From NCBI RefSeq assembly GCF_001423125.1, contig NZ_LMNW01000012.1, forward strand, positions 688,772-752,771: DNA of 64,000 nucleotides, in the 5' to 3' direction. The notes beneath the pieces are model-generated. The model was not told where the DNA came from. It was given only the letters and a program-made list of their open reading frames with translations, and did no database searches. A program made the translations under genes and the position numbers. The stretch is from Duganella sp. Leaf126 (GTDB taxonomy: Bacteria > Pseudomonadota > Gammaproteobacteria > Burkholderiales > Burkholderiaceae_D). Below, one piece after another: positions 1 to 64,000 of this stretch (positions are counted from its first letter, which is position 1; the number at the start of each line of letters is the position of its first letter).

Positions 1-2
1 TC

Positions 3-377
3 GGCAGCGTGATCGACACCCTGGTACAAGCCAAGGAACTTCATCCGGGCAAGCGCAACTCGCTCGACGCATTGTGCGACCGCTACGGCATCTCCAACGC
101 CCACCGCAAGCTGCACGGCGCGCTGCTCGACTCGGAATTGCTCGCCGACGTCTACCTGGCGATGACACGCGGCCAGAACAGCCTCGGCATGGACGTGGAA
201 GAAGCCAAGCCGACCGGCGGCGAACTGCTGGCGCCGGTTGCCATGGCCGACATCATCTTCCTGCCGGCAACGGAAGAGGAACTGGCAGCCCACGTCGAAG
301 CGCTGGCCGGACTGGACAAGGCAGTCAAAGGACAGTGCATCTGGACCGCCGCCATGGCACCGCAACTGCCGGCCTGA
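3..377 (+). CDS. dnaQ: DNA polymerase III epsilon subunit, C-terminal part (gene starts before window)
   Basis: The epsilon subunit is the 3'-5' proofreading exonuclease of the replicative polymerase. The frame is open from base 3 to TGA at 375-377, about 124 residues, and has no start inside the window. HPGKRNSLDALCDRY and HGALLDSELLADVYLAM are typical of the DnaQ C-terminal half; the second carries the H-x4-D of the Exo III motif. The last ~60 residues are the variable tail, which in DnaQ leads to the alpha-binding end. This is host sequence and fixes the chromosomal side of the prophage junction. It is followed by tRNA-Val. The identification is firm; the 5' part cannot be seen. Confidence 0.93.
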   Translation, partial: GSVIDTLVQAKELHPGKRNSLDALCDRYGISNAHRKLHGALLDSELLADVYLAMTRGQNSLGMDVEEAKPTGGELLAPVAMADIIFLPATEEELAAHVEALAGLDKAVKGQCIWTAAMAPQLPA

Positions 378-407
378 CGCCATGGCGAATAATTTTCACA
401 TTTGCCC

Positions 408-437
408 TTCCATTTTGCCGGGCACGTAGCGTATAAT
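408..437 (+). promoter_or_regulatory. Probable promoter of tRNA-Val
   Basis: A perfect -10 hexamer TATAAT lies at 432-437, 12 bases before the mature tRNA. With an 18-base spacer the -35 is TTCCAT (408-413), a weak match. The -10 is convincing; the -35 is inferred from spacing. Confidence 0.6.
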
Positions 438-449
438 TCGCCTCGCTTC

Positions 450-524
450 GGGAGGTTAGCTCAGGGGTAGAGCACTGCATTCACACTGCAGGGGTCGCAA
501 GTTCGAAACTTGCACTTCCCACCA
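450..524 (+). tRNA. tRNA-Val (anticodon CAC)
   Basis: The sequence folds as a canonical cloverleaf. The acceptor GGGAGGT (450-456) pairs with ACTTCCC (514-520), with one G-T pair, followed by discriminator A and encoded CCA (522-524). The anticodon stem CTGCA/TGCAG encloses the loop TTCACAC with anticodon CAC at 482-484. The T arm contains GTTCGAA. The gene is intact although the prophage lies directly downstream, as expected when a phage attachment site restores the tRNA 3' end. Confidence 0.96.
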
Positions 525-530
525 AGAATA
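487..530. other. Putative attL (tRNA-Val 3' end)
   Basis: A tyrosine integrase gene ends about 90 bases downstream of the tRNA and reads toward it, the usual layout when a lambdoid phage uses a tRNA 3' half as attB. The core is therefore probably in the anticodon-stem to CCA part of tRNA-Val. The limits given are a guess because the duplicate (attR) is outside the window. Confidence 0.5.
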
Positions 531-554
531 CAAAGTGAAATCAATCACTTAACC

Positions 555-588
555 AAAAAGCCGACCTTTAAACAGGCCGGCTTTTTTC
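555..588 (+). terminator. Intrinsic terminator after tRNA-Val
   Basis: AAAAAGCCGACCT pairs, with one mismatch, with AGGCCGGCTTTTTT around a short loop. The T run on one side and the A run on the other suggest it can stop transcription both from the tRNA and from int. Two direct copies of GGGTGTAATTT follow, at about 591 and 604, the second reaching the end of int. Confidence 0.75.
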
Positions 589-612
589 TTGGGTGTAATT
601 TTTGGGTGTAAT

Positions 613-1614
613 TTACTTCACGATCAAGTCCGATAAACGATCCAGCGCCTCGCGCTGGGCCTCGACCTGCAAGTGGGCATAGCGCTGAGTCGTTTGCACA
701 TTCGCGTGGCCCAGGATTTTACCGATGGTGTACAGATCCGCCCCCAGGGCCAGCAGGATGCTCGCGCACGAGTGCCGCAGGTCGTGGAAATTCGCGTGCG
801 GCAAGCCAGCCTTCACGCGAGCTCGGCGCCAAGCGGACTGCACGCCGTATAGGGTCATACGCAGGGGGTAATGGTACAGCCATGGCCGCAGTGCCGGGAT
901 AATTGGGACCACGCGCATCTTCGCAGTTTTGGTATTGCTCGATGGGAAGGTGATCGAATCCTTTCCGATGTGTTGTTTCTCGATTTTGAAGAGCTCCCCC
1001 CTGCGGGCGCCGGTAAGAAGCGCACCCCAAATCGCCGCCTGCGCCACGATGCTGCAGTGTGAGGCAATTCGCTGTACCTGGGCAATGGTGAGAAAAACCT
1101 CCCGCTTGTTGTTCACCGGCACGCTTTCGATCCTCAAGCCGTAGTTTTCCGGCGTCATTCGGTGACGCCAGGCCAGCGTAAGGCCCTTCTTTGCACACGC
1201 CAGCGATCGATTGATCGTGGCTGGCGCGTACGCCGGTTCCAGCTCGCCAGTCTTTCTGTTGGGGATGCGCTTGCTCATATCGCGAATCACGTGGTCCGCA
1301 AACTCTTGCGCCTGGCTCGCTTTGTATTTCTCAGCCCACAACCCGAGCCGCTTGGCGTGGTGTTTCGATGTTTCGGCGCTGCGCAGGCCCTCGGAATGTT
1401 CGATGTAGAGGGCCAGAATGGCCGCCATAGGCGGGTCGCCAGGAATGACCACCTGCTTCTTCTTGGGCGCCCGCGCCACGGCGGAGCGCAGCTCGGCCTC
1501 TACTCGCTTGGCATCACTCGCAGTTGCACCTTCCGGCAACTTTCGGTGAACTCTCTTGCCGTCGACCATGATACCGACGTGCTTCCTGCCATGTTTATCG
1601 TCCCAGATGGACAT
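613..1614 (-). CDS. int: Phage tyrosine integrase
   Basis: Catalyses site-specific recombination between phage and chromosomal attachment sites. Numbered from the earlier possible start at 1644, the catalytic set is complete: R214 in TGARRGE, probably K239, H287-x-x-R290 in HDLRH, H313 in LGHAN and nucleophile Y322 in QRYAH. The N-terminal ~65 residues form an arm-binding-like region, followed by a core-binding domain and the C-terminal catalytic domain. I chose the ATG at 1612-1614 because AAAGGA lies about 9 bases upstream; the ATG at 1644 has a weaker site and would add 10 residues. It is the last gene of the PL operon and overlaps the HTH gene upstream. Confidence 0.95.
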   Translation of the reverse strand: MSIWDDKHGRKHVGIMVDGKRVHRKLPEGATASDAKRVEAELRSAVARAPKKKQVVIPGDPPMAAILALYIEHSEGLRSAETSKHHAKRLGLWAEKYKASQAQEFADHVIRDMSKRIPNRKTGELEPAYAPATINRSLACAKKGLTLAWRHRMTPENYGLRIESVPVNNKREVFLTIAQVQRIASHCSIVAQAAIWGALLTGARRGELFKIEKQHIGKDSITFPSSNTKTAKMRVVPIIPALRPWLYHYPLRMTLYGVQSAWRRARVKAGLPHANFHDLRHSCASILLALGADLYTIGKILGHANVQTTQRYAHLQVEAQREALDRLSDLIVK

Positions 1615-1832
1615 TGCTGATTTTCCTTTAACCAAGTTTTGCATTCCGCCAAGTCGTAGCGCTTCGAACGCTTGCCGACTGGCGTATAAGGTAATCCGTT
1701 TTGCTCGAGTCGTCGCACTGTTGATTCACTGACCCCGAGCGCAGCGCAGAGCTGCTGGCGATTTAGCCCGCCAGCTGTTTGACTTGCAACAAGCTCTGCG
1801 ATTCGCTTGAGCTCGTTCTCGTTCATCATCAT
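1500..1832 (-). CDS. Helix-turn-helix protein, excisionase-like
   Basis: A 110-residue protein starting with three Met codons; the first ATG overlaps the stop of the upstream gene (ATGA). Residues ~20-70 (LNRQQLCAALGVSESTVRR, then PYTPVGKRSKRYDL and CKTWL) fit the HTH_17/MerR-like excisionase fold, with a recognition helix followed by a small wing. Its position directly before int supports a recombination directionality factor. The C-terminal ~35 residues are read in a second frame across the 5' end of int, an overlap of 115-145 bases, which is unusually long. The alternative is a plain transcriptional regulator. Confidence 0.72.
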   Translation of the reverse strand: MMMNENELKRIAELVASQTAGGLNRQQLCAALGVSESTVRRLEQNGLPYTPVGKRSKRYDLAECKTWLKENQQCPSGTINMAGSTSVSWSTAREFTESCRKVQLRVMPSE

Positions 1833-2449
1833 GGTGGCGTCTCCAGCGTAGGTTGCGAAGTGTGGCGAGGCGCGGCAGCGATCATCGCCCGGTAGGCTGG
1901 CGCCATGGTAGCCAGCGTCGCCGCCAGCAGGTCCGCTGTTACGCCTGGCGCCGCATCCATTTGCATAAGCACCAGCAGCGCGGCGCGGCGCGCCAGCTCG
2001 ATGTCGGCGGGCTTGGCAGTTGGCCAGATGGCGACTGCGGCGCCGGCGATGATCTCGGGCGTGGGTTCCGTCGGGACGAGCTGCCAGCCGGGCGGCGCCG
2101 TCGGCGGGGTGGCGGCGATCAGCGCAAGTACATCCGCCTTCACCTCGCACCAGGTCACGTCGTCAGGACCGAAGCCGCGGCCACACCAGGCCCTGAAGCG
2201 GCGATACAGCGCGCTCACGATCTCGTCGGCGCCGGCATGCACCGGTACCAGCGTGTAGCCTGCGGGTGCGGCCAGCGCCGGGGCGTGTGCGGCCAGTTGT
2301 GCGCGCAGCTCAGCATTCTCGCGCTCCGCGCGCTGGACCCGGTCGGCCGCCTCCAGCGCGCGGCTGTGGAACTGCCGCCGGCTGATCTCGTCGGCCATGG
2401 CCAGCTCGTAGGGCATGCGCAGCACGCCGTAGAACATGGTGTCACCCAT
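1829..2449 (-). CDS. Phage protein of unknown function with PGWQLVP motif
   Basis: A 206-residue protein. The start at 2447-2449 (MGDTMFYGVLRMPYE) shares one base with the stop of the upstream gene (TGATG). A short coiled-coil-like segment (about residues 28-55, rich in A, E, R) precedes a Pro/Ala-rich body. APAGYTLVPV and PPGWQLVPTEPTPEII are two copies of a short motif common in phage early proteins of unknown function, where it forms small repeats. No catalytic residues stand out. It belongs to the PL operon between int and the small-gene cluster. Confidence 0.7.
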   Translation of the reverse strand: MGDTMFYGVLRMPYELAMADEISRRQFHSRALEAADRVQRAERENAELRAQLAAHAPALAAPAGYTLVPVHAGADEIVSALYRRFRAWCGRGFGPDDVTWCEVKADVLALIAATPPTAPPGWQLVPTEPTPEIIAGAAVAIWPTAKPADIELARRAALLVLMQMDAAPGVTADLLAATLATMAPAYRAMIAAAPRHTSQPTLETPP

Positions 2450-3267
2450 CACGCACCGCCTTTCGCTGCAGCGGCGCCACGTAGCTCGCGCACGGCGTCG
2501 GCGCATTGCAGGCACGCCGAGCGATAGGGGCCATTAGTGCCATCCGCCTGCTGATCACATGCCTGCGCGGCCTGCTCAAAAGCCAGCACCACGTCGTGCC
2601 CGCCATCCGGCTTCCCAAACTGTGCCGTCAGTTCGGCAGCCAGGGCCGGATGCGTCGCCGCGCAGGACGTAGCATACGCGGCCAGTGCAGGCCCGGCGTG
2701 CTGGTCGTGATCCATATCCAGAACGAAGTAGCGGCAGCCGCGATGCTTGCCGCCTGGCGCATCGCTTCCGTTCACGCGGCGCACCTCGAACTTGTGGAAC
2801 AAGCCTTGCTGCCCGGCGGGCTGGGATTGGTCACGCTCGGGGAATGGGCCAGGCTGCACTCTGGCGGCAGGAACGTGAGCAGGAACGTGGGCAGCCAAGT
2901 CGGCGCGCACATACCGTACGTCCATGCTGTCGATGCGTTCCCAGCACCACGTCAGTTCAAGGCCGTCTGTATATGGGATGCACTCGTCAGCATTGGCCTC
3001 GCCCGGATTCAGCCAGATTTCTTCCGGGTACGTGGCCGCATGCGGGTTCGACTGCCCCGCCACTGGCGCAGGCTGCTGCACTGGCTGCGCGGCAGCCTGG
3101 CTTTCGAGGGTCCGGATCGCGGCCCATTGCTCCGGCGTAAAGCCGCCGGGGCCGGATAACGCTGACACCGCTGGCGAGTAGTAGCTATCACGCACATCCA
3201 CAAATTTGTGCGTTGGCTCAGCCGCTGGTTGACGCGGTGCTGCCTCATTTTTATAAATGTCAGTCAT
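2449..3267 (-). CDS. Phage hypothetical protein, 272 aa
   Basis: The frame starts with ATG at 3265-3267 inside an ATGA overlap with the upstream gene. The protein has a low-complexity Ala/Gln/Pro segment near residues 50-70. A more ordered central part (WLNPGEANADEC, ELTWCWERIDSMDVRYVR) resembles a short domain seen in phage early proteins and may fold as a small beta unit. The C-terminus contains two Cys (CDQQADG, CLQC). I do not recognise a function. The tight coupling on both sides shows it is translated with the rest of the PL operon. Confidence 0.65.
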   Translation of the reverse strand: MTDIYKNEAAPRQPAAEPTHKFVDVRDSYYSPAVSALSGPGGFTPEQWAAIRTLESQAAAQPVQQPAPVAGQSNPHAATYPEEIWLNPGEANADECIPYTDGLELTWCWERIDSMDVRYVRADLAAHVPAHVPAARVQPGPFPERDQSQPAGQQGLFHKFEVRRVNGSDAPGGKHRGCRYFVLDMDHDQHAGPALAAYATSCAATHPALAAELTAQFGKPDGGHDVVLAFEQAAQACDQQADGTNGPYRSACLQCADAVRELRGAAAAKGGA

Positions 3268-3497
3268 GTCGGTTGCTCCAAAATCGTAATGTCAGCGGGC
3301 CGCACCGGTTCGGCGCTGCCCTCCATGTAGACGACCATTTCCCGGTCGCCCTTGTGCCAACAGAAGCCGGCGATGAATTTCTTTACTCCTGCATGCATCA
3401 CCGGGCGCGCGAGCTGCTTCGCGCGGTGGATGCGCAGGTCGTGCTGGTCGGCCTGGTCCTGTGCCGTCGGCGCCGGCGCCTGGTCGCGCGCGCTCAC
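3264..3497 (-). CDS. Small phage hypothetical protein, 77 aa
   Basis: GTG start at 3495-3497 lies in a GTGA overlap with the gene upstream, and the stop overlaps the next ATG (ATGA). The N-terminal third is charged (His/Arg/Asp). The rest, KKFIAGFCWHKGDREMVVYM then VRPADITILEQ, looks like a short beta-rich fold. No known family recognised. Confidence 0.6.
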   Translation of the reverse strand: MSARDQAPAPTAQDQADQHDLRIHRAKQLARPVMHAGVKKFIAGFCWHKGDREMVVYMEGSAEPVRPADITILEQPT

Positions 3498-3592
3498 CTC
3501 GACATCCAGTCGCAGAGCAGGGCGGCCAGGGCCAGGCCGTACAGCTTCAGGGCGCCAATGCAGGCGACGCGGCGGATGACGCTGGCGCTCAC
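3494..3592 (-). CDS. Very small membrane-like peptide, 32 aa
   Basis: This frame is easy to miss. GTG at 3590-3592 overlaps the preceding stop as GTGA, and its own TGA overlaps the following GTG start as GTGA. The peptide begins MSASVIRRVACIGALKLYG and continues with a hydrophobic Leu/Ala stretch ending CDWMSR. One transmembrane helix with a basic N-terminus is likely. The exact filling of the gap by four-base overlaps on both sides is the main support; there is no family match. Confidence 0.55.
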   Translation of the reverse strand: MSASVIRRVACIGALKLYGLALAALLCDWMSR

Positions 3593-3984
3593 GGCGCCAC
3601 CTTCACAGCACGGCCGCCGCGCCACCGCCAGCCTGGTGCGATCTGGTTGCGCTTAAAGCGTTCCCGCCGCTGCGCTTGCGTCAGAAGCGGATATGCTTCA
3701 TCCCCATTCCTGAAGTGGCCGTCGGGAACCAGTCCCCAATAGTGGCAATCGATCCACTCGCTGCGTGGGCAATGCATATCCCACTCCGTGCCGCAATCCG
3801 TGTAGCATGAGCGCCAGAAGACGGGGCAGCCGTCAATCCCGATACCGTTTTTCTCCAGGCCAAAGGCTTGAGGATGGCTCCAGCGGTCCACCTTGGCAAC
3901 GTCAGGAACGTCTGGCCAGCCGCCGCAGCTGCGCAGCAGCTCCACCGCGCGCTTCGCCTGCTTCTTGTAGATACGCGGATTCAT
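3589..3984 (-). CDS. Phage hypothetical protein, Cys/Trp-rich, 131 aa
   Basis: The start ATG at 3982-3984 (MNPRIYKKQAKRAVELL) overlaps the upstream stop as ATGA. The central part carries four Cys and many aromatic residues (GCPVFWRSCYTDCGTEWDMHC, split here over one region of about residues 53-73), which could bind a metal. SEWIDCHYWGLVPDG and TQAQRRERFKRNQ follow. The family is common in Burkholderiales phages next to ASCH-type proteins, as here, but has no assigned role. The stop overlaps the 32-aa gene. Confidence 0.65.
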   Translation of the reverse strand: MNPRIYKKQAKRAVELLRSCGGWPDVPDVAKVDRWSHPQAFGLEKNGIGIDGCPVFWRSCYTDCGTEWDMHCPRSEWIDCHYWGLVPDGHFRNGDEAYPLLTQAQRRERFKRNQIAPGWRWRGGRAVKVAP

Positions 3985-4607
3985 GGTGTCACCCGCTTGA
4001 ACTCGACCACCCACACCCACGGATTCGCCGCCCAGCTGCCGGCGCCGTTGATCTCGTCCCACAGCTCGCTATACGCACGAATCGCTGGGGGTAGATACTC
4101 GCCGGCGCAGTAGCCGCGCATGTGCCGATCCTCCAGGGTGATGCCCTCGGCACGCGCGTCCGCCTCGCTGCAGTCGTTCAGCCGCTCCACCCGCACGCTG
4201 ACGATCGCCAACAGGATCCGGCTGGCCCAGCGCGGCATGTGAATGCTGACGCGTGTCTTGCCGACGCACCGCTCGGCTGGCGCGGCGCCGTCGGCGTCAT
4301 ACCAGACCGGATGCGGCTGCATGTCGCTCGGCGCCAGGTAGTCGGCGCGGCCGCCATCGCCTGTGGAGCGCCACGTCTCGCGCACCCACAGGCGGTCGCC
4401 CGGCTGGCCGTATGGGCATTCACGCAGCAAGCTGGCCAGCGTGACTGCCTCGCGGCCTTCCATCTGGTAGCGGTTCGTGTGTGGGTCGCCAGCGATGACA
4501 ATCGGGTATTCCGGCTGCCGCTTCATCACCCGCCGCGTCTGCGACTTGGTGCCGTCCAGCGTGGCGCGCACCATGGCGCCGTTCATGAGGATGGGGCGTT
4601 CAGTCAC
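3981..4607 (-). CDS. ASCH/PUA-like phage protein
   Basis: A 208-residue protein. RPILMNGAMVRATLDGTKSQ followed by TRRVM near the N-terminus, GDRLWVRETWR in the middle and HMPRWASRILLAIVSVRVE are the signatures of the phage branch of the ASCH (PUA-like) superfamily, thought to bind RNA or modified bases. The GTG start at 4605-4607 overlaps the previous gene by 8 bases; an ATG at the NGAMV position is a later alternative. The frame is open further upstream, but that part is antisense-like and lacks the family match. Confidence 0.78.
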   Translation of the reverse strand: MTERPILMNGAMVRATLDGTKSQTRRVMKRQPEYPIVIAGDPHTNRYQMEGREAVTLASLLRECPYGQPGDRLWVRETWRSTGDGGRADYLAPSDMQPHPVWYDADGAAPAERCVGKTRVSIHMPRWASRILLAIVSVRVERLNDCSEADARAEGITLEDRHMRGYCAGEYLPPAIRAYSELWDEINGAGSWAANPWVWVVEFKRVTP

Positions 4608-5226
4608 AGCTGCCTCCCTCGGTGTCAGGCGACGTGCCGTCGAAGAGCGGCAGCCCAGTCTTGCCAGCCGCATCCGCATCAGCCTTGGCGCGGCCTTGTT
4701 CGTAGTGCGCATCACTGCAAAACCCTCGGCCCATCCAGAGGGTATTCGACGGGCGGCCGCAGAAGCAGGTCGGAAACGGATCAGCCTTGTTGGCGCTGTA
4801 CCAGGCCTGCGGCTCACTCGCCCACGGCGCGGCCTCATCCGGTACGCCAACACCCATGAGGCTGTTCTGCACCCAGGTCATTGCCGCCTCGGCGCCGGCG
4901 CCGCGCCGCCACTCGATCCAAGCGGCCTGGTTGCCGACCAGCACGTCATGCATGATCTTGGCGTCGGAGTGGATGCGACGCTCCAGCGCGGCGATGCGCT
5001 CCATGCGCTCCCGGGCAACCTGAGTCACCTGCTGGCGCGGCAAGTCGCCACCGAGAAGGAGGCCGATATCGTTCACGAGGTCTTGCAGGCCACGGCAGGC
5101 TTTATGCCAGTTGCCTACCTGCGCATGCAGTTGAGCGACACGTTTGTCGCGTTCGGCCAGCTGCTGCTCGGCGCTGGCCAGGCTGATTTTTACTGCAGCC
5201 AGTTCCGTTTCCGTGTTTGCGCTCAT
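4600..5226 (-). CDS. Phage hypothetical protein with N-terminal coiled coil
   Basis: A 208-residue protein starting with ATG in an ATGA overlap with the RdgC fusion gene. Residues ~5-45 and ~70-85 have heptad-like Leu/Ala spacing ([20 protein letters not shown]), suggesting a coiled coil. The second half has a Cys pair region ([19 protein letters not shown], then SDAHYEQG) that looks like a small zinc-binding unit. The function is unknown. Confidence 0.65.
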
Positions 5227-6692
5227 GCGGCACCGCCGTGCGCCAGCAGCTCGCGGTTGCCGTTCGACTGCATCGGGCCAACGACCGATCCCTCCATCGC
5301 CTCCAGCAGGCGCGCTGCCCGGTTGTAGCCGATCAACAGGTGGCGCTGGACCGGCGAGATCGACGCGCGCTGGTTGGTGCGCACCACTGCCACGGCCTGC
5401 TCGTACAGCGGATCGACGGCACTGCCGTCGCCGGCCGGCACGTCAGCGGCCAGGTTCGTCACCACGCGCTGCTCGCGCACTGGCTCGTCGCCTTTGGCGG
5501 GTGCCTGGGTTGGCTCGACAATTTCGATGGCAGCGACGAGCAGCAGTTGCTGAGACTGCGAGCCGGCTGGCAGAGCCTTAGCCATGGCCAGCGCTGCCTC
5601 TACGGCGCCCAAGCTCTTTTCGGCCATGTGTTCGCGCACGCTTTCGATCACGGGCTGGATCGTTTTTTCATAGAGTTCGTTCAGCACGGCGCGGTGCATA
5701 TCGCGCGTCTTGTACATTTCGGCCGTGAGGCGGATGGCGCGCTCGACGTTCTGCTGCGTGCCGGCTTGCGGGCGCTTCTCAACGCCCGGCGCGCCCACCG
5801 TCGCTTCACCGCCCAGCGCTTCCACGATATCGGCCAGCAGCTTGGCCAGCTCGCCCGTCATCAGCATGAAGTCGCCGTCGAAGCGTTCGTCGTCGTTGCG
5901 GCTGGTGCCGCGCGTTTCTTCTGTCAGCACGTCGAGCGGCTTGACGCTCTTGATGGCCAACGTCTCGTCCAGCACGAACGAAATCTTGCTGTCCCAGGTC
6001 ATCGCCAGGCGAGTGCACTGCTTGCCGGCTGCAATGTGGCGGCGCACGTCGTCCGGCTCGAGGGTGTGGCGCTTATACGCGACCTGAGCTTTGCTCTCGC
6101 CAGTGGCGCGCATGATGGCGTCCTGGTCGATGGTGAAGCCGGCCGGCGCTTCGTCGGACTGCAGCCACTCGGTCATCACGCCCACCGGCGAGCGCTGTAC
6201 GCGCAAGCTTTCCAGCGGTATCTTGTCGACCGCCTTGAGCAGCAGCTTGATGACTTCGTCGGCCTTCGCCGGGCTGGCCGCGTCCACCACCAGCCAGCCG
6301 TTGACCGGATCGATCCAGGTCCAGGTGTTTGACTCGATACTGAAAGCGCGTGGCAGCAGCTCGTCGGTGACGCGCTCCTTCAATTCCTTCATGGCCTTCT
6401 TGCCCGGCGCGAAGCCCTGGGCCTCTTCCATTTCGGCGGCGCGCGCCTTCGTCACCTGGTTGATGACGGTGGCCGGCAGCAGCTTCTTCTCGCCGCGCAG
6501 GCGGATCAGCATCTGCTTGTTGACTGCGTGTACCAGCGCGCCGTCCTTGCGGGGCGAGTCCCAGCCCTGGCGGATCAGCTCGGTGCTGCTGGCCGGCGCG
6601 AAGGCGTTGGAAGCGAGCGCTTCGGCCAGCGCTTCGGCGGTCATTGCCCAGTGCGCCGGCAGCCGATAAACCTGTAAATTTTTAAACATCAT
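5223..6692 (-). CDS. rdgC: RdgC-like recombination protein fused to an FtsK gamma domain
   Basis: Residues 1 to about 300 match RdgC, the ring-shaped DNA-binding protein that restrains Rec[12 protein letters not shown], then GWDSPR, the LLPATVINQ region, and [15 protein letters not shown]. Usual RdgC is about 300 residues; this protein is 489. A linker of ~125 residues leads to a C-terminal segment (about 428-490) that is a clear FtsK gamma winged helix: [35 protein letters not shown], then QSNGNRELL. The gamma domain of FtsK reads KOPS sites and activates XerD. The start ATG at 6690-6692 follows AAAGGA; a second ATG lies at 6689. It sits between NinB and unknown small genes in the PL operon. 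Confidence 0.9.
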
Positions 6693-6699
6693 CAATCCT

Positions 6700-7164
6700 T
6701 TAATAGCCGCGCGGCGGCGCTTCGTGAAATTCGACGCCCATCTGGCCGCCGAAAGCGTGTATTTGCTCCATGTACTGGGCGAATCCCTTGACCGTAAGGT
6801 CGGTGCTGCTACCCACCAGAACCGGCTGTCCGCCCGGATCGAAATCCCATTTGCGGTAGCTTTCTTCCTTGCACAGCTCTGGGTCGTATTCCTCCGGCAG
6901 AAACTGCTGCTTGAAGTACTCGTGCCAGATTTCAGCGCTGTACTGGCGCTGGTCGCTCCAGCACTGCTCTGCTATATCCTTAAGGGGCCCGGCCCACATG
7001 CGAGCGTTCTGATCCAGCTTTCGGGCTTTCACTTCCTCCCGCACCAGCACCTCCAGCGGCTTCTCCGCGTCGAGTGGCAGGTTGCGGAGCAGGGCGATGG
7101 CGCGGTCGACATGCTCTTGGCCGCGAAGCAGCAGCTTGCGCTGCTCGAACTTCGGGCGCGTCAT
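6700..7164 (-). CDS. ninB: NinB/Orf-family recombination protein
   Basis: NinB (Orf) of lambda binds ssDNA and SSB and can replace RecFOR in recombination. This 154-residue protein has the family pattern: [20 protein letters not shown] then [38 protein letters not shown] and [11 protein letters not shown]. The start ATG at 7162-7164 overlaps the stop of an 11-codon mini-ORF (ATGA), with GGGAG about 8 bases upstream. It works with the exonuclease, RecT and RdgC-like proteins of the same operon. Confidence 0.85.
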
Positions 7165-7196
7165 GGCGGTGCTCCCGCCGACCAGCGCGCCGTCAT
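7161..7196 (-). CDS. 11-codon mini-ORF coupling ninB to the upstream gene
   Basis: ATG at 7194-7196 overlaps the stop of the 357-aa gene (ATGA) and the TGA at 7161-7163 overlaps the ninB start (ATGA). The peptide is [11 protein letters not shown]. The GGGAG coding for part of AGA also serves as the ribosome site for ninB. The role is probably translational relay rather than a functional peptide. Confidence 0.4.
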   Translation of the reverse strand: MTARWSAGAPP

Positions 7197-8266
7197 GCTG
7201 GCACCGCCTCGGAGCTGAGGGCGATGACCTTGTTCGGCGCCCGGTCCCAGCCGCGAACTTCGTCCTCCGTGAACTTGCCGGCTTCCGACAGGTCGCTGGT
7301 GTAACCGCACGTGCCGGCGCGGTGGTACAGGCTGTTCTGCTCGTTCCATATGGCAAACAGTGCTGGCTTCCCTGGGAACAGAATGTCGCGCAGCACGGCG
7401 GCGCGCTCGAACTTCATCGCCTTGATCGCACTCGCCATTTCACCCTCGATCCGCTGGCGGCGCTGGCGCGCGTTGCGCTTTACGCGCGGGTCGCCCGGGC
7501 ATGCCGCGTAAAGCTCCCGGTGATCTGCCCACTCAACGCCATGTTTACCCGTGACGACCATCCAGCGGCCATTCAGGCTGTAGTACGCAGCGCCGTAGAC
7601 CACGCGCCCTTTGCGGGTGATCGCATAGACTTTTGCCCCATCTTCGATGGCAACGCCGTCGCGTGTGAAGCCGTTGCTTGGGCTGTTGAAAGAAGCGCGC
7701 CCAAGATGCTCGACGTAGTGGCCCGAGGATCGCTGACTATGCTTGGCATATTCCAGCGCAGTTGCGCCGTTCAAGCCGATCTTCGGGGCCGATGGCTCGA
7801 ACACATAGCCGGTGAAGGCGTTCAGCAGGTAGTCCCGTATGCGGAGCCTTGCTCGTTCCATTTCGATGCGCAACAGGTATGGCATGCGCGCCTCCTTACC
7901 GAAGTCGTAGCGCCCACCGTTGCGGTTCTCAGACAGCGTGACGTCCTGCCACATCTCGAATTTGATGCAGCGGCCCGACATCTCGAGCTGTCCCTTTAGG
8001 TCGCCCTTAGAGCAGGTGCGGTGGTTGAGCGCAATTGCCTTGTATTGGTCCGACTCATCCCAAGGCAAGACGCTCCATCCGATTCGGCGCAGGGTTTGCA
8101 CAATCCGTGCAAACACATCGCGCTTAAACTGTCGCTCCCATGCCTTTTCTGCCGGCCATCCGCCAGCGGCGCGCGCTGCCGAGATTCCTTCCTCTCGAAT
8201 GTACACGTAGGCGTCACCGAAGCCGATGGCGCCTACGCGCTCGATGCGGCCCTTGGTCATCGTCAT
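7193..8266 (-). CDS. Phage hypothetical protein, 357 aa, with UVR-like helical segment
   Basis: Starts at ATG 8264-8266 in an ATGA overlap with the KTSC gene. The first ~220 residues are mixed alpha/beta with many charged residues (RRIGWSVLPWDESDQYK, KFEMWQDVTL) and no recognised fold. Around residues 285-305, RIEGEMASAIKAMKFERAAV then LRDILF resembles the UVR hairpin of UvrB/UvrC. The C-terminus has LFAIWNEQNSLYHRAGT and GYTSDLSEAGKFTEDEV, a pattern met in phage proteins that list ambient residues around a small beta sheet. The function is unknown; it lies among recombination genes. Confidence 0.7.
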   Translation of the reverse strand: MTMTKGRIERVGAIGFGDAYVYIREEGISAARAAGGWPAEKAWERQFKRDVFARIVQTLRRIGWSVLPWDESDQYKAIALNHRTCSKGDLKGQLEMSGRCIKFEMWQDVTLSENRNGGRYDFGKEARMPYLLRIEMERARLRIRDYLLNAFTGYVFEPSAPKIGLNGATALEYAKHSQRSSGHYVEHLGRASFNSPSNGFTRDGVAIEDGAKVYAITRKGRVVYGAAYYSLNGRWMVVTGKHGVEWADHRELYAACPGDPRVKRNARQRRQRIEGEMASAIKAMKFERAAVLRDILFPGKPALFAIWNEQNSLYHRAGTCGYTSDLSEAGKFTEDEVRGWDRAPNKVIALSSEAVPA

Positions 8267-8967
8267 GGCGCTACGCCCAGGTCGACCACGTCGATGACGA
8301 TGCCACGGCAGTACACGATGCCGTCTTCCATGATGTCGAAGGTCGCGTGCGGCACGTCGGTGCGGTAGGTCCAGCTGGTGTCATCTTCCGCGCACCACAG
8401 GGCTTCGACCTTGCGCGCCAGCGGTTCGCGCGAGAAGTAGTCCTTGAGCTCGACGTCGTCTTCAATGTTCTCGCGCCCAGGCAGCATGCCCTGCACATCA
8501 ATCAGCGCCGTGCCACCGTCGTAGCAGCCGAATTCATCATCGATGGCGCCGCGCAGTTCCATCAGGTCGTCGCTGGCGCCGAAGATCACCACCAGGCCGG
8601 CGGCAGCCGCCTGGGCTTGCTCTTCCTTCGTCATGTCGAATGGGTATTCGCGGCCGTCCAGCGTCACGGCCAGCAGTTCCTTGCTCAGCTTCGGTGCCGC
8701 GACCGGCGCCGCCGCCGGCACACCCATGTTGGTGTACGGGTGCTTGTCCTTGTGCGGCTGGATGTGCGCAATGAAGTGCTTGCCGATCGATTCGGCAGTG
8801 GCGAAGGCAGCGAACTCCTGGGCCGTGAAATTGGCGTAGTGGTACACGTTGCCGGGCGCGCCCTTGGCAAAGAACTGGATGGCCAGAGTCTGGCTGGCGG
8901 CGTCGTGACCGATGGCCGCGAGCTTGCTGGATTTGACCGGGGTGAGGGCGATGCTATTTGCGTTCAT
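8263..8967 (-). CDS. KTSC-domain phage protein
   Basis: A 234-residue protein. The N-terminal ~70 residues are a KTSC domain: VKSSKLAAIGHDAASQTLAI, FFAKGAPGNVYHYANFT, then EFAAFATAESIGKHFIAHI, the short beta domain named after the similar domain of lysyl-tRNA synthetase-associated and phage proteins. A linker leads to an acidic C-terminal half (GREYPFDMTKEEQAQAAAAG, WCAEDDTSW, DIMEDGIVYCRGIVIDV). It sits directly downstream of the exonuclease gene. KTSC proteins have no defined reaction. The start ATG at 8965-8967 follows GGAGTC. Confidence 0.8.
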   Translation of the reverse strand: MNANSIALTPVKSSKLAAIGHDAASQTLAIQFFAKGAPGNVYHYANFTAQEFAAFATAESIGKHFIAHIQPHKDKHPYTNMGVPAAAPVAAPKLSKELLAVTLDGREYPFDMTKEEQAQAAAAGLVVIFGASDDLMELRGAIDDEFGCYDGGTALIDVQGMLPGRENIEDDVELKDYFSREPLARKVEALWCAEDDTSWTYRTDVPHATFDIMEDGIVYCRGIVIDVVDLGVAP

Positions 8968-8991
8968 GGATGACTCCTGGTGGTGATGGGG

Positions 8992-10893
8992 TTATGCGGC
9001 GTACTTCGTCTGCACGGCGGCGATGTGGCGGGTCAGAGCAGCGCACATGCGCGGGAAATCAGCTTCGTGATACAACTTGGCGGCGCGGTCGGTGGCCGCC
9101 GGCGCAAAGCCCAACGCGGTCAGAAAGTCAGCGGTCAGCGTGATGCCGAGGCGTTCGCTGATCTGGCCTAGGCGCAGCGCCGGCGGTGTTTGCGCGTTCA
9201 CCGCGGCGCCGGTCGAGAACAGATCTGCCTCAGCAGTGCCTGCCTGCGAGTTGGCGAGGTCGCTCAGCCGGCCCTGTTCGGCCAGTGCTGCAGCCTGGTC
9301 TCGCGCGATGCTGGCGTGTGCAGCTGCAAGGGCGCTTTCGCGGGTTGGCTGCGCGTCCTGGGCGGCGCGGTCGGCTGCTGCCTGGCTGGCGCGCTGTTCG
9401 GCGAGCGCGGCGGCCTGCTGTTCCATCTGCGCCTTCGTGGCAGCGGCGACGCGCTCGCGCTCTGCCTGGTCGGCTGCGGCTTGACGCTCGGCATCGGCGC
9501 GGCGCTGGGCGGCCAGCTCGGCAGCCGCAGCAGCTTCGGCCTTGGCCTTTTCCTCGGCCGCGATCTTGGCGCGCAGCGCTTCCTGCTTGGCGGCCTCGGC
9601 GCGCTCGTGATCAGCGATGCGGGTGCGCACCACCAGCTGGAAGTCGTCCATCGGCTTGCCGATGATCTGCGCCATATCCATGAACAGGGCGCCGTACCCG
9701 GTGGCGTTTTCTTTGCACCATGCCTGCTTGAGGCGGTAATCGCCGGCCTTCTGGTTGGCTTCGATCTTGGCATTCGCCAACGTAGTGTTCACGGCATCGT
9801 GCAGGCTGGCCAGCGTGCGCTTGTTTTTCATGGCGCCAGCGAAGTCGGGCGGCAGCAGAGCCAGGCGCAGCGGTGCAATTTCCTTTTCCAGCCCTGCGAT
9901 GTGGTCTGCGTAATCGCGCTTGCCTTCGTTGAGGATCGTTTCCTTGATCTGTTCTTTGCGGGTCTTGACCAGCTTTTCCAGTTCCAGGCGCTTTGCGCGG
10001 AACTGGGCCTTGATGTGGTCGACCGTGCGCATCACCTCGTCGATGGTCGAGGTCTGCGCCAGCGCGGCCGCCTTGGCCAGATCGAGCTTGTCCTCGGCCT
10101 CACCGCAGAACTTCACGTTGTATTCGGCGTCCGCGAAGTCCTGGTCATCCTGCAGGTCGGTCTTGATAGTGCCGAGGAACTTCTCGGCAGCCTTCTGGTA
10201 GGCCATAAGGTTGCTGCTGACCACTTTGCCCTCGGTCTGCACGACCAGCGCGGGCAGCGCGGCGGCCGGCGCGGCTTCCGGCTTCACTGCATGGTCCACC
10301 TGCTTGTAGCTGGCAACATCGGCGTCGAATTGCTCCCAGCCAGCGCGGATGCGGTCGAACCAGGCGGCGTCCGGATACACCCACATCCAGACCATGTTTT
10401 CCTCGGTGCCGTCGGACACCATGAACATCCATTTCTCTGCACCGGTGACCATCAGCTGCTGTTGGACCTGTGGCTTGTGGTCGTCGGGCAGCTCGTTGCC
10501 GGCCACGGCGGCGGCCAGCTCTTCGTTCCACTGCTTGTGCTCGAAGCCGATGGTCTCGTCCATGGTCAGGCCGTCGCAGGATGCGCTCTCGCGCCCCAGC
10601 GACAGTGTCACCGGGTACAGGTCGTCGCCCAAGATTTTCTCGGCGTTCGGGCGGGCCGTGGCCTCGACCTGGTGGCCGTAGTCCAGGATGTGTTCCTGCA
10701 CCCACTCGCTGAATTCTTCCGCGAGGCCGGTTGCCTTCATGCGCACCAGCTCTGATCGGGTGACCTTTTTTGACAGGCCCAGCATGGCAGCCGCCTCGCT
10801 GGCGCCGTGGTGCGCGAAGCGGAAGGCGTGCCAGTCGTCGCTGCCCTGCAGCAGGTTGTGGATTTCACGGGTGAGGGTGGTCTCGCGTTGCAT
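8992..10893 (-). CDS. YqaJ-family viral exonuclease with long coiled-coil tail
   Basis: YqaJ enzymes are lambda-exonuclease-like 5'-3' nucleases that make ssDNA for a partner annealing protein. The N-terminal ~220 residues carry the fold: GSDDWHAFRFAHHGASEAAA, E77 in GHQVEATA, D107 in SCDGLT and E118-x-K120 in GFEHKQW, the metal-binding PD-(D/E)XK set, then QVQQQLMVTG. From residue ~230 the protein is helical and Ala/Glu/Lys/Gln-rich, with long heptads around 430-540. At 633 residues it is about twice the usual length, because of the tail. It is next to recT, the expected pairing. Confidence 0.9.
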   Translation of the reverse strand: MQRETTLTREIHNLLQGSDDWHAFRFAHHGASEAAAMLGLSKKVTRSELVRMKATGLAEEFSEWVQEHILDYGHQVEATARPNAEKILGDDLYPVTLSLGRESASCDGLTMDETIGFEHKQWNEELAAAVAGNELPDDHKPQVQQQLMVTGAEKWMFMVSDGTEENMVWMWVYPDAAWFDRIRAGWEQFDADVASYKQVDHAVKPEAAPAAALPALVVQTEGKVVSSNLMAYQKAAEKFLGTIKTDLQDDQDFADAEYNVKFCGEAEDKLDLAKAAALAQTSTIDEVMRTVDHIKAQFRAKRLELEKLVKTRKEQIKETILNEGKRDYADHIAGLEKEIAPLRLALLPPDFAGAMKNKRTLASLHDAVNTTLANAKIEANQKAGDYRLKQAWCKENATGYGALFMDMAQIIGKPMDDFQLVVRTRIADHERAEAAKQEALRAKIAAEEKAKAEAAAAAELAAQRRADAERQAAADQAERERVAAATKAQMEQQAAALAEQRASQAAADRAAQDAQPTRESALAAAHASIARDQAAALAEQGRLSDLANSQAGTAEADLFSTGAAVNAQTPPALRLGQISERLGITLTADFLTALGFAPAATDRAAKLYHEADFPRMCAALTRHIAAVQTKYAA

Positions 10894-10941
10894 GTTCTGT
10901 CCTGGTAGTTTTCGGGGTGTGGTCGGTGGTGCTGCTGCGGA

Positions 10942-11871
10942 TTACTCTTGCTCGTGGGCCCAACTGTCGATGGTCAGTTTTTGGGCCTCGGTGAACGTGG
11001 CGCGAGTACTCAACATCGCGATCAGCTGCGCCGGCGTCTTCTTCTTGCTCAAGACCATTTCGCGCCACACCGGCGTTTTCTCGGCAAACAGCTCATCCGT
11101 GCATTCCGGCAGCTGGTCGATGGTGTGCGGCTCAGCGGCAGCCTGGTGCGGCGCCGGGGTGATGTCGCGAATTTCGCGGCTCGACTCGTCGAGCTCGTCA
11201 GGGGTGTAGACACCCAGGATCACGTCCGGCGCATACAGGCGCGCCCAACGCTTCACGGCGAGGTATGCCAGCTGCTGTTTGGGATCGGTGGCCCACAGCG
11301 GGGAGTTGCGCACGCTGGCCTGCACCAGCAGCAGTTCGAGGGTGCGCGGCTGTGTCTCGCCGCGCAGCGTGGCCGAGATACGGATGCCCAGGCCGATCTC
11401 GGCGTTCAAGTCGTAGTCGGGCGCATGGAACTGATAGGCCTTGCGGTAATCCTTGTCGCCCTTTTTGCCGCGTTCGGGCACGCTGACCACCTTGGTCTTG
11501 CCGATGATGCGCTCCCATGGGCCGAACCACTCATAGTTGAAGCGGTCTTGCGTCACGCCGCTCGATACGATGGCCGCATTCACAAGCTGACCTTCGTAGC
11601 CAAGGGCGCCGTTGACCACGTGTGTCTTCTGCGCAACCGCAAAAGGGTTCATCTGCCACTGCATTGCCTGCATGATCACGGCCGCGCAATCCGAGGCACT
11701 GCTCTTGAGGTGGTCGGGGATCGTCGCGCGCCCCTTGGCCATGATGTCGGCCAGGCGCATGATGCTTTCCATGCTGCTGACATCGAGGACGAGTGAGGCG
11801 GTGCTGGCCGGCGCCATTGGGGCGCTCGACAGCTGCATGGCGGATTGCGCTTCTCGGGTGACTGCGTTCAT
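10942..11871 (-). CDS. recT: RecT-family single-strand annealing protein
   Basis: RecT anneals complementary ssDNA and promotes strand exchange with the exonuclease product. The 309-residue protein shows the family core: SMESIMRLADIMAKGRATIP, MQWQMNPFAVAQKT, GYEGQLVNAAI, FGPWERIIGKTKVV and the basic YLAVKRWARLYAPDVI near residue 215. The start ATG at 11869-11871 has AGGAGAG four bases upstream, better than an upstream in-frame ATG at 12015. It lies just upstream of the exonuclease in the same transcript, the usual exo/ssap module. Confidence 0.92.
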   Translation of the reverse strand: MNAVTREAQSAMQLSSAPMAPASTASLVLDVSSMESIMRLADIMAKGRATIPDHLKSSASDCAAVIMQAMQWQMNPFAVAQKTHVVNGALGYEGQLVNAAIVSSGVTQDRFNYEWFGPWERIIGKTKVVSVPERGKKGDKDYRKAYQFHAPDYDLNAEIGLGIRISATLRGETQPRTLELLLVQASVRNSPLWATDPKQQLAYLAVKRWARLYAPDVILGVYTPDELDESSREIRDITPAPHQAAAEPHTIDQLPECTDELFAEKTPVWREMVLSKKKTPAQLIAMLSTRATFTEAQKLTIDSWAHEQE

Positions 11872-11938
11872 GCTTCTCTCCTGTTTAACTTCGTTGTTGC
11901 CGCCGGTGGCAGGTATTTTCGCGGTGTTGGGGCGCCAG

Positions 11939-12073
11939 CTACTTGTCGCCTTTGCCGATCCAGATTTCTTGCTCCCGCTGCGCGGCGCGCGCATCGGCTT
12001 GCTGCATGTGTCCATAGGTCGCCGCGATCAAGATCAGCAGCGCTGCGATGGTCAGAAATTCACGCAGATTCAT
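11939..12073 (-). CDS. Small membrane protein, 44 aa
   Basis: The start ATG at 12071-12073 is preceded by GGAGG with 5-base spacing, and the gene overlaps its upstream neighbour by 14 bases. MNLREFLTIAALLILIAATYG forms one N-terminal transmembrane helix followed by a charged tail (QREQEIWIGKGDK). Orientation and role are unknown. Small single-span proteins of this kind are common in phage early operons. Confidence 0.65.
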   Translation of the reverse strand: MNLREFLTIAALLILIAATYGHMQQADARAAQREQEIWIGKGDK

Positions 12074-12329
12074 CGGTGCCTCCGTGGGGCGTTGCGCGCT
12101 CAGCCATGACACGGTCGCGCTTGAGCTGGATCGCTGCTTGCACAGCCTGGCGTCTCTTCCAACTCGGCACGCCCAAACCCTCCAGCGCAATTTTTAGCAC
12201 GCGCAGCTCGTGGCCCGTCATCATCGAGTTGCCGGTGTACAGGCTGACGATGCGGCGCAGCGCACGCTCATGTGGCGTCCACGGCGTCCTGGGCAACTGG
12301 GCGATCAGGCCCGTCTCCAGCGCGCTCAC
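12060..12329 (-). CDS. Small phage protein, 89 aa
   Basis: GTG start at 12327-12329 overlaps the upstream stop (GTGA). WTPHERALRRIVSLYTGNSM then MTGHELRVLKIALEGLGVPS and WKRRQAVQAAIQL suggest three or four helices with a basic surface, possibly DNA-binding. I do not recognise a family. The frame is open upstream of the GTG but that part is antisense-like and lies across another gene. Confidence 0.6.
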   Translation of the reverse strand: MSALETGLIAQLPRTPWTPHERALRRIVSLYTGNSMMTGHELRVLKIALEGLGVPSWKRRQAVQAAIQLKRDRVMAERATPHGGTDESA

Positions 12330-12460
12330 GTGCGCACCATGGCGGTTACGCCCAGCGCGCCAGCGTCGTACAGCGCGTCGCAGATCGCGCCCAGGGCGCC
12401 GATGGCAGTCCGGTGCTCGATGCGGCCGTCCTCGTGCTTGATGGTGAGCTGGTAGATCAT
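12326..12460 (-). CDS. Very small phage protein, 44 aa
   Basis: ATG at 12458-12460 overlaps the upstream stop as ATGA, and the TGA overlaps the next GTG as GTGA. The peptide starts MIYQLTIKHEDGRIEHRTAI and ends GVTAMVRT, a small beta-alpha unit with GALGAICDALYDAGA as a helix. The coding frame is supported by the exact four-base couplings on both sides and by its protein-like composition. Confidence 0.6.
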   Translation of the reverse strand: MIYQLTIKHEDGRIEHRTAIGALGAICDALYDAGALGVTAMVRT

Positions 12461-12573
12461 GGCAACACCACCGATTTGAGAGCGCCGAACCAGAGGGCGC
12501 CGGCGGCCGCACTACCCATCACGAAGCCGGCGACGGACCCAACCAGGATGGCGCGGAGGAAGCGATATTTCAC
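12457..12573 (-). CDS. Very small membrane protein, 38 aa
   Basis: GTG start at 12571-12573 lies in a GTGA overlap and the stop lies in an ATGA overlap with the next gene. The peptide starts MKYRFLRAILVGSVAGFVMG and runs through a Gly/Ala-rich hydrophobic helix to LKSVVLP. It is a single-span membrane peptide with a basic N-terminus. The function is unknown. Confidence 0.6.
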   Translation of the reverse strand: MKYRFLRAILVGSVAGFVMGSAAAGALWFGALKSVVLP

Positions 12574-12791
12574 GATGCGGCTCCCTCGCGGTAGGTCAGC
12601 TGCAGACGGATCGCGTTGCGGCCAGCGGTGGCCGGCGCGCTGCAGCAGCTGCCGGCGGGCACTTGCTCAGCTGCGTCGAGGTTGCCGCTGGTCAGCGCGT
12701 CCTCGAAGCCGCTATCCTGGTAGTCGAAGGCGAGGGCGCTCGATACGGCGAGGCGCGAGGCGCGGCCGGCGGTGATGTGGCGGGCGATCAC
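12570..12791 (-). CDS. Small phage hypothetical protein, 73 aa
   Basis: ATG at 12789-12791 overlaps the upstream stop (ATGA) and the stop overlaps the 38-aa gene (GTGA). The sequence has SSALAFDYQDSGFEDAL, a Cys pair (GSCCSAP) and RNAIRLQLTYREGAA at the end. No family recognised. Confidence 0.55.
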   Translation of the reverse strand: MIARHITAGRASRLAVSSALAFDYQDSGFEDALTSGNLDAAEQVPAGSCCSAPATAGRNAIRLQLTYREGAAS

Positions 12792-13045
12792 TTCGCACGC
12801 TCCGCAAGCATGGCATCGGCGAACGCATACGCACGGGTGGCGATCTCCTGCTCGTTCCTATATTCGCAACTACCTTTGGTCTTGTTTTCGATCATCGGCG
12901 CCAACGCTCGCACCGCGAAGTAGTCGCGCATCGACATCCCGCCATATGCCTCGGTGTCGATCCGCTCCTGGCCGTCGCTGTCGATGCCGGTTACCGTAGC
13001 CTCCAGACTCGGGAACGCCGGACCGCCGTTGTTCGTGATGCTCAT
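12788..13045 (-). CDS. Phage protein of the GGPAFP...MSMRDYFA family, 85 aa
   Basis: NNGGPAFPSLEATV near the N-terminus and YGGMSMRDYFAVRALAPMI in the middle are the two conserved blocks of a very common small phage early protein of unknown function. The C-terminus (ATRAYAFADAMLAERAK) is a helix typical of the family. Start ATG at 13043-13045 follows GGGAGAG. Confidence 0.78.
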   Translation of the reverse strand: MSITNNGGPAFPSLEATVTGIDSDGQERIDTEAYGGMSMRDYFAVRALAPMIENKTKGSCEYRNEQEIATRAYAFADAMLAERAK

Positions 13046-13098
13046 GTCGCTCTCCCTGTTCGTTTCGTTGTTGGGGACCGCGTTCGCCGGTCGCTGCG

Positions 13099-13201
13099 TG
13101 TGATGGCGGGATTCGAACCCGCTTGGCGTGATGCGAATAGCTGAGCTTGCAGCGCCTTTCCACCGTGTTTCTCGCCCATCGTCATGGGGTTGCTCACCAC
13201 A
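13099..13201 (-). ncRNA. tRNA-like element 1 (degenerate)
   Basis: On the minus strand, GCGGG-TTCGAAT-CCCGC forms a perfect T arm (13106-13122). It is followed directly by CATCACA, which pairs with TGTGGTG (13195-13201) as a 7-bp acceptor with one wobble. The 72 bases between the acceptor and the T arm are too long for a normal tRNA and show a CCCAT/ATGGG hairpin and a GGCG/CGCC stem, but no clear anticodon arm and no CCA. It begins two bases after element 2. It may be a tRNA remnant or a structured RNA that mimics tRNA. Confidence 0.42.
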
Positions 13202-13203
13202 TC

Positions 13204-13284
13204 GAAGCCGGCTGGATTCGAACCAGCGTTCCCCGTTACCGTCGCGCTCGGAATAGGTGCCCTTAGCCGCTAGACGACAGCTTC
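13204..13284 (-). ncRNA. tRNA-like element 2 (degenerate)
   Basis: On the minus strand the acceptor GAAGCTG pairs with CGGCTTC. The D arm (TCGTCTAGCGGCTAAGGGC) looks like that of tRNA-Glu, and the T arm is GCTGG-TTCGAAT-CCAGC (13211-13227). The acceptor pairing extends outward to 15 bp (13196-13210 with 13278-13292), far more than a tRNA needs. The expected anticodon stem does not form: there are 31 bases between D and T stems. A pseudo-tRNA or tRNA mimic is more likely than a working tRNA. Confidence 0.45.
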
Positions 13285-13350
13285 GATGTGGTTCCCGCGC
13301 TTGCCCGGCGCGGGACGGGTGCTGCTGGCGGCCAGGCGGCCACCAAAGGA

Positions 13351-13530
13351 TCAGGCCGCTGCCACCTGCGACGCGCGGAATTTCGTCGTAGCCGTCGAGC
13401 CTTCGAGCAGGACCTCGATGAAGTCGCCGCGCAAAGACGGATGGGTAGCGATGTATTTGCCAGGGCGACGTTCTGGCGCTGCCTTGGTGCCCACGACGGT
13501 GACTGCCTGATTTTTCTTGAACGAACTCAT
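13351..13530 (-). CDS. Small basic phage protein, 59 aa
   Basis: ATG at 13528-13530 follows GAAAGG. MSSFKKNQAVTVVGTKAAPE, RRPGKYIATHPSLRGDFIEV and TTKFRASQVAA give a short beta-barrel-like pattern (alternating hydrophobic residues, SH3/KOW-like) with a basic N-terminus. It could bind nucleic acid. I do not recognise the family. The open frame upstream of this ATG is a shadow. Confidence 0.6.
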   Translation of the reverse strand: MSSFKKNQAVTVVGTKAAPERRPGKYIATHPSLRGDFIEVLLEGSTATTKFRASQVAAA

Positions 13531-13681
13531 GTGATGCCTTTCTATGGTTGGTGGTGGCCGGATACGCCGGCCGGCGGCACGGTGCGAGTGCGACGCGGGC
13601 ATTCCAGATCCCACTGGGCGCGATTTCGTCGCCTGGCCAGGACTAGCCAGGTGGTAGCAGCACCCAGCGACCGCATTCGGA

Positions 13682-14020
13682 TTAGTGCGTGACCAGCACG
13701 TCGCCGATCGACTGCGCGCCGTTCGGGTCGGTGCTTGTGCGGCCAGGACGGAGCGGGCCGGGCGCGGCATCAGCCAGGCATTCAGCTTTGACCTGTGCGG
13801 CGCTGGCGCCGGCGTACACGGCGCGGATGGCCTGGGCGACTTGTGTATTCGGCCGCTCGCCATTCAGTTCCTTGTGCACCTCGGCTTCCGGCGCGCCTTG
13901 CGCCTTGAGCAGCACGACGACATCAGCTACCTTCTGCAGTGCAGCGCACTGCTTTTCAACTGGTGCGGCCTGCAGGGTGGAGGCGATCAGCAGCGCGGCA
14001 ACAACGATGACTTTTTTCAC
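13682..14020 (-). CDS. Exported small protein with Sec signal peptide, 112 aa
   Basis: GTG start at 14018-14020 with AGGAG six bases upstream. MKKVIVVAALLIASTLQA is a clean signal peptide with an A-x-A type cleavage site before APVEKQC. The mature part has two Cys (KQCAALQ, AECLADA), which could form one disulfide, and helical segments (EAEVHKELNG, VAQAIRAVYAGASAAQV). It should end up in the periplasm. An exported protein made from the early PL operon suggests an effect on the host envelope, such as exclusion. That is inference; no family is recognised. Confidence 0.68.
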   Translation of the reverse strand: MKKVIVVAALLIASTLQAAPVEKQCAALQKVADVVVLLKAQGAPEAEVHKELNGERPNTQVAQAIRAVYAGASAAQVKAECLADAAPGPLRPGRTSTDPNGAQSIGDVLVTH

Positions 14021-14072
14021 GATGAACTCCTAAAATTGGTGGATGGGGCAGGACTTCACTTCCTGTCGCGTG

Positions 14073-14435
14073 TCACATCGGTGGGCGCTCCACGTTGAAG
14101 TTGCGCTCCCACTCCATGCGCTCGATGCGCGCATCTTCGGCCGACACTTGGCGCAGCTCGTGCGCGCTCGGCAGCGTGCGGTTGCACCAGTCGTCGAATT
14201 CGAGCAATACGGGGCGCCTGAAGAATGCGGTCAGCGCCACGTCGTGGCCGGTCAGCGTCACGTCCGTTACTTCGTAGCCGGCCGCGTCGAGCGTTCCGTG
14301 CAGGTCGAGCAGCACGCCGTCATGTTCGTAGCCCACTACCAGCACGCGGGTACCGGGTGTCACGGTCGGCTGCTGTGCTGGCACGGCCGGCGCGCTGGCA
14401 CGCTGGAGCAGCGCGAAGTTGATCGGAGCATTCAT
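14073..14435 (-). CDS. Phage hypothetical protein, 120 aa
   Basis: Starts with ATG at 14433-14435, overlapping the upstream stop by one base. GTRVLVVGYEHDGVLLDLHG, AGYEVTDVTLTG and the C-terminal ELRQVSAEDARIERMEWERN give a beta-alpha fold ending in a charged helix. No known domain. It is the third gene from PL, so it should be expressed immediately on induction. Confidence 0.6.
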   Translation of the reverse strand: MNAPINFALLQRASAPAVPAQQPTVTPGTRVLVVGYEHDGVLLDLHGTLDAAGYEVTDVTLTGHDVALTAFFRRPVLLEFDDWCNRTLPSAHELRQVSAEDARIERMEWERNFNVERPPM

Positions 14436-14755
14436 TACGCAGCCTCGGCAGCTTCGAAGGCCTGGGTCAGCACTGCCGGCTCGTACGTGTTGACCTCGCC
14501 GTACGCCTCAAACACGCGGCCGATCAGGTGGCCTGCGGCGCGGCTCAGCGCCGCAGCGCGGCGACCGATCCGGCTCATTTCGGTGTTGGTACGGGTCATG
14601 CCGCGTGCGGCACAGAACTGCGCAACGGTCTGGCGACCGTCTGCCGGTGCTGCTGCGACCAGGCTCAAGCGCGGCGCGCGCGGCGCCAGGTCAGCAGCCA
14701 ATTCGGTGAAGTGGAAGGCGCTGCCAGATGGCGCGCCAACGATCAGGGCGATCAC
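14435..14755 (-). CDS. Phage hypothetical protein with HTH-like segment, 106 aa
   Basis: GTG start at 14753-14755 overlaps the upstream stop (GTGA). QTVAQFCAARGMTRTNTEMS followed by RIGRRAAALSRAAGHLIGR looks like a helix-turn-helix with a basic second helix, and the C-terminus (YEPAVLTQAFEAAE) is a further helix. A DNA-binding early regulator is possible. No family recognised. Confidence 0.6.
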   Translation of the reverse strand: MIALIVGAPSGSAFHFTELAADLAPRAPRLSLVAAAPADGRQTVAQFCAARGMTRTNTEMSRIGRRAAALSRAAGHLIGRVFEAYGEVNTYEPAVLTQAFEAAEAA

Positions 14756-14847
14756 TTCGCCACCTGCTGGGCGGCGTATGCGACCTCACCGCGGAGGGCG
14801 GCTTCGGCAAGTGCTGCAAGTTCGGCTGGTGACATTTCGTTCTCCAT
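14752..14847 (-). CDS. First PL gene, very small protein, 31 aa
   Basis: ATG at 14845-14847 is the first start after PL, 25 bases past its -10. The peptide begins MENEMSPAELAALAEAALRG and ends AQQVAK, a single amphipathic helix. The stop overlaps the next gene's start (GTGA). Small helical first-gene products are typical of phage PL transcripts; the role is unknown. Confidence 0.55.
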   Translation of the reverse strand: MENEMSPAELAALAEAALRGEVAYAAQQVAK

Positions 14848-14871
14848 CGCTGTGTTTGCTTCGATGGATGA

Positions 14872-14900
14872 ACTATAGCGCAGCTATATTTCACTTGCAA
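14872..14900 (-). promoter_or_regulatory. PL, early leftward promoter
   Basis: Read on the minus strand: -35 TTGCAA (14895-14900), a 17-base spacer and -10 TATAGT (14872-14877). Operator copy 1 (14874-14888) covers the -10 and part of the spacer, so repressor binding must block it. PR has the same -10, spacing and operator placement. Confidence 0.85.
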
Positions 14901-14954
14901 TAGCAGCGCTACAGTTCTTCAAAATTATTTTTGCATGATGTGCAGCATTGCTAC
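14874..14954. promoter_or_regulatory. Left operator, three repressor sites
   Basis: Three copies of TATAGC-N3-GCTATA: a perfect copy TATAGCGCAGCTATA at 14874-14888, TAGC-AGC-GCTA at 14901-14911, and CAGC-ATT-GCTAC at about 14943-14954. The same motif occurs three times between repressor and cro, which identifies it as the immunity operator. Confidence 0.85.
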
Positions 14955-15083
14955 AGAAAAGGTGCTTTCACCGGGTGGTCGGGGGCGCGCAGCAGCCCCA
15001 TGGGTACTTGGCTGCCGTTCATTTGTACGATGGCCATTCTGTCAGGCTCGGAGCCCGAAGAACCGATCGGAAAGCTTTAGACG

Positions 15084-15107
15084 AAAAAAAGCCCGCATGT
15101 GCGGGCT
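15084..15107 (-). terminator. Terminator of the repressor operon
   Basis: On the minus strand AGCCCGCA-CA-TGCGGGCT is followed by seven T. It lies after the rex-position gene and ends the repressor transcript before PL. The stretch between it and the left operators (14955-15083) shows no gene. Confidence 0.85.
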
Positions 15108-15129
15108 GGTTAAGAGACAGTGGAGAGTC

Positions 15130-15636
15130 CTATGCGGGCGGGCTACTCGCTTCGCAGATTTCTTTCCAGTGGTCTTTAAAAACCTCACGCCGAGCGAGCT
15201 CGTACTGAGTATCTACAGAGTCGTTTGGCGTTGGGATGTTAGGGAACTGCTTTCTTAAATTTGCAATCCGATCGAGTCGTTCATTAACTTTGGTCAATAC
15301 AAGCAAAAACTCCTCGGGCGACTCTTCGCCAAGCATACCCTCACTCTCGATATACACGGTTTTGGTCTGGCGGCCGGAAATAAATTTTTCAAAACCGGTG
15401 TAGGCGCCCATTCTGTTCTTGGAATTAAACTCTCCGCAATGCCAGTTGAAGTCAACGAGTCGATCGTTTCGGAAAAGTATGGTGGTAGGGTCTATTACAC
15501 GCTCGGCGACCAACTCGCGTGCCTTGGGTAGCGTCACCCAGCTTTCATATTTAAGCCAAAAAATCGCGCAGCTGATGGCGGCTGCTACCACTACCAGGAG
15601 TGCGACGCGTTTAGAAGTTGATGACGGTTTATTCAT
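15130..15636 (-). CDS. Membrane-anchored protein in the rex position, 168 aa
   Basis: Lies 23 bases downstream of the repressor on the same strand and before a terminator, so it should be made in the lysogen. The start is taken as ATG at 15634-15636; a TTG at 15648 would add four residues. A basic N-terminus (NKPSSTSKR) is followed by one transmembrane helix (VALLVVVAAAISCAIFWL). A soluble part of ~130 residues follows, with two Cys (HCGEF, KEICEAS), the rest mainly charged and helical. No known domain recognised. The position equals that of lambda rexAB, so superinfection exclusion is a reasonable guess. Confidence 0.72.
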   Translation of the reverse strand: MNKPSSTSKRVALLVVVAAAISCAIFWLKYESWVTLPKARELVAERVIDPTTILFRNDRLVDFNWHCGEFNSKNRMGAYTGFEKFISGRQTKTVYIESEGMLGEESPEEFLLVLTKVNERLDRIANLRKQFPNIPTPNDSVDTQYELARREVFKDHWKEICEASSPPA

Positions 15637-15659
15637 CGCATTGACCAATATTCCATTAT

Positions 15660-16397
15660 TTAAATGTGATCTGTTTCTCGCCGCACAACCCTTCCTATGA
15701 TGCCGCAGTCCCGACTACGACATCCTTTCGGCCTGTGGCGAGCCTGATCAGGATTATCGGAAAATAGCCACCACTCGCCGCGCTCCTTCACCAAGCGCTT
15801 TATCACCGACTCGCCATCGTAATTGAAGGCATACACCTCGCCGTCTTTCATTATCCTGTCGGCAGTATCTACCACCACAACATCGCCATCGTAAAGACTT
15901 GGTTCCATGCTCTCTCCCGTTACGGAAAGAGCGAGTAGGGTGCTAGGGTGAATGCCTTTGCGATCTACCCAGTTTTTCCTCAAACTTATCGTGTCACCAT
16001 CATAGATATCGGGCACCGTCTGAAAGCCAGTTACCCCGGCGCGCAACTGAAGTTTTACTTTCTTGATATGGTAGAAATTTTGATCTTCTGGGTCATCGAT
16101 TACCACTCTCATCGCGCCCTTCGGTAACTCACTCGCTGGTGGCACCAGTTCCAAATGGCTCGCAGCTGCTTGCGCCTCCTTGGCCAGCCTTGGGCTTATA
16201 TCCTCCAAGGTACAGCCAAACCCCCGCGCATAAGCCATTGCTGCCTCCATGCTTATGGGCCTCCGGCCAGTGATGTTCTGATAGATCATGGACTGGCCGC
16301 CCTTGATCTCGTGCACACGCGCGAACTCCGCACGATTCACCCCCGCGAATCGTTCCTTGAGGCGCGCGGCCTCTTCCTCGATAGTCAATATCTTCAT
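15660..16397 (-). CDS. Prophage repressor (CI-like, S24 self-cleaving)
   Basis: The N-terminal ~70 residues form an XRE-type DNA-binding domain (NRAEFARVHEIKGGQSMIYQ, NITGRRPISMEAAMAYARGF). The C-terminal half is a LexA/CI peptidase: the cleavage site A120-G121 in QLRAGVTG, nucleophile S163 in GESMEPSLYDGD and general base K200 in ESVIKRLVKE. RecA-stimulated cleavage after DNA damage should induce the prophage. The ATG sits against an operator copy (ATAGC-AAT-GCTAT) with no Shine-Dalgarno, so translation may be leaderless, as for lambda cI from PRM. It binds the six operator copies described here. Confidence 0.93.
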   Translation of the reverse strand: MKILTIEEEAARLKERFAGVNRAEFARVHEIKGGQSMIYQNITGRRPISMEAAMAYARGFGCTLEDISPRLAKEAQAAASHLELVPPASELPKGAMRVVIDDPEDQNFYHIKKVKLQLRAGVTGFQTVPDIYDGDTISLRKNWVDRKGIHPSTLLALSVTGESMEPSLYDGDVVVVDTADRIMKDGEVYAFNYDGESVIKRLVKERGEWWLFSDNPDQARHRPKGCRSRDCGIIGRVVRRETDHI

Positions 16398-16459
16398 ATA
16401 GCAATGCTATCTAAAAAAGAATGTAGCAGGGCTTGTGTTTAAACTGTAGCGGCGCTATA
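16398..16459. promoter_or_regulatory. Right operator, three repressor sites
   Basis: ATAGC-AAT-GCTAT at 16398-16410 (perfect), GTAGC-AGG-GCTTG at 16423-16435 (weaker) and TGTAGC-GGC-GCTATA at 16445-16459. The centres are about 25 and 23 bases apart, roughly two helical turns, as for cooperative repressor dimers. The first site touches the repressor start and the last covers PR. Confidence 0.85.
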
Positions 16460-16461
16460 GT
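16433..16461 (+). promoter_or_regulatory. PR, early rightward promoter
   Basis: -35 TTGTGT (16433-16438), 17-base spacer, -10 TATAGT (16456-16461). Transcription should start at or within a base of 16468, which is the A of the cro ATG. The right operator copy 3 lies across the spacer and -10. Confidence 0.82.
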
Positions 16462-16467
16462 TCGCAC

Positions 16468-16749
16468 ATGAACCTCAAAACATACTCGGCACAGGCGGAA
16501 GTGAAGAAAGCGAAATTAGCTCGCTCCGTCGGCGTTTCGCCAGCGCTGCTACACCAGTGGATCGAAGGAATTCGACCGGTTGCCATTCGTCACTGCCTCG
16601 CTATCGAGCGTGCTACCGAGGGCCAGGTTACGCGTCAGGACCTTCGCCCGGACGATTGGCAGAACATCTGGCCAGAGCTGGCGCCATCGTGCGCCGCTGC
16701 CGCTCCTACAGACGTGACCTCGCTCAACCGCGCCGGAGAACCCGCATGA
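16468..16749 (+). CDS. Cro-like repressor, YdaS type
   Basis: A 93-residue protein. KTYSAQAEVKKAKLARSVGV, SPALLHQWIEGIRPV and RHCLAIERATEGQVTRQDLR match the YdaS/Cro family of small XRE-like regulators that face a CI-type repressor. RPDDWQNIWPEL is also typical of the family. It is divergent from the repressor across the right operators. No ribosome site precedes the ATG and PR appears to start transcription at it, so the message is probably leaderless. The stop overlaps the next gene (ATGA). Confidence 0.88.
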   Translation: MNLKTYSAQAEVKKAKLARSVGVSPALLHQWIEGIRPVAIRHCLAIERATEGQVTRQDLRPDDWQNIWPELAPSCAAAAPTDVTSLNRAGEPA

Positions 16750-17114
16750 AAGCCGCACTCAACCGGATCGCTGCGCTGCTCGGCTACGTGCCGGCGCCGG
16801 CCAAGCTCGCGCCGAGCGTCATCACGATGGAACTCGACTTCGAGATCGACAGCGCACCGCTGGACACCGCGATAGCGAAGCTCGACCAGGCTGCCGAGGC
16901 TGCGCGTCGTGCCGAAGCTGCTATCAACGATGCGCTGATGGCGCAGGCCGGCGAGTTCATCGAGTCCGTGTTGGTGGCTGACGATTCTCAGGCCCCGATC
17001 CTTGCCGAACTTCGCCGCGCCACCACGCTGCTGGAAGTTCTGGCCAAGCAGGGCGACCGCGCATCCCAAGTCGAGCCCGCCACTGGCGCCGCTGCATCCG
17101 GCCTTCCCGGCTGA
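16746..17114 (+). CDS. Early phage hypothetical protein, 122 aa
   Basis: ATG at 16746 overlaps the cro stop (ATGA). The protein has a helical centre with Ala/Glu heptads (TAIAKLDQAAEAARRAEAA, NDALMAQAGEFIESVL) and a second helix (LAELRRATTLLEVLAKQG), suggesting a small coiled-coil protein. It is the second gene of the PR transcript. No family recognised; a position-based guess of an early regulator cannot be tested here. Confidence 0.62.
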   Translation: MKAALNRIAALLGYVPAPAKLAPSVITMELDFEIDSAPLDTAIAKLDQAAEAARRAEAAINDALMAQAGEFIESVLVADDSQAPILAELRRATTLLEVLAKQGDRASQVEPATGAAASGLPG

Positions 17115-17202
17115 CGGCGACCGACGCAAACAATTTCGCAAATCGCCGGCTCAGACCTTGCCGGTTCCATCCTGAAGTCCGCATCACTATAGGAGCAACA
17201 CC

Positions 17203-17493
17203 ATGAGCAGCACCAACCATAAGCCAAGCCCCCGCTTGAACGTCATCAAGGTCTATGTCGGCGACGAAGAGCATGCCGCCTTACAGAGCCACTGCCACGC
17301 CGCTGACATCGGCGTGAGCGCCTTCCTGCGCAAGGCCGGCATGCGCATCGCAACCGCACACCAGCAGGTTACGCGCCTGCCTGGCCGCCGTGAAGGCCCT
17401 GATGCAGGCCTGCGCCGGGCCTTCTCGTTCCCCGGCCACGCCCAGGGCGTGCGCCGGGTATCGCGAGGCGCGCTGCGCCCGATGCGTTCCTGA
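17203..17493 (+). CDS. Ribbon-helix-helix-like protein, 96 aa
   Basis: ATG at 17203 follows GGAG. The first ~50 residues (LNVIKVYVGDEEHAALQSHC, AADIGVSAFLRKAGM) have the beta strand plus two helices of RHH DNA-binding proteins such as MobC-type accessory proteins. The second half is Arg/Gly-rich (RREGPDAGLRRAF) and may be disordered, or the true protein may end differently. It is probably an early DNA-binding regulator. Confidence 0.62.
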   Translation: MSSTNHKPSPRLNVIKVYVGDEEHAALQSHCHAADIGVSAFLRKAGMRIATAHQQVTRLPGRREGPDAGLRRAFSFPGHAQGVRRVSRGALRPMRS

Positions 17494-17540
17494 ATCGCCA
17501 CCAAGTCCCGCACCCGCCGGGCGCAACCAAAGGAAGAGCC

Positions 17541-18317
17541 GTGAACCAGCTGATCATTGCCAACGTACCAATCCGCTCCGACGACCTCGGCCGCTACTCG
17601 CTGAACGACCTGCATAAGGCAGCCGGCGCCGCACCGCGCCACCGCCCGCCGCTTTGGCTCGAAAACCAGCAGGCCCAGGACCTGGTCGCGCAGCTCGCTG
17701 CCGAAGCAGGCGATGCAGGAATTCCTGCATCGGTCGTCAGTATCAAGGGCGGCCTGAACCAGGGCACCTACGCCGGCAAGGAACTGGTCTACGCCTACGC
17801 GATGTGGATCAGCGCCAAGTTCCACCTGGAAGTAATCCGTACGTTTGATGCATTGGTCACCGGCGCGCTCCCGGCGCCAGCAGCAAAGCCTGCGCGCGCG
17901 GTACCTGCGAAGTCGCCCTTGATGGTTGCCGCCAGCATGGCGCCGACGGTTGTACGCGCGCTGCGCTCGTTCGGCATCGACAAAAATGCGGCCGCCATCG
18001 GCGCCAACCAGATCATCACCGCGCAGACCGGCGTGAACCTTCTAGCGCTCGCCGGCCAGCAGCACATGCCGACGCCAGACCAGAAAATTTGCTTCACGCC
18101 CACCGAGCTCGGTAAGCGCTTTTGCCAGAGCGCCATCCGCTTCAACCAGCGCCTGCTCGACGCCGGCCTGCAAGAGAGCATCGCCGGCCATTGGGTGCCG
18201 ACTGAGAAGGGGCGCCAGCACGCCGTCGTGCTCGACACCGGCAAGGCCCACGGCAATGGCACGCCGATCCAGCAGGTGAAGTGGAAGGATTCGGTACTCG
18301 CGGAGGTGGCCCTGTGA
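17541..18317 (+). CDS. KilA-N domain protein, probable antirepressor
   Basis: GTG start at 17541 preceded by AAAGGAAG. The first ~110 residues are a KilA-N domain: RYSLNDLHKAAGAAPRHRPP, WLENQQAQDLV, then GLNQGTYAGKELVYAYAMWI and KFHLEVIRTFDAL. The C-terminal part (FTPTELGKRFCQSAIRFNQR, LLDAGLQESIAGHWVPTEKG, HAVVLDTGKAHGNG) is the usual phage antirepressor C-terminal domain. Such proteins bind DNA or the repressor and help lytic entry. The stop overlaps the next gene (GTGA). Confidence 0.88.
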   Translation: MNQLIIANVPIRSDDLGRYSLNDLHKAAGAAPRHRPPLWLENQQAQDLVAQLAAEAGDAGIPASVVSIKGGLNQGTYAGKELVYAYAMWISAKFHLEVIRTFDALVTGALPAPAAKPARAVPAKSPLMVAASMAPTVVRALRSFGIDKNAAAIGANQIITAQTGVNLLALAGQQHMPTPDQKICFTPTELGKRFCQSAIRFNQRLLDAGLQESIAGHWVPTEKGRQHAVVLDTGKAHGNGTPIQQVKWKDSVLAEVAL

Positions 18318-18796
18318 ATAGCCCAGCGAACAATCAGCCGCGCGCAGCGGCGATAGGAATCGAGGACATCGCTGCTGAAATGGACCTCGAGCGCCGTATT
18401 GGACTGCATTTGGCCGCCACTACAGTGCTCGACGGTTTCACGGCTGGCCGCATCGCCTTCGACATTGTGAAGATGCTGCCGCATGCTGCTCTCGCGCCCG
18501 CCGTAGCTGATATCGGCTTGCCCGAGCTGCGCGACCACTTGGCAACGGCCAAGGTAATGGACCGCTCGATCACGCTGTCGCCGGCCTCCGCCGGCGCGCT
18601 GCACCTGGCGATGACCACGGCGCCGGCACAGCCTGAGCCCGGCGCCGCGCCGCAGCTGGCCGGCTACGTCGAGCCGCAGGAAATTCCGTGCATCGGCCAG
18701 TGCCGCACCACGCTGTGGGCCACGAAGCAAAGCGCTGACGCGCAGGCGGTGTACCTGCCGCCAACCATGGCGCCAAAGAAAGAAGGTGGACTGTGA
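18314..18796 (+). CDS. Early phage hypothetical protein, 160 aa
   Basis: GTG at 18314 overlaps the antirepressor stop (GTGA). AAAIGIEDIAAEMDLERRIG and LHLAATTVLDGFTAGRIAFD suggest helices. The C-terminal part ends with PCIGQCRTTLWATKQS, a short Cys-containing motif. The function is unknown. It is part of a run of genes joined by four-base overlaps. Confidence 0.6.
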   Translation: MNSPANNQPRAAAIGIEDIAAEMDLERRIGLHLAATTVLDGFTAGRIAFDIVKMLPHAALAPAVADIGLPELRDHLATAKVMDRSITLSPASAGALHLAMTTAPAQPEPGAAPQLAGYVEPQEIPCIGQCRTTLWATKQSADAQAVYLPPTMAPKKEGGL

Positions 18797-18978
18797 GTCA
18801 CCACGACGAAGACAAAGGCCGCGTCAAGCTGGCCGTGCTGGTTCGCGAAATGCGCGAGAACCTGGTCGCTCACATCGAGATAGCGCAACTCAGCGCGAAG
18901 ATCAGCCGCGCTAAGTATTTGGCGTTGGTGGCCGAAGGCTTTACCGAGCAGCAGGCGCTGGAGCTGTGCGAACCATGA
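18793..18978 (+). CDS. Small helical phage protein, 61 aa
   Basis: GTG at 18793 in a GTGA overlap. VKLAVLVREMRENLVAHIEI, AQLSAKISRAKYLALVAEGF and TEQQALELCEP make three helices; the last resembles the UBA-like ending found in small phage proteins (EGFTEQQALELC). Its TGA overlaps the start of an 11-codon mini-ORF. Confidence 0.65.
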   Translation: MSHHDEDKGRVKLAVLVREMRENLVAHIEIAQLSAKISRAKYLALVAEGFTEQQALELCEP

Positions 18979-19010
18979 GCTACTCGACTTCGGCCGGAGC
19001 ACCCCCATGA
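18975..19010 (+). CDS. 11-codon mini-ORF between two early genes
   Basis: ATG overlaps the upstream stop (ATGA) and TGA overlaps the next ATG (ATGA). The peptide is MSYSTSAGAPP. Its GGAG is the ribosome site for the following XRE gene. It has the same length, same ending and same double overlap as the mini-ORF before ninB. Confidence 0.4.
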   Translation: MSYSTSAGAPP

Positions 19011-19279
19011 CAGCAGGCCCCGTGCCGCCCAGCGTGCGCGAACTGCTGGATTACCTGATCACCGAACACCGTTTAAAAAATTACGCCGAGTTGGCCCGGG
19101 AAATGGGCGAGACGGGCGCCACGATCAGCCGCCTGGTGAGCGGCCGACAGCGCCTCTCGGCAAAGCAGATCCTGTTCATCCATGAGTACTTCGGCATGGG
19201 CGTTCAAGAGATCCGCGAGAGGTCCGGACAGTACGGCCCGATTGCGGAAATAGAAAAGCCGGCGTCCAGGCCGGCTTAG
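19007..19279 (+). CDS. XRE-family helix-turn-helix protein, 90 aa
   Basis: NYAELAREMGETGATISRLV followed by SGRQRLSAKQILFIHEYFG is an XRE HTH with helix 2, turn and recognition helix (residues ~25-55). The C-terminal part (VQEIRERSGQYGPI) is short. The position after cro and KilA-N genes could correspond to a CII-type activator or an extra early regulator. The end of the gene holds a hairpin (AAGCCGG/CCGGCTT, 19255-19275) without a good T run. Confidence 0.75.
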   Translation: MTAGPVPPSVRELLDYLITEHRLKNYAELAREMGETGATISRLVSGRQRLSAKQILFIHEYFGMGVQEIRERSGQYGPIAEIEKPASRPA

Positions 19280-19301
19280 CAAATCAACTACAGAGGGCAC
19301 C

Positions 19302-19337
19302 ATGATAACACGTTACACCCGGAGGTCAGAACCATGA
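19302..19337 (+). CDS. 11-codon mini-ORF before the 63-aa gene
   Basis: ATG at 19302 has GAGGG nearby; TGA at 19335-19337 overlaps the next ATG (ATGA). The peptide is MITRYTRRSEP and its GGAGG codons are the ribosome site of the next gene. It is the third 36-base mini-ORF of this design in the prophage. Confidence 0.38.
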   Translation: MITRYTRRSEP

Positions 19338-19525
19338 CGACCTCGATCAACTACGCCGAGAGCAAAGCCCTGGCCGCCGTCAAGGACTGGCGCGTTACTG
19401 ACAAGGCGAAGATCGCCGCGCCGCCGGCCGAGAAGGACCGCGCACGCACGAAGCACCGCCACAACGAGCAGAAGCTGCGCGCCTGCGCCGACCAGCTGCT
19501 GAAAGGCGAGGGTGGCCAGCCATGA
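19334..19525 (+). CDS. Small basic phage protein, 63 aa
   Basis: ATG at 19334 with GGAGG nine bases upstream. NYAESKALAAVKDWRVTDKA, then KDRARTKHRHNEQKLRACAD and QLLKGEGG: short, very basic and helical, possibly nucleic-acid binding. The stop overlaps the next start (ATGA). No family recognised. Confidence 0.62.
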   Translation: MTTSINYAESKALAAVKDWRVTDKAKIAAPPAEKDRARTKHRHNEQKLRACADQLLKGEGGQP

Positions 19526-19842
19526 CGCACAAACGCGCACCCCACCACGGCAGCCGCACGTTGCTGCTGCTCGCCGCACTGAAGCAAGGCCCCGCCACGT
19601 TCTACCAGCTCTGCGAGCGCGCCAACGTGAACATCGAAAAAAACTCCGATGAAAATGCCGTTCGCGACATGGTCAGCAATATGATCGGGCGCAACGTCAG
19701 TTTTGACGGTCTGCTCTACCGCTTGACCGATCTGTCTCGCGATCTGCCAGCTGCCGGCCAGGTCGCTGGTCCAGCATACCGCGGGACGCCCTATCACGCA
19801 CCGGTGCGCATCGTTCGCCGTGCTGCAGGAGCGCGAGCATGA
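19522..19842 (+). CDS. Winged-helix-like early protein, 106 aa
   Basis: ATG at 19522 overlaps the previous stop. SRTLLLLAALKQGPATFYQL, CERANVNIEKNSDENAVRDM and GRNVSFDGLLYRLTD give a helix-helix-wing order typical of small winged-helix DNA-binding proteins. The tail is unstructured. It is coupled to the C5 methyltransferase by ATGA, so a regulatory role linked to it is possible. Confidence 0.62.
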   Translation: MTHKRAPHHGSRTLLLLAALKQGPATFYQLCERANVNIEKNSDENAVRDMVSNMIGRNVSFDGLLYRLTDLSRDLPAAGQVAGPAYRGTPYHAPVRIVRRAAGARA

Positions 19843-21830
19843 AGCGCGACGACTTCACCATGTCGCTGGACCTGGGCCACGAGCTGATCATTGACAACTT
19901 CGCCGGAGGCGGCGGCACCAGCACCGGCCTGGAAGAAGCCTTCGGCCGCCCGGTCGATATCGCCATCAACCACGACCCCGAAGCGCTGGCAATGCACGCC
20001 ATGAACCACCCACACACGAAGCACCTGTGCGAAAGTGTGTGGGACGTGGACCCGATCAAGGTCACGAACAACCAGCCGGTGGGCCTGGTCTGGCTGTCGC
20101 CGGACTGCAAGCATTTCAGCAAGGCCAAGGGCGGCACTCCGGTGGCAAAGAATATTCGCGGGCTGGCCTGGGTGACGCTGCGCTGGGCGGCGAAGTGCAA
20201 GCCGCGCGTGATCATGCTCGAGAACGTCGAAGAATTTAAGACTTGGGGGCCGCTGCTGGTGGACGCAGAGGGTAACTTCCGGCCGGATCCGGCGAAGAAG
20301 GGCAAAACCTTCGAGAGCTTTCTGCGCCAGCTGCGCGCGCACGGTTACACGGTGGACCACCGCGAGCTGCGCGCCAGCGACCACGACACCCCGACCATTC
20401 GCAAACGCTTCTTCCTCGTGGCGCGCCGCGACGGCCTGCCGATCCGCTGGCCGGCGGCCACGCATGGTGCGCCGACCTCGCCGGGCGTGCTGGCGGGCAA
20501 GCTGCTGCCGCACCGCACGGCGGCCGAATGCATCGACTGGTCAATTCCGTGTCCGTCGATTTTCGAGCGCAAGCGCCCGCTGGCGCCGGCAACGCTGCGT
20601 CGCATCGCCAAGGGCATCATGCGCTACGTGGTGGAAGCGCCCGCGCCATTCATCGTGGGGCAGGGCGGCCCGATCTATTCCGGCAAGCCAGTGTCTGTCG
20701 GGCAGCCATTCGGCACCCTCACGACCGAAAACCACCGCGCCGTAGTCCTGCCTACCATCATCCCGGTCACCCATCAGAGCGGCGACAGGAGCGAGTCCGT
20801 GAGCGAACCGTTTCGCACGATCACCGGCGCGCAGCGCGGCGAGAAGGCGTTGGCCGTGGCCTCGATGGTGCAGATTGGTTACGGCGAGCGCGAGGGCCAA
20901 GCGCCGCGCGCGCTGGACATAGAGAAGCCGCTGGGCACCGTCACCGCCGGAGGCGGCAAGGCGGCGTTGGTCAGCGCATTCTTGAACGAACACGCCAACG
21001 CGAGCAACCAGCGCGTGATGCCGGTGAACGAGCCGCTGCGTACGATCTGCGCGCAAGTGAAGGGCGGCCACATCAGCATGGTCACCGCGCATATTACGAA
21101 GTTTCGCACCGGCGCCACTGGCAGCGACATGATGGAGCCGGTACCGACGATCACGGCCGGCCCGAAAGAAAACCCGGCCGGCGCGCCGCACGCGCTGGGC
21201 GTCGTGACGGCGAACTTGATTCATATGGGCCATGGGGAAGGCAAGGAAGGCGGCAAACGTTTCAGCCACGGAATCCGTGATGTCGAGCAGCCGATCAACA
21301 CCATCACCGCGAGCGGCGCCACGGCTGGCGTCGTTACCAGCAGTCTGGTGAAATTGCGCGGCACCAGCAGCACCGCGAGCGTCGAGGAGCCGCTACACAC
21401 CATCAGCGCCGGCGGCCAGCATCACGCCGAGGTGCGAGCCTTCCTGCTCAAGTACTACGGCACCGACCAGCATCCTCGCCTCGAGGAGCCGCTGCACACC
21501 GTGACCACCAAAGACCGCTATGGCCTGGTCACCATCCAAGGCGTGGACTACCAGATCGTGGATATCGGTCTGCGCATGCTCGACCCGGCCGAGCTTTACC
21601 GTGCTCAGGGCTTTCCAGCCGACTACGTGATCCGCGAAATCCCGGATCCAGCGCTGCTATTCAAGGACGGCAGCCAGGTAGAAGGCAGCCCGCTGGATCT
21701 GCCGCGCATTTCGCTCACGAAGTCAGCACAGGTGCGCATGTGCGGCAACAGCGTTTGCCCGCCAATGGCGCGCGCGCTGATACAAGCAAACTTTATGCAT
21801 GAGCGTGACGTGGGTTGGGTGGCAGCGTGA
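19839..21830 (+). CDS. Phage DNA (cytosine-5) methyltransferase with repeat-rich target region
   Basis: Methylates cytosine at C5 using S-adenosylmethionine. Motif I is DNFAGGGGTSTGLEEAFG (residues ~19-36). The catalytic loop is SPDC90KHFSKAKGG, a phage variant of the usual PCQ. ENV is at 128-130, and the C-terminal motifs include RAQGFP and MCGNSVCPPMARAL. Between about residues 285 and 580 there are eight copies of a short pattern like EPLxTITAGG, one every 25-45 residues, replacing an ordinary target recognition domain. At 663 residues it is longer than standard enzymes. There is no partner endonuclease, so it probably protects phage DNA from host restriction. Confidence 0.92.
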   Translation: MKRDDFTMSLDLGHELIIDNFAGGGGTSTGLEEAFGRPVDIAINHDPEALAMHAMNHPHTKHLCESVWDVDPIKVTNNQPVGLVWLSPDCKHFSKAKGGTPVAKNIRGLAWVTLRWAAKCKPRVIMLENVEEFKTWGPLLVDAEGNFRPDPAKKGKTFESFLRQLRAHGYTVDHRELRASDHDTPTIRKRFFLVARRDGLPIRWPAATHGAPTSPGVLAGKLLPHRTAAECIDWSIPCPSIFERKRPLAPATLRRIAKGIMRYVVEAPAPFIVGQGGPIYSGKPVSVGQPFGTLTTENHRAVVLPTIIPVTHQSGDRSESVSEPFRTITGAQRGEKALAVASMVQIGYGEREGQAPRALDIEKPLGTVTAGGGKAALVSAFLNEHANASNQRVMPVNEPLRTICAQVKGGHISMVTAHITKFRTGATGSDMMEPVPTITAGPKENPAGAPHALGVVTANLIHMGHGEGKEGGKRFSHGIRDVEQPINTITASGATAGVVTSSLVKLRGTSSTASVEEPLHTISAGGQHHAEVRAFLLKYYGTDQHPRLEEPLHTVTTKDRYGLVTIQGVDYQIVDIGLRMLDPAELYRAQGFPADYVIREIPDPALLFKDGSQVEGSPLDLPRISLTKSAQVRMCGNSVCPPMARALIQANFMHERDVGWVAA

Positions 21831-21841
21831 ATATTTTTGCA

Positions 21842-22255
21842 CTAGATCGTGAATGTGTTGCCGAGACTCATAGCCATGTACCGAAATTCGGCAAATCTAA
21901 CGTCGAATTCTTCCGCTGTGGCATTGCTATCAAACAGCCATCGCAACGCTGCTTTGGCTTCTTCAGCCGACGGGAATTGGTAGAAGAAGGTACCGACAAG
22001 CACTATTGTGCCAGTCGTGCTTTGTTCCGCAGATTTTTTTGCACGCCAAGTCTCTGCAAAGTTGCGACCCAAGAGAAGAGCCATCTTTGCAGCCTCTTTC
22101 TGGCTTGCGAAATTTCCCTCCAGCTTCGGCATCCCAACTTGTTTTCCTTGATATCTCACTGTTACGTGAGCGGTCCAAGAGTGGTCCTGCATGGGGGTTG
22201 TTTTTATCTCGATCTCAAACTCTCGGTAGGGCTCTACCACGGTTGCAGCGTCCAT
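21842..22255 (-). CDS. Opposite-strand hypothetical protein (moron), 137 aa
   Basis: Lies against the direction of the early operon and has visibly lower GC than its neighbours. ATG at 22253-22255 has GAGG about five bases upstream. The sequence looks folded: EFEIEIKTTPM and WTAHVTVRYQGKQVG as strands, EAAKMALLLGRNFAETWRAK as a helix and FQFPSAEEAKAALRWLF as a beta-alpha end. A lysogen-expressed accessory gene is likely. No known family. Confidence 0.68.
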   Translation of the reverse strand: MDAATVVEPYREFEIEIKTTPMQDHSWTAHVTVRYQGKQVGMPKLEGNFASQKEAAKMALLLGRNFAETWRAKKSAEQSTTGTIVLVGTFFYQFPSAEEAKAALRWLFDSNATAEEFDVRFAEFRYMAMSLGNTFTI

Positions 22256-22290
22256 TTAAACCTCAAAAGTTATCCAAAAGGAATCGTATC

Positions 22291-22728
22291 ATGATATACG
22301 ACTTGTCCCGCGAAGAGCGCCGTCACCGCGCCATCGCCAACGAAAAGCCGGCGCCTGTGCTCAGGCCCCAGCGCTGCGCCTGCGGCAAGGCCGCGCCGGC
22401 CAAGCAGCTAGTCCAGCATCAGCACTGCGTCGCCTGCCTGTTCGCCGCGCGCGTCGCGACGCTGCAAGACGACGACCTCGACGTGCTTCACCACATGCTG
22501 GGCGCCACCGGGCACCACCCGCAGTCCCGCTGGGGCTTCCGCAACGAATACCTGGCCAACCGCCGCGACCTGCTTGCGCTTGAGCGGCTGGTGGCTGGCG
22601 GCTTCGTGCGCGCTGGCACAATGCTTTTGGACTTGCGCTACTTCCACGCCACTCGTGATGGTTGCAAGCTGGCGGGTTTGAGCGCAGTCGCGGCACGCCA
22701 CGCGTTGGAGCTACTTCATGAGCATTAA
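22291..22728 (+). CDS. Early phage protein with Cys-rich centre, 145 aa
   Basis: ATG at 22291 follows AAAAGGA. RPQRCACGKAAPAKQLVQHQ then HCVACLF has four Cys in CxC...CxxC spacing, a possible zinc site. The C-terminal half is helical (FRNEYLANRRDLLALERLVA, GLSAVAARHALELLHEH). It is a homologue-less early protein in the PR operon, possibly nucleic-acid binding. Confidence 0.68.
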   Translation: MIYDLSREERRHRAIANEKPAPVLRPQRCACGKAAPAKQLVQHQHCVACLFAARVATLQDDDLDVLHHMLGATGHHPQSRWGFRNEYLANRRDLLALERLVAGGFVRAGTMLLDLRYFHATRDGCKLAGLSAVAARHALELLHEH

Positions 22729-22762
22729 AACTCGGCCCGGCAGTATAAAAACTAAATCGCGC

Positions 22763-23419
22763 TCAAGTTTCTTGGCTCAGCAAAGCCCGTGCGCGATCGA
22801 CTCCATTGGACACGCGTTCAAACGCGTCTTCGCTGGCCAGGCGGAATTCTTCGACCTGAGCGAACCATTCGTCAATGTTTTGATTATCCAGATGGGGATT
22901 TTCGCGACCAAATTCGGTGAGGCGATACGCCGAAGCAAGGCAGTTTTGTACGCCGAGCACCCCTTTAATCATTTCAGTCGAGCGCAGTTCATGCAGAGGT
23001 ATCAACTCAATGGCCCTTTTCCCTCCGTGAAAATCCAGGTAATAGGACGAGACGAGGAAATAGCCCATGAAGGATCCCTTGTTGCTCATATTGGTGAATG
23101 CTTCGTCGATAATTTCTTTGGCATGTGCGACCACGGCAAACGCGGAGAGGAGTCGCTCAACGTCCTCCTCAAGTCTTTCCCTTTTTGCGAGCGCTGCGGC
23201 ACTCTGAGCTTGTCGATTTGCAAGCGCAAAACCAGAAGCGATGGCGATTACCGAGCCTATAGCTTGAACCCAACCAGCCGCCTCACTCGACGCCAATCCC
23301 TTTTTCGGATCCTGCATGACAAGCCGAAGCGCAAACAACATCGAGGCAAATATCCCCAACATAAAGGCGATGGCCACAATATTCGTCGTCGTGCGAACTG
23401 CAGCTTTAAGTTTGGACAT
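22763..23419 (-). CDS. Opposite-strand membrane protein (moron), 218 aa
   Basis: Start taken at ATG 23417-23419 (MSKLKAAVRTTTN); further upstream the frame would run into ninG. Two transmembrane helices near the N-terminus (VAIAFMLGIFASMLFALRLV and GWVQAIGSVIAIASGFALAN) are followed by a long helical cytoplasmic region (AALAKRERLEEDVERLLSAF) and a mixed C-terminal part. It has low GC and is opposite to the operon, as for lysogenic accessory genes. The layout (two TM plus helical domain) recalls phage-defence and exclusion effectors, but no known domain is visible. Confidence 0.7.
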   Translation of the reverse strand: MSKLKAAVRTTTNIVAIAFMLGIFASMLFALRLVMQDPKKGLASSEAAGWVQAIGSVIAIASGFALANRQAQSAAALAKRERLEEDVERLLSAFAVVAHAKEIIDEAFTNMSNKGSFMGYFLVSSYYLDFHGGKRAIELIPLHELRSTEMIKGVLGVQNCLASAYRLTEFGRENPHLDNQNIDEWFAQVEEFRLASEDAFERVSNGVDRARALLSQET

Positions 23420-23451
23420 TTCGCTATCCCAGTGAAATTGCGGATCGTAGC

Positions 23452-24147
23452 ATGATGCGCCGCACACCCATGAAAACTGGCTCCTCCCCAATGAAGCGCC
23501 AGGCCTTCGCGCGCACTGAGCGTATCGAAGCGCGTGAGGTTACGAAGACCATCACCAAGGCTGCGCGCGAGAAGAAGCACAAGTGCGTGGTCAAGTCGTG
23601 CCGCGCCGAGTTCGTTCGACCGCAGCCGTTCGTGACCTGGTGCTCGCCTGAGTGCGGCACGGTGGTGGCGCTGGCGAAGCTCGACAAGCAACGCCAGGCC
23701 ACGGCCAAGGCCGAGCGCAAGGACCGCCAGGAGAAGCTGGCCAAGTTCAAGCGCAAGGCTGACCACGTGGCCGACTGCCAGAAGGCTTTCAACGCCTGGG
23801 TGCGTTTTCGCGATCGGCTGCTGCCGTGCATCTGCTGCGGCCGCGCCCTGACCGGCGTGGATGGCCTGGGCGCCCACGGCTGGGATGCCGGCCACTATCG
23901 CAGCGTCGGCAGCGCTCCACACCTGCGCTTCCATCCGGACAACGTGCACCGCCAGCTGGTGCACTGCAACCGCTACGGCGCCGGCCGCGCGGTCGACTAC
24001 CGCATCGGCCTGATCAAACGCATTGGCCAGGCAGCTGTGGAGGCGCTGGAGGCCGACAACGAACCGCGCCACTACACGGCCGACCAGCTGATCGCCATGA
24101 CCGCGCACTACCGAAAACTTTTAAAAGAACTCAAGGCGGCGGCCTGA
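23452..24147 (+). CDS. ninG: NinG/Rap recombination protein
   Basis: NinG (Rap) of lambda is a Holliday-junction endonuclease that aids phage recombination. The N-terminus has a zinc-like Cys set (KCVVKSCRAEFVRPQ, VTWCSPECG). A basic coiled region is next, then the HNH-like C-terminal domain: CICCGRALTGVDGLGAHG, WDAGHYRSVGSAPHLRFHPD, NVHRQLVHCNRYGAG. These match the NinG family closely. 231 residues is the normal length. It is an early gene before the DNA modification block. Confidence 0.9.
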   Translation: MMRRTPMKTGSSPMKRQAFARTERIEAREVTKTITKAAREKKHKCVVKSCRAEFVRPQPFVTWCSPECGTVVALAKLDKQRQATAKAERKDRQEKLAKFKRKADHVADCQKAFNAWVRFRDRLLPCICCGRALTGVDGLGAHGWDAGHYRSVGSAPHLRFHPDNVHRQLVHCNRYGAGRAVDYRIGLIKRIGQAAVEALEADNEPRHYTADQLIAMTAHYRKLLKELKAAA

Positions 24148-24180
24148 CGGCCGTCGTCAACATCACCAACGGAAATTACC

Positions 24181-26811
24181 ATGAGCGCATTTAGCCACGA
24201 AGAACAGAAACTGCTGATCCAGGCCGAATACGGCCAGTTCCTCCGCGACAAAATCAAGCTGGCGCCGTCTAAAGGCTTCGACGTACCGCTCGAGCAAATC
24301 CACCCGGGCTTGAAGCCGCACACTCGCGACATCGTGCGCTGGGCACTCGCCGGCGGCCAGCGCGCCGTCTTCGCTTCATTTGGCCTGCACAAGACCAGCA
24401 CTAATCTTGAGGTGATGCGCCAGATCGGCATCCACCGGCCCGGCGGGATCCGTGGCATAGTCGCGCCGCTGGGCGTGCGCCAGGAGTTCTCGCGCGAGGT
24501 GGCGAAACGCTTCACTGGCGACCAGGCCATCGACCTGCGCTTCATCCGCTCGGACGCTGAAATAGACGACCCGGCCACGATTTACATGACCAATTACGAG
24601 TCTGTGCGCGAGGCCAAGGTGGACGTGACGAAGTGGCAGGCCTCGGGCCTTGACGAAGCCAGCGTGTTGCGCAGCTACGGCAGCAAGACCTACCAAGAAT
24701 TCCTGCCGATGTTCGCGCCGGTGGAGTTCAAATTCGTGTACACCGCCACGCCGAGTCCCAACCGGTTCAAAGAACTGATCCATTACGCCGGCTACCTGGG
24801 CGTGATGGACACTGGCCAGGCCCTGACGCGCTTCTTCCAGCGCGATAGCGAGAAGGCGGGCAATCTCACACTCTACCCGCACAAGGAGCATGAATTCTGG
24901 CTGTGGGTAGCCAGCTGGGCAGTCTTCATCCAAAAGCCCAGCGACCTGGGCCACTCGGACGAAGGCTACGACCTGCCGCCGATCGAGGTCCGGTACCACG
25001 AGGTGCCCAGCAACTACGACACAGCCGGCGCCGAGAAGAACGGCCAGGGCCTGCTGATCCCTAATGTGGCCATGGGCCTGTCCGCCGCCGCCGGCGAGAA
25101 GCGCGACAGCATGGGCGCGCGCGTGGCGAAGGTGGCCGAGATCATCGCGGCCGATCCCGCTGATCACTTTCTTGTATGGCACGATCTTGAGGATGAGCGC
25201 CACGCAATCCAGGCGGCGATTCCGTCTGCCGTGAGCGTGTGGGGTACGCAGCAGATCGACGAGCGCGAGCAGCGGATCGCTGACTTCAGCGACGGCAAGG
25301 TGCAGATCCTGTCCACCAAACCCATCATTGCCGGCAGCGGCTGCAATTTCCAGCAGCACTGCCACCGCGAGATTTTCGCGGGGATCGGATTCAAGTTCAA
25401 CGATTTCATCCAGGCCGTCCACCGCGTGCAGCGCTTCCAGCAGGCGCACCCGGTCATCATCGACATCGTGCATACCGAGGTCGAGCGCAAGGTGCTGGCC
25501 GACCTGCAGGTGAAGTGGCGACAGCACGAGGAAATGCAGGCCAAGATGGGCGAGATCATCCGCACCTACGGGCTCGACCAACTGTCGATGCAGGATTCGC
25601 TGGCGCGCACGATCGGCGTGCAGCGCCAGGTCGTCGCCGGCGACCGCTTCGAGGTGGCAAACAACGACTGCGTGCTCGAAGCGCTCGAGCAGCCCGACAA
25701 CTCGGTGGGCATGATCATCACCAGCATCCCGTTCGCCAACCATTACGAATACACGCCGAGCTACAACGACTTCGGCCACACGCAGAACAACGACCACTTT
25801 TGGCGCCAGATGGATTTCCTGACGCCGCAGCTGCTGCGCATCTTGCAGCCGGGCCGTATCTACGCTTGCCACGTGAAGGACCGCATCAATTTCGGCAACG
25901 TCACCGGCGCCGGCGTGCCCACGGTCAGCCCGTTCCACGCCGAGGCGCTGTTCCATGGCATCAAGCACGGCTTCGACTACATCGGCATGATCACGGTCAC
26001 AACCGACGTCGTGCGCGAAAATAATCAGACCTACCGCCTGGGTTATTCCGAGGTTTGCAAGGACGGCACGAAGATGGGCGTCGGATCACCAGAATACATC
26101 CTGCTGTTCCACAAGCCGCAGACCGACCGTAGCCGTGGCTATGCCGACGTGCCGGTCACCAAGGCCAAGCCGATGTGTCTGGATGAGCAGGGCGCCGCCG
26201 TACCTTTCGACCGCAAGCTGGCGCCGATCCCGGGCTCAGGCTACAGCGTTGGCCGCTGGCAGCTTGATGCGCATGCGTACTGGAAAACCAGTGGCGACCG
26301 GCTGCTGAGCGCCCAGGAGCTGGCCAGCTACGGTCCGGCCAAGTTGGCCAAGTTGTTCACCGAGCTGTCACTAACCAATGTCTACAACTATGAGTACCAC
26401 GTGGACGTGGCCGAGGCGATGCTGGCGAACAAGGCTTTGCCGGCTGACTATATGAGCCTGGCCCCGGGCAGCAACGATCCGATGGTGTGGCACGACATCG
26501 TGCGCATGAGGACGCTAAACGGCGAGCAGTCAGCCCGCGCGGTAGAGAAACACGTATGCCCCTTCCAGATCGACATTGTGGACCGGCTGGTTAGCCGTTA
26601 TACCAACCCGGGCGAGGTTGTGTACGACCCCTTCTGCGGCCTGGGCACGGTGCCTGTGCGCGCGATGAAGCTGGGCCGGCGCGGCGCTGGCTCGGAACTG
26701 AATCCGGCGTACTTCGCCGACCAAGTGCACTACTGCCGCACTATGGAGCGCGAGCTGTCGGTGCCGACGCTGTTCGATTTCGAAGCCCTGGACTTGGAGA
26801 ATGAAAAGTGA
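24181..26811 (+). CDS. Helicase-like/adenine- or N4-cytosine methyltransferase fusion
   Basis: Residues ~30-470 look like an SF2/SNF2 ATPase: TATPSPN (motif III-like, ~190), LDEASVL as Walker B-like, and QAVHRVQRFQQ (motif VI, ~410). The expected P-loop is FASFGLHKTSTN (~66-77), with His in place of the second Gly and no GKT, so ATP binding may be changed. Residues ~500-876 are a beta-class DNA methyltransferase: IITSIPFANHYEY (motif IV, ~514, normally DPPY-like), then motif I YDPFCGLGTVPVRAMKLGRR at ~815. The organisation recalls P1 DarB, an antirestriction helicase-methyltransferase. It is coupled to the next gene by GTGA. Confidence 0.85.
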   Translation: MSAFSHEEQKLLIQAEYGQFLRDKIKLAPSKGFDVPLEQIHPGLKPHTRDIVRWALAGGQRAVFASFGLHKTSTNLEVMRQIGIHRPGGIRGIVAPLGVRQEFSREVAKRFTGDQAIDLRFIRSDAEIDDPATIYMTNYESVREAKVDVTKWQASGLDEASVLRSYGSKTYQEFLPMFAPVEFKFVYTATPSPNRFKELIHYAGYLGVMDTGQALTRFFQRDSEKAGNLTLYPHKEHEFWLWVASWAVFIQKPSDLGHSDEGYDLPPIEVRYHEVPSNYDTAGAEKNGQGLLIPNVAMGLSAAAGEKRDSMGARVAKVAEIIAADPADHFLVWHDLEDERHAIQAAIPSAVSVWGTQQIDEREQRIADFSDGKVQILSTKPIIAGSGCNFQQHCHREIFAGIGFKFNDFIQAVHRVQRFQQAHPVIIDIVHTEVERKVLADLQVKWRQHEEMQAKMGEIIRTYGLDQLSMQDSLARTIGVQRQVVAGDRFEVANNDCVLEALEQPDNSVGMIITSIPFANHYEYTPSYNDFGHTQNNDHFWRQMDFLTPQLLRILQPGRIYACHVKDRINFGNVTGAGVPTVSPFHAEALFHGIKHGFDYIGMITVTTDVVRENNQTYRLGYSEVCKDGTKMGVGSPEYILLFHKPQTDRSRGYADVPVTKAKPMCLDEQGAAVPFDRKLAPIPGSGYSVGRWQLDAHAYWKTSGDRLLSAQELASYGPAKLAKLFTELSLTNVYNYEYHVDVAEAMLANKALPADYMSLAPGSNDPMVWHDIVRMRTLNGEQSARAVEKHVCPFQIDIVDRLVSRYTNPGEVVYDPFCGLGTVPVRAMKLGRRGAGSELNPAYFADQVHYCRTMERELSVPTLFDFEALDLENEK

Positions 26812-27224
26812 AGGCCGATCACCCACTCACCGCACGCCGAATCGCCGCCATCACGGCAGCACTCCAAGCCGGCCCGCTGTGCGCGCACGACCTGGCGCCG
26901 AAAGTATTTTTATGCTTTGAGCAGGCGCGCCGTTACCTGCAGTTCATGCAGGCCCAAGGCCTGGCCCACATCGCGAAATGGCCACTGCGTTGCACGCCTC
27001 GCGCAACCCGCGTTGCCGCATATGCCCTGGGCGGCGGCGCGGACGCGAAGAAGCCCGCACGTCGGACCGGGCAGCAGCGCCAGGCGCGCGCTAAAGCGAA
27101 GCTGCGGGCAGACGCTGAGCGGTACGAGTTCCACCTCGCTAAGTGCCGGGCGCGCAAGCGCAAGGCTGCGCGCGACCCGCTCGTCGCTGCAATGTTTGGT
27201 AGCACCGTGGAGTCCCGACCATGA
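26808..27224 (+). CDS. Winged-helix-like early protein, 138 aa
   Basis: GTG start overlaps the methyltransferase stop (GTGA). RRIAAITAALQAGPLCAHDL, CFEQARRYLQFMQAQGLAHI and a following strand are typical of a small winged-helix. The second half is a basic tail (RRTGQQRQARAKAKLRADAE). DNA binding is likely. It overlaps the DUF1376 gene start by four bases. Confidence 0.68.
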   Translation: MKADHPLTARRIAAITAALQAGPLCAHDLAPKVFLCFEQARRYLQFMQAQGLAHIAKWPLRCTPRATRVAAYALGGGADAKKPARRTGQQRQARAKAKLRADAERYEFHLAKCRARKRKAARDPLVAAMFGSTVESRP

Positions 27225-28069
27225 ACTATTACCAGCACCACATTGGCGACTTCCGCGCCGGTACTTTCACCATGGGGCGTCTGGAGCGCTGGCTATACCG
27301 CGACATGATGGACATGTACTACGACACCGAAAAACCGCTGCCTTTGGACCATGAAGAGCTGTTCTACATCCTTGGAACGACCGTTGAACAGGAGCGAACG
27401 GCCGTTGAACGTCTGTTGAAATTTAAGTTCCAAAAGACAACAGATGGGTACGTCCACGAGCGCTGCGACAGTGAAATTCGAGCGTTTCACGAGAAGGCTG
27501 AGAAAGCTTCGGCTGCAGGTAGAGCTTCTGCTGCCAGTCGTACAACAAAAAAGCCAACGGGCGTTGAACAAGATTTGAACGGACGTTCAACGGACGTTCA
27601 ACGTCCGTCAACTAACCATAAACCATTAACCAATAACCATAAGAATAAAACCTTGTCGGCGCAGAGCCCCGACGCGCCGAACGCGAGCGACGAGCAGATT
27701 GACGACGAGGGCAGGGAGCGCCGCAAGCAGCGCCGCAGCACGCCTGAAGACGAGACGTGCGCGCGCTGGCTCTACGGCCGCATCCTGACGAACAACCCCG
27801 GCCATAAGGCGCCGAACTTCGAAGTATGGGCCGACGAGGTGCGCCTGATGCGCGAGCGCGACCACCGGTCCCACCGCGAGATCTGCGAGCTGTTCGGCTG
27901 GGCGCAGGACGACGACTTCTGGAAAGCCAACATGCTGTCGCCCGCCAAGCTGCGCGAGAAGTGGGACCAACTGACGATCAAACGCGGCACGCCGCAGAAA
28001 GGCACGAAACATGGAAACTTCGCTTCGCAGGATTACCGGGCCGGGGTTAGCGCTGATGGCAAATTCTGA
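27221..28069 (+). CDS. DUF1376 replication-associated protein
   Basis: The N-terminal ~90 residues are DUF1376: NYYQHHIGDFRAGTFTMGRL, RWLYRDMMDMYYDTEKPLP and DGYVHERCDSEI. Such proteins are found in place of lambda O, before a DnaC-type loader, as here. A low-complexity linker follows (residues ~105-165, Lys/Asn/Ser-rich). Its DNA holds an iteron-like array and an AT-rich run, as lambda O holds ori. The C-terminal domain (ARWLYGRILTNNPGHKAPNF, EVRLMRERDHRSHREICELF) resembles the helicase-loader-binding end of phage initiators. Confidence 0.88.
   Translation: MNYYQHHIGDFRAGTFTMGRLERWLYRDMMDMYYDTEKPLPLDHEELFYILGTTVEQERTAVERLLKFKFQKTTDGYVHERCDSEIRAFHEKAEKASAAGRASAASRTTKKPTGVEQDLNGRSTDVQRPSTNHKPLTNNHKNKTLSAQSPDAPNASDEQIDDEGRERRKQRRSTPEDETCARWLYGRILTNNPGHKAPNFEVWADEVRLMRERDHRSHREICELFGWAQDDDFWKANMLSPAKLREKWDQLTIKRGTPQKGTKHGNFASQDYRAGVSADGKF
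27562..27650. other. Candidate phage replication origin (iterons + AT-rich tract)
   Basis: Inside the DUF1376 gene: CGTTGAAC at 27562, then TTTGAAC, two exact tandem copies of GGACGTTCAAC (27581-27591 and 27592-27602) and GTCCGTCAAC (27603-27612). They run into AACCATAAACCATTAACC and AATAACCATAAG (27614-27642), an AT-rich unwinding-type element. Further CGTTGAAC copies lie at 27382 and 27403. A GGGCAGGG occurs at 27709. Confidence 0.65.
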
Positions 28070-28829
28070 GCGCCGCCCGCGCTTCATGAGCGCGATCCTC
28101 GAAACCTGCCAGCAGCACGGCGAATATACCTCGCTGCTGCTGACCGGCGGCTGGTCTGCCTGCGTGAAGTGCGAGCACGCGGCCGAGGCGGCGGCTACGG
28201 CAGCCGCACAGGCCTTGTGGCAGGCCGAACTTCGCAACCGAGCTTGGGAGGCGCGGCTGGGCCGCGCGGCGATCCCTGAGCGCTTCTCCGACCGCCGGCT
28301 GGGCACCTACGTGCCGACGTGCGAGGAGGCCGAGAAGGCGCTGCGCATGGTCACTCGGTATGCGGACAATTTCGCCGCCGTGCGCAAGGCCGGCGCCTGC
28401 CTGATCCTGTGCGGTGACGTCGGTACCGGGAAGACCCACCTGGCCGTCGGCGTGGCGCACGTGGTGCTGGAGCAGGGCGGCCAGGCCGTCTTCACTTCGG
28501 TGATGCGCGCGGTCAGGTCCGTGAAGGAAACCTATGCCAAGGGCAACCCGAAGACCGAAGCGCAGGCGATCGCCGACCTAGTCGAGCCGGACCTGCTGAT
28601 CCTCGACGAGGTGGGCGTACAGCACGGCAGCGACACCGAGAAGCTGGTGCTGTTCGAGATCATCAATGGCCGATACGAAGCTGGCCGCCCTACGATCGTC
28701 ATCAGCAACTTGGCGATCAAACTGCTCGAGGAATACCTCGGCGCGCGCGCGTTCGACCGGTTGCGCGAGGGCGGCGGCCAGCTTGTGGTGTGCGACTGGG
28801 AATCGTACCGGTCGCGGCGGGCTGCCTGA
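28011..28829 (+). CDS. DnaC-like helicase loader ATPase
   Basis: An AAA+ ATPase that should load the host DnaB at the phage origin. Walker A is CGDVGTGKTHLAV (residues ~133-145) and Walker B is LLILDEVGV (~196). The following sensor region (GRPTIVISNLAIKLLEEYLG) and arginine finger end (ARAFDRLREGGG) match DnaC/phage replication ATPases. The N-terminal ~60 residues include a Cys pair (LETCQQHG, ACVKCEH) that may bind zinc. ATG 28011 has AAAGG upstream; 28056 is an alternative. It overlaps the initiator gene by 59 bases and the next gene by one base. Confidence 0.9.
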   Translation: METSLRRITGPGLALMANSERRPRFMSAILETCQQHGEYTSLLLTGGWSACVKCEHAAEAAATAAAQALWQAELRNRAWEARLGRAAIPERFSDRRLGTYVPTCEEAEKALRMVTRYADNFAAVRKAGACLILCGDVGTGKTHLAVGVAHVVLEQGGQAVFTSVMRAVRSVKETYAKGNPKTEAQAIADLVEPDLLILDEVGVQHGSDTEKLVLFEIINGRYEAGRPTIVISNLAIKLLEEYLGARAFDRLREGGGQLVVCDWESYRSRRAA

Positions 28830-29239
28830 TGGGCGCGCGCCACACCTTCGTCGCCAACCCGCTCGACGTCCTGGCCGCCAAGCGCCTGATCGAGCCGGAG
28901 GACGTCGATCGCATCGCGCTGCTGGTGCTGATCGCGCTGGACGCGGCCAAGCGCGGCGCAGCGCCGGCGTCGCTGGCCAACACGCTCACCGAGCACCTGC
29001 TGACCAGCGCGGCGCTGTGGTCGCAGCAAGGCAATCGGCGACTGTACGAAAAGTCGGTGTTGGCCTGGGAGGCGCTGCGCAAGGCCTGCGCGCGCCCGAC
29101 GGCGCTTCTCGACCTCACCACTGGCGAGTACGCGGCGATTCGCCTGTCGATCGCGTACTACGTCCGGGCGCTGTCCAGGGTCGAGGTAGGAGCGCTCGCG
29201 GCGGCCCACGTCAAGGCGCTGGAGCAGTTGCGCGGCTGA
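28829..29239 (+). CDS. Small helical phage protein, 136 aa
   Basis: ATG at 28829 shares one base with the loader stop (TGATG). NPLDVLAAKRLIEPEDVDRI, ASLANTLTEHLLTSAALWSQ, RRLYEKSVLAWEALRKACAR and a last helix give an all-alpha protein. It lies between the helicase loader and the Q-like gene, a place often occupied by Nin-region proteins. No family recognised. Confidence 0.65.
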   Translation: MGARHTFVANPLDVLAAKRLIEPEDVDRIALLVLIALDAAKRGAAPASLANTLTEHLLTSAALWSQQGNRRLYEKSVLAWEALRKACARPTALLDLTTGEYAAIRLSIAYYVRALSRVEVGALAAAHVKALEQLRG

Positions 29240-29352
29240 AACTGCGGCCAGCAGGAAACCGTTCGTCAGAAATTGCAACACTTTGCCAATCTGCCCATTG
29301 TTTCTGGGATTTCCGTGTGTTAACGTCCTGCCGTCGCCACGGGAGAACGCAC

Positions 29353-29883
29353 ATGGGTTATGCAGATCGGTTTGTAATGAGTTTGGGCGCCAGCACGTTG
29401 CAGGACGACGCGCAGCATCACGCGGCCGAGCCGTTGGCCGCCGCAGCTCTAGCCGACCTGACTGGCGCGGGGTTCGGTGCGCTGCTGACCCGCGTGAAGT
29501 ACGCCGATGGATCGATCAGCAAAACTTTCGAATCGGGCACGCAAAACCTAGCGCAACTGCTACGCATCTGGACCGAGCGCGTTACCCAGAAGGGCCGCGA
29601 ACGCAAGTGGGTGAAGGAGGGCACCGAGTGGGACGTCCGTGCCGCCCTGACCTTGTATCGCCGCGTCGCCGAGCGCTCGCTGGCTTACTGGCTCGACGGG
29701 AAATGCGGCACCTGCCACGGTACCGGTACGGCAAACCGCATGCTGTGTTCGCCATGCAAAGGCAGTGGCCGAGGCGAGATCGGTGGCGGCGGCTTCGAGC
29801 GCGAAAAGGCGCTTGACATGGTTAGCGAGCTGGAGGGACTGCTCCAGTCGCACAACGCTCGCTCAGCAGTACTTCTACGCTAG
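29353..29883 (+). CDS. Q-like antiterminator with DnaJ-type zinc finger
   Basis: A 176-residue protein at the end of the early operon, before the late region. KCGTCHGTGTANRMLCSPCK then GSG (residues ~116-138) is a pair of CxxCxGxG units as in phage antitermination Q proteins. The N-terminal part (GAGFGALLTRVKYADGSISK) and the helix EWDVRAALTLYRRVAERSLA fit the family. It should load on RNA polymerase at the late promoter and carry it through the terminators downstream. ATG 29353 has GGAG nine bases before it. Its stop touches the opposite serine recombinase. Confidence 0.78.
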   Translation: MGYADRFVMSLGASTLQDDAQHHAAEPLAAAALADLTGAGFGALLTRVKYADGSISKTFESGTQNLAQLLRIWTERVTQKGRERKWVKEGTEWDVRAALTLYRRVAERSLAYWLDGKCGTCHGTGTANRMLCSPCKGSGRGEIGGGGFEREKALDMVSELEGLLQSHNARSAVLLR

Positions 29884-31415
29884 TGCGCTACCGGCTGAAA
29901 AAAATCTTCTAGTTTTGGTCGGAATATTTGTGGCATGGATTCCCGGGTGAGATCAGTAAATGAAATATCCCGGTCTTGGAAGTCGGCTGCAGAAAGCAGC
30001 ATGTACCGCTCGATTTTCTCGTTCCGCTCGTCGAGCACGGCGCCAAACAGGAAATCGAACCCCGTCGCAAGCCGTTTGTTGATCCTCCATCGAACATAGC
30101 CCCATCTTTTGTCTACCGCGCATCTGATGACGCGGATTGAAACTGTTACTGAATCGTTGATCCGCAATGTATGGGGAATTTCAGTTTCTGTCCAACTTGC
30201 TCCTGCTAGAGCAATTGCCGCCTTTACCTGGTCAACGATGATCGCCTTTAGCGACAGTGTTCTGATTCGGGTGGCGAGTGCTTGACCGTTGAAATCTCCA
30301 GGTATCCCTGCCAACTCGTAGGCTTTGTAAAGGCTACCAAAGCGACGATTAAAAAGCTGGCAGGCCGGCGCTTCAGAATCACGATCTATCAATCCGCTCG
30401 TGATGCGACCGTGCTCGCGGTAGATTCTTTGCAAGGTGGCCATCAGCTCTTCGGTGGTGTACCGGTAGTTCCTGTCGCACCGTTCCGCGCGGGCCGCGTG
30501 GAAAAGCTCGAGCGGGACTATCGGAGGAAACGCGCCGTCGCAGCGAACCCATAAGTGCGGTGGATTGCGAACTGCCGTTTTTTTCAGCTTGTACGATCCC
30601 TTGTTGAACACAAGATTTCCGATGTATTTTTCGTTGCGTAGCATCCCGCGAATTAACGCGCCCGTCCAAGGCCTCCCAGACTCTGACGCGACATTTTGTT
30701 CGTTGAGGACCGCCGCGATGCGCCGGTCACCAATTTGGTCGGCAGCATACCATTTAAATATTAGATTGACGACTTCAATTTCCTCTTTCGGGCCTGGAAC
30801 TAGCACCACGCGATGTGTCTGAACGGCCTTCCACTCGCCTTTTTCCATAAGTCGTAAAAATTTTCCATCAGCGTCAAGCAACGCTCGGCGCAACCCATAT
30901 CCAGCCATCCCGCCCAATTTGTATCCCATCCGGATAATTCGGCACTGAGCAACGAACACTTTCGAAGATAGCTCGCGACTGTAGTCCGCGGCGGCTATGC
31001 GCTTCATCGCTTTGATGATCGATGTATATGGTGAATCGTCGTTGGAGAACGATTCGGTGCAGTAAGTGACCTGGACCCCATTCAGCCGGCAGATGTATTC
31101 GTAGTGGGCGCTTTCATCGACATCCTGAAACCTTCCCCATCGGCTCACATCGTAGACCAGGATCGAGGTGAAGTCGTCCTTCGTCTGTACATCCGCCAGC
31201 AGCTGCTGAAGCCCAGGCCTTCCCCGCATAGTGAGTCCGCTCTTGCCCGAATCTTCGTACACCGCGACTATGGTTATGTCATGCTCCGCTGCATACTCTT
31301 TGATGCGCTGCATCTGATTCGCTGTAGAGTATGTCTGTTTTTCCGTAGACATCCTGACATAAGCCGCAGCGCGACGTAATGGTATCTCGCTCGGTAATCC
31401 ATGCATGCTGGTCAT
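29880..31415 (-). CDS. Large serine recombinase
   Basis: A 511-residue recombinase. The catalytic N-terminal domain has Y19-V-R-M-S23-T (nucleophile S23), DSGKSGLTMRGRPGLQQLL and VYDVSRWGRFQDVDESAHYE with the conserved Arg pair. The recombinase domain follows (GYKLGGMAGYGLRR, VVNLIFKWYAADQIGDRRIA, RPWTGALIRGMLRNEKYIG). The C-terminal zinc-ribbon/coiled-coil part is unusual in sequence. Large serine recombinases integrate, excise or invert DNA. It lies inside the prophage, opposite to the late genes and of lower GC, while the tRNA-side integrase is a tyrosine enzyme. It may be a second switch or a separate element. Confidence 0.93.
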   Translation of the reverse strand: MTSMHGLPSEIPLRRAAAYVRMSTEKQTYSTANQMQRIKEYAAEHDITIVAVYEDSGKSGLTMRGRPGLQQLLADVQTKDDFTSILVYDVSRWGRFQDVDESAHYEYICRLNGVQVTYCTESFSNDDSPYTSIIKAMKRIAAADYSRELSSKVFVAQCRIIRMGYKLGGMAGYGLRRALLDADGKFLRLMEKGEWKAVQTHRVVLVPGPKEEIEVVNLIFKWYAADQIGDRRIAAVLNEQNVASESGRPWTGALIRGMLRNEKYIGNLVFNKGSYKLKKTAVRNPPHLWVRCDGAFPPIVPLELFHAARAERCDRNYRYTTEELMATLQRIYREHGRITSGLIDRDSEAPACQLFNRRFGSLYKAYELAGIPGDFNGQALATRIRTLSLKAIIVDQVKAAIALAGASWTETEIPHTLRINDSVTVSIRVIRCAVDKRWGYVRWRINKRLATGFDFLFGAVLDERNEKIERYMLLSAADFQDRDISFTDLTRESMPQIFRPKLEDFFQPVAH

Positions 31416-31599
31416 CGCGTCGCTCCGTTCGAATGGTGGAAAAGCAGCGACAGGATAGCGCGGCGAGCGGTCTCGTCAGATATTTTATGGCCATGTCGAA
31501 GGGCACCCCGTTTTCATGCAGTAGCGCTGCGGCGAACGGGATGCCGTGGGTGGCCGCTAGCGCGCGGGCAGCGAAGCAAAGGCGTAGTTGTTTTTTCAT
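31279..31599 (-). CDS. Small protein upstream of the serine recombinase, 106 aa
   Basis: ATG at 31597-31599. KQLRLCFAARALAATHGIPF then AAALLHENGVPFDMAIKYLT look like a real, conserved-type small phage protein with a His/Asn centre. The second half, after residue ~60, overlaps the start of the recombinase by 137 bases in another frame and is less protein-like (many Arg/Cys), so the true stop or start may differ. Its function is unknown; the pairing with the recombinase suggests a co-acquired gene. Confidence 0.48.
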   Translation of the reverse strand: MKKQLRLCFAARALAATHGIPFAAALLHENGVPFDMAIKYLTRPLAALSCRCFSTIRTERRDDQHAWITERDTITSRCGLCQDVYGKTDILYSESDAAHQRVCSGA

Positions 31600-31835
31600 G
31601 TGCCTACAATACAGCCGACGCGACCATGGGCACTTGATGTAGCTCAAATTGCAGAATCTGCAAAAGCCCTATTGCGCACAATAAAATTTCTATGTTAACT
31701 TGCGGCTACACACTTCCTGCACTCGTAATGATCGCTTCTGCGGCACCGATAGCATGAATTTGCGAGTAGACCAGCCGATGTGCCTCCGCTCGCGTGTGTC
31801 TCCCGCTCACTTCGCAGATAGCGCTGGAGCACCCC

Positions 31836-31860
31836 AAGCCACCCGTGCGGTGGCTTTTCT
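31836..31860 (+). terminator. Terminator before late genes (tR'-like position)
   Basis: AAGCCACC-CGTGC-GGTGGCTT followed by TTCT. The stretch 31600-31835 before it has no gene and is AT-rich (AATAAAATTTCTATGTTAAC near 31679), so the late promoter is probably there. In lambda the order is pR', tR', lysis genes; here tR' is followed directly by small late genes. Confidence 0.65.
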
Positions 31861-31888
31861 AATTCCGCATTCGAAACGCGAGGCGGCC

Positions 31889-32053
31889 ATGCCTGACACG
31901 ACCCGCCCGCCGAAGGAACTCGTCCGCGAGTACCTGGAGCGCCGCACGCACGCGCCGCTGGAGCCGCCGCCGACGCCTGACGAGATCCGGCGCCAGTTGG
32001 GCTGGCATCTACTGCCGACGATTTGCCAACCGGACCGCGACGAACGAGATTGA
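31889..32053 (+). CDS. Small late phage protein, 54 aa
   Basis: ATG at 31889 follows GAGGCGG. RPPKELVREYLERRTHAPLE and PPTPDEIRRQLGWHLL are the two blocks of a short protein family seen just before terminase genes in Gram-negative phages. It is one helix, a proline hinge and a second helix. Function unknown. Confidence 0.7.
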   Translation: MPDTTRPPKELVREYLERRTHAPLEPPPTPDEIRRQLGWHLLPTICQPDRDERD

Positions 32054-32365
32054 AAGTGCAGGCCACAGCACGCTGGCCGCCCAGGAGGTGCGATATGAAG
32101 TAGGCAAACCTGACAGCTTGGGTCGCAAGGCCAACCCCCCCCCAGCCGGACGCCGCCTACGGGCTGCGTGCCAAACCGGCCGCCGAGACGCTGTAACTCG
32201 GCATCCCTCGCAAGAGGCGCTACACGCATGGCATCTGCAGTCGGGAGTCCCCGGCCAGCGCAGCAGGTGCCATTCGTGTAACGATTCGCCGCACCCGCAT
32301 TAATCCCGAGGCTTCGGCAGAGGATGAGACTGTGGGGCGGCTCATATGTCTCCTGTAGCGCCTTT
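32054..32365 (+). other. Gene-poor stretch with a start-Lys-stop minigene
   Basis: No convincing gene. At 32083-32103 a perfect ribosome site AGGAGG is followed at six bases by ATG AAG TAG. Reading past the TAG gives a protein-like run (ANLTAWVARPTPPQPDAAYG), which recalls the start of Xis-type proteins, then a TAA; it may be a decayed gene. A nine-C run is near 32136. The rest is unremarkable GC-rich sequence. Confidence 0.4.
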
Positions 32366-32403
32366 GCCGCCGGCCGCATCACTGCGCTGGCGGCTTTTTT
32401 ATT
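32366..32403 (+). terminator. Intrinsic terminator in the late region
   Basis: GCCGCC...GGCGGC with further inner pairing (CCGCA/TGCG) closes a strong hairpin, followed by TTTTTT. It ends 11 bases before the next ATG. Confidence 0.8.
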
Positions 32404-32413
32404 TGAGGTGGCC

Positions 32414-32560
32414 ATGCCCAGTATCGACTTCCGCGGCATCTTCATCGTGGGCGTGCTGCTCGGCGCCGCGTTCGTTGGCGTCATTGCCGGCGCTGTGGTG
32501 CTGGCCTGGCCGCACGTGTGGAGCTGGCTCAAGCCGCTGCTGCACGCTGCAACATCCTGA
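32414..32560 (+). CDS. Small membrane protein, 48 aa
   Basis: ATG at 32414 follows GAGGTGG. MPSIDFRGIFIVGVLLGAAF and VGVIAGAVVLAWPHVW form one long or two short transmembrane segments, ending in SWLKPLLHAATS. Small membrane proteins in this place before terminase are common and might act in lysis timing, but no family is recognised. The 173 bases between it and the next gene hold no supported gene. Confidence 0.65.
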   Translation: MPSIDFRGIFIVGVLLGAAFVGVIAGAVVLAWPHVWSWLKPLLHAATS

Positions 32561-32733
32561 GCCCTCTGCGCATTTAGAACACGGGCGTACCTGCCATCGC
32601 ACTCCAGCGGCAGGGCTTGCAAAAGCGGGTGCAGTTCGCCGACGAAACAAGACCGGGTGGGTCCGGCCGCCGGGCGCAGATCAGCGCGCCCTGCGGTCCC
32701 AGCCTGGAGCGGGCGGCGACGCCAAGGAACACT

Positions 32734-32979
32734 ATGAACAAGCACCAGCACCACAGCAACAACGACGTGCTGGGCGCTCCGCTCGGCTGGAGCCAGGCAC
32801 AGCTGCCATGCAGCGCCTTACCGATCACCCGCACCGAGTGCGACGGCATCCCCGCCGTGGTGAGTTACTGGAAACCCTCACAGAACGAGCTGGCTATTCT
32901 GGCCGGAGGCGGTTCTATCGCTCTGTGGGTGATTGGCTCGACTATGCCGCCGGTCATGCTCGCGGTAGATCCCGCGTAG
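32734..32979 (+). CDS. Late phage hypothetical protein, 81 aa
   Basis: ATG at 32734 with AAGGA five bases upstream. QLPCSALPITRTECDGIPAV then VSYWKPSQNELAILAGGGSI and ALWVIGSTMPPVMLAV look like a folded protein of a family common in phages just upstream of terminase. The C-terminal part (LAGGGSIALWVIG...PPVML) is its recognisable block. Function unknown. Confidence 0.7.
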   Translation: MNKHQHHSNNDVLGAPLGWSQAQLPCSALPITRTECDGIPAVVSYWKPSQNELAILAGGGSIALWVIGSTMPPVMLAVDPA

Positions 32980-32982
32980 GAC

Positions 32983-33222
32983 TTAAATGCGCGTAATACG
33001 CTGCGTGTCTCGCCCGTGCGTCCAGATGATTTGAAATTCGGTGTCGGAGATAGGAATCACCTCTTCGCCAGTGGTCAGCGTGTAGCGCCGCAACCTTCCG
33101 CCCGTCGAGGCTTGGGACTGCGCGCAGGCATCGACGTATGACTGGAATATGTGCACCTCGTAGACAACACCTTCGTCGCTAACAGCTTCAAGATTCCCCA
33201 CAAATTCTTCGGTTCGCAACAT
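32983..33222 (-). CDS. Opposite-strand small protein (moron), 79 aa
   Basis: ATG at 33220-33222 with GAGG six bases upstream. EFVGNLEAVSDEGVVYEVHI, then GRLRRYTLTTGEEVIPISDT and FQIIWTHGRDTQRITRI make a compact beta-rich protein. It reads against the late operon, ending three bases from the 81-aa gene, and has lower GC. A lysogen-expressed accessory gene is likely; no family recognised. Confidence 0.65.
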   Translation of the reverse strand: MLRTEEFVGNLEAVSDEGVVYEVHIFQSYVDACAQSQASTGGRLRRYTLTTGEEVIPISDTEFQIIWTHGRDTQRITRI

Positions 33223-33298
33223 TTACAGCCTCTGACTCGGTGGGGGTTACCCATTCTAAGCGCATTTAGCTTTATCCGCAGGACTATACGAGGGACAA

Positions 33299-33868
33299 AT
33301 GGGGCGTAAATCATCCCTGACAGAAAAGCAGTGGTCGGAGATCGAGCGCCGCCTCCTCGCAGGGGAGAAGGGCAGAGCCCTCGCCCGCGAGTTCGACATC
33401 TCCGAAGCCGCCATACGCAAGCGCTGTGGTGCGCAGACGAAACAAGTAAAAGATGTTGCAAATCAATTAGTTGCAGCAGAGACAGCCTTCCGCGCACTTC
33501 CGATTAGTGCGCAAATTCAAGCGCGTACCTTGGCCGATGAGCTCAAGGAGATCTCGATGCACCTGGCTGGCGCCGCACGCTTCGGCGCTGCCACCGCGCA
33601 CCGCCTGTCGGGCATTGCCCACGCCAAGGTTGCCGAGATCGATGACGCCAAGCCGATGGACGATGAAAGCCGGGTCGCTCTGTCCGACATCGGCGCGCTG
33701 ACACGGCTCGCCAACGGCGCCGCTGAGATCGGTCTGGACCTGATCAAGGCTACGAAGGACATCAAGCCCGAGGACGACAAGCCGACGCCTGTGCAGATCG
33801 TGATCGGCGTTAAGGACGCTGCGCGGCATGACGACACCCAACCTCGAACTGAACATCCCGCAGGCTAA
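33299..33868 (+). CDS. Terminase small subunit-like protein
   Basis: A 189-residue protein directly upstream of the large terminase, overlapping it by 41 bases. The N-terminal HTH (SLTEKQWSEIERRLLAGEKG, RALAREFDISEAAIRKRCG) recognises phage DNA in this family, and the long central helices (ARTLADELKEISMHLAGAAR) form the oligomer ring. The C-terminus is charged. The start ATG at 33299 has GAGGGA upstream. The call rests on order and HTH; sequence in this family varies a lot. Confidence 0.8.
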   Translation: MGRKSSLTEKQWSEIERRLLAGEKGRALAREFDISEAAIRKRCGAQTKQVKDVANQLVAAETAFRALPISAQIQARTLADELKEISMHLAGAARFGAATAHRLSGIAHAKVAEIDDAKPMDDESRVALSDIGALTRLANGAAEIGLDLIKATKDIKPEDDKPTPVQIVIGVKDAARHDDTQPRTEHPAG

Positions 33869-35114
33869 CTTTCTAAACCTGCCGCACAAGTACAAGGCCT
33901 ACGTGGCCGGCTTCGGCTCCGGCAAGACATTCGTCGGCTGCGTGGGCATCTGCATGCACTTCTGGCAGTGGCCGGGCATCAGCCAGGGCTACTTCGCACC
34001 GACCTATCCGCAGATTCGCGACATCTTCTATCCCACGATGGAGGAGGTGGCCCACGCGATGGGCTTGAAGATCAAGGTCAAGCAGGGCGACCACGAAGTC
34101 GAGGTGTACGAGGGCCGGCTCTACCGCGGCACGGTCATCTGCCGCTCGATGGAGAAGCCGGAAACGATCGTGGGCTTCAAGATCGGCCATGCACTGATCG
34201 ACGAGCTCGATGTGATGCCGATGAAGAAGGCTGAGACGGCCTGGCGCAAGATCATCGCGCGGATGCGCTACAACGTGCCAGGGCTGCTGAACGGCATCGA
34301 CGTGACCACCACGCCGGAGGGCTTCAAGTTCGTCTACGCGCAGTTTGTGAAGGCGGTGCGAGACAAGCCAGAGCTGGCGGCGCTGTACGGCCTGATCCAG
34401 GCGAGCACGTTCGACAACGAGCTCAATCTGCCGGCGGACTATATCCCGTCGCTGCTGGCCAGCTACCCGCCGGCGCTGATCGACGCCTACCTGCGCGGCA
34501 AGTTCACCAACTTGACCAGCGGTAGCGTGTACCCGGACTTCGACCGGATCAAGAACCGCAGCACGGCGATCATCCTGCCGGGCGAGCCGCTGCAGGTGGG
34601 CCTGGACTTCAACGTGCAGAACATGACTGCCTGCATCAACGTGGTCCGCGAGGGAATGCCGTTGACGCTGGCCGAGCGCGTGAAGGTGCGGGACACGCCG
34701 GCCATGGCCCGAATCCTGAAAGAGGACTTCGCCAATAAGGGCCACCAGATCAAGATTTACCCGGATGCCTCCGGCCAGAACACCAGCAGCAAGAATGCCA
34801 GCGAATCGGATCTGTCGATCCTGCGCGCGGCCGGCTTCCAACTGGAGGTGAACCACACCAACCCTGCGGTGAAGGACCGTGTCAACGCCTACAACGCGAT
34901 GATCCTAAACGCAGCAGGCGAACGGCAGTGGAAGATCAACACTGACCTGTGCCCGACCACCACCGAAGCGCTCGAACAGCAGGTGTGGGGCGCGGACGGC
35001 CAGCCAGATAAGAAGTCTGGGCACGACCACCCGAACGACGCCAACGGCTACTTCATCGTCAAGCGGTACCCGATAGTAAAGCGCGAGACCTCGGTGTCGT
35101 CGCTGCGTCTGTAA
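33828..35114 (+). CDS. Terminase large subunit
   Basis: The ATP-driven motor and nuclease that packages DNA. Walker A is AGFGSGKTFVG (residues ~27-37) and Walker B is HALIDELDV (~125), followed by the coupling region (VTTTPEGFKFVYAQFV). The C-terminal RNase H-like nuclease has VGLDFNVQNM, with the first Asp at ~265, IKIYPDASGQN in the middle and GHDHPNDANGYF at the end. 428 residues is normal for this group. It sits between the small subunit and the portal. Confidence 0.95.
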   Translation: MTTPNLELNIPQANFLNLPHKYKAYVAGFGSGKTFVGCVGICMHFWQWPGISQGYFAPTYPQIRDIFYPTMEEVAHAMGLKIKVKQGDHEVEVYEGRLYRGTVICRSMEKPETIVGFKIGHALIDELDVMPMKKAETAWRKIIARMRYNVPGLLNGIDVTTTPEGFKFVYAQFVKAVRDKPELAALYGLIQASTFDNELNLPADYIPSLLASYPPALIDAYLRGKFTNLTSGSVYPDFDRIKNRSTAIILPGEPLQVGLDFNVQNMTACINVVREGMPLTLAERVKVRDTPAMARILKEDFANKGHQIKIYPDASGQNTSSKNASESDLSILRAAGFQLEVNHTNPAVKDRVNAYNAMILNAAGERQWKINTDLCPTTTEALEQQVWGADGQPDKKSGHDHPNDANGYFIVKRYPIVKRETSVSSLRL

Positions 35115-35129
35115 TCACAAGGAATTCCC

Positions 35130-36560
35130 ATGGTTCACCCAGTACGCAAACAATCCGACGAGGCCACAGCGCTCAACGAGCACTGCGCGCTGATCGACGC
35201 GCTGCTGGGCGGTACGAAGGCCATGCGCGCCGCCGGCGAGCAGTACCTGCCGCGCTGGCCGGCAGAGGATTCGGATTCGCACAAAACGCGCCTGGCCGTG
35301 GCAACGTTGTTCCCGGCCTACCAGCGCACGATCGAGGTGCTGGGCGCCAAGCCGTTCAGCAAGCCGGTCACGCTGGGCAAGGACGTGCCCGCGAAGCTGC
35401 AGCCGTGGCTCGAAGACGTCGATCGCCAGGGACGCAACCTGCATGCTTTCCTCGCTGAGGTGGGCCAGGAGGCGCTGGGCTATGGTTTCTCGGGCATCCT
35501 GGTGGACTACCCGCCGACGCAGGACAAGGACGGCAAGCAACTCTACGTCACCAAGGCGGACGAGCAGGCCGCTGCGGTACGGCCGTACTTCGTGCAGATT
35601 CACCCCAAGAACATCCTGGGCTGGCTGACCGACAGGAATGGCCTCAAGCAGCTGCGCTTGCTGGAAACGGCCACCGAGGAGGACGGCGAATTCGCAACGA
35701 AGGAAGTCGAGCAGGTGCGCGTGCTGACGCGCGGCGCCTGGGCGACGTGGCGCAAGGTCGAGGGCGGCAACAAGCAGGACGACTGGCAGATTCATGAACG
35801 TGGTGTGACCACCATCAAGGGCATCCCGTTCGTTCCCGTCTACGGCAACCGCCTGGGCTTCATGCGTGCTCGGCCGGCGCTGCTCGAGCTGGCCTATGCC
35901 AACGTCGAGCACTGGCAGAGCAAGAGCGATCAGCAGAACATCCTGCACGTCGCTCGCGTGCCGATCCTGTTCGGGAAGGGATTGGGCGAGAGCCAGATCT
36001 CGGTTGGTGCTGGCACGGCGGTAAAGGCTGAACATCCAGACGCTGACCTTAAATTCGTGGAGCACAGCGGCAAGGCAATCGATGCCGGCCGCCTGTCGAT
36101 CCTCGACCTTGAAGACCGCATGCGCCAGGCCGGCGCCGAGCTGCTGGTGATCAAGCCCGGCAACGTCACCGAGAGCCAGACGCTGGCCGACAACGAGCAG
36201 GGCGCTTGCGCGCTGCAGAAGGTGGCCGAGAACATCGAGGACTCGGGCGACCAGGCGCTGCAGTTCATGGCTGAGTGGGTGGGTGAGGCGCAAGGCGGCC
36301 ACATCACCGTGTTCAAGGACTTCGGCGCCGCAACCCTGGCCGAGGCCAGTGCCGAGCTGCTGCTGAAGGTCAATCAGGCCGGCCGACTGTCCAACGAATC
36401 GCTGTATGGCGAGTTGCAGCGGCGCGGCATCGTCCGGCCCGACGCCACATGGGCGGAAGAGCAAGAGCGCATCGATGCGCAGGGGCCGGCACTGGCAAAC
36501 CTGCCCGATCCTGACGCGCCGCCGGCACCGCAACCGAAGGCCAAGCCTAAAGCAACATGA
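35130..36560 (+). CDS. Phage portal protein (DUF4055 family)
   Basis: The dodecameric DNA gate at one capsid vertex. ATG 35130 has AAGGA upstream. LVDYPPTQDKDG, RPYFVQIHPKNILGW, GIPFVPVYGNRLGFMRARPA and DDLEDRMRQAGA-like text (DLEDRMRQAGAELL) are family blocks; the C-terminal Ala/Pro tail is variable. 476 residues is the usual length. It follows the terminase and overlaps the minor head protein by four bases. Confidence 0.92.
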   Translation: MVHPVRKQSDEATALNEHCALIDALLGGTKAMRAAGEQYLPRWPAEDSDSHKTRLAVATLFPAYQRTIEVLGAKPFSKPVTLGKDVPAKLQPWLEDVDRQGRNLHAFLAEVGQEALGYGFSGILVDYPPTQDKDGKQLYVTKADEQAAAVRPYFVQIHPKNILGWLTDRNGLKQLRLLETATEEDGEFATKEVEQVRVLTRGAWATWRKVEGGNKQDDWQIHERGVTTIKGIPFVPVYGNRLGFMRARPALLELAYANVEHWQSKSDQQNILHVARVPILFGKGLGESQISVGAGTAVKAEHPDADLKFVEHSGKAIDAGRLSILDLEDRMRQAGAELLVIKPGNVTESQTLADNEQGACALQKVAENIEDSGDQALQFMAEWVGEAQGGHITVFKDFGAATLAEASAELLLKVNQAGRLSNESLYGELQRRGIVRPDATWAEEQERIDAQGPALANLPDPDAPPAPQPKAKPKAT

Positions 36561-38158
36561 TCGATCCGCTGCTCGACCATACCGTCCGCCACCAGGTGAA
36601 CATGGCCCAATACGGCAATTACGTACTGGCGAAAATGATCCGGGTGCTGAACCTTACCGATGCTGACCTGATCGGCGCCCTGAACGCGGCGCTGGAGGAG
36701 GTCGACGCGGACTCCTTCAAGGTCCAGCGCCTGGACAAGCTGCTGGCCAGCGTGCGGGAAGTGAATGCCCAGGCTTACGCGAAGCTGTACGGCGCCATGG
36801 CCGACGAGCTCCAGGCCTACGTGGAGTACGAAGGCCAGTTCCAGTACGACCTGTACAAGCAGGTGGTTCCGGCGACGTTCAGCATTTCCAGTGTGGTACC
36901 GGAGCAGGTCTACGCCGCCGCGATGGCGCAGCCGATGCAGGGCCGCCTGCTCAAGGACTGGGCGGCCAACCTGTCGGCCAGCCGGCTGCAGCGCGTCAAA
37001 GACACCATCGCCGTGGGCTATACCCAAGGCAAGACGACCAGCGACATCGTGCGTGAGATTCGCGGCACGAAAGCCCTGAACTACGCCGACGGCTTGCTCG
37101 ACACGAGCCGCCGGGAGGTGGACGCGGTGGTGCGCACTGCGCTGAGCCACACGGCCCAGGTCACGCGCACGCGCTTCACGAAAGAAAACGATGACATCCT
37201 CGGCGACGAGATGTGGGTCAGCACCCTGGACGGCCGCACCAGCCCGGAGTGCCGCGCCCGCGACCACCTGCTGTACACCAGGGGCGACCATCAGCCGGTC
37301 GGTCACGACCTACCATGGCGCGCCGGCCCTGGCCGCATCCACTGGTGCTGCCGCTCGTCCTCGATCGCGCTGCTGAAAGGCCAGAAGTCGCTGACGGGCG
37401 CGCGTGCGTCCGCTGGCGGTTCGGTCGATGCGAACCTGGCCTACTCGGACTGGTTCAAGCAGCAGACCGCTGACGTGCAGGACCAGGTCATCGGCCCGGC
37501 GCGGGGCGACCTCTACCGCGCCGGCAAGTTTGACGTCAAAGACTTCACGAACGACAAGGGCCGGATGGCCTCGCTAAAGGAATTGCGCGCGCGCGACGGC
37601 GCCGCCTTCCGGCAGCCGCCCGGCGACTTCACTGTGTACGATTCGACCTATCCGCGCACGCTGCCCGACACCTCGACGCCGGCACGCCAGCAAGCTGTAG
37701 CAATCGAGGAGCGCATCCGAGACGACACGCTGGAGACAGGCGCTTTCGTGGCGCCTGATGGCAAGGTGCTGGCGCAGCGCCAGGGGCAGCCAGATCGGGT
37801 AACCTTCAAAGGGTCGGATTTCGATGGCGTGGCCGGCGCGGTGTTCACGCACAACCACCCAGGCGGCACGTCGTTCTCGCTGGCCGACGTGGCCCATGCG
37901 GCAGATCTCAACCTGGCTGAGTTGCGAGCCGTGACACCGCTGCAGCGGTTCAGCATGATGCCGGGCAAGGCCTGGCCTGATCCTGGCACCATCCAGAAGG
38001 CTTATAATGCTGAGTTGAAGCACGCCCAGCTGGACGTGCACAATCGCGTCACGGGCGGCGAACTGCAGGCGAAGTTCAAGGCCGCCGAAACTGCCCACAT
38101 CCTGTGGGAGCGCGTGGCGAAACGACTCGGCATGCAGTACACCAGGGAGAATTCGTAG
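36557..38158 (+). CDS. Minor head morphogenesis protein with C-terminal JAMM-like domain
   Basis: The first ~285 residues are the Mu F/SPP1 gp7 head morphogenesis domain: QGKTTSDIVREIRGT, ALSHTAQVTRTRFTKENDD, GDEMWVSTLDGRTSPECRAR and GRIHWCCRSSS. Residues ~385-450 form a second domain with E393 (LETGAFVAPDGKVLAQ) and H432-x-H434-P...S441-x-x-D444 (FTHNHPGGTSFSLADV), close to the JAMM/RadC metal site although the H-to-S spacing is one residue shorter. Such tails in minor head proteins are thought to act as injected enzymes or toxins. The next gene is a small acidic protein. Confidence 0.9.
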   Translation: MIDPLLDHTVRHQVNMAQYGNYVLAKMIRVLNLTDADLIGALNAALEEVDADSFKVQRLDKLLASVREVNAQAYAKLYGAMADELQAYVEYEGQFQYDLYKQVVPATFSISSVVPEQVYAAAMAQPMQGRLLKDWAANLSASRLQRVKDTIAVGYTQGKTTSDIVREIRGTKALNYADGLLDTSRREVDAVVRTALSHTAQVTRTRFTKENDDILGDEMWVSTLDGRTSPECRARDHLLYTRGDHQPVGHDLPWRAGPGRIHWCCRSSSIALLKGQKSLTGARASAGGSVDANLAYSDWFKQQTADVQDQVIGPARGDLYRAGKFDVKDFTNDKGRMASLKELRARDGAAFRQPPGDFTVYDSTYPRTLPDTSTPARQQAVAIEERIRDDTLETGAFVAPDGKVLAQRQGQPDRVTFKGSDFDGVAGAVFTHNHPGGTSFSLADVAHAADLNLAELRAVTPLQRFSMMPGKAWPDPGTIQKAYNAELKHAQLDVHNRVTGGELQAKFKAAETAHILWERVAKRLGMQYTRENS

Positions 38159-38329
38159 ATGGAACCGCAAAAGTGGCCGGAGAAGCACATCGGCGACGTC
38201 ATTGTCGAGCGCAAGGGGCATCCAGTCTGGTGCACCCGTGCTGACGTTCGGCCGGACGACGGGCGTTGCTTCTACGATGGCGATCTGTCTGACGTGCTCG
38301 AGCCTGATGACCCTCGTGTGGCGGACTGA
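38159..38329 (+). CDS. Small acidic protein after the head protein, 56 aa
   Basis: ATG begins directly after the previous stop, and the TGA shares a base with the next ATG (TGATG). The peptide starts MEPQKWPEKHIGDVIVERKG and is strongly acidic at the end (DLSDVLEPDDPRVAD). It fits exactly between two genes, and could be an immunity-like or packaging accessory protein for the JAMM-tailed neighbour; that is inference. Confidence 0.62.
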   Translation: MEPQKWPEKHIGDVIVERKGHPVWCTRADVRPDDGRCFYDGDLSDVLEPDDPRVAD

Positions 38330-38553
38330 TGCTGCACCTGGTCCCTGACACTCCGGCACCTGAGAAGCCGAAGCTGCGTAGCGCCCGCGCCAGCAAGCCG
38401 GCCGACATGCTGCAATGCCCGCGCTGCCAAGGCCGGGAGTTCATCGAGACGGTGATTGGCGCCATGGTGCAGGCGCGCAAGCTCAAGGGCGGCACCCGGC
38501 AGATCGTCTGCTTCGGCTGCATGCTGAATGGTGAGCGCGTGGTCGTCGCATAA
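38329..38553 (+). CDS. Zinc-ribbon phage protein, 74 aa
   Basis: ATG shares one base with the upstream stop. Two CxxC-type knuckles, LQCPRCQGREFIETVIG and IVCFGCMLNGERV, separated by ~30 residues form a typical zinc ribbon. The family is common in this position (between minor head protein and scaffold) in Burkholderiales and pseudomonad phages. Its function is unknown; it may bind nucleic acid during packaging. Confidence 0.78.
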   Translation: MLHLVPDTPAPEKPKLRSARASKPADMLQCPRCQGREFIETVIGAMVQARKLKGGTRQIVCFGCMLNGERVVVA

Positions 38554-38584
38554 ATCGACCACAAATATTCCAAAAATTATTCTA

Positions 38585-38617
38585 AAGGCCGCCCGGGCAA
38601 CCTGGCGGCTTTTTTTA
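38585..38617 (+). terminator. Intrinsic terminator in the late region
   Basis: AAAGGCCGCC pairs with GGCGGCTT with a one-base bulge, around a 10-base loop, followed by seven T that run into the next gene. Confidence 0.78.
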
Positions 38618-38629
38618 TGCCTGGGCCAT

Positions 38630-39034
38630 ATGCACATAGCCATCAACATCATCTGCTGGCTGTGGGGCTGCTGGGTCGCGTTCAACCTGCTCATGGTCGC
38701 TCTGGCCGCCACAGTGCTGCCAGTCCACCAAGCGCACTTTGACGGGTTCCGCGCTCGGTTGCCGTCCTGGTTGCCTGAACTGCTAACCAGCGACGAGATT
38801 GCCGCGGTGGTTTCGCACGAGCATGGTCACCGATACCATCTGCACGTCTGGACCAACCTCGCGCTGCGCTGCCTGCTCCTGACCCCGGGCGCGCGCTGCC
38901 GGCGCCGACAGGAGATCGAAGCCGACGACTACGCCGTCGCTCACGGGCACGGCCGCCACATGGCCAGCGCGCTCCGAAAGCTGTCGAGTCACCCTGACGA
39001 CATATCCCGGGCCGAGCGCCTGGAACGAATGTAA
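38630..39034 (+). CDS. Membrane M48-like metallopeptidase, 134 aa
   Basis: An N-terminal transmembrane segment (MHIAINIICWLWGCWVAFNL then LMVALAATVLP) is followed by the zinc-peptidase motif HEHGH (in VVSHEHGHRYHLH, residues ~65-69) and a downstream EIEADDYAVAHG that supplies the third ligand, as in M48/Ste24 enzymes. A short hydrophobic stretch (LALRCLLLTPG) lies between. 134 residues is small for the family. Placement inside the head genes is odd. The start could also be earlier in frame; the 38630 ATG has a weak ribosome site. Confidence 0.8.
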   Translation: MHIAINIICWLWGCWVAFNLLMVALAATVLPVHQAHFDGFRARLPSWLPELLTSDEIAAVVSHEHGHRYHLHVWTNLALRCLLLTPGARCRRRQEIEADDYAVAHGHGRHMASALRKLSSHPDDISRAERLERM

Positions 39035-39053
39035 GACCAACCTGAATTTCACC

Positions 39054-39078
39054 AAGCCGCCTTCGAGCGGTTTTTTTA
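39054..39078 (+). terminator. Intrinsic terminator in the late region
   Basis: CCGC-CTTCGA-GCGG followed by seven T; a short but T-rich terminator after the peptidase gene. Confidence 0.68.
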
Positions 39079-39150
39079 TGCCGCAAGCGGACGCGACGCG
39101 GTGCACGGCCGGAAGGCCATCGATAGGGCGGATGCCCGGAAAGTCATACC

Positions 39151-39963
39151 ATGCCATTCAAATACAACGCCGACGGCACGATCGCTCTGGACGACAAGAA
39201 GCTGCCGATCTTCATCCATTCGAACGGCACCGAGGCGGCATTTGACGCCGAGGCCACGCTCGGAACCATCTCCCGCTTGAACGGTGAAGCGAAGGCGCAT
39301 CGCGAAGCGAAGGAAGCGGCCGAGACCAAGCTGAAGTCGTTCGACGGCATCGAAGACGGCGTGGCGGCACTGGCGGCCCTGAACACCGTGAAGAGCCTGA
39401 GCTCCGGTGAGCTGAAGACTGCCGCCCAGGTGAAAGAAATCCAGGATGCCGCCGCCAAGACCGCGCAGGAGCAAGTAGCCGCCCAGGCCAAAGCCAGCGC
39501 CCAGCAGTTGCAGGAACTGACCGCGACGCTGGAAAAGCGCACCAATGAATTGAACAACCACATGATCGGCGGTGGCTTTACTGGCTCCAAGCTGTTCAAC
39601 AAAGAAGCGAAGCATCCAAGCCAGCTGGCAATCCCGCCTGAGATGGCGCGCGCCTACTTCGGCGGCAACTTCAAGGTCGAAGACGGCAAGATGGTTCCTT
39701 ACGACGCCGCTGGTAATAAGATTTTTTCGCCGACACGCCCTGGTGAGATTGCCGACTTCGATGAAGGCCTGGCTCAGCTCGTCGCCGCCTGCCCGTTCAA
39801 GGAGCAGATTCTGGCAAGCTCGGGCGCATCCGGTGGTGGCGCCCAAGGCAACGGCGGGAAGACGCCAGGCGGCAAGAAGCAGATTACGCGCGCCGAGTAC
39901 GACGCCATGGATCCCATGGCCCGCGCCGGCGCAATGAAAGAAGGTGCCGCGATCGTTGATTGA
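39151..39963 (+). CDS. Probable scaffolding protein (DUF6651-like)
   Basis: Lies directly before the coat protein, where the scaffold is expected. ATG 39151 has GGAAAG upstream. The first ~50 residues are beta-like (PFKYNADGTIALDDKKLPIF). Residues ~45-135 are a long Ala/Glu/Lys/Gln helix (EAKAHREAKEAAETKLKSF, KEIQDAAAKTAQEQVAAQAK) typical of scaffolds. The C-terminal part (MARAYFGGNFKVEDGKMVPY, FDEGLAQLVAACPFKEQIL) is the recognisable DUF6651-type block. 270 residues. Confidence 0.82.
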   Translation: MPFKYNADGTIALDDKKLPIFIHSNGTEAAFDAEATLGTISRLNGEAKAHREAKEAAETKLKSFDGIEDGVAALAALNTVKSLSSGELKTAAQVKEIQDAAAKTAQEQVAAQAKASAQQLQELTATLEKRTNELNNHMIGGGFTGSKLFNKEAKHPSQLAIPPEMARAYFGGNFKVEDGKMVPYDAAGNKIFSPTRPGEIADFDEGLAQLVAACPFKEQILASSGASGGGAQGNGGKTPGGKKQITRAEYDAMDPMARAGAMKEGAAIVD

Positions 39964-39983
39964 TCCCGCTCGCTCCACACACG

Positions 39984-40014
39984 AGGCCCGCTACATGCGG
40001 GCTTCTTCGTTTTC
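39984..40014 (+). terminator. Intrinsic terminator before the coat gene
   Basis: GCCCGC-TACAT-GCGGGC followed by TTCTTCGTTTT. The T run is interrupted, so termination may be partial. Confidence 0.65.
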
Positions 40015-40121
40015 GCAGTACCGCAGTGCTTTGCCGGCGCCTGGATGGGCAAGTCGGTGCTTTTGGGCTGGATGGCCTCTCTGTTCAAAACCTCAAACCA
40101 CCAATTAAAGGCAATTCCAAC

Positions 40122-41456
40122 ATGAAGAAAATGATGATTTCCATCGTCGCCCTGGCTGCGATGGCACTGACCTCCACGGCCCAGGCCGTCAGCACCTGCG
40201 CCGACAAGATGGCATTCGGTACCAAGGTCGTCTGCGAAATGGTCCAGGCCCACATCTGGAACTACGCTACCAAAACCGGCCTGGCACTGGGCTCGAACAA
40301 CCTGACCGGCCTGATCACCACGCTGTACAACGCGATGGATGTGGTATCACGCGAGCAGGTGGGTATGATCCCGGCCGTGTCCGCAGACATGACATTCGCC
40401 CGCGCTGCCGTCGGCCAAGTTGTGACTTCGCCAGTCGCGCCAGCGGCAACCGCGACCGACATCACGCCGGCCGTGACGCCACCGAATGACGGCGACCAGA
40501 ACATCGGCAACAAGTCGGTAACCCTGACCAAGGCACGCCGTGTGCCGATCCGCTGGAACGGCGAAGAGAAGCTGGCTCTGGACAACAGCGGTAACAGCTA
40601 CAACATCATCCTGCGAGACCAGTTCGCCCAGGCGATGCGCACGCTGTGCAATGAAGTCGAATCGGACCTGACTGCGCTGCACGTCAAGGCCTCCCGCGCC
40701 TACGGCACCCCGGGCACTGCGCCTTTCAGCATTGCCAACGATCTCGGCGACACCGCCGGCGCCCTGCGCATCCTGGAAGACAACGGCGCCCAAGGCCTCG
40801 ACTTCCAGATGGTGCTGGGCTCGGCCGCGATGCAGAACATGCGGGGCAAGCAATCGGGCTTGTTCAACGTCGAGAAGGCTGGTCGCGAGGACATGCTTCG
40901 CGACGGCATCACCGACCGTCTGCAAGGCCTGGCGCTGCGCCAGTCTGCGCAGATCAAGCGCCCAGCGAAGGGCACCGCCGCCGGCGCGACCACTAACGCA
41001 AACGGCTATGCATTCGGTGCCACAGTCATCACGCTGGCCGCCGCCGGTACCGGTTCGTTCATAGCGGGCGACGTAATCGCTTTCGCCGGCGATCCCGAAA
41101 ACAAATATGTCGTCTCGTCCGGCGACGCTAGCACGGCGGATGGCGGCACCATCACCATCGCTGCGCCAGGTCTGCTGCAAGCAATCCCGCCCGCTGCGAC
41201 CGCGATCACCGTCGCCAACGTCGGCTTCCGCAATATGTTCTTCGCCCGCTCGGCAATCGTGCTGGCAACTCGCGTTCCGGCGCTGCCAGCGCAGGGCGAC
41301 TCAGCCGCCGACCGCACCATCATCACCGACCCTGTGTCGGGCCTGTCGTTCGAGGTGAGCATGTACATGCAGTACCGCCAGGTCCAGTACGAGATCGCAC
41401 TGGTGTGGGGCGTCGGCGCTGCCAAGGACGAGCACATCGGCATCCTGCTGGGCTAA
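40122..41456 (+). CDS. Major coat protein (P22 gp5-like) with signal-peptide-like N-terminus
   Basis: From about residue 50 this is a P22-type coat: LTGLITTLYNAMDVVSREQV, the long A-domain helices, an inserted beta domain (GTGSFIAGDVIAFAGDPENK) and the conserved end FFARSAIVLATRVPALPAQG, GLSFEVSMYMQYRQVQYEIA. The N-terminus is unusual: MKKMMISIVALAAMALTSTA then QA-VSTC has all parts of a Sec signal peptide with an AQA cleavage site, followed by a two-Cys stretch. AAAGG lies before this ATG and no good site precedes later Met codons. 444 residues. A coat should stay in the cytoplasm, so this needs checking. Confidence 0.9.
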   Translation: MKKMMISIVALAAMALTSTAQAVSTCADKMAFGTKVVCEMVQAHIWNYATKTGLALGSNNLTGLITTLYNAMDVVSREQVGMIPAVSADMTFARAAVGQVVTSPVAPAATATDITPAVTPPNDGDQNIGNKSVTLTKARRVPIRWNGEEKLALDNSGNSYNIILRDQFAQAMRTLCNEVESDLTALHVKASRAYGTPGTAPFSIANDLGDTAGALRILEDNGAQGLDFQMVLGSAAMQNMRGKQSGLFNVEKAGREDMLRDGITDRLQGLALRQSAQIKRPAKGTAAGATTNANGYAFGATVITLAAAGTGSFIAGDVIAFAGDPENKYVVSSGDASTADGGTITIAAPGLLQAIPPAATAITVANVGFRNMFFARSAIVLATRVPALPAQGDSAADRTIITDPVSGLSFEVSMYMQYRQVQYEIALVWGVGAAKDEHIGILLG

Positions 41457-41510
41457 TCCATCAACACCACCCGGCGGCCAGGACGGCGCCGGGCAACCTG
41501 CGAGAACGCA

Positions 41511-41882
41511 ATGCCAACCATCAAAATCAAGTCCAGCGACCCTGCTACCCAAGGTCCTTTCGTCATTATCGAAAAGGGCGACTTCAACCCAGATTTCCAC
41601 GAACTTTACGACGACGGCTCCGACCAAGGCATGGGCGACGTAGAGCGCGCGCCGACCATGGCCGAGCTGTTGGCCGCCCGCGACCAGCTGATCGCGCGCG
41701 AGCGCCAACTCGCCGACCTCGAGCAGAGCCTCACCGAACAGGCGCGAGCCAACGAGGTCGAGGCCCAGCGCCTGGCCGACGAGCGCTCCGCTGCCGAAAA
41801 GGCGAAGACTGCTTCCGACGCTGCCGACAAGGCTACCAAGAAGGCCGCCGACAAAGCTGCAGCCGACGCGAACAAGTCGTAA
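41511..41882 (+). CDS. Late structural protein with Ala/Lys coiled coil, 123 aa
   Basis: Follows the coat gene. The first ~45 residues are beta-like (TIKIKSSDPATQGPFVII, EKGDFNPDFHELYDDG). From ~50 there is one long helix (AELLAARDQLIARERQLADL, EAQRLADERSAAEKAKTASD) ending in a Lys/Ala tail. It is possibly a head decoration or completion factor. No family recognised. Confidence 0.65.
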   Translation: MPTIKIKSSDPATQGPFVIIEKGDFNPDFHELYDDGSDQGMGDVERAPTMAELLAARDQLIARERQLADLEQSLTEQARANEVEAQRLADERSAAEKAKTASDAADKATKKAADKAAADANKS

Positions 41883-41905
41883 GCACTACCTCCAGCACCA
41901 CAAAC

Positions 41906-41928
41906 AGCCCGCCGCGTGCGGGCTTTTT
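41906..41928 (+). terminator. Intrinsic terminator in the late region
   Basis: AGCCCGC-CGCGT-GCGGGCT followed by TTTTC. Confidence 0.75.
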
Positions 41929-41951
41929 CAATTCCGCCACCGAGATAGCTA

Positions 41952-43973
41952 ATGTCCACAACCACCAAGATTAAAGTAGGCGAGTCCGCCAAGACCATTT
42001 CGCTGCCCGAGGGGCAGGCGCTGGTTCTCACAGGCTCGACCGGCGCTGCCGGCGTGGCCTACTTGCTGGACCAGGCGCTCGGCGGCACCAATTCACTGCG
42101 GTCGTGGGTCATCGGCGCCGGAGCGCTGGCTGCCATTGGCCCGTACGAAAACACGCAGCTGATCCATGTGACGTGCTCGGCCGGCTCGATCGCGGCGACT
42201 GTCAAAGATGCGGTGCTGACGATCTCTGTCTCGACAACGCCGACACCAACGCCGACCCCGACGCCAACCACGCCAGGCCAGCCGGCAAAACCGGTCCTGA
42301 CTGCTATGGCGGGCGCCGTGAGCCTGGCCTGGACGCCGGGCGCCGCCGGCAGCACGGCTACCACCGGGAACATCTGGACCGACATCAACGGCAACGTCAC
42401 GCAGCTGACCACTAATCCGCAAACGATCACGGCGCCGGCCGGAACGCCGTACACCGGCACGGTGTCCACGGTAAATGCTCAGGGCGCTGGGCCAGCATCT
42501 GCGCAGGCCGATCCCGTCACGCCCATCTCGATGCCGACCGTCGTGCCGTTCGACAGCACGGTGGCATTTCCCGCTGGCCAGCAGGTCACGTATGCCGGTG
42601 GCCTGTACACATTCACCGCCGCGCATCCTGCCGGGAACTGGACCGGTGCCGACGTGACGTACAACGGCCAGAGCGGCACGCGCGCGCTCAATACAGTGGG
42701 CATGAGCAAACCACTCGGCGTGGTCAGCTCGTTCACCTCCGGCGGCATGGACACCACCACGACGACAGCCCCCAGCGGCTCGCGCGGCGGCAAATGCCAG
42801 ATGGAAGCGCCCTTCACGAAGCTGCGTGTGGTGCGCTACCAGCGCGAGGCGGCACCTACTCGTGGATTCGCGATTTCGGTTGCCTCGACCGAGACCGACA
42901 GCGCGTCGAGCATTTCGAATGCTGTTGACCCGATCGTCGGCGGCGTCGCGTACAGTGTGCTGCGGGCAAACTCGCAGTATGGCTTTGCCCGCGTCCCTTG
43001 GGGCGGCCAGCCACGCTCGCCGATCCAAGCGCCAGCAGGCGTCAGCTCGCCAGGCCAGGGCTACGTCACGCATATGAGCACGGCGATCTCCGACTGGGTG
43101 GACTGCGCCAGCGTGACGCCGCTCAACAACAAACTGCCGATGGTTGTCTTCCGCTACAACGGCCTGGCCAACGCCGGCGACGTCGGCTCGAACGCCAACC
43201 AGGGCACGCTGGGCGCCATGTACAACGCCTACATCAACGGCACCGCGACCGGGCGCTTTCTCGTCGCACCGAGCGTAGGCGCTGGCGATCACGTGGCCGA
43301 TCCGACGTTGTCGCGCGCTGGCGCCACGATGTACGACCCGACGCAGTACAACACCGGCATCTGGCAGAACATCGCATTCTGCGCCGAGCATGGCATCCCG
43401 ACGCGGGTGGTTGCCGGGTTCGGCGACTCGATCACAGAGGGCTACTCCTGGTGGCAGAACGCGGTCTACGCGCTCAGCACGCAGAAAGCGCCGGCTTACG
43501 TGGTGAATTTTGGCTGCAGCACCAACCGCGCCGCGCAGTACCTGGAATTGCTCAAGTCTCAGTTGCGTGAGGAAAACTACTTCACCGACATTTTGATTCC
43601 GTCGTTTTCGCCGAACGAAGTGCAAGCGATGACCAGCACGCTGGCCGATGGATTTATCGCCGGCCTGCAGGATGCCATTGAGCTGTGCCGAGTCTATAAC
43701 AAGCGTCTGTACATCTGGACTAGCTACGCCGCCAAAACCACCCGCTATGCAGGCAACTCGACAGCGACCGCCGCGATTCGAAAAATCAACGACTGGGTAC
43801 GCGCTGAAGCTGGCAAAACTGGCGCGCTGTTCAACCTGATCGAGATCGAAAACGGCTGGGACAACGCCAGCATGATCGTGACCGCGAACAGCGACAACAC
43901 GCACCCGAACGCCACGGCCGGCATCCCCTACATGACCTCTCGCTGCCTGCCAGCCATCCAACTCGGAGCGTAA
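41952..43973 (+). CDS. Virion protein with SGNH/GDSL hydrolase domain
   Basis: A 673-residue protein. The N-terminal ~95 residues resemble a decoration-type domain (ISLPEGQALVLTGSTGAAGV, LRSWVIGAGALAAIG). A Thr/Pro linker (TPTPTPTPTTPGQP) follows, then a fibronectin-like unit (KPVLTAMAGAVSLAWTPGAA). The C-terminal domain is an SGNH esterase: GFGDS493ITEGYS and D648-N-T-H651PN give the nucleophile and the Asp/His pair. Enzymes of this fold deacetylate or cleave polysaccharides. It lies between the coat and head-tail connector genes, so it may sit on the capsid rather than the tail. Confidence 0.85.
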   Translation: MSTTTKIKVGESAKTISLPEGQALVLTGSTGAAGVAYLLDQALGGTNSLRSWVIGAGALAAIGPYENTQLIHVTCSAGSIAATVKDAVLTISVSTTPTPTPTPTPTTPGQPAKPVLTAMAGAVSLAWTPGAAGSTATTGNIWTDINGNVTQLTTNPQTITAPAGTPYTGTVSTVNAQGAGPASAQADPVTPISMPTVVPFDSTVAFPAGQQVTYAGGLYTFTAAHPAGNWTGADVTYNGQSGTRALNTVGMSKPLGVVSSFTSGGMDTTTTTAPSGSRGGKCQMEAPFTKLRVVRYQREAAPTRGFAISVASTETDSASSISNAVDPIVGGVAYSVLRANSQYGFARVPWGGQPRSPIQAPAGVSSPGQGYVTHMSTAISDWVDCASVTPLNNKLPMVVFRYNGLANAGDVGSNANQGTLGAMYNAYINGTATGRFLVAPSVGAGDHVADPTLSRAGATMYDPTQYNTGIWQNIAFCAEHGIPTRVVAGFGDSITEGYSWWQNAVYALSTQKAPAYVVNFGCSTNRAAQYLELLKSQLREENYFTDILIPSFSPNEVQAMTSTLADGFIAGLQDAIELCRVYNKRLYIWTSYAAKTTRYAGNSTATAAIRKINDWVRAEAGKTGALFNLIEIENGWDNASMIVTANSDNTHPNATAGIPYMTSRCLPAIQLGA

Positions 43974-43976
43974 AAC

Positions 43977-44534
43977 ATGCCAATAGCAACCATCAGTATT
44001 TCGGCGCTGGTCGGCAAGGCCAGCAGCGTGTCGGGCTCATTCACGACCGACGCCAACCCGGAAGTGACGACCACCACCACTGCGGACGCTACCGCGAACC
44101 AGACCGCGCTGACGGTCGTCACTACCGCCGGCTTCGAGTCGGCCGCCGACTACCTGACGCTGGCCGGCGCGGGCTTGAACGGCGCCGACGCGAACATTCA
44201 GGTGACGGCGCTGGGCGTGTCGGGCGTGAACGCGGCTACGCGCGTAACCATTCCCGGATTCGCGATCAAAACCACAGCCCCATCCGGCGCCGCCGTGGCC
44301 CGCTGGAACCGGATCGCCATCACGGCGCGCCCGAAGCATGTGCGAATCACACGCCGCGACAACGGCGATTATTTCGATTGGACCGACGGCATGGAGCCGG
44401 TCAGCGCAAACACCTCGATCGGTGGCGTGCAATCGTTGCAGGCCCGGGTGATGCTGTGCCAGCCGGGCGCCATTCACATTGCCCCGGGAATTCTGGCCGC
44501 CTCGCAGACCTACGACATTGTTATTGACTACTGA
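43977..44534 (+). CDS. Late structural protein, possible head decoration, 185 aa
   Basis: Starts three bases after the SGNH gene. The sequence is Ser/Thr/Ala-rich and beta-like (ISISALVGKASSVSGSFTTD, ADATANQTALTVVTTAGFES), with a more conserved-looking end (GFAIKTTAPSGAAVARWNRI, KHVRITRRDNGDYFDWTDG). Small beta proteins in this place are often capsid decoration proteins. No family recognised. Confidence 0.62.
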   Translation: MPIATISISALVGKASSVSGSFTTDANPEVTTTTTADATANQTALTVVTTAGFESAADYLTLAGAGLNGADANIQVTALGVSGVNAATRVTIPGFAIKTTAPSGAAVARWNRIAITARPKHVRITRRDNGDYFDWTDGMEPVSANTSIGGVQSLQARVMLCQPGAIHIAPGILAASQTYDIVIDY

Positions 44535-44546
44535 CCGGGGGGGGAT

Positions 44547-45923
44547 ATGCGCAAATACGGGACTTTCTTCCGGCCGTTTGCGGCTGATTCGCTGTGGAAC
44601 AGCCGGCCCATCAATCCGGTGCTGGACACGTGGGTGATCCCGCCGTGCTTCAAGCCCAGGGGTAGCACTGCAAAATGCTATCCCTCGGTCGCCGCCGGCG
44701 CCTGGTCGAGCGGGGTGTACCAGGCCCTGCCGACCGACCCGGCGCAGACCGTCTACCCGCAGTCCGGGCAAGCTGGTGTGTTCGACTCGGACGCCGATGA
44801 GTGGAAGTCAGCGATCACCATCCCGCATTGGCCGGCGGGCGCCGTCGGCGCTACCGGCTCGGATGGCCACTGCGACATCATCGACGAGGAGGCCGGTGTG
44901 ATCCATTCGTTCTGGCAGCTCAAGAGCGACAGCACCGGGCGCTTCACGGCGCGCCAGTATGGCTGGGCGCCCCTGCAGGGTACTGGCTTCGGAGACGCCG
45001 CACACTACTCGCAAGGCGCCCGCGCAACCGGCGTGCCGGCCTCGGCTGGCATGATTCGCACGCACGAAGTGAACGATGGCAAAGCGATGTTCGAGCACGC
45101 GCTGGCTTGCTCGCTGGACCAGACTGGCCTGTCCGCGTCGCCGGCGTTCATCCCGCCAGCCACCTCGTCGGACTATAACCCGCAAGTCAATACCGGCCAG
45201 ATCCCCGAAGGCGCGCTGATCATGCTGCCGGCCAGCTACGACACCGCGCGCCTGGCGCGCTGGCCGCTGCTCCAGAAGGTGGCCGAGACGCTCAAGGTCT
45301 TCGGCGCCCGTGTCGTCGACCGCAACGAATTCACGCCCTTCGTGATCTACGTGGAGAATGGCTCGGGCTGGAAGATGTCGCCGCTCGCATGGGATACCGA
45401 CATGGCCAACGAGCTGGAACTGATCCGTGCGCATCTGCGCCAGGTGATGTCGCAGGACGGGTTCATCGCCGGCGAAGAGGACGGGGTGGCGGAGGATAGC
45501 ATCCTTTCGCTGCGCGGTCCGTGGAAGCACGAGAAGACCGGCGCCGTGGCACGCGGGCTGTACGACACCCTGGCGCAGGGCCTGCGGTTTGATGCCAATA
45601 CGACGCTGGTCAGCGTCAAGAACAGCGACGGTACCGGCCTGCGCGTCCAGCGCTACAAGCCGCAGGCTGGCGATTACCTGCAGCTCGCCACGGCTTCCGA
45701 CTGCGGCGCGCGCCTCAAGATGGTTGTCCACGGCCAGAAGGCCGGCGGCGGCGTGGCGCCCGATCTCGTAATCGTTCCACTCGATGGCGCGCCGGTAGCG
45801 TTCACGTGGCCTCCCGGCGGCTGGATGGAGTTGGTGGCATGGAAGTTTCCGGGGGCGGGCGGAGTGTTGAGGGCAACGTTAAAGAAAATCACAGAGGCCG
45901 AGTATCTGGCGGCGACGAAATAG
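44547..45923 (+). CDS. Virion protein with DSLWN-type extracellular domain, 458 aa
   Basis: ATG 44547 is preceded by GGGGGG. GTFFRPFAADSLWNSRPINP at the start resembles a domain of secreted polysaccharide-associated proteins (DSxWN followed by a small-residue loop). Later parts (HCDIIDEEAGVIHSFWQLKS, GMIRTHEVNDGKAMFEHALA, MLPASYDTARLARWPLLQKV, VIYVENGSGWKMSP) continue the fold. A C-terminal beta region (DDYLQL-like text GDYLQLATASDCGARLKMVV) may bind ligands. It is probably a virion surface protein next to the SGNH enzyme; its activity is unknown. Confidence 0.66.
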   Translation: MRKYGTFFRPFAADSLWNSRPINPVLDTWVIPPCFKPRGSTAKCYPSVAAGAWSSGVYQALPTDPAQTVYPQSGQAGVFDSDADEWKSAITIPHWPAGAVGATGSDGHCDIIDEEAGVIHSFWQLKSDSTGRFTARQYGWAPLQGTGFGDAAHYSQGARATGVPASAGMIRTHEVNDGKAMFEHALACSLDQTGLSASPAFIPPATSSDYNPQVNTGQIPEGALIMLPASYDTARLARWPLLQKVAETLKVFGARVVDRNEFTPFVIYVENGSGWKMSPLAWDTDMANELELIRAHLRQVMSQDGFIAGEEDGVAEDSILSLRGPWKHEKTGAVARGLYDTLAQGLRFDANTTLVSVKNSDGTGLRVQRYKPQAGDYLQLATASDCGARLKMVVHGQKAGGGVAPDLVIVPLDGAPVAFTWPPGGWMELVAWKFPGAGGVLRATLKKITEAEYLAATK

Positions 45924-45931
45924 GGACGGTC

Positions 45932-46447
45932 ATGCTTAATCTTGAAACCGGCGCCGGCCTGCCGGATGCTGACAGCTACGCCAGCGTGGAGCAGGCTGAT
46001 CGACAGCTCGAAGCTCTTGGTGTGGCCGACTGGTCGCCACTGGACCAGGCCGCGAAGGAAATCGCGCTGCGCAACGCGACGCGCTTCATGGCCGCAAACT
46101 ACCGGCTGCGCTGGGCCGGCCGCCGCGTGCATCAAGCGCAGGCGCTGGATTGGCCGCGCTACGGTGTGTGCGTTGACGAATGGCCGGTGCGCAGCGATGT
46201 TGTGCCACGCGAAGTCGTGAGCGCGTGCATTGACCTGGCGGCGCGAGCAGGGCGCGGCGAGCAGCTGCTGCCTGACCTCGAAGTCGGCAACAACCAGGTC
46301 AAGCGGGACAAGACCGGCCCCTTAGAAACCGAATACTTCGAAAACAACACCGATGCCGCATTCCGGTTCGTCGCCGTCGACGCCGCGCTGGCGCCGTTTT
46401 TCGGCGCGTCTGGCGGCGCTGGCATGATCAAGCTGGTGCGGGGATGA
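45932..46447 (+). CDS. Head-tail connector (DnaT-like) protein, 171 aa
   Basis: ATG at 45932. ADSYASVEQADRQLEALGVA, EIALRNATRFMAANYRLRWA and ALDWPRYGVCVDEWPVRSDV are typical of the head-tail adaptor family often labelled DnaT-like in databases; these proteins form the first ring under the portal. VVPREVVSACIDLAARA and the end VAVDAALAPFFGASG complete the pattern. It overlaps the next gene by four bases. Confidence 0.8.
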   Translation: MLNLETGAGLPDADSYASVEQADRQLEALGVADWSPLDQAAKEIALRNATRFMAANYRLRWAGRRVHQAQALDWPRYGVCVDEWPVRSDVVPREVVSACIDLAARAGRGEQLLPDLEVGNNQVKRDKTGPLETEYFENNTDAAFRFVAVDAALAPFFGASGGAGMIKLVRG

Positions 46448-46818
46448 ACGGCTACGCCAAGAAGGCACGCGAGACAGACGTCAAGCTGCGCAAGAAGGGT
46501 GGCACGGTCACACTGCGCCGGATCGTGCTTGGTGACGACGACCCGGACACCGGCAAGCCCGAGCAGACGATCACGGAATATACGGCCTTCGGCGTCAAGC
46601 TGAACTACAGCGCTGACCGCATCGATGGCACGCTGATCCAGTCCGGCGACCAGGAGCTGCTGCTCTCGCCGCTGCAGCTGAACGGCCAGCCGCTGCCGGA
46701 ACCGACTGCCGGCGACCTGGTTCTGATTGGTGGGGTCCGCTACGCCATCCACAACGTCGCCAAGCTCGAGCCGATCGACATAGCGATTCTGTTCACCCTG
46801 CAGCTGCGAGGTAACTGA
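46444..46818 (+). CDS. Head closure/head-tail joining protein, 124 aa
   Basis: ATGA overlap with the connector. KKARETDVKLRKKGGTVTLR, TEYTAFGVKLNYSADRIDGT, LIQSGDQELLLSPLQLNG and GDLVLIGGVRYAIHNVAKLE form the small beta barrel of head-closure proteins (gp16/FII type). It fits the order connector, closure, completion, terminator. Confidence 0.78.
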   Translation: MNGYAKKARETDVKLRKKGGTVTLRRIVLGDDDPDTGKPEQTITEYTAFGVKLNYSADRIDGTLIQSGDQELLLSPLQLNGQPLPEPTAGDLVLIGGVRYAIHNVAKLEPIDIAILFTLQLRGN

Positions 46819-47216
46819 TGGCCGGATCATTCAGCGCTGACCTGACTAGCTTCATTCGCCACGCCGGCGGCAACATCGACAAGGCGCACCGCATGGCCGT
46901 TGTCCTGGTGGCGCAGGGCGTGGTGATGGGCAGCCCCGTTGACACGGGCCGCTTCCGCGGCAACTGGCAATTTGGCAAGGTGCTGCCGCAGGGCGTATTG
47001 CCCACGCTCGACACTTCCGGCGCCGCTGCTATCGCGCGCATCGCTGGCCAGACCGTTGGAATAAAACCCGGCGGGGAGGTGTGGGTCGTCAACAACCTGC
47101 CTTATGCCGGCAAACTGGAATACGGCTACAGCCAGCAGGCGCCAAGCGGCATGGTCCGCGTCACGCTGGCCAACCTGCCAGCGGCGCTGGAAAACTACGT
47201 ACGAGGCCTGCAATGA
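46818..47216 (+). CDS. Tail completion protein (HK97 gp10-like), 132 aa
   Basis: TGATG overlap with the previous gene. GSPVDTGRFRGNWQFG is the signature of the HK97 gp10/neck family, followed by WVVNNLPYAGKLEYGYSQQA and GMVRVTLANLPAALENYV. These proteins finish the tail-proximal ring. 132 residues is normal. Confidence 0.86.
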   Translation: MAGSFSADLTSFIRHAGGNIDKAHRMAVVLVAQGVVMGSPVDTGRFRGNWQFGKVLPQGVLPTLDTSGAAAIARIAGQTVGIKPGGEVWVVNNLPYAGKLEYGYSQQAPSGMVRVTLANLPAALENYVRGLQ

Positions 47217-47635
47217 GCAACAAAATTATCCGGTCCGCGCTCGAAGGCCGCCTCAAGGGCTGGGCCGCTGCGCAGGTGCCGCCTATCCCCGTATTCCTTG
47301 AGAATCGCGGCAAGACCCCGACGGTGGGCGAGCGCCACCTGCGCGCCGACCTGCTGCCGGGCGATACGCACGACCCGAGCCAGGGCGCGCAGCACCGCCG
47401 ATACCACGGCATGTACCAGGTGGGCGTGTTCCTGCCAGAGAACGACGGCACGGGCGACGCGGACGACCTGGCCAAGGCCATCGAAGTGCTGTTCCGCTGC
47501 CCGACCGTGCTGACGAAACAGGGCCTCAACGTGCGCATCATGCAGACGCCATCTATCGCCCAGTCGCGGCCCGACGGCAATGGCTTCTGGATGACGCCCA
47601 TCACCATCAAATATTCGGCTGACGATTTCAGCTAA
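47213..47635 (+). CDS. Tail terminator protein (DUF4128-like), 140 aa
   Basis: ATGA overlap with the completion gene. NKIIRSALEGRLKGWAAAQV, PIPVFLENRGKTPTVGERHL, RRYHGMYQVGVFLPENDGTG and DLAKAIEVLFRCPTVLTKQG match phage tail terminators that cap the tail tube. FWMTPITIKYSADDF at the end is a family block. Confidence 0.82.
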   Translation: MSNKIIRSALEGRLKGWAAAQVPPIPVFLENRGKTPTVGERHLRADLLPGDTHDPSQGAQHRRYHGMYQVGVFLPENDGTGDADDLAKAIEVLFRCPTVLTKQGLNVRIMQTPSIAQSRPDGNGFWMTPITIKYSADDFS

Positions 47636-47660
47636 ACCCAGTACACAGCAACATCCACCA

Positions 47661-47682
47661 GCGCCTTCGGGCGCTTTTTTTT
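47661..47682 (+). terminator. Intrinsic terminator before the tail tube gene
   Basis: GCGCC-TTCG-GGCGC with a stable tetraloop, followed by eight T. Confidence 0.82.
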
Positions 47683-47700
47683 CGTCCGAAAGGTTACACC

Positions 47701-48885
47701 ATGGCTATTCAAACCCAAGTCCTGACAAAGGTGATTCGCAAGAAGGAAGGCCCGAATTCCTTCGGCGTATTGCCCGGCGCCGCCGGCGCGCGCGAGTTCC
47801 GTAAGGTCAGCGACAGCATCGCGCTGAAGAAGAACAAAATCCAGTCGGCCGCGATTCAGACCAATGCGCAGCGCCCGATGGCGCGCCACGGCGGCCGCAC
47901 GGTGGACGGCAACATCGGCGTCGAGCTGGCCCTGGGCCTGATCGATTCCGAGCTGGCGTCGGTCGTGCGCCGCGACTGGACGGCGGTGGCTCCGCTCAAC
48001 AACCTGACCGTGACGGCCTCTGCCGCGGCGCCGCACTTCGTGCGATCCGCAGGCTCATGGATCGCCGACGGCCTGGCCCTCGGCATGCTGGTCAAATTCA
48101 CCGGCTTCACCGCTGGCGCCACTTCGAATAACGGCAAGCTGTACACGATCATCGCGCTCACCGCTACCGAGATCACTGTCGCCGAAACCGTCGTGGCGGC
48201 CGCCAGTTCCGCATCGATCGGCCTGACCGTGCCCGGCAAAGTTACCTTCATCCCCGAGAGCGGTCATACCAACGACAGCTACACCATCGAGAAATGGTAC
48301 AGCGCGGTGGGCGAGTCGTACCGCTTCACTGGCCAGCGCGTGGCCTCGGTGAACATCGGCCTGGCAGCCGACGACAAGGTGTCTGCCGAGATCGCCTACA
48401 TGGGCCAGGACCGCCAAAAGGCGACCGCCGCATACTTCACCAACCCGGCCGCGCCTGGTGGTGGCGACATGCTGGTAACGCCTTCGGGCCTGGCCATCAT
48501 CAACGGCAAAGCCACCAAGGTCTGCACGAACTTCACGCTCGACATCAACGGCAACGCGTCGGTGGGCAAGGTCGTCGGCTCCAATGTGACGCCGGACGTG
48601 TTCATGGACATGATCGACGTCACCGGCCAGATCAGCGTGTACTACGAGAACGGCGAGATGGATGACTACTTCGACCAGGAGCAGTCGATCTCGTTGATTA
48701 ACCGCCTCGACGACGGTATCGGCGGTGCGTTCGTCATCGCCATGCCATACGTGAAAGTGTTCGGCGGCGGCGAGTCGGGCGACAAGGAAATCATCCGTCA
48801 ATACGACTACACGGCCGGCCCGAATGCTGCCGGTACCGGCGCCGGTCGCTCGACGATTCTTTTGCAAGACACAACGCTTTCTTAA
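47701..48885 (+). CDS. Major tail tube protein
   Basis: A 394-residue tail tube protein. QVLTKVIRKKEGPNSFGVLP, AREFRKVSDSIALKKNKIQS and GRTVDGNIGVELALGLIDSE are the conserved N-terminal blocks. YTIEKWYSAVGESYRFTGQR, VTGQISVYYENGEMDDYFDQ and EQSISLINRLDDGIGGAFVI form the C-terminal half. Between them is an inserted beta segment (VKFTGFTAGATSNNGKLYTI). It builds the long flexible siphovirus tail with the tape measure. Confidence 0.88.
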   Translation: MAIQTQVLTKVIRKKEGPNSFGVLPGAAGAREFRKVSDSIALKKNKIQSAAIQTNAQRPMARHGGRTVDGNIGVELALGLIDSELASVVRRDWTAVAPLNNLTVTASAAAPHFVRSAGSWIADGLALGMLVKFTGFTAGATSNNGKLYTIIALTATEITVAETVVAAASSASIGLTVPGKVTFIPESGHTNDSYTIEKWYSAVGESYRFTGQRVASVNIGLAADDKVSAEIAYMGQDRQKATAAYFTNPAAPGGGDMLVTPSGLAIINGKATKVCTNFTLDINGNASVGKVVGSNVTPDVFMDMIDVTGQISVYYENGEMDDYFDQEQSISLINRLDDGIGGAFVIAMPYVKVFGGGESGDKEIIRQYDYTAGPNAAGTGAGRSTILLQDTTLS

Positions 48886-48903
48886 TTCGCAATATCGAAT
48901 TCG

Positions 48904-48922
48904 AGCCGGCCACGTGCCGGCT
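48904..48922 (+). terminator. Hairpin after the tail tube gene (weak terminator)
   Basis: AGCCGGC-CACGT-GCCGGCT, followed by only two more T-rich bases. It is a strong hairpin without a real T run, so it could also be an RNA-stability element. Confidence 0.45.
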
Positions 48923-48959
48923 TATCAATGCCCGATGGGCAATAGCAGAAAGGTATCAG

Positions 48960-49457
48960 ATGAATGAACTTATTTTCGATGGTCGCAAGTTGCGCGTCAT
49001 CGAGCGCAACGGACAGGCATGGCTCACGGCGGTTGATATTGCAGCGGCGCTGGGCTACAGCCGCAGCGACAAAGTGTCGCGCATCTATCAGCTGCACGCC
49101 AACGAATTTCGCACCTCAATGACCGATCTCATCGAGACCCCCGTTTCGGGGTTCTCGGGGATCACGGCAGAAGTACGAATTTTTAGTCTGCGAGGTGCGC
49201 ACCTGATTGGCATGTTTGCCAGGACCAAAAAAGGCGCCGAGTTTCGTGCGTGGGTGCTCGATCAACTGGAGGCCCAGTGCGCGCCAGGCAAGTCGCTGAT
49301 GTTTGCATGGTTCGACGCAAAGGCCGCCGTTGATGCGCAGGACAAGTTTGCCAGTATGTGCGGCAAAGGTTTGAGTGAACACAGAAAACGCAAGCCGCCA
49401 CTGGCGGAAAAACTCAAAGCACTCAGCGATCAGATTCAACCATCTCTTCTCAACTGA
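48960..49457 (+). CDS. BRO/ANT-like N-terminal domain protein inside the tail cluster
   Basis: A 165-residue protein. NELIFDGRKLRVIERNGQAW, LTAVDIAAALGYSRSDKVSR and RTKKGAEFRAWVLDQLEAQ match the BRO-N/antirepressor DNA-binding domain; FSLRGAHLIGMFA is its core strand-helix. The C-terminal part is short and basic. Such proteins usually sit in early regions. Here it lies between tail tube and tail chaperone genes, with terminator-like hairpins on both sides, so it looks like an inserted cassette. Confidence 0.82.
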   Translation: MNELIFDGRKLRVIERNGQAWLTAVDIAAALGYSRSDKVSRIYQLHANEFRTSMTDLIETPVSGFSGITAEVRIFSLRGAHLIGMFARTKKGAEFRAWVLDQLEAQCAPGKSLMFAWFDAKAAVDAQDKFASMCGKGLSEHRKRKPPLAEKLKALSDQIQPSLLN

Positions 49458-49483
49458 CCCGGCCACGCGCCGGGTTTCTTTTT
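49457..49483 (+). terminator. Intrinsic terminator after the BRO-like gene
   Basis: ACCCGGC-CACGC-GCCGGGT followed by TTCTTTTT. Confidence 0.75.
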
Positions 49484-49578
49484 GGCGCAAGCCACCCCCA
49501 GTACGGACCGGACGCTGTCGCCTTCGTCGGCGCAGCGGCCGGCACCGGCACCTATTCATCCGACGAAAGGCATTACCC

Positions 49579-50037
49579 ATGAACACCATCAACAACGCAG
49601 TAAAACTCGCAACCGCTGGCTTTGACGTGGCCCTGCTGGCCAGCCCCGAAAAGATCGCCAAGACCCACACCGTCGAAGTCGCTCACGACGATGACGGCAA
49701 CATGCTGGCCGGCTTCGACATTGTCGGCAAGAACTCGGTCCAGTATCGCGACGTGGTGCGCGCCACCTCCGTCACCGCGATCAAACGCAGCCAGACCAAG
49801 AAAGAGCAGATCGACGCCAAGACCGATGCCGGCGCCGGCGCCGTGTACGACCTGTCCGAATCGCGCAACCGCAAGATTGCCATCGCCGTGGTCGTCGGCG
49901 CTCCGGGCTTCGTGTCGAACGGCCAGCCCGTCGAGCTGACGGAGGGCTTCCTCAACCTCTGCTTCGATGCGCAGCCAACCTGGCAAGACAAGATCCTGAC
50001 CGCGCTGGAAGCTGATGCCAATTTTTTGGCGATCTAA
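49579..50037 (+). CDS. Tail assembly chaperone (G-like)
   Basis: A 152-residue protein between tail tube and tape measure. ATG 49579 follows GAAAGG. TAGFDVALLASPEKIAKTHT, VQYRDVVRATSVTAIKRSQT and RNRKIAIAVVVGAPGFVSNG with ELTEGFLNLCFDAQPTWQD match the first tail chaperone. Near its end AAT TTT TTG contains T-TTT-TTG, a slippery heptamer in the zero frame. A -1 shift there gives the longer GT-like product, the normal arrangement in lambda-like tails. Confidence 0.85.
   Translation: MNTINNAVKLATAGFDVALLASPEKIAKTHTVEVAHDDDGNMLAGFDIVGKNSVQYRDVVRATSVTAIKRSQTKKEQIDAKTDAGAGAVYDLSESRNRKIAIAVVVGAPGFVSNGQPVELTEGFLNLCFDAQPTWQDKILTALEADANFLAI
50022..50028 (+). promoter_or_regulatory. -1 ribosomal frameshift site
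   Basis: T TTT TTG in the zero frame fits X XXY YYZ. The zero frame stops seven bases later at 50035-50037 (TAA), while the -1 frame is open from 50016 to 50369. The position between the G-like gene and tape measure is where this frameshift is expected. Confidence 0.85.
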
Positions 50038-50369
50038 AGCGGCAACTACTTGAGCATGCGCAGGCGTCGCTCAAGCTGGCCGCCAAGCAGAAGGACGGCA
50101 AAACCCTGCGCTGGCACCTCGAGCGCGTGCTCGAGCAGACCGGCATCGTGCCGCCGCAACTCGATGTCCCGGCGATTCCGATCGAGCTCGAGCACGTCTG
50201 GGAGTACTTCTGCCAGATGAGTTCGAAGCGGACCTGCGGCGCCATGGCGCCGAATCCGATCAGCGACGAGCAGGTGATGGCCTGGGAACGGCGGCACGGC
50301 ATCCGCCTGTCGCCGTTTGAAGGCGAATGCATCGACGCGCTTGACCAGGTTTTCTTAGCCGGCGAGTAG
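50028..50369 (+). CDS. Tail chaperone frameshift extension (T part of GT)
   Basis: This frame has no start of its own with a ribosome site; it is entered from the G-like gene by a -1 shift at 50022-50028. After the shift it reads FFGDLKRQLLEHAQASLKLA, then LRWHLERVLEQTG, IPIELEHVWEYFCQ and MAWERRHGIRLSPFEGECID. The last two are the typical phage tail chaperone C-terminal pattern (WEYF..., W...G..L). It stops before the tape measure with a hairpin between. The fusion product is about 262 residues. Confidence 0.85.
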   Translation, partial: GDLKRQLLEHAQASLKLAAKQKDGKTLRWHLERVLEQTGIVPPQLDVPAIPIELEHVWEYFCQMSSKRTCGAMAPNPISDEQVMAWERRHGIRLSPFEGECIDALDQVFLAGE

Positions 50370-50398
50370 GGCGGCCACACGCTGCCCGCACCGAATTA

Positions 50399-50428
50399 CA
50401 AGCCGCCTTCGAGGCGGCATTTTTTATT
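50399..50428 (+). terminator. Intrinsic terminator before the tape measure gene
   Basis: GCCGCC-TTCGA-GGCGGC followed by A and six T. Confidence 0.8.
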
Positions 50429-50437
50429 GGGCCTCCC

Positions 50438-53400
50438 ATGACCGTTGATGTCGCTACCCTCGCAATCCGAATCGACTCGTCTGCAGCGCAGACTGCTGCG
50501 CAGGACATGGACCGCATGCGCGAGGCTGGCGGCCGCGCCGAGAAGCAGACTGCGATCCTTGAAGATGCGACGCGCAAGCTGACCGGTGCATTGGCGATGC
50601 TGGGCCTGGGCGCTGGTATCAGCGCCATCATCCACCTGGCAGACGAATACACCAAATACAACGCGCAGTTGAAACTCGCTACCCAGTCCGCGCGCGAGCA
50701 CGCCCAAGCGCTTGAAGACGTGCGCCGGATCGCAACGACCGCCCAGCAAGACCTGGCCGCCACCGGTATGCTGTACGCGCGTATCTCCAACGGCACGCGC
50801 GAGCTGGGCGTGCAGCAGAAGCAGGTGGCCGCCATCACGGAAACCGTCAACCTGGCTTTGAAAGTGTCTGGCGCCACCGCGATGGAGTCGGCATCGGCCC
50901 AGCTGCAGTTGTCGCAGGCCTTCGCGCAGGGCGCGCTGCGCGGCGAAGAATTCAATTCCGTGAACGAGGCCGCACCTCGCCTAATGAAGGCGCTGGCGGA
51001 CGGCCTGGGGATTCCGGTGGGCGCACTGCGCGCAATGGCTGCCGAGGGCCAAATTACGTCCAAAATTATGGCCGAGGTGCTGCCCGGCGCGCTTGAGCAA
51101 CTGCGCGAGGAAGCCAAGCAGGTGCAGACCATTGGCGGCGCGTTCACGGTCCTCAAGAACAACCTCATGGAGTTCGTGGGCGTGCAGGCCCAGGCCAGCG
51201 GCTTCGTGTCGCTCTTGGTGACCGGCATCGAGGCGCTGGCCAGCAACCTGACCTTGCTGGCCGGGGTGATCGGCACTTTAGTGGCAGTCAATGTCGTGAA
51301 CTGGCTCACAAGCTGGATCGCAAAGACTTACGAACGTATTACCGCTGCTTACGCCCAGGTTGCGGCCGAGAATGCCTTGCGCGCTTCGGCAATTGCGGCC
51401 GCAGAAGCAGAAAGCGCCCAGGCTGCCGCCACGCTTGCACGTGCGCAAGCTGGTCGTCTGGCTCTGGTTGCCACGCAGGAGGCCGTTGTCGCCCAACTTC
51501 GTGCCGCGAATGCCACGCTCGCTGGAGCGCAGGCTGCTGTTGCGGCGGCGAGTGCGGCGGGGGCGCAAAGTTACGCTCTTCGCGTACTGCGTGACGCTAC
51601 TCGCGATCTCGCTGTCGCTGAGACCATGCGGGCTGCTTTGCTGACGGAATCGGCCGCGCTAGACCGGGCAAAAATCGCCGCATCAGCGCAAATCACAGCC
51701 GCAACTGCCGCGCAGACCGCTGCGCAAAACGCGTTGAATGCGGCAAATGGTGTTGGTGTTTCGTCGGTGGGGTTGCTTGGGCGCGCTGTTGGTGCATTGG
51801 GTGGGCCGATCGGCGCCATCGTGACGATACTCGGTCTGGCTGCCACTGCGTGGATGGTCTGGTCGAATCGCGCAAAGGAATCGAATGCCGCCGTCGCGGA
51901 ATCATTCGACGAGGCGCACGCACGTATCGTGAAAGGCCTGGACGAGCAGATCGCCAAGAACGAAAAATTGATTCAACTGCAAAAGCTGGGTGTGCCGAAA
52001 GACAAAGCTGAAAAAGACCTGCCGATCATCGACCAGCTGGCCAAGGCATCCGCATTACTCAACGACATCAACCAGCGTGCCGGCGACTATGCTCCGGGCA
52101 AAGGCAAGAGCGAAACAGATGCTCTGTTTGACCGCGTGAAGGTGTTGAAGCAGATCGGCGAACTCACCGACAAAATGCAGAAACGTGATTCCACCGGTGA
52201 CGCGGCTGCAGCCTTCGGGCCTGAGGCGAAAGCGCTCGAGGCTGTGCGACAGCGCTTGACCGGCGTTAATAAGCAATACCTCGACGATCTGAAAGCACTT
52301 CAAGCGGCCCGTGAAGCCAACGCCATTCCTGAGAAAGAATACATCGAACTGGTTTCGAAGTTGGCCACCGAAACTTGGAAGGCATCTGACGCTGGCAAGG
52401 ACTTCGCCGCATCGAGCAAAGCACAGGTGGAGGCACGTTTGGAGGCAATCAAATCCGGTGTTGAGCGCGAAAAAAGCATTCGAGCCGAAGGCGTGGCAGC
52501 GATCACCGAGTTGCAGCGGCAGGGCCTGGCGTCGGACTACGAGGTGTACGAAGCGAAGCGCTCGGCGGCGGTTCGCGCCGGCGAAGATGCGGGTCAAGTG
52601 CTCAGCGCCGAGATTGCTGCACTGGCGGCTTACGGCGGCAAGGATGTCGCGGAGCGGATCGCGAACGATGCAAAAATCAAGAAGCTGAGCGCGGACCGCA
52701 CTGAGGCGCTACGGGCGTCACTGGTTGCAGAAAAGCAGCTGCGTGTCGCGTACGAATACGATCGGGACAAGCCGACACGCGATGCTGAGGCGGCCAACGC
52801 TAAAGAGCTGGTCGCGATCAACAATCAGATCGCGGCCACGGAGCTGCAAATTGCCAGCTACGGGAAACTGCCGTCGGCCATTAGCGCAGCGACCATCGCC
52901 CAACTGGAAGCGGAAAAGGCGACGGTCTCCGTCTTCGAGGGAAGTGAAAAGGCTGTTGCAGCAATCGATGCCAAGATCGCGGCATACGCACGCCTGTCGG
53001 CCGTCCAGAAGGTCAGCGAGGCTCTGGACACCAGCACCGACGTGGCCAAAGCCAAGGAGCTGCTGGAGATCCTGGTCGCAGTGGATAACGCGGCCAAGTC
53101 GGCCGCGCAGGGAATGGCCTCATCGTTCGGAGCGGTCGGGTCGGCCATCGGCGGGCTGACGACTGCGCTGACGGAATACGCCGTTCAGCAGCAGGCCGTG
53201 TCCGCGCAGCTGGCGGCGGTGAAGGCGGACCCGAAGAGCAGCGCTGACAAGATCGCCAAGGCGGAGATCGCCGCCTCGCATGCTTCGGCTCAGGCGCAGA
53301 TCAAATCCTACGGTGACATGGCTGCGGCCTCGAAGGGATTCTTCAAAGAGAATTCCAAGGGTTACAAGCTGATGGAGACGACCGAGCGGGCCTTCCGAGC

Positions 53401-55954
53401 CTACGAAATGGCCATGGCTCTCGAGTCGATGGTCAAAAAGATCTTCTTCAAAGAGGGGGAGGTGGCGGCCAATGTGGCACTGAACGCGACCAAGCTCACG
53501 GGCGAGGCCGCAACCACCGCGGCATCTACCGGACTGGCCGCGACCGAGGCGAGCGCTTGGGGCATTACGGCCGTGGTCAAGGCCATGGCGTCGCTGCCGT
53601 TTCCGCTGAACCTGGCGGCCGGCGCTGCGACGCTGGCTGCCGTCGTGGCAGTCGGCGCCAAGATGTTCGGCGGCGTCGGTGGCGGGGCCAGCGTTTCGCA
53701 GCAGCGGCAGGCAGCGAACGGCACGGGCTCTATTCTGGGCGACAGCAATGCAAAGTCGGACTCGATCGCGCACAGCCTGGCCATCATGGAAAAAAATTCC
53801 GGCCTCGGTCTGGCACACACGATCTCGATGGACCTGTCTTTGAAACAGATGGTGTCGAGCATCGGCAACCTTGCTGGCCTGTTGGCACGCGCTGGCGTCG
53901 TCGCGGCTGGTGGCGGTGCTGCGGCGGGCGTTCAGACTGGAACGACGACCCCGGGCGGCAACCTGGGCACTGCTGCTGGTATGGCGGCCGGCGGCCTGGG
54001 CGGCGCCGCGCTCGGCGCGTACGTTGGCATGGGCGGGTTCATGTCCACCTCCCTGCTCGCCGTGGGTGGCCCACTCGGTCTCGCCATCGGCGCCGTGCTC
54101 GGCACGGTGCTCGGCAAGCAGCTGGGCAAGCTGTTCGGCACCACGACTTCTATCACCGACCAGGGTATTACCGGCAAGGCGATGTCCCTGGGCCAGATCA
54201 ACGATCTCGGCTTCACTGCGCAGGCCTACGCCGATGTGCAGACGAAGAAGAAAGCGTTCGGCTACACCTACAGCAACAAAAGCGATACCAAGCTGGCTTC
54301 GTTGTCTGATGAGATGAATGATCAGTTCACCATGATCATCACCGGGATGGGTGACACCATTCGAAGTGCAGCCGGCATCCTGGGCGTGGACGGCGCCGCA
54401 TTCAATGCAAAGCTCAATTCCTTCGTAGTTGATCTTGGCAAGATCAGTTTGAAAGACCTGACCGGCGAAGAGCAGCAGAAGGCGCTGGAGACAGCCTTCT
54501 CAAAATTGGGCGACGACATGGCCCGTTGGAGTGTGGCCGGCATTGCGAACTTTCAAAAAGTGGGGGAGGGCTATCTCGAAACGCTGGTGCGGGTCGCCAA
54601 TGAACAGATGCAGGTCAATGATGTTCTGGCCGTGCTGGGCAAGTCGTTCAACGCGACCGGCCTCAGTGCGGTGCAGCTCAGCCAGGATCTGATCGCGGCA
54701 GCGGGAGGGCTGGAAAAACTGACTTCGGGTACCGCGTACTTCGCGCAGAACTTCCTCAGCGAGGCAGAGCGTATGGCACCGATTACGAAATCGGTCCGCG
54801 TCGCGATGACCTCGCTCGGGCAGTCCGGCGTGACCACTACCGAGCAGTTCAAGGCGCTCGTGCTGGCGCAGGATCTGAACACGGCTGCCGGCCAAGCGAT
54901 GTATGCCCAACTGATCGCCATCGCGGAGCCATTTAAGCAGGCTGCGGATTACGCCGCCGAGCTTGCCGCTGTGACAGGGGATTTTGCTGCGGTAGCGAAG
55001 ACCGCCAGTGAGATCGCCAGCGAGCACCGCGATTTGCAACAGCAGTTGAACGAGTTGACGAAGAGCGACGCAGGGCTGCTGGCAATCCAGCGCGCCGGCA
55101 TCGCCGACGTAAATAAGGCGCTGTTCGACCAGGTGCAAGCCGCGAAGGCTGTTGTGTCGGCCAAGGACGCGCTGGCCAGCGCCTACGACAAAGAAGCGAC
55201 AGCGGCCAAGAGCGCGATTGAGAAATCGAAAGCGTGGGTGACGACGCTCAACGGCCTCAACAGCAATCTTGCGCTGGGCAACCAGTCCACCCTCACGCCG
55301 GAGCAGAAATACGCCGAGGCGCGGGCCCAATTCGAGAAGACACTGGCGGCGGCGAACGCCGGCGATTCGACAGCGCAGTCCGGGCTGTCGGCGGCGGAGC
55401 AGGCATTCCTCACGGCCTCGCAGGTGGTCAACGCGTCCGACGCCAAATATGCTGCGGACTACGCGCGCGTGATCGCGGCCAACCAAGACGCGGCCAAATG
55501 GGCATCTGAGCAGGTCAATCTGCAGCAGGCCAGCTACGACGCGCTGGAGAAGCAGGTCAAGAGTTTGGTGACCATCAACGACAGCGTGCTGACGGTGGCG
55601 CAGGCCATTGCTCAACTGCAGGTGGCGATGGGGGTCTCCGATGCCCAGGGCGTGAAGTTCACCAACGCGCCTGCGGTGACCGCCACGGTCGCCGGCGCCG
55701 CGCCGGTGGTCGACTACAGCCGCTACTCGGCTGCGTCGAATGCTGGATCGGACGCCCTTGTCGCCGAGGTCAAGGCGCTGCGCGAGGAAGTGAAAGCGCT
55801 GCGCTCCGACCAGGCTGCGCAGATCAGCGCGGTGGTAAAGGCGACCACCGAATCGAACGCGAAAGCCGCCGGAACAGTGGTGGCGGGCGTGGAGAAATCG
55901 GCCAAGGCTTCGGCCTGGGCCTCTACAGTGAAAAAGGATGCGTATGACCGATGA
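50438..55954 (+). CDS. Tape measure protein
   Basis: The longest gene, 1838 residues, sets tail length and is injected with DNA. The N-terminal ~230 residues are the tape measure domain (ATLAIRIDSSAAQTAAQDMD, GTRELGVQQKQVAAITETVN, FNSVNEAAPRLMKALADGLG). Helical coiled regions with heptads fill most of the rest. Hydrophobic segments near residues ~265-290, ~445, ~1055 and ~1190-1225 (LLAGVIGTLVAVNVVNWLTS; VGGPLGLAIGAVLGTVLG) could cross the inner membrane during DNA entry. The usual ~1.5 angstrom per residue would predict a tail near 275 nm (family rule, not measured). The C-terminus overlaps the next gene. Confidence 0.95.
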   Translation: MTVDVATLAIRIDSSAAQTAAQDMDRMREAGGRAEKQTAILEDATRKLTGALAMLGLGAGISAIIHLADEYTKYNAQLKLATQSAREHAQALEDVRRIATTAQQDLAATGMLYARISNGTRELGVQQKQVAAITETVNLALKVSGATAMESASAQLQLSQAFAQGALRGEEFNSVNEAAPRLMKALADGLGIPVGALRAMAAEGQITSKIMAEVLPGALEQLREEAKQVQTIGGAFTVLKNNLMEFVGVQAQASGFVSLLVTGIEALASNLTLLAGVIGTLVAVNVVNWLTSWIAKTYERITAAYAQVAAENALRASAIAAAEAESAQAAATLARAQAGRLALVATQEAVVAQLRAANATLAGAQAAVAAASAAGAQSYALRVLRDATRDLAVAETMRAALLTESAALDRAKIAASAQITAATAAQTAAQNALNAANGVGVSSVGLLGRAVGALGGPIGAIVTILGLAATAWMVWSNRAKESNAAVAESFDEAHARIVKGLDEQIAKNEKLIQLQKLGVPKDKAEKDLPIIDQLAKASALLNDINQRAGDYAPGKGKSETDALFDRVKVLKQIGELTDKMQKRDSTGDAAAAFGPEAKALEAVRQRLTGVNKQYLDDLKALQAAREANAIPEKEYIELVSKLATETWKASDAGKDFAASSKAQVEARLEAIKSGVEREKSIRAEGVAAITELQRQGLASDYEVYEAKRSAAVRAGEDAGQVLSAEIAALAAYGGKDVAERIANDAKIKKLSADRTEALRASLVAEKQLRVAYEYDRDKPTRDAEAANAKELVAINNQIAATELQIASYGKLPSAISAATIAQLEAEKATVSVFEGSEKAVAAIDAKIAAYARLSAVQKVSEALDTSTDVAKAKELLEILVAVDNAAKSAAQGMASSFGAVGSAIGGLTTALTEYAVQQQAVSAQLAAVKADPKSSADKIAKAEIAASHASAQAQIKSYGDMAAASKGFFKENSKGYKLMETTERAFRAYEMAMALESMVKKIFFKEGEVAANVALNATKLTGEAATTAASTGLAATEASAWGITAVVKAMASLPFPLNLAAGAATLAAVVAVGAKMFGGVGGGASVSQQRQAANGTGSILGDSNAKSDSIAHSLAIMEKNSGLGLAHTISMDLSLKQMVSSIGNLAGLLARAGVVAAGGGAAAGVQTGTTTPGGNLGTAAGMAAGGLGGAALGAYVGMGGFMSTSLLAVGGPLGLAIGAVLGTVLGKQLGKLFGTTTSITDQGITGKAMSLGQINDLGFTAQAYADVQTKKKAFGYTYSNKSDTKLASLSDEMNDQFTMIITGMGDTIRSAAGILGVDGAAFNAKLNSFVVDLGKISLKDLTGEEQQKALETAFSKLGDDMARWSVAGIANFQKVGEGYLETLVRVANEQMQVNDVLAVLGKSFNATGLSAVQLSQDLIAAAGGLEKLTSGTAYFAQNFLSEAERMAPITKSVRVAMTSLGQSGVTTTEQFKALVLAQDLNTAAGQAMYAQLIAIAEPFKQAADYAAELAAVTGDFAAVAKTASEIASEHRDLQQQLNELTKSDAGLLAIQRAGIADVNKALFDQVQAAKAVVSAKDALASAYDKEATAAKSAIEKSKAWVTTLNGLNSNLALGNQSTLTPEQKYAEARAQFEKTLAAANAGDSTAQSGLSAAEQAFLTASQVVNASDAKYAADYARVIAANQDAAKWASEQVNLQQASYDALEKQVKSLVTINDSVLTVAQAIAQLQVAMGVSDAQGVKFTNAPAVTATVAGAAPVVDYSRYSAASNAGSDALVAEVKALREEVKALRSDQAAQISAVVKATTESNAKAAGTVVAGVEKSAKASAWASTVKKDAYDR

Positions 55955-57410
55955 GCAATACATGGCCTGGCTGAAAAATCCAGCCGCCGTGCGCATGGTG
56001 CTGATCGAGGCACAGGTGAATGTGGCAGGCGCCGAGGTGACGCGCTACATCGCCTCGCGCGAGTATGTGACCAGACCGGCCGACACGCCGGCCAACACCG
56101 TGTACCGGGCGCTCGCCAAAGGCGGCCTGGCGTTCACCGAGCAGGTCAGCCTGACCGGTGAGGCCGCGCTGTCCGGCGGCGACATCGAGCTGGACAATGG
56201 CGACGGCGCGGTCGACAGCTGGTTGGGCGACGTGTGGCGCAACCGGCGCATCCGCGCCTGGCGCGGCGACCCGGCCTGGCCGCGCGCCGACTTCCGGTTA
56301 GTGTTCGACGGCATCGTCGATGATGTGGGCAGTTCGAGCCGCGATACCGTGAACCTGGTGCTGCGCGACAAAATGCAGCGCCTGAACACGCCGATCAGCG
56401 AGGACAAACTGGGCGGCACGTCGACGAACAAGGACGCGGTCTTGCCGATCCCTTTCGGTGAATGCCACAACGTGTCGCCACTGCTCACCAATCCGGCTAC
56501 GTTGGAATATGGATTCCTCGGCGCCGTGGAATCGGTGTTCGAGGTGCGGACCAACGGCAAGCCGGTTCCCATCGAGGGGGGCGCACCGGGACGATTCAAG
56601 ATGCAGATCAACCCGCTGGCCAACGCGGTGACCTGCAGCGTGCAGGGCGACAACGGTGCCGGCTACGCGCCGCGCATCGCCCCGTTGGTGCGCCGGATTG
56701 CCACAGCCTACGGCAAACCTGCCGATCGATTCACCGACGCCGATCTGGACCTGGACAACCTCGCCGCGTTCGACGCCACCCACCAGCAGCCGGTGGGCCT
56801 GTACGTCGCCGACCGGACTAACCAGGCGCTGGCGATCCAGCAGCTGGCCGCCAGCGTGGGCGCACAGGCGATCATGTCGGCCACCGGCAAGCTGCGACTG
56901 GTGCAGATCTCGTTGCCGGCGCCCGGCGCGCCAGTAGAGATCGGTCCCGATCAGATGCTGGCCAATTCGCTACGCCCGGCCGAGCGTCTGCCGGTGGTGG
57001 CCGCGGTGAAAATCGCATTCGACCGCAACTACACCGTGCAGGCCGCGCTCACCACCGGCATTCCGGCGGAGCACGCCGACCTGTACGCGACCGAGTGGCT
57101 GACGGAAACAGTTGTGGACGAGGCCGTGCAGGCGCGGTACCGGCTGACGGACGACCCGGTGCAGATCGAAACCTATCTGAAACGGCGCGCCGATGCCAAT
57201 GCCGAGGCCAGGCGCCGCCTGGCGCTGCGCAGCGTGCCGCGCACCATCTATGAACTCGACGGCGAGCCGGAGCTGGACGTGCTTGAGCTGGGCGCGTCGG
57301 TGGTGCTGCGCGATCAGCGCTGGGGGCTGGCCGGCGGCGCGACCGGCGTGGTGGTGATGCTGCAGCGGAACTGGATGACCGGCCGCGTAACCGTAGGAGT
57401 GATGGTATGA
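55944..57410 (+). CDS. Tail tip/hub protein after tape measure, 488 aa
   Basis: Starts inside the end of the tape measure gene; ATG 55944 has AAAGGA six bases before it. RMVLIEAQVNVAGAEVTRYI, IASREYVTRPADTPANTVYR, GDIELDNGDGAVDSWLGDVW and RNRRIRAWRGDPAWPRADFR form a beta-rich N-terminal domain. LPIPFGECHNVSPLLTNPAT and the C-terminal ELDGEPELDVLELGASVVLR follow. It resembles distal tail or hub proteins that organise the baseplate in long-tailed siphoviruses. ATGA overlap with the following gene. Confidence 0.78.
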   Translation: MTDEQYMAWLKNPAAVRMVLIEAQVNVAGAEVTRYIASREYVTRPADTPANTVYRALAKGGLAFTEQVSLTGEAALSGGDIELDNGDGAVDSWLGDVWRNRRIRAWRGDPAWPRADFRLVFDGIVDDVGSSSRDTVNLVLRDKMQRLNTPISEDKLGGTSTNKDAVLPIPFGECHNVSPLLTNPATLEYGFLGAVESVFEVRTNGKPVPIEGGAPGRFKMQINPLANAVTCSVQGDNGAGYAPRIAPLVRRIATAYGKPADRFTDADLDLDNLAAFDATHQQPVGLYVADRTNQALAIQQLAASVGAQAIMSATGKLRLVQISLPAPGAPVEIGPDQMLANSLRPAERLPVVAAVKIAFDRNYTVQAALTTGIPAEHADLYATEWLTETVVDEAVQARYRLTDDPVQIETYLKRRADANAEARRRLALRSVPRTIYELDGEPELDVLELGASVVLRDQRWGLAGGATGVVVMLQRNWMTGRVTVGVMV

Positions 57411-58492
57411 GTGCAATCGTAGGGGAACGCGACAACCTGATTATGAACACCGTGCCTCGGTTCGCTGCGGCCGTTGATCGAGTGCTCCTGCTCGCTGTCT
57501 CGTCCTCGCTGTTTCGCGTGCCGACGGCCGGCCTGACCACGCCCAGCAGTGTGACGTTCACTGCCGGACTGATAAATATGAGCGGCGCTGTGGCGTTCTC
57601 GGCCAGCAATGCAAGCGTCCTGAGCCAGTCCGGCAACACGGTGGTGCTGGCGGCCGCCGGCATGGTCGGCAATACCGTGACGGTCACCGCGACGATCACT
57701 GTGGATGGAATTACCTACACAGCCACGCAGACCGTGAGCAAAGTATTCGATGGCTACGACGGTAAGCCGGGTGCTCCCGGAGATCCAGGTTCGCCAGGCG
57801 TCAAAGGAAATTCGGCCCGCGTCTGCTACAGCAAGACCAGTCTGACGTCGCTATCGAATTCACCCACATCGATCAGCACCGAAGGGGATAACTCCTATCC
57901 GCCACCCAACATGTGGGGGCAGGGCACCGTATGGGAGGGCTCGCCGCAGATCCTGGCAGCAGGCGAAAACCTCTATCGATCCGACGGCACATATAACCCC
58001 AACACCGGGGTGACAAGTTGGGCCGCGCCGTACATGAATTCGTTCAAAGTATTCGCACTCGACGCCTTCACGGCGAACTTGGGCCGGATGACTTCCGGTG
58101 ACATCACCGGCACCGTCCTGCACGGCGGACCGGGCTACGCGCACAGCACCTACACGTGGCCGCAAAACCTTCAGGGCGGCTATCATCTGAGCGCGGACGG
58201 GCTACTTCTCGGCAATCCATTGACGGGCAGGTATTTTCAATTGACCGGAAGCGGCGACGTGTACGCGCCAGGCCTCTCGATCGTCAACGGGTCGGCGATA
58301 TTCAGCGGCAATCTGGCAGCCGCCACCGGAACATTTGCCGGCGAGCTGCAGGCCGCCACCGGCACGATAGGGCTGCTGCGCAGCAAAGCAGCCGGGCAGC
58401 GGACGGAGTTCGATAGCAACGGCGTGCGGGCCTACGGGCCGAATTCCGGCAACCCAATGGGTGGTCTCGTAGCGCGCATGGGGGTGTGGTGA
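57407..58492 (+). CDS. Tail tip/fibre protein with collagen-like segment, 361 aa
   Basis: ATGA overlap with the hub gene. A helical start is followed by an Ig-like beta domain (PSSVTFTAGLINMSGAVAFS, NTVTVTATITVDGITYTATQ). Then a collagen-like run with Gly every third residue (GYDGKPGAPGDPGSPGVKG, residues ~121-139) and a receptor-type C-terminal half follow (FTANLGRMTSGDITGTVLHG, GLLRSKAAGQRTEFDSNGVR). The last part matches the J/central-tail-fibre C-terminal pattern. It is likely a trimeric part of the tail tip. Confidence 0.78.
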   Translation: MSAIVGERDNLIMNTVPRFAAAVDRVLLLAVSSSLFRVPTAGLTTPSSVTFTAGLINMSGAVAFSASNASVLSQSGNTVVLAAAGMVGNTVTVTATITVDGITYTATQTVSKVFDGYDGKPGAPGDPGSPGVKGNSARVCYSKTSLTSLSNSPTSISTEGDNSYPPPNMWGQGTVWEGSPQILAAGENLYRSDGTYNPNTGVTSWAAPYMNSFKVFALDAFTANLGRMTSGDITGTVLHGGPGYAHSTYTWPQNLQGGYHLSADGLLLGNPLTGRYFQLTGSGDVYAPGLSIVNGSAIFSGNLAAATGTFAGELQAATGTIGLLRSKAAGQRTEFDSNGVRAYGPNSGNPMGGLVARMGVW

Positions 58493-58800
58493 TGGGGTCA
58501 GGTCTGCAAACATTCGATTCCGTGACCGGTGATCTGGTGATGGATGTATCGACCTTAGTGGGCCGCCAGATCGCCATTATCGATGCCAGCGCGATGACCG
58601 GCTCGGCTGTGGTTGCGGGGCTGGATCAGGGCATCCCATTTGCGATTCCGGTGATGGATACCCGGACCGGGATCTCGGGGTATGCAGCAATTACGCTGCC
58701 GGTTGTCACGTTCTCTGGCAACACGGTTTCGTGGCAACGACAGGGCTACAACTTCGTCTCTGAAGTGCCACCTTGTCAGCTTGTGCTAGGAGTCTACTAA
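58492..58800 (+). CDS. Small tail protein, 102 aa
   Basis: ATG shares a base with the upstream stop (TGATG). QTFDSVTGDLVMDVSTLVGR, AVVAGLDQGIPFAIPVMDTR and VTFSGNTVSWQRQGYN give an all-beta small tail-tip protein. It looks like one of the paired short proteins found between fibre genes in long-tailed phages. One base overlaps the next gene (TAATG). Confidence 0.66.
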   Translation: MGSGLQTFDSVTGDLVMDVSTLVGRQIAIIDASAMTGSAVVAGLDQGIPFAIPVMDTRTGISGYAAITLPVVTFSGNTVSWQRQGYNFVSEVPPCQLVLGVY

Positions 58801-59492
58801 TGCCGGGCTTCCAGTGCTTCAACTCCGCCGGCAACTTTCAGATAGACGGCGTTTTCAAAAATTACGTGCTCGATCGCGTGATTGAAGTAGTCGTGGTATC
58901 GGAGGCGCTACAGGGATTCCCAACATCCGTACGTGTCGGGCGCACACCGATCAACCCCGGCGAGATCGTGGCAATCCGGTCCGCTTATCCATCTGCGGTC
59001 GCGTCGGTTTCGGACGGCAAGCTGGAGGTGCATCAGGGCCGCGAGAACGTGCCCAACAACGCCATCGTGACCTGCTATTTTTTCGCGCCGATCAGCACTT
59101 CGAACGCGACGTCAGGCCTACAGGTGTTTCACGAGGTATCGGGTGATCTGCTTTTCTGCGCCTCTAAGAAACCAATCCGAGTTGTCCGTGTCGTGGATGG
59201 ACATGGTGATTTCAGCCTTGACGTGACCCGCACCTACGCCACTGTGCTGATCAATCAATACTACCGTTTGATCACTGGCGGATTCACGCAGAACAACCAG
59301 GGGACCAAAACGATTCAGGCGGAGCGCAGCATGGTCATCCCGCTAAGCACCGGCCTTCGCATTGAGACGACGGTCGAAATATTCGGTGCCGCCTTCAACG
59401 GCGCCCCCGGCGAACGTCAGCCCGAGCAAGCCTCTTCAACGAGTGTCGGCGTTGCGAAGCACCTCATCATCGACGTCACTGGATACGCATGA
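58800..59492 (+). CDS. Tail protein of unknown function, 230 aa
   Basis: ATG shares one base with the previous stop. QCFNSAGNFQIDGVFKNYVL, DRVIEVVVVSEALQGFPTSV and INQYYRLITGGFTQNNQGTK form a beta-rich protein. Its form and position suggest a tail-tip component. ATGA overlap with the next gene. No known family. Confidence 0.66.
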   Translation: MPGFQCFNSAGNFQIDGVFKNYVLDRVIEVVVVSEALQGFPTSVRVGRTPINPGEIVAIRSAYPSAVASVSDGKLEVHQGRENVPNNAIVTCYFFAPISTSNATSGLQVFHEVSGDLLFCASKKPIRVVRVVDGHGDFSLDVTRTYATVLINQYYRLITGGFTQNNQGTKTIQAERSMVIPLSTGLRIETTVEIFGAAFNGAPGERQPEQASSTSVGVAKHLIIDVTGYA

Positions 59493-60343
59493 ACAATCTA
59501 CGAATTTTGCACGACAACGCTATTGACCGCGCGGTGCTGACGGCCTCAGGCCAGGCCGGATCGCTCGGCCCGGCCAATATGCAGAGCGACGAGCGCTCCG
59601 CCGTGTTCAGGGCACCTGGTACGTATGCAGGCATCGACGCCGTGTGGCCCACCCAGCAATCCATCGCATGTGTAGCGCTGATTTTCACGAACATGACAAG
59701 CAGCGCCCGCATGCGCGTGCGCGGTTACGCACAGCCGGGCGACACGGTACCGGTGCTCGACACCGGGGATTTTTTCCCGTGCCCGGCGGCGCCGCATGGT
59801 TCATTCCCGTGGGGTACGATGCCGCTTGGATGGAATGCCTATCACGCAGGCGGCGTAAATACATGGGCGCGCGGTGGTGGTGCGCATGGGATTACCTGGT
59901 TCTCGCCAGTGCGGGTGCGACGCCTGTTTGTTCAAGTTGCAGTAACTCAAAGCTCTGGTGGATATCTGGAGATATCGCGTCTGGTGGCCGGCAATTACTG
60001 GTCGCCTCAACACAACCCCGACTACGGGGCTGGCGTGACTCCTGTAGACACTAGCGAAGCCTACCGAACGGCCGCTGGCCAGGCGAAAAGCAACGTGGGT
60101 ACGAAGCATAAGATTCTCGATCTCAACCTGGGCTTTATGACGGAAGCTGATCGTGCATACATCTCCCGCATTGTGGACGAGCGCGGGACAGTCAAGCCTG
60201 TGCTGGCCAGCCTCTACCCTGAAAACACCAACAAGCTGAAAGAGCAGGCGCACATGCTGTACGGGCGATTCGTGAACCTCAGCGCGATCACCGCGCCGAG
60301 CTTCAGCCTCTATTCCACTCCACTACAAATAGAAAGTATCTGA
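59489..60343 (+). CDS. Tail tip protein, 284 aa
   Basis: ATGA overlap with the previous gene. MRVRGYAQPGDTVPVLDTGD, WARGGGAHGITWFSPVRVRR and YLEISRLVAGNYWSPQHNPD, then TEADRAYISRIVDERGTVKP and HMLYGRFVNLSAITAPSF, match a family of carbohydrate-binding-like tail-tip proteins in phages with long tails. The C-terminal part is the best conserved block. It is probably a baseplate part contacting the fibre. Confidence 0.74.
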   Translation: MNNLRILHDNAIDRAVLTASGQAGSLGPANMQSDERSAVFRAPGTYAGIDAVWPTQQSIACVALIFTNMTSSARMRVRGYAQPGDTVPVLDTGDFFPCPAAPHGSFPWGTMPLGWNAYHAGGVNTWARGGGAHGITWFSPVRVRRLFVQVAVTQSSGGYLEISRLVAGNYWSPQHNPDYGAGVTPVDTSEAYRTAAGQAKSNVGTKHKILDLNLGFMTEADRAYISRIVDERGTVKPVLASLYPENTNKLKEQAHMLYGRFVNLSAITAPSFSLYSTPLQIESI

Positions 60344-60345
60344 CC

Positions 60346-61491
60346 ATGGCCGACAAATTTTTCGATGGGATGGAAAACGTCAACGAAGAGCTCAATGCAA
60401 TGAACCGCGCGTTCGAGGCCGGTCCATACAACGCGCTGCCGCTGACTGGCGGCAGCCTGACCGGGGAGGTAGCCAGCAACGCCGTGATTTACGTTGGCAG
60501 ACTGGGCCAGCCTTTCACATCAAGCGCGTTCTTTAGCCCCTATGGAGGCGCCGATCCTATTACACGGCAACGCAGGTTGGTCGCGAGTCTGGCTGTCCGG
60601 GGTATTCCAGGGATTGCATATGACGGGCAGTGGCAGGTGCTCACGTCCTCCGGCCCAGAAATTTCCCGCCAGGGCTACACGCTTTCGTTTGTTGCTACCG
60701 ATGAGGTCACCGGGTTTTCCGGTAACACGCCGCTTACCCTGCAGGGTAATGGTGACGCTTCTGTAGATGGCGCTTTTTCTGCGGGTGGCTTGCTGCGCGC
60801 CGGGGTACCCAACACCGAGGCGCAAGGCTTGTTGAAGATGGCCGTGGCCAACAGCGCGAATTTTTATGTGAGTGCTGGCCCCTCGGGATCGAGCCTTGGC
60901 TGTGCTTTAAATATCACGTCGAACACAGTCACCGGTCGTGGCGCGGTTTCCTCCGGCACGTTCAACGCGGTCGGCGCCGACTACGCCGAGTATATGGTCA
61001 AGCGAGCCGACTGCGGCGCGTTTGCAGCCGGCGCCATCGTTGGCATCGACGCGAGCGGCCACCTTACGGATAAATGGAAACTGGCTGTTGCGTTCGCCGT
61101 CAAATCCAGCAACCCGTGCATGGTCGGCGGCGACAACTGGGCCGCGCACCTCGGTACCCGTCCAGAAGATCCGGCGCGCCAGGACGGTGAGGCGGACGCG
61201 GAGTGGTCAAACACACAGGCCGCCGCATTCGTCTCGCAGCAGGCGTTCGACGCCGCGCTCGAGCAGGCTCGCCAGACGGTGGACCGCATAGCATTCGCCG
61301 GCCAAGTGCCCGTGAACCTGCAGGGCACGACGCCCGGTCAGTACATCGTGCCCATGCAGGTTGGCACCGAGATCGCCGGCCAGGCCGTCGACGAGGCTGA
61401 TATGACCCTGCACCAATACTTGCGCGCCATCGGCCGCGTGATCGCTGTCGAGAGCGATGGCCGCGCGCGGATCATCGTCAAGGTCGCGTAG
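60346..61491 (+). CDS. Tail fibre with peptidase-G2-like C-terminal domain, 381 aa
   Basis: Starts two bases after the previous stop. The N-terminus (FDGMENVNEELNAMNRAFE) is helical; GPYNALPLTGGSLTGEVASN is a fibre repeat-like motif. Residues ~205-265 (NAVGADYAEYMVKRADCGAF, AAGAIVGIDASGHLTDKWK, AFAVKSSNPCMVGG) match the peptidase G2/intramolecular chaperone type domain that matures some fibres. The end (LHQYLRAIGRVIAVESDG) is also typical. It is the last tail gene and the likely host-binding fibre. Confidence 0.8.
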   Translation: MADKFFDGMENVNEELNAMNRAFEAGPYNALPLTGGSLTGEVASNAVIYVGRLGQPFTSSAFFSPYGGADPITRQRRLVASLAVRGIPGIAYDGQWQVLTSSGPEISRQGYTLSFVATDEVTGFSGNTPLTLQGNGDASVDGAFSAGGLLRAGVPNTEAQGLLKMAVANSANFYVSAGPSGSSLGCALNITSNTVTGRGAVSSGTFNAVGADYAEYMVKRADCGAFAAGAIVGIDASGHLTDKWKLAVAFAVKSSNPCMVGGDNWAAHLGTRPEDPARQDGEADAEWSNTQAAAFVSQQAFDAALEQARQTVDRIAFAGQVPVNLQGTTPGQYIVPMQVGTEIAGQAVDEADMTLHQYLRAIGRVIAVESDGRARIIVKVA

Positions 61492-61551
61492 GTTCACCGA
61501 TTCAATCACAACCCGCGCTGGCGGGAATAAAAGCCCATAGAAAGGCAACAA

Positions 61552-61881
61552 ATGCCACTTCAAACACCCAATCCCGAGGACAGCATCGCCGGCATTAAAT
61601 ATGGCGTGCTGATTTTCTCGTTCCTCGGCGCCGCCGTGTCGCTCAGCTACGCAAAGGAGTTGACGCGGCCGCAGGCCGTTACTGCGGTGCTCACCGGTAC
61701 CGCAGTTGCGGTCATGGCCACGCCGGTGGCGCTGCATTACCTCGACCTGCCAGCCAGTCTGGAGCGGGCCGTGGCTTTCTTTGCCGGCCTGGCCGCGATG
61801 CGTGCTGTGCCGGTTTTCTTTACCCTCATCGACCGGTTGCGCGACATCAAGCTGCCCTGGTTGAGTGACCCGAAGGAGTGA
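61552..61881 (+). CDS. Holin-like membrane protein, 109 aa
   Basis: First gene of the lysis block. Three hydrophobic segments are visible: YGVLIFSFLGAAVSLSYAKE, QAVTAVLTGTAVAVMATPVA and AVAFFAGLAAMRAVPVFFTL, with a charged C-terminus (RDIKLPWLSDPKE). Short cytoplasmic ends and position next to an endolysin fit a class I/III holin. Start ATG 61552. The stop overlaps a GTG (GTGA), but the next gene most likely starts at ATG 61884. Confidence 0.8.
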   Translation: MPLQTPNPEDSIAGIKYGVLIFSFLGAAVSLSYAKELTRPQAVTAVLTGTAVAVMATPVALHYLDLPASLERAVAFFAGLAAMRAVPVFFTLIDRLRDIKLPWLSDPKE

Positions 61882-61883
61882 TT

Positions 61884-62126
61884 ATGTCCGTGACCCCCAT
61901 CATCCAGGCAATCGCATGCTTATACGTGTTCTACATGAGCACGATTTCTCTCAATAAGATGACCAGGAAAACGCCGAACAGCATTCGGTTCGCGCATGTC
62001 GCGCTGCTGGCCGGCAGCGCCGCCGGGTTCGCCTCCTGTATCGCGGCACGCGACATGTTCGAATGCCTGTTTGCAGTAGGGATCGCGCTGTATGTAGCGG
62101 GCAGCCGCCGGGAGAATGAAGCATGA
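61884..62126 (+). CDS. Second holin/antiholin-like membrane protein, 80 aa
   Basis: GGAG sits before ATG 61884; an upstream GTG at 61878 is an alternative. PIIQAIACLYVFYMSTIS, FAHVALLAGSAAGFASCIAA and CLFAVGIALYVAG are three hydrophobic segments. It lies between the holin-like gene and endolysin, coupled by ATGA to the latter. Paired small membrane proteins here often act as holin and antiholin; which one is which cannot be told. Confidence 0.72.
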   Translation: MSVTPIIQAIACLYVFYMSTISLNKMTRKTPNSIRFAHVALLAGSAAGFASCIAARDMFECLFAVGIALYVAGSRRENEA

Positions 62127-62638
62127 CGCTCGACCAGCTCAGCAAAATTATGCCCTATGCGCGCGCACGCGCAGCAATCTTCCTCGGCCCGCTGAATGCT
62201 GCGATGGCCGAATTCGGCATCAACACCCCCGCCCGGCAAGCATCGTTCCTGTCGCAGATCGCTCACGAGTCTGGGCAGCTGCAGTACGTCCGCGAGCTGG
62301 CCAGCGGCGACGCGTACGAGGGCCGTCGCGACCTCGGGAACACGATGGTCGGTGACGGCCGCCGATTCCGTGGGCGCGGCCTCATCCAAATCACGGGGCG
62401 CACCAACTACGTCGCCTGTGGCGCTGCGCTTGGCCTGGATCTGCTCGGCGCGCCGGAGTTGCTCGAGCAGCCGGTCAATGCATGCCGATCGGCCGCGTGG
62501 TTCTGGAAGACGCGCGGCCTCAACGAGCTGGCCGATATTGGTGATCAAGTGCGCGTGACACGCCGCGTCAATGGCGGCACCAACGGGCTGACCGAGCGCC
62601 TCGCCCTGTTCGCCGTGGCGCAGCAGGTGCTGACGTGA
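62123..62638 (+). CDS. GH19-family endolysin
   Basis: A 171-residue chitinase-19/lysozyme-like muramidase that cuts peptidoglycan. QASFLSQIAHESGQLQYVRE holds the catalytic Glu (AHES); RFRGRGLIQITGRTNYVACG and NACRSAAWFWKTRGLNELAD are the other family blocks. There is no signal peptide, so release depends on the holin-like proteins upstream. ATGA overlap before and after (GTGA) places it in the lysis cassette. Confidence 0.93.
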   Translation: MTLDQLSKIMPYARARAAIFLGPLNAAMAEFGINTPARQASFLSQIAHESGQLQYVRELASGDAYEGRRDLGNTMVGDGRRFRGRGLIQITGRTNYVACGAALGLDLLGAPELLEQPVNACRSAAWFWKTRGLNELADIGDQVRVTRRVNGGTNGLTERLALFAVAQQVLT

Positions 62639-63030
62639 GTGCCCTGGACCTTGCCGGTGGCGCTGTCGTCGCCAGCATCTGGCGCCTGGCGGCCGTGCTG
62701 CTGGCCGGCCTGCTGCTGGTCGTCGGTACCGGCGCCGGCACGGGCTGGTGGCTGGCGGCCGCCGCGCGCGACAGGATGGAGGCCGATCTGAAAGCGGAGC
62801 TGGGCGCCAACGCCGCGCTCCGCGCCTCGATCAGCGTCCAGAACCAGGCCGTGGAGGCGATGCGGCGCTCTGCCTCCCAAGCGCAGGCACGCGGCGCGGC
62901 CGCCCGGGCCGCCGCTGCCGCTGCTGGCCGCCGGCTCGATGCAGCACAGGCCCAGCTGGCCAAAGCGCGCGCCACCACCTGTGACGAAGCCATGCCGTAC
63001 GTGAACCAGCTGCTTAAGGACGTCAAATGA
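62635..63030 (+). CDS. Rz-like i-spanin
   Basis: GTG start in a GTGA overlap with the endolysin. An N-terminal transmembrane helix (IWRLAAVLLAGLLLVVGTGA) is followed by a long Ala-rich helix (RMEADLKAELGANAALRASI; QAQARGAAARAAAAAAGRRL), the inner-membrane spanin shape. 131 residues. Its end overlaps the Rz1-like gene by four bases. Confidence 0.8.
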   Translation: MSALDLAGGAVVASIWRLAAVLLAGLLLVVGTGAGTGWWLAAAARDRMEADLKAELGANAALRASISVQNQAVEAMRRSASQAQARGAAARAAAAAAGRRLDAAQAQLAKARATTCDEAMPYVNQLLKDVK

Positions 63031-63314
63031 AACTGCACCTGCACCACCTGCAGCTTTTCGCTGCGCCTGCGGTTTTTCTCAGCGCCTGCGTGTTGCTGGC
63101 CGGCTGCGGCACAGCGCCGCCATCAACGCAGATCGTCGAGGTGCCGGTGCATGTGCCGTGCGTGACGGACGTGCCAGCTACGCCGCTGTACGAGTTCGAC
63201 AAGCTGCCGCTGGACGCGCCGGCGGGTGCTAAAGTTCTGGCGCTGGCGCGAGACTGGACTGTCGGGCGGAAGCATGAGGGCATGCTCGAGGCGGCGCTGG
63301 CCGGATGCCTCTGA
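63027..63314 (+). CDS. Rz1-like o-spanin lipoprotein
   Basis: ATGA overlap with the Rz-like gene. The signal sequence ends in the lipobox LLAGC (in ACVLLAGCGTAPPS), so the mature protein is lipidated and sits on the outer membrane. A Pro/Val segment (TQIVEVPVHVPCVTDVPATP) and a conserved-type end (KVLALARDWTVGRKHEGMLE) follow, as in many phage o-spanins. With Rz it fuses the two membranes at lysis. Confidence 0.84.
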   Translation: MKLHLHHLQLFAAPAVFLSACVLLAGCGTAPPSTQIVEVPVHVPCVTDVPATPLYEFDKLPLDAPAGAKVLALARDWTVGRKHEGMLEAALAGCL

Positions 63315-63318
63315 GCTG

Positions 63319-63810
63319 TCAGCCCTCGGTTTTTGCGGTGGCCTTGAGGCGGCGCTCTTCAGCCTTTCGCTTGCGATAATCGATCTGATATTGGCGCCTG
63401 TGGTCCGCATTGCGCCCGTCAGCCCGCTTCGCGCCTGGCGGCAGCCTACTGTGATCGCCTGGGCGGATTTTTGTAACAAGGGCGGAATGCTCAGCCTTCG
63501 CGACACCTACCTTCTCCCTAATCGAGACCTTGGACTTGGCGGTAGCGTTGGGCAAGTGATCATAGGTCAAAACTCCGTCCCTTTGCATCGCAAGAAGCCG
63601 CTGCCTACCCGCCTCGCGGTAAGCAGCGCCCGCCAAAGGCGTCATGGCAGGGATGCCCCATTGTTCGCGATATTCGTCCGCGTCGATTCCGTGCATGCGT
63701 TTGAGGTGCGCCCCGAGAAATTCAAAGCGCCTGCCGCATTCAAGACACTCGATGGTGTCGCCTGCGATGTAGGCATCGACCTCGGACCTGCTTTCGAATT
63801 TCCTCCTCAT
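63319..63810 (-). CDS. MucR/Ros-type zinc-finger regulator, 163 aa
   Basis: Opposite to the lysis genes, ending four bases from them. ECLECGRRFEFLGAHLKRMH then GIDADEYREQWGIPAMTPLA is the MucR/Ros zinc-finger pattern (C2H2 with C-x2-C and H-x4-H). The C-terminus is very basic (DHRRQYQIDYRKRKAEERRL). Phage MucR-like proteins often lie beside terminase or at prophage ends and bind DNA. Start ATG 63808-63810, one base from the upstream stop. Confidence 0.82.
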   Translation of the reverse strand: MRRKFESRSEVDAYIAGDTIECLECGRRFEFLGAHLKRMHGIDADEYREQWGIPAMTPLAGAAYREAGRQRLLAMQRDGVLTYDHLPNATAKSKVSIREKVGVAKAEHSALVTKIRPGDHSRLPPGAKRADGRNADHRRQYQIDYRKRKAEERRLKATAKTEG

Positions 63811-63811
63811 G

Positions 63812-64000
63812 CTATACCTCGCTGGGTGGCGCTATAGCCAGCGCTGCCCGCCGGATCCCTTCGGACAACTCGCCGCCGCCTAACTCCGTCAGCACGCGCA
63901 CTGTCCGCTCGTCCAGGGAAACATTCTTACGCACCACAGGGCCGCCGTCGCTGGTCTGTATTTTCCGGCCGGCACCACTGCGCGCGCCGCCCCGACTGGC
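63812..64000 (-). CDS. Ribbon-helix-helix-like protein, 3' end (continues past window)
   Basis: 62 codons are visible to the stop at 63812-63814. The segment VRKNVSLDERTVRVLTELGG followed by ELSEGIRRAALAI has the RHH order (strand, helix, helix) of small phage DNA-binding proteins, and the N-terminal part seen is Gly/Arg-rich. It is in line with the MucR-like gene, one base apart, so they form one leftward operon. The start is outside the window. Confidence 0.6.
   Translation of the reverse strand, partial: ASRGGARSGAGRKIQTSDGGPVVRKNVSLDERTVRVLTELGGGELSEGIRRAALAIAPPSEV

Follow-up and report, generated by a model that had tools for sequence, protein, structure and literature searches.

An RdgC protein is joined to the γ domain of FtsK in a single open reading frame of a prophage of Duganella sp. 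Leaf126, and the same join recurs in other phages. RdgC is a little-understood DNA ring that restrains RecA, and the way FtsKγ reads chromosome polarity (KOPS) is well understood; their natural joining makes it testable what phage RdgC does and whether phages read KOPS. The γ domain is a module under purifying selection that is attached to DNA-handling phage proteins, and the reading that we tentatively prefer is that it is reusable and directs RdgC rings to KOPS-bearing DNA. No description of an RdgC-FtsKγ fusion was found in the openly licensed PMC literature; both words occur there in only three papers, PMC5399837, PMC5063381 and PMC5963079, the last of which concerns in its accessible part the SOS response of Vibrio cholerae and no fusion. 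The γ domain on a phage terminase and stand-alone γ genes have already been published (PMC8190038). Some database records label RdgC-γ proteins as DNA translocase FtsK, and the pattern of fusion is thereby hidden.

RdgC and FtsKγ are joined in one phage gene

Positions refer to the window, which is the whole stretch of 64,000 nucleotides that was analysed (Table 1). The first-pass annotation had read the N-terminal ~300 residues of the protein as RdgC-like and its C-terminus as FtsKγ, and profile searches bear out both halves. The Pfam RdgC family (PF04381) matches residues 1-296 with an E value of 2.2e-110, over profile positions 1-298 of 298, and FtsK_gamma (PF09397) matches residues 426-484 with an E value of 4.2e-20 (71.7 bits against a cut-off of 30.6). 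When the PDB was searched by sequence, E. coli RdgC (2owl) was matched at 1.1e-60 and P. aeruginosa FtsKγ (2ve8) at 3.3e-17, and PHROGs agrees with Pfam and the PDB on both halves; judged by sequence, both domain matches are far beyond chance. The FtsK/SpoIIIE ATPase motor domain gave no match in the protein (Pfam, E 0.1). The start codon is the ATG at 6692, with a TTG one codon upstream also possible.

Table 1. Features of the prophage in the window, with the domains of the fusion protein.
Feature	Position	Strand	Evidence or remark
tRNA-Val (cac)	450..524	+	ARAGORN
Tyrosine integrase of prophage	613..1644	-	Pfam 1.7e-20
Downstream ORF, 208 aa	4600..5226	-	No confident family; overlaps rdgC-γ stop by 4 bp
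RdgC-γ fusion gene	5223..6692	-	489 aa; single ORF, no internal stop
FtsKγ winged-helix domain, aa 426-484	5241..5417	-	Pfam, Foldseek
Linker, aa 298-425, optional helical insert	5418..5801	-	AF2 model, architectures of relatives
RdgC domain, aa 1-297	5802..6692	-	Pfam, host alignment, Foldseek
NinB/Orf recombination mediator	6700..7356	-	Pfam NinB 3.1e-14, phrog_72 4.3e-28
phrog_7674 protein	7193..8266	-	8.4e-107 (PHROGs)
KTSC-domain protein	8263..8967	-	Pfam 1.2e-13
RecE-like exonuclease (YqaJ)	8992..10893	-	Pfam 1.1e-08, phrog_7655 4.9e-165
RecT annealing protein	10942..12015	-	Pfam 1.5e-32

Structure prediction, which had been proposed as a check, also places a match to a solved protein on each half. 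An AlphaFold2 monomer model was built from 42 aligned sequences (mean pLDDT 84.5, pTM 0.59). Ten-residue blocks of the RdgC part are mostly near or above 90, with two at 69 (residues 251-270), and the γ part is at about 90 except at its end. By Foldseek the modelled RdgC part aligns to 2owy with a TM score of 0.94 by target length (rmsd 2.1), and the modelled γ to the KOPS-bound form 2ve9 with TM 0.86-0.87 by target length (rmsd 1.2). The likeness to RdgC (2owl, 2owy) covers the whole domain, with the same monomer fold and 81% identity to the RdgC of the host. The likeness to FtsKγ of P. aeruginosa (2ve8, 2ve9) amounts to 63% identity and an rmsd of 1.1-1.2, the KOPS-bound form included; compared with FtsK, however, the window protein has no motor domain, is one residue shorter before the wing and has leucine at the position of R1292.

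Between the two domains the model predicts helices between residues 311 and 392, flanked by stretches with pLDDT below 50 (301-313 and 404-425). This helical insert has no family match in Pfam or PHROGs; it is present in some relatives and absent from others, and by eye one locus (L044) has a stretch that resembles it, yet no γ. Median dN/dS is 0.23 for γ (from 108 pairs, many with a high dS), 0.28 for RdgC and 0.41 for the linker. The host genome also encodes a separate FtsK and a separate RdgC (L003) of 298 residues, which has no tail, is 81% identical to the fusion where the two align and falls with Oxalobacteraceae such as Duganella.

On the minus strand the genes run in the order RecT, RecE-like exonuclease, KTSC-domain protein, phrog_7674 protein, NinB, RdgC-γ and the 208-residue ORF, with the NinB/Orf gene directly upstream of rdgC-γ. 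The placing of the fusion in a phage recombination operon is upheld by the RecE-like, RecT and NinB genes on its strand. The tRNA-Val gene adjoining the integrase is likely to be the attachment locus of the prophage, judging from the left end alone; in window numbering the contig stops at 72676, before the right end. The window also holds an ORF of 1838 residues (50438-55954).

With the window protein as query, 64 viral loci were found. RdgC and γ share one ORF in 45 of these, including one in which γ is partly deleted (L024), and γ is split off RdgC by a stop codon or frameshift in two (L018, L023). RdgC is without γ in 15, four of which are cut by a contig end (L036, L063, L064, L065), and γ is without RdgC in the remaining two (L067, L068). 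One locus (L021) encodes a protein 100% identical to the RdgC-γ of the window. Assembly error, which had been named as a possible source of the fusion, is ruled out by the 45 single ORFs, and the fusion stands, being broken into two ORFs in only two related viral loci. Carriers of the fusion in GenBank include Pseudomonas phage PA8, Achromobacter phage CF418P1 and Vibrio phages K120 and K242, so that the C-terminal extension for which a survey of RdgC homologues had been suggested does recur in other phages; furthermore, the Burkholderia plasmid pBVIE05 (GenBank) carries RdgC-γ beside ERF and an exonuclease.

Repeated gain or loss of γ and its other carriers

A genome scan for RdgC was analysed for its best 80 of 586 loci, where phage context was defined as a match to any of six window neighbours within the flanks of the locus. 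Among these best 80 of 586, γ is present in 9 of the 10 RdgCs with phage neighbours, the tenth (L212) being cut by a contig end, and in none of the 70 RdgCs without them. Phages with an rdgC too short for γ exist, ACP17, PdC23, SP-062, AchV4 and phiC725A among them. In an even sample of classes a γ match was obtained in 263 of 276 genomes; two matches were seen in only six, this host among them, so genomes seldom carry γ outside FtsK.

On a tree of 49 RdgC domains (32 with γ and 17 without, the rows having been picked partly for having γ) the γ label needs 11 changes, of which at least 10 are forced by starred branches. The γ domain has therefore been gained or lost repeatedly, the direction not being distinguished. 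Shuffled labels average 14.3 changes, and 21 of 500 shuffles are as low as 11; thus the label clusters only weakly on the tree. Many phage RdgCs of Oxalobacteraceae type group with Oxalobacteraceae chromosomes, that of L062 with Herbaspirillum, and those of Pseudomonas phages with P. aeruginosa; Skulduggery and K242 are on long branches and their placement is unsure.

For 28 γ domains the identity to the FtsKγ of this host, P. aeruginosa and E. coli was compared, with E. coli standing in for Vibrio hosts and this host for other Betaproteobacteria. Ten of the 11 γ domains whose host is known most resemble the FtsKγ of their own side, four of them by only one or two residues. Given in that order, out of 56-59 positions, the identities are 43/37/33 for the window, 31/40/32 for PA8, 28/37/31 for Skulduggery, 33/38/32 for phi297, 40/32/32 for pBVIE05 and 27/30/34 for K120; narrow cases are CF418P1 (38/37/31), Vogesella (35/34/32), P. 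koreensis (27/30/28) and K242 (28/30/31). A Gordonia γ (L071), whose own group has no reference among the three, gives 23/24/24. A host-like γ is compatible with capture from the host and with present function alike.

The range of γ carriers was surveyed by a viral scan with a γ alignment, in which the best 80 of 280 loci and four chosen annotated phage loci were taken, a set biased towards γ domains that resemble the query. In this set γ occurs in 84 ORFs, 57 of which also have RdgC. By eye, the 27 others comprise 11 of a primase-helicase type, six of the phrog_6576 type, three of an unnamed 160-residue type, two ParB-like proteins, one YejK/NA37, and one each of a clamp-like protein, a Gordonia phrog_12598 protein and a stand-alone γ protein, together with a γ split from RdgC (L100, in the phage of L018). 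Pfam searches covered 16 of the 27, with further Pfam and PHROGs searches on subsets; NA37 was matched at 2.8e-89 in L136, DUF5906 at 2.6e-19 in two carriers (Pfam), and the ParB-like phrog_4715 at 3.9e-7 in L122. In several carriers (L093, L096, L107 and L110 among others) γ lies between the primase and helicase parts, and another ParB-like protein (L101, 3167-4603) has two γ stretches by Pfam.

The clamp-like protein with a γ tail (L124, 3278-4186, the same as L068) is seen in one phage only, and a search for relatives returned only itself. It matches the DNA polymerase β-subunit family of Pfam at 1.8e-5, with 25.4 bits against a cut-off of 27, and phrog_947 at 6.1e-5; a better match is phrog_3007 (1e-19), named RusA-like resolvase. 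The notion that all partners of γ are rings, attractive in view of RdgC, the clamp-like protein, primase-helicase and terminase, is thus no more than an idea, since the clamp-like case rests on weak matches in one phage and YejK/NA37 is not known to be a ring.

In related phages of Pseudomonas type (L136, 1933-4186; L263, 5001-6427; L325, 1501-3715) γ is found on RdgC, on YejK or not at all at the same place of the operon. The operon of PA8 contains ssb, RdgC-γ and a lexA-like gene, and that of phiC725A ssb, RdgC without γ, yejK and a lexA-like gene; by eye, L136 has an ssb-like ORF, RdgC without γ, YejK-γ (Pfam) and, further on, a lexA-like ORF. The YejK/NA37-γ of L136 thus sits in a like operon, with γ on YejK and none on the neighbouring RdgC, and that RdgC is the sister of the PA8 RdgC on the tree (100/100), agreeing at 267 of 300 positions (89%). 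Among the matches listed, no accession is shared between 16 YejK rows (at least 65% identity) and 20 Pseudomonas RdgC-γ rows. A stretch of 27 bases at the 3' end of phiC725A yejK was considered as a γ remnant and rejected, as its score of 24 compares with 27 for the best of 200 shuffles. In two Nitrosomonas loci (L225, 4593-5030; L230, 8333-8875) a γ ORF truncated by the end of the locus, ~3.5 kb from rdgC, is probably the end of ftsK.

The contact surface of γ, KOPS and dif

Residues Q449, R450, L453, I454, G455 and N457 of the window protein correspond to Q1288, R1289, R1292, I1293, G1294 and N1296 of E. coli FtsK, which are listed as XerD contacts in PMC5052618 (Table 1). Five of these six are kept, and leucine replaces R1292, for which the paper describes a hydrogen bond to XerD as well as several contacts (PMC5052618). 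The contacts were counted over distinct sequences, 79 RdgC-γ and 29 FtsK, with one of 185 rows dropped as a fragment. Q1288, R1289 and R1297 are kept in all 79 RdgC-γ proteins, N1296 in 78 and G1294 in 76. At R1292, 65 of the 79 have Arg or Lys and 14 have neither (Leu in seven, the window included), whereas all 29 FtsKs have Arg or Lys (Fisher p 0.02). The GxR wing is absent from 13 of the 79, and 12 of these read TQG(I/V)Y there; such a wing in place of SNGNREVL was seen in L022, L041, L045, L055 and others, and its specificity may differ. Since the XerD contacts of γ are a subset of its DNA contacts (PMC5052618), conservation cannot separate DNA binding from XerD binding, and because most of the XerD-contact residues are kept the surface would allow the Xer system of the host to be controlled in trans.

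The first-pass annotation had suggested that the fusion could tie RdgC to KOPS or dif-like sites, and a link to such sites of the phage is not borne out. Its three plus-strand sites, at 20658, 27709 and 57917, are indeed GGGCAGGG; however, the KOPS count in the window is at chance, with three GGGCAGGG where dinucleotide shuffles average 3.5 (three or more in 66 of 100) and five GGGNAGGG, all on the plus strand, against 7.7 expected for both strands (dinucleotide shuffles). When each strand is modelled by an order-3 Markov chain, five GGGNAGGG on the plus strand of the prophage compare with 2.5 expected, and none on the minus strand with 1.7 expected; the polarity of 5:0 in the prophage is that of the host chromosome beside it, with 15:0 in the 100 kb of left flank. 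In the genome of the host GGGNAGGG occurs 650 times and the reversed motif 293 times, so target sites exist in the cell.

KOPS were also compared in 42 of the 64 viral loci, as 33 γ records (among them L018, with γ split off, and L024, with γ partly deleted) and 9 non-γ records. The γ records have GGGNAGGG at 219:23 and the reversed motif at 93:47, with 11.5 per 100 kb; the non-γ records, a weak control because seven of the nine are without the six phage neighbours in the stretch covered, have 38:6 and 21:10, with 11.3 per 100 kb. Given this likeness, and the 15:0 of the host flank, KOPS polarity is not tied to γ, and phage-borne KOPS were rejected as an explanation of the fusion. In ten of the 33 γ phages GGGNAGGG stands at 67:3 against 22:12 by order-3 Markov, exceeding the model on the late strand and falling below it on the other, yet it ranks only fifth of 56 same-letter arrangements by total count. 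In the records compared (G001-G042) KOPS are strongly polarised, with the favoured strand opposite to rdgC.

No dif-like site with up to three mismatches was found in the window, and in the prophage part up to the contig end (window and L276) the best candidate has nine mismatches, as in shuffles. Integration at dif, as in IMEX-like elements, was therefore rejected for the available prophage part, which has no dif-like site and has its integrase beside tRNA-Val. One dif-like 24-mer, two mismatches from the consensus, is on another contig of the host.

Possible roles of the fusion

By homology with solved RdgC, two copies of RdgC-γ would close into a ring on double-stranded DNA, and this ring would bear two γ domains on long flexible tethers. 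The γ domain would then most plausibly act as a sequence-directed DNA-binding and loading arm: by gripping G-rich octamers of the KOPS kind it would recruit RdgC rings to double-stranded DNA that bears KOPS, or retain them there, and the ring may limit RecA on that DNA; RecE, RecT and NinB of the same operon would carry out phage recombination. Taken as a whole, with its KOPS binding, ring loading and effect on RecA, this explanation is possible but falls somewhat short of probable. In its favour are the two confident domain matches, the nearly invariant contact surface and low dN/dS of γ, its occurrence on RdgCs with phage neighbours, its repeated gain or loss, its likeness to host FtsKγ and the many KOPS of the host genome. 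The partners of γ are DNA-handling proteins (primase-helicase, ParB-like, YejK/NA37, weakly the clamp-like protein, and terminase) rather than Xer partners, and DNA recognition is favoured over XerD control because it better explains this range. Several points count against KOPS targeting. Isolated γ binds KOPS weakly and FtsK uses several γ domains together, whereas an RdgC dimer would offer two; no KOPS preference is specific to γ phages; and the leucine at R1292, a position that as an XerD contact would also touch DNA, and the 13 of 79 proteins without a GxR wing also speak against it.

It is unlikely that RdgC-γ instead stimulates or inhibits XerCD at the dif site of the host without need of FtsK, with the consequence that chromosome dimer resolution is altered in lytic growth or lysogeny. 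The near-complete retention of Q1288, R1289, G1294 and N1296 (79, 79, 76 and 78 of 79), the single dif-like 24-mer of the host, the host-like γ domains and the report that a 9-residue γ peptide joined to XerC suffices to stimulate recombination (PMC5052618) are all consistent with such a role, but the window protein carries Leu at R1292 and Arg or Lys is missing there from 14 of 79, the partners of γ are replication, partition and recombination proteins, and the available prophage part has its integrase at a tRNA and no dif. Less probable again would be a decoy, in which free γ domains sit on KOPS or XerD and thereby misdirect FtsK or delay division during phage replication. A host-like γ, the many host sites and a stand-alone γ protein of 105 residues in a Vibrio phage would suit this; a decoy has no need of RdgC, however, and nearly all of the 84 γ ORFs (best 80 of 280 loci and four chosen) are tails or inserts of longer proteins. 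Alternatively, γ might add non-specific affinity for double-stranded DNA to RdgC, its KOPS history being irrelevant. This is improbable given the nearly invariant contact surface, which non-specific binding is not expected to require, even though phages show no γ-specific KOPS pattern, the wing is altered in 13 of 79, and only two E. coli-type KOPS are reported for the terminase-γ phages Sam46 and Sam112 (PMC8190038).

The preferred reading, targeting of RdgC rings by γ, can be widened to phages using γ as an exchangeable KOPS-reading module on DNA-encircling or genome-handling proteins (the RdgC ring, primase-helicase, ParB-like, YejK, clamp-like protein and terminase) that would load at KOPS or be oriented by them; in this general form it is rather doubtful. 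The RdgC-like two-domain fold is also found in another phage protein, λ RexA, for which the accessible part of PMC11077077 mentions no γ. A parallel in design is the small terminase of Samaravirus phages (Sam46, Sam112), likewise a phage protein with a host-like γ and few E. coli-type KOPS, which differs in being a packaging protein of Bacillus phages with γ at its N-terminus (PMC8190038).
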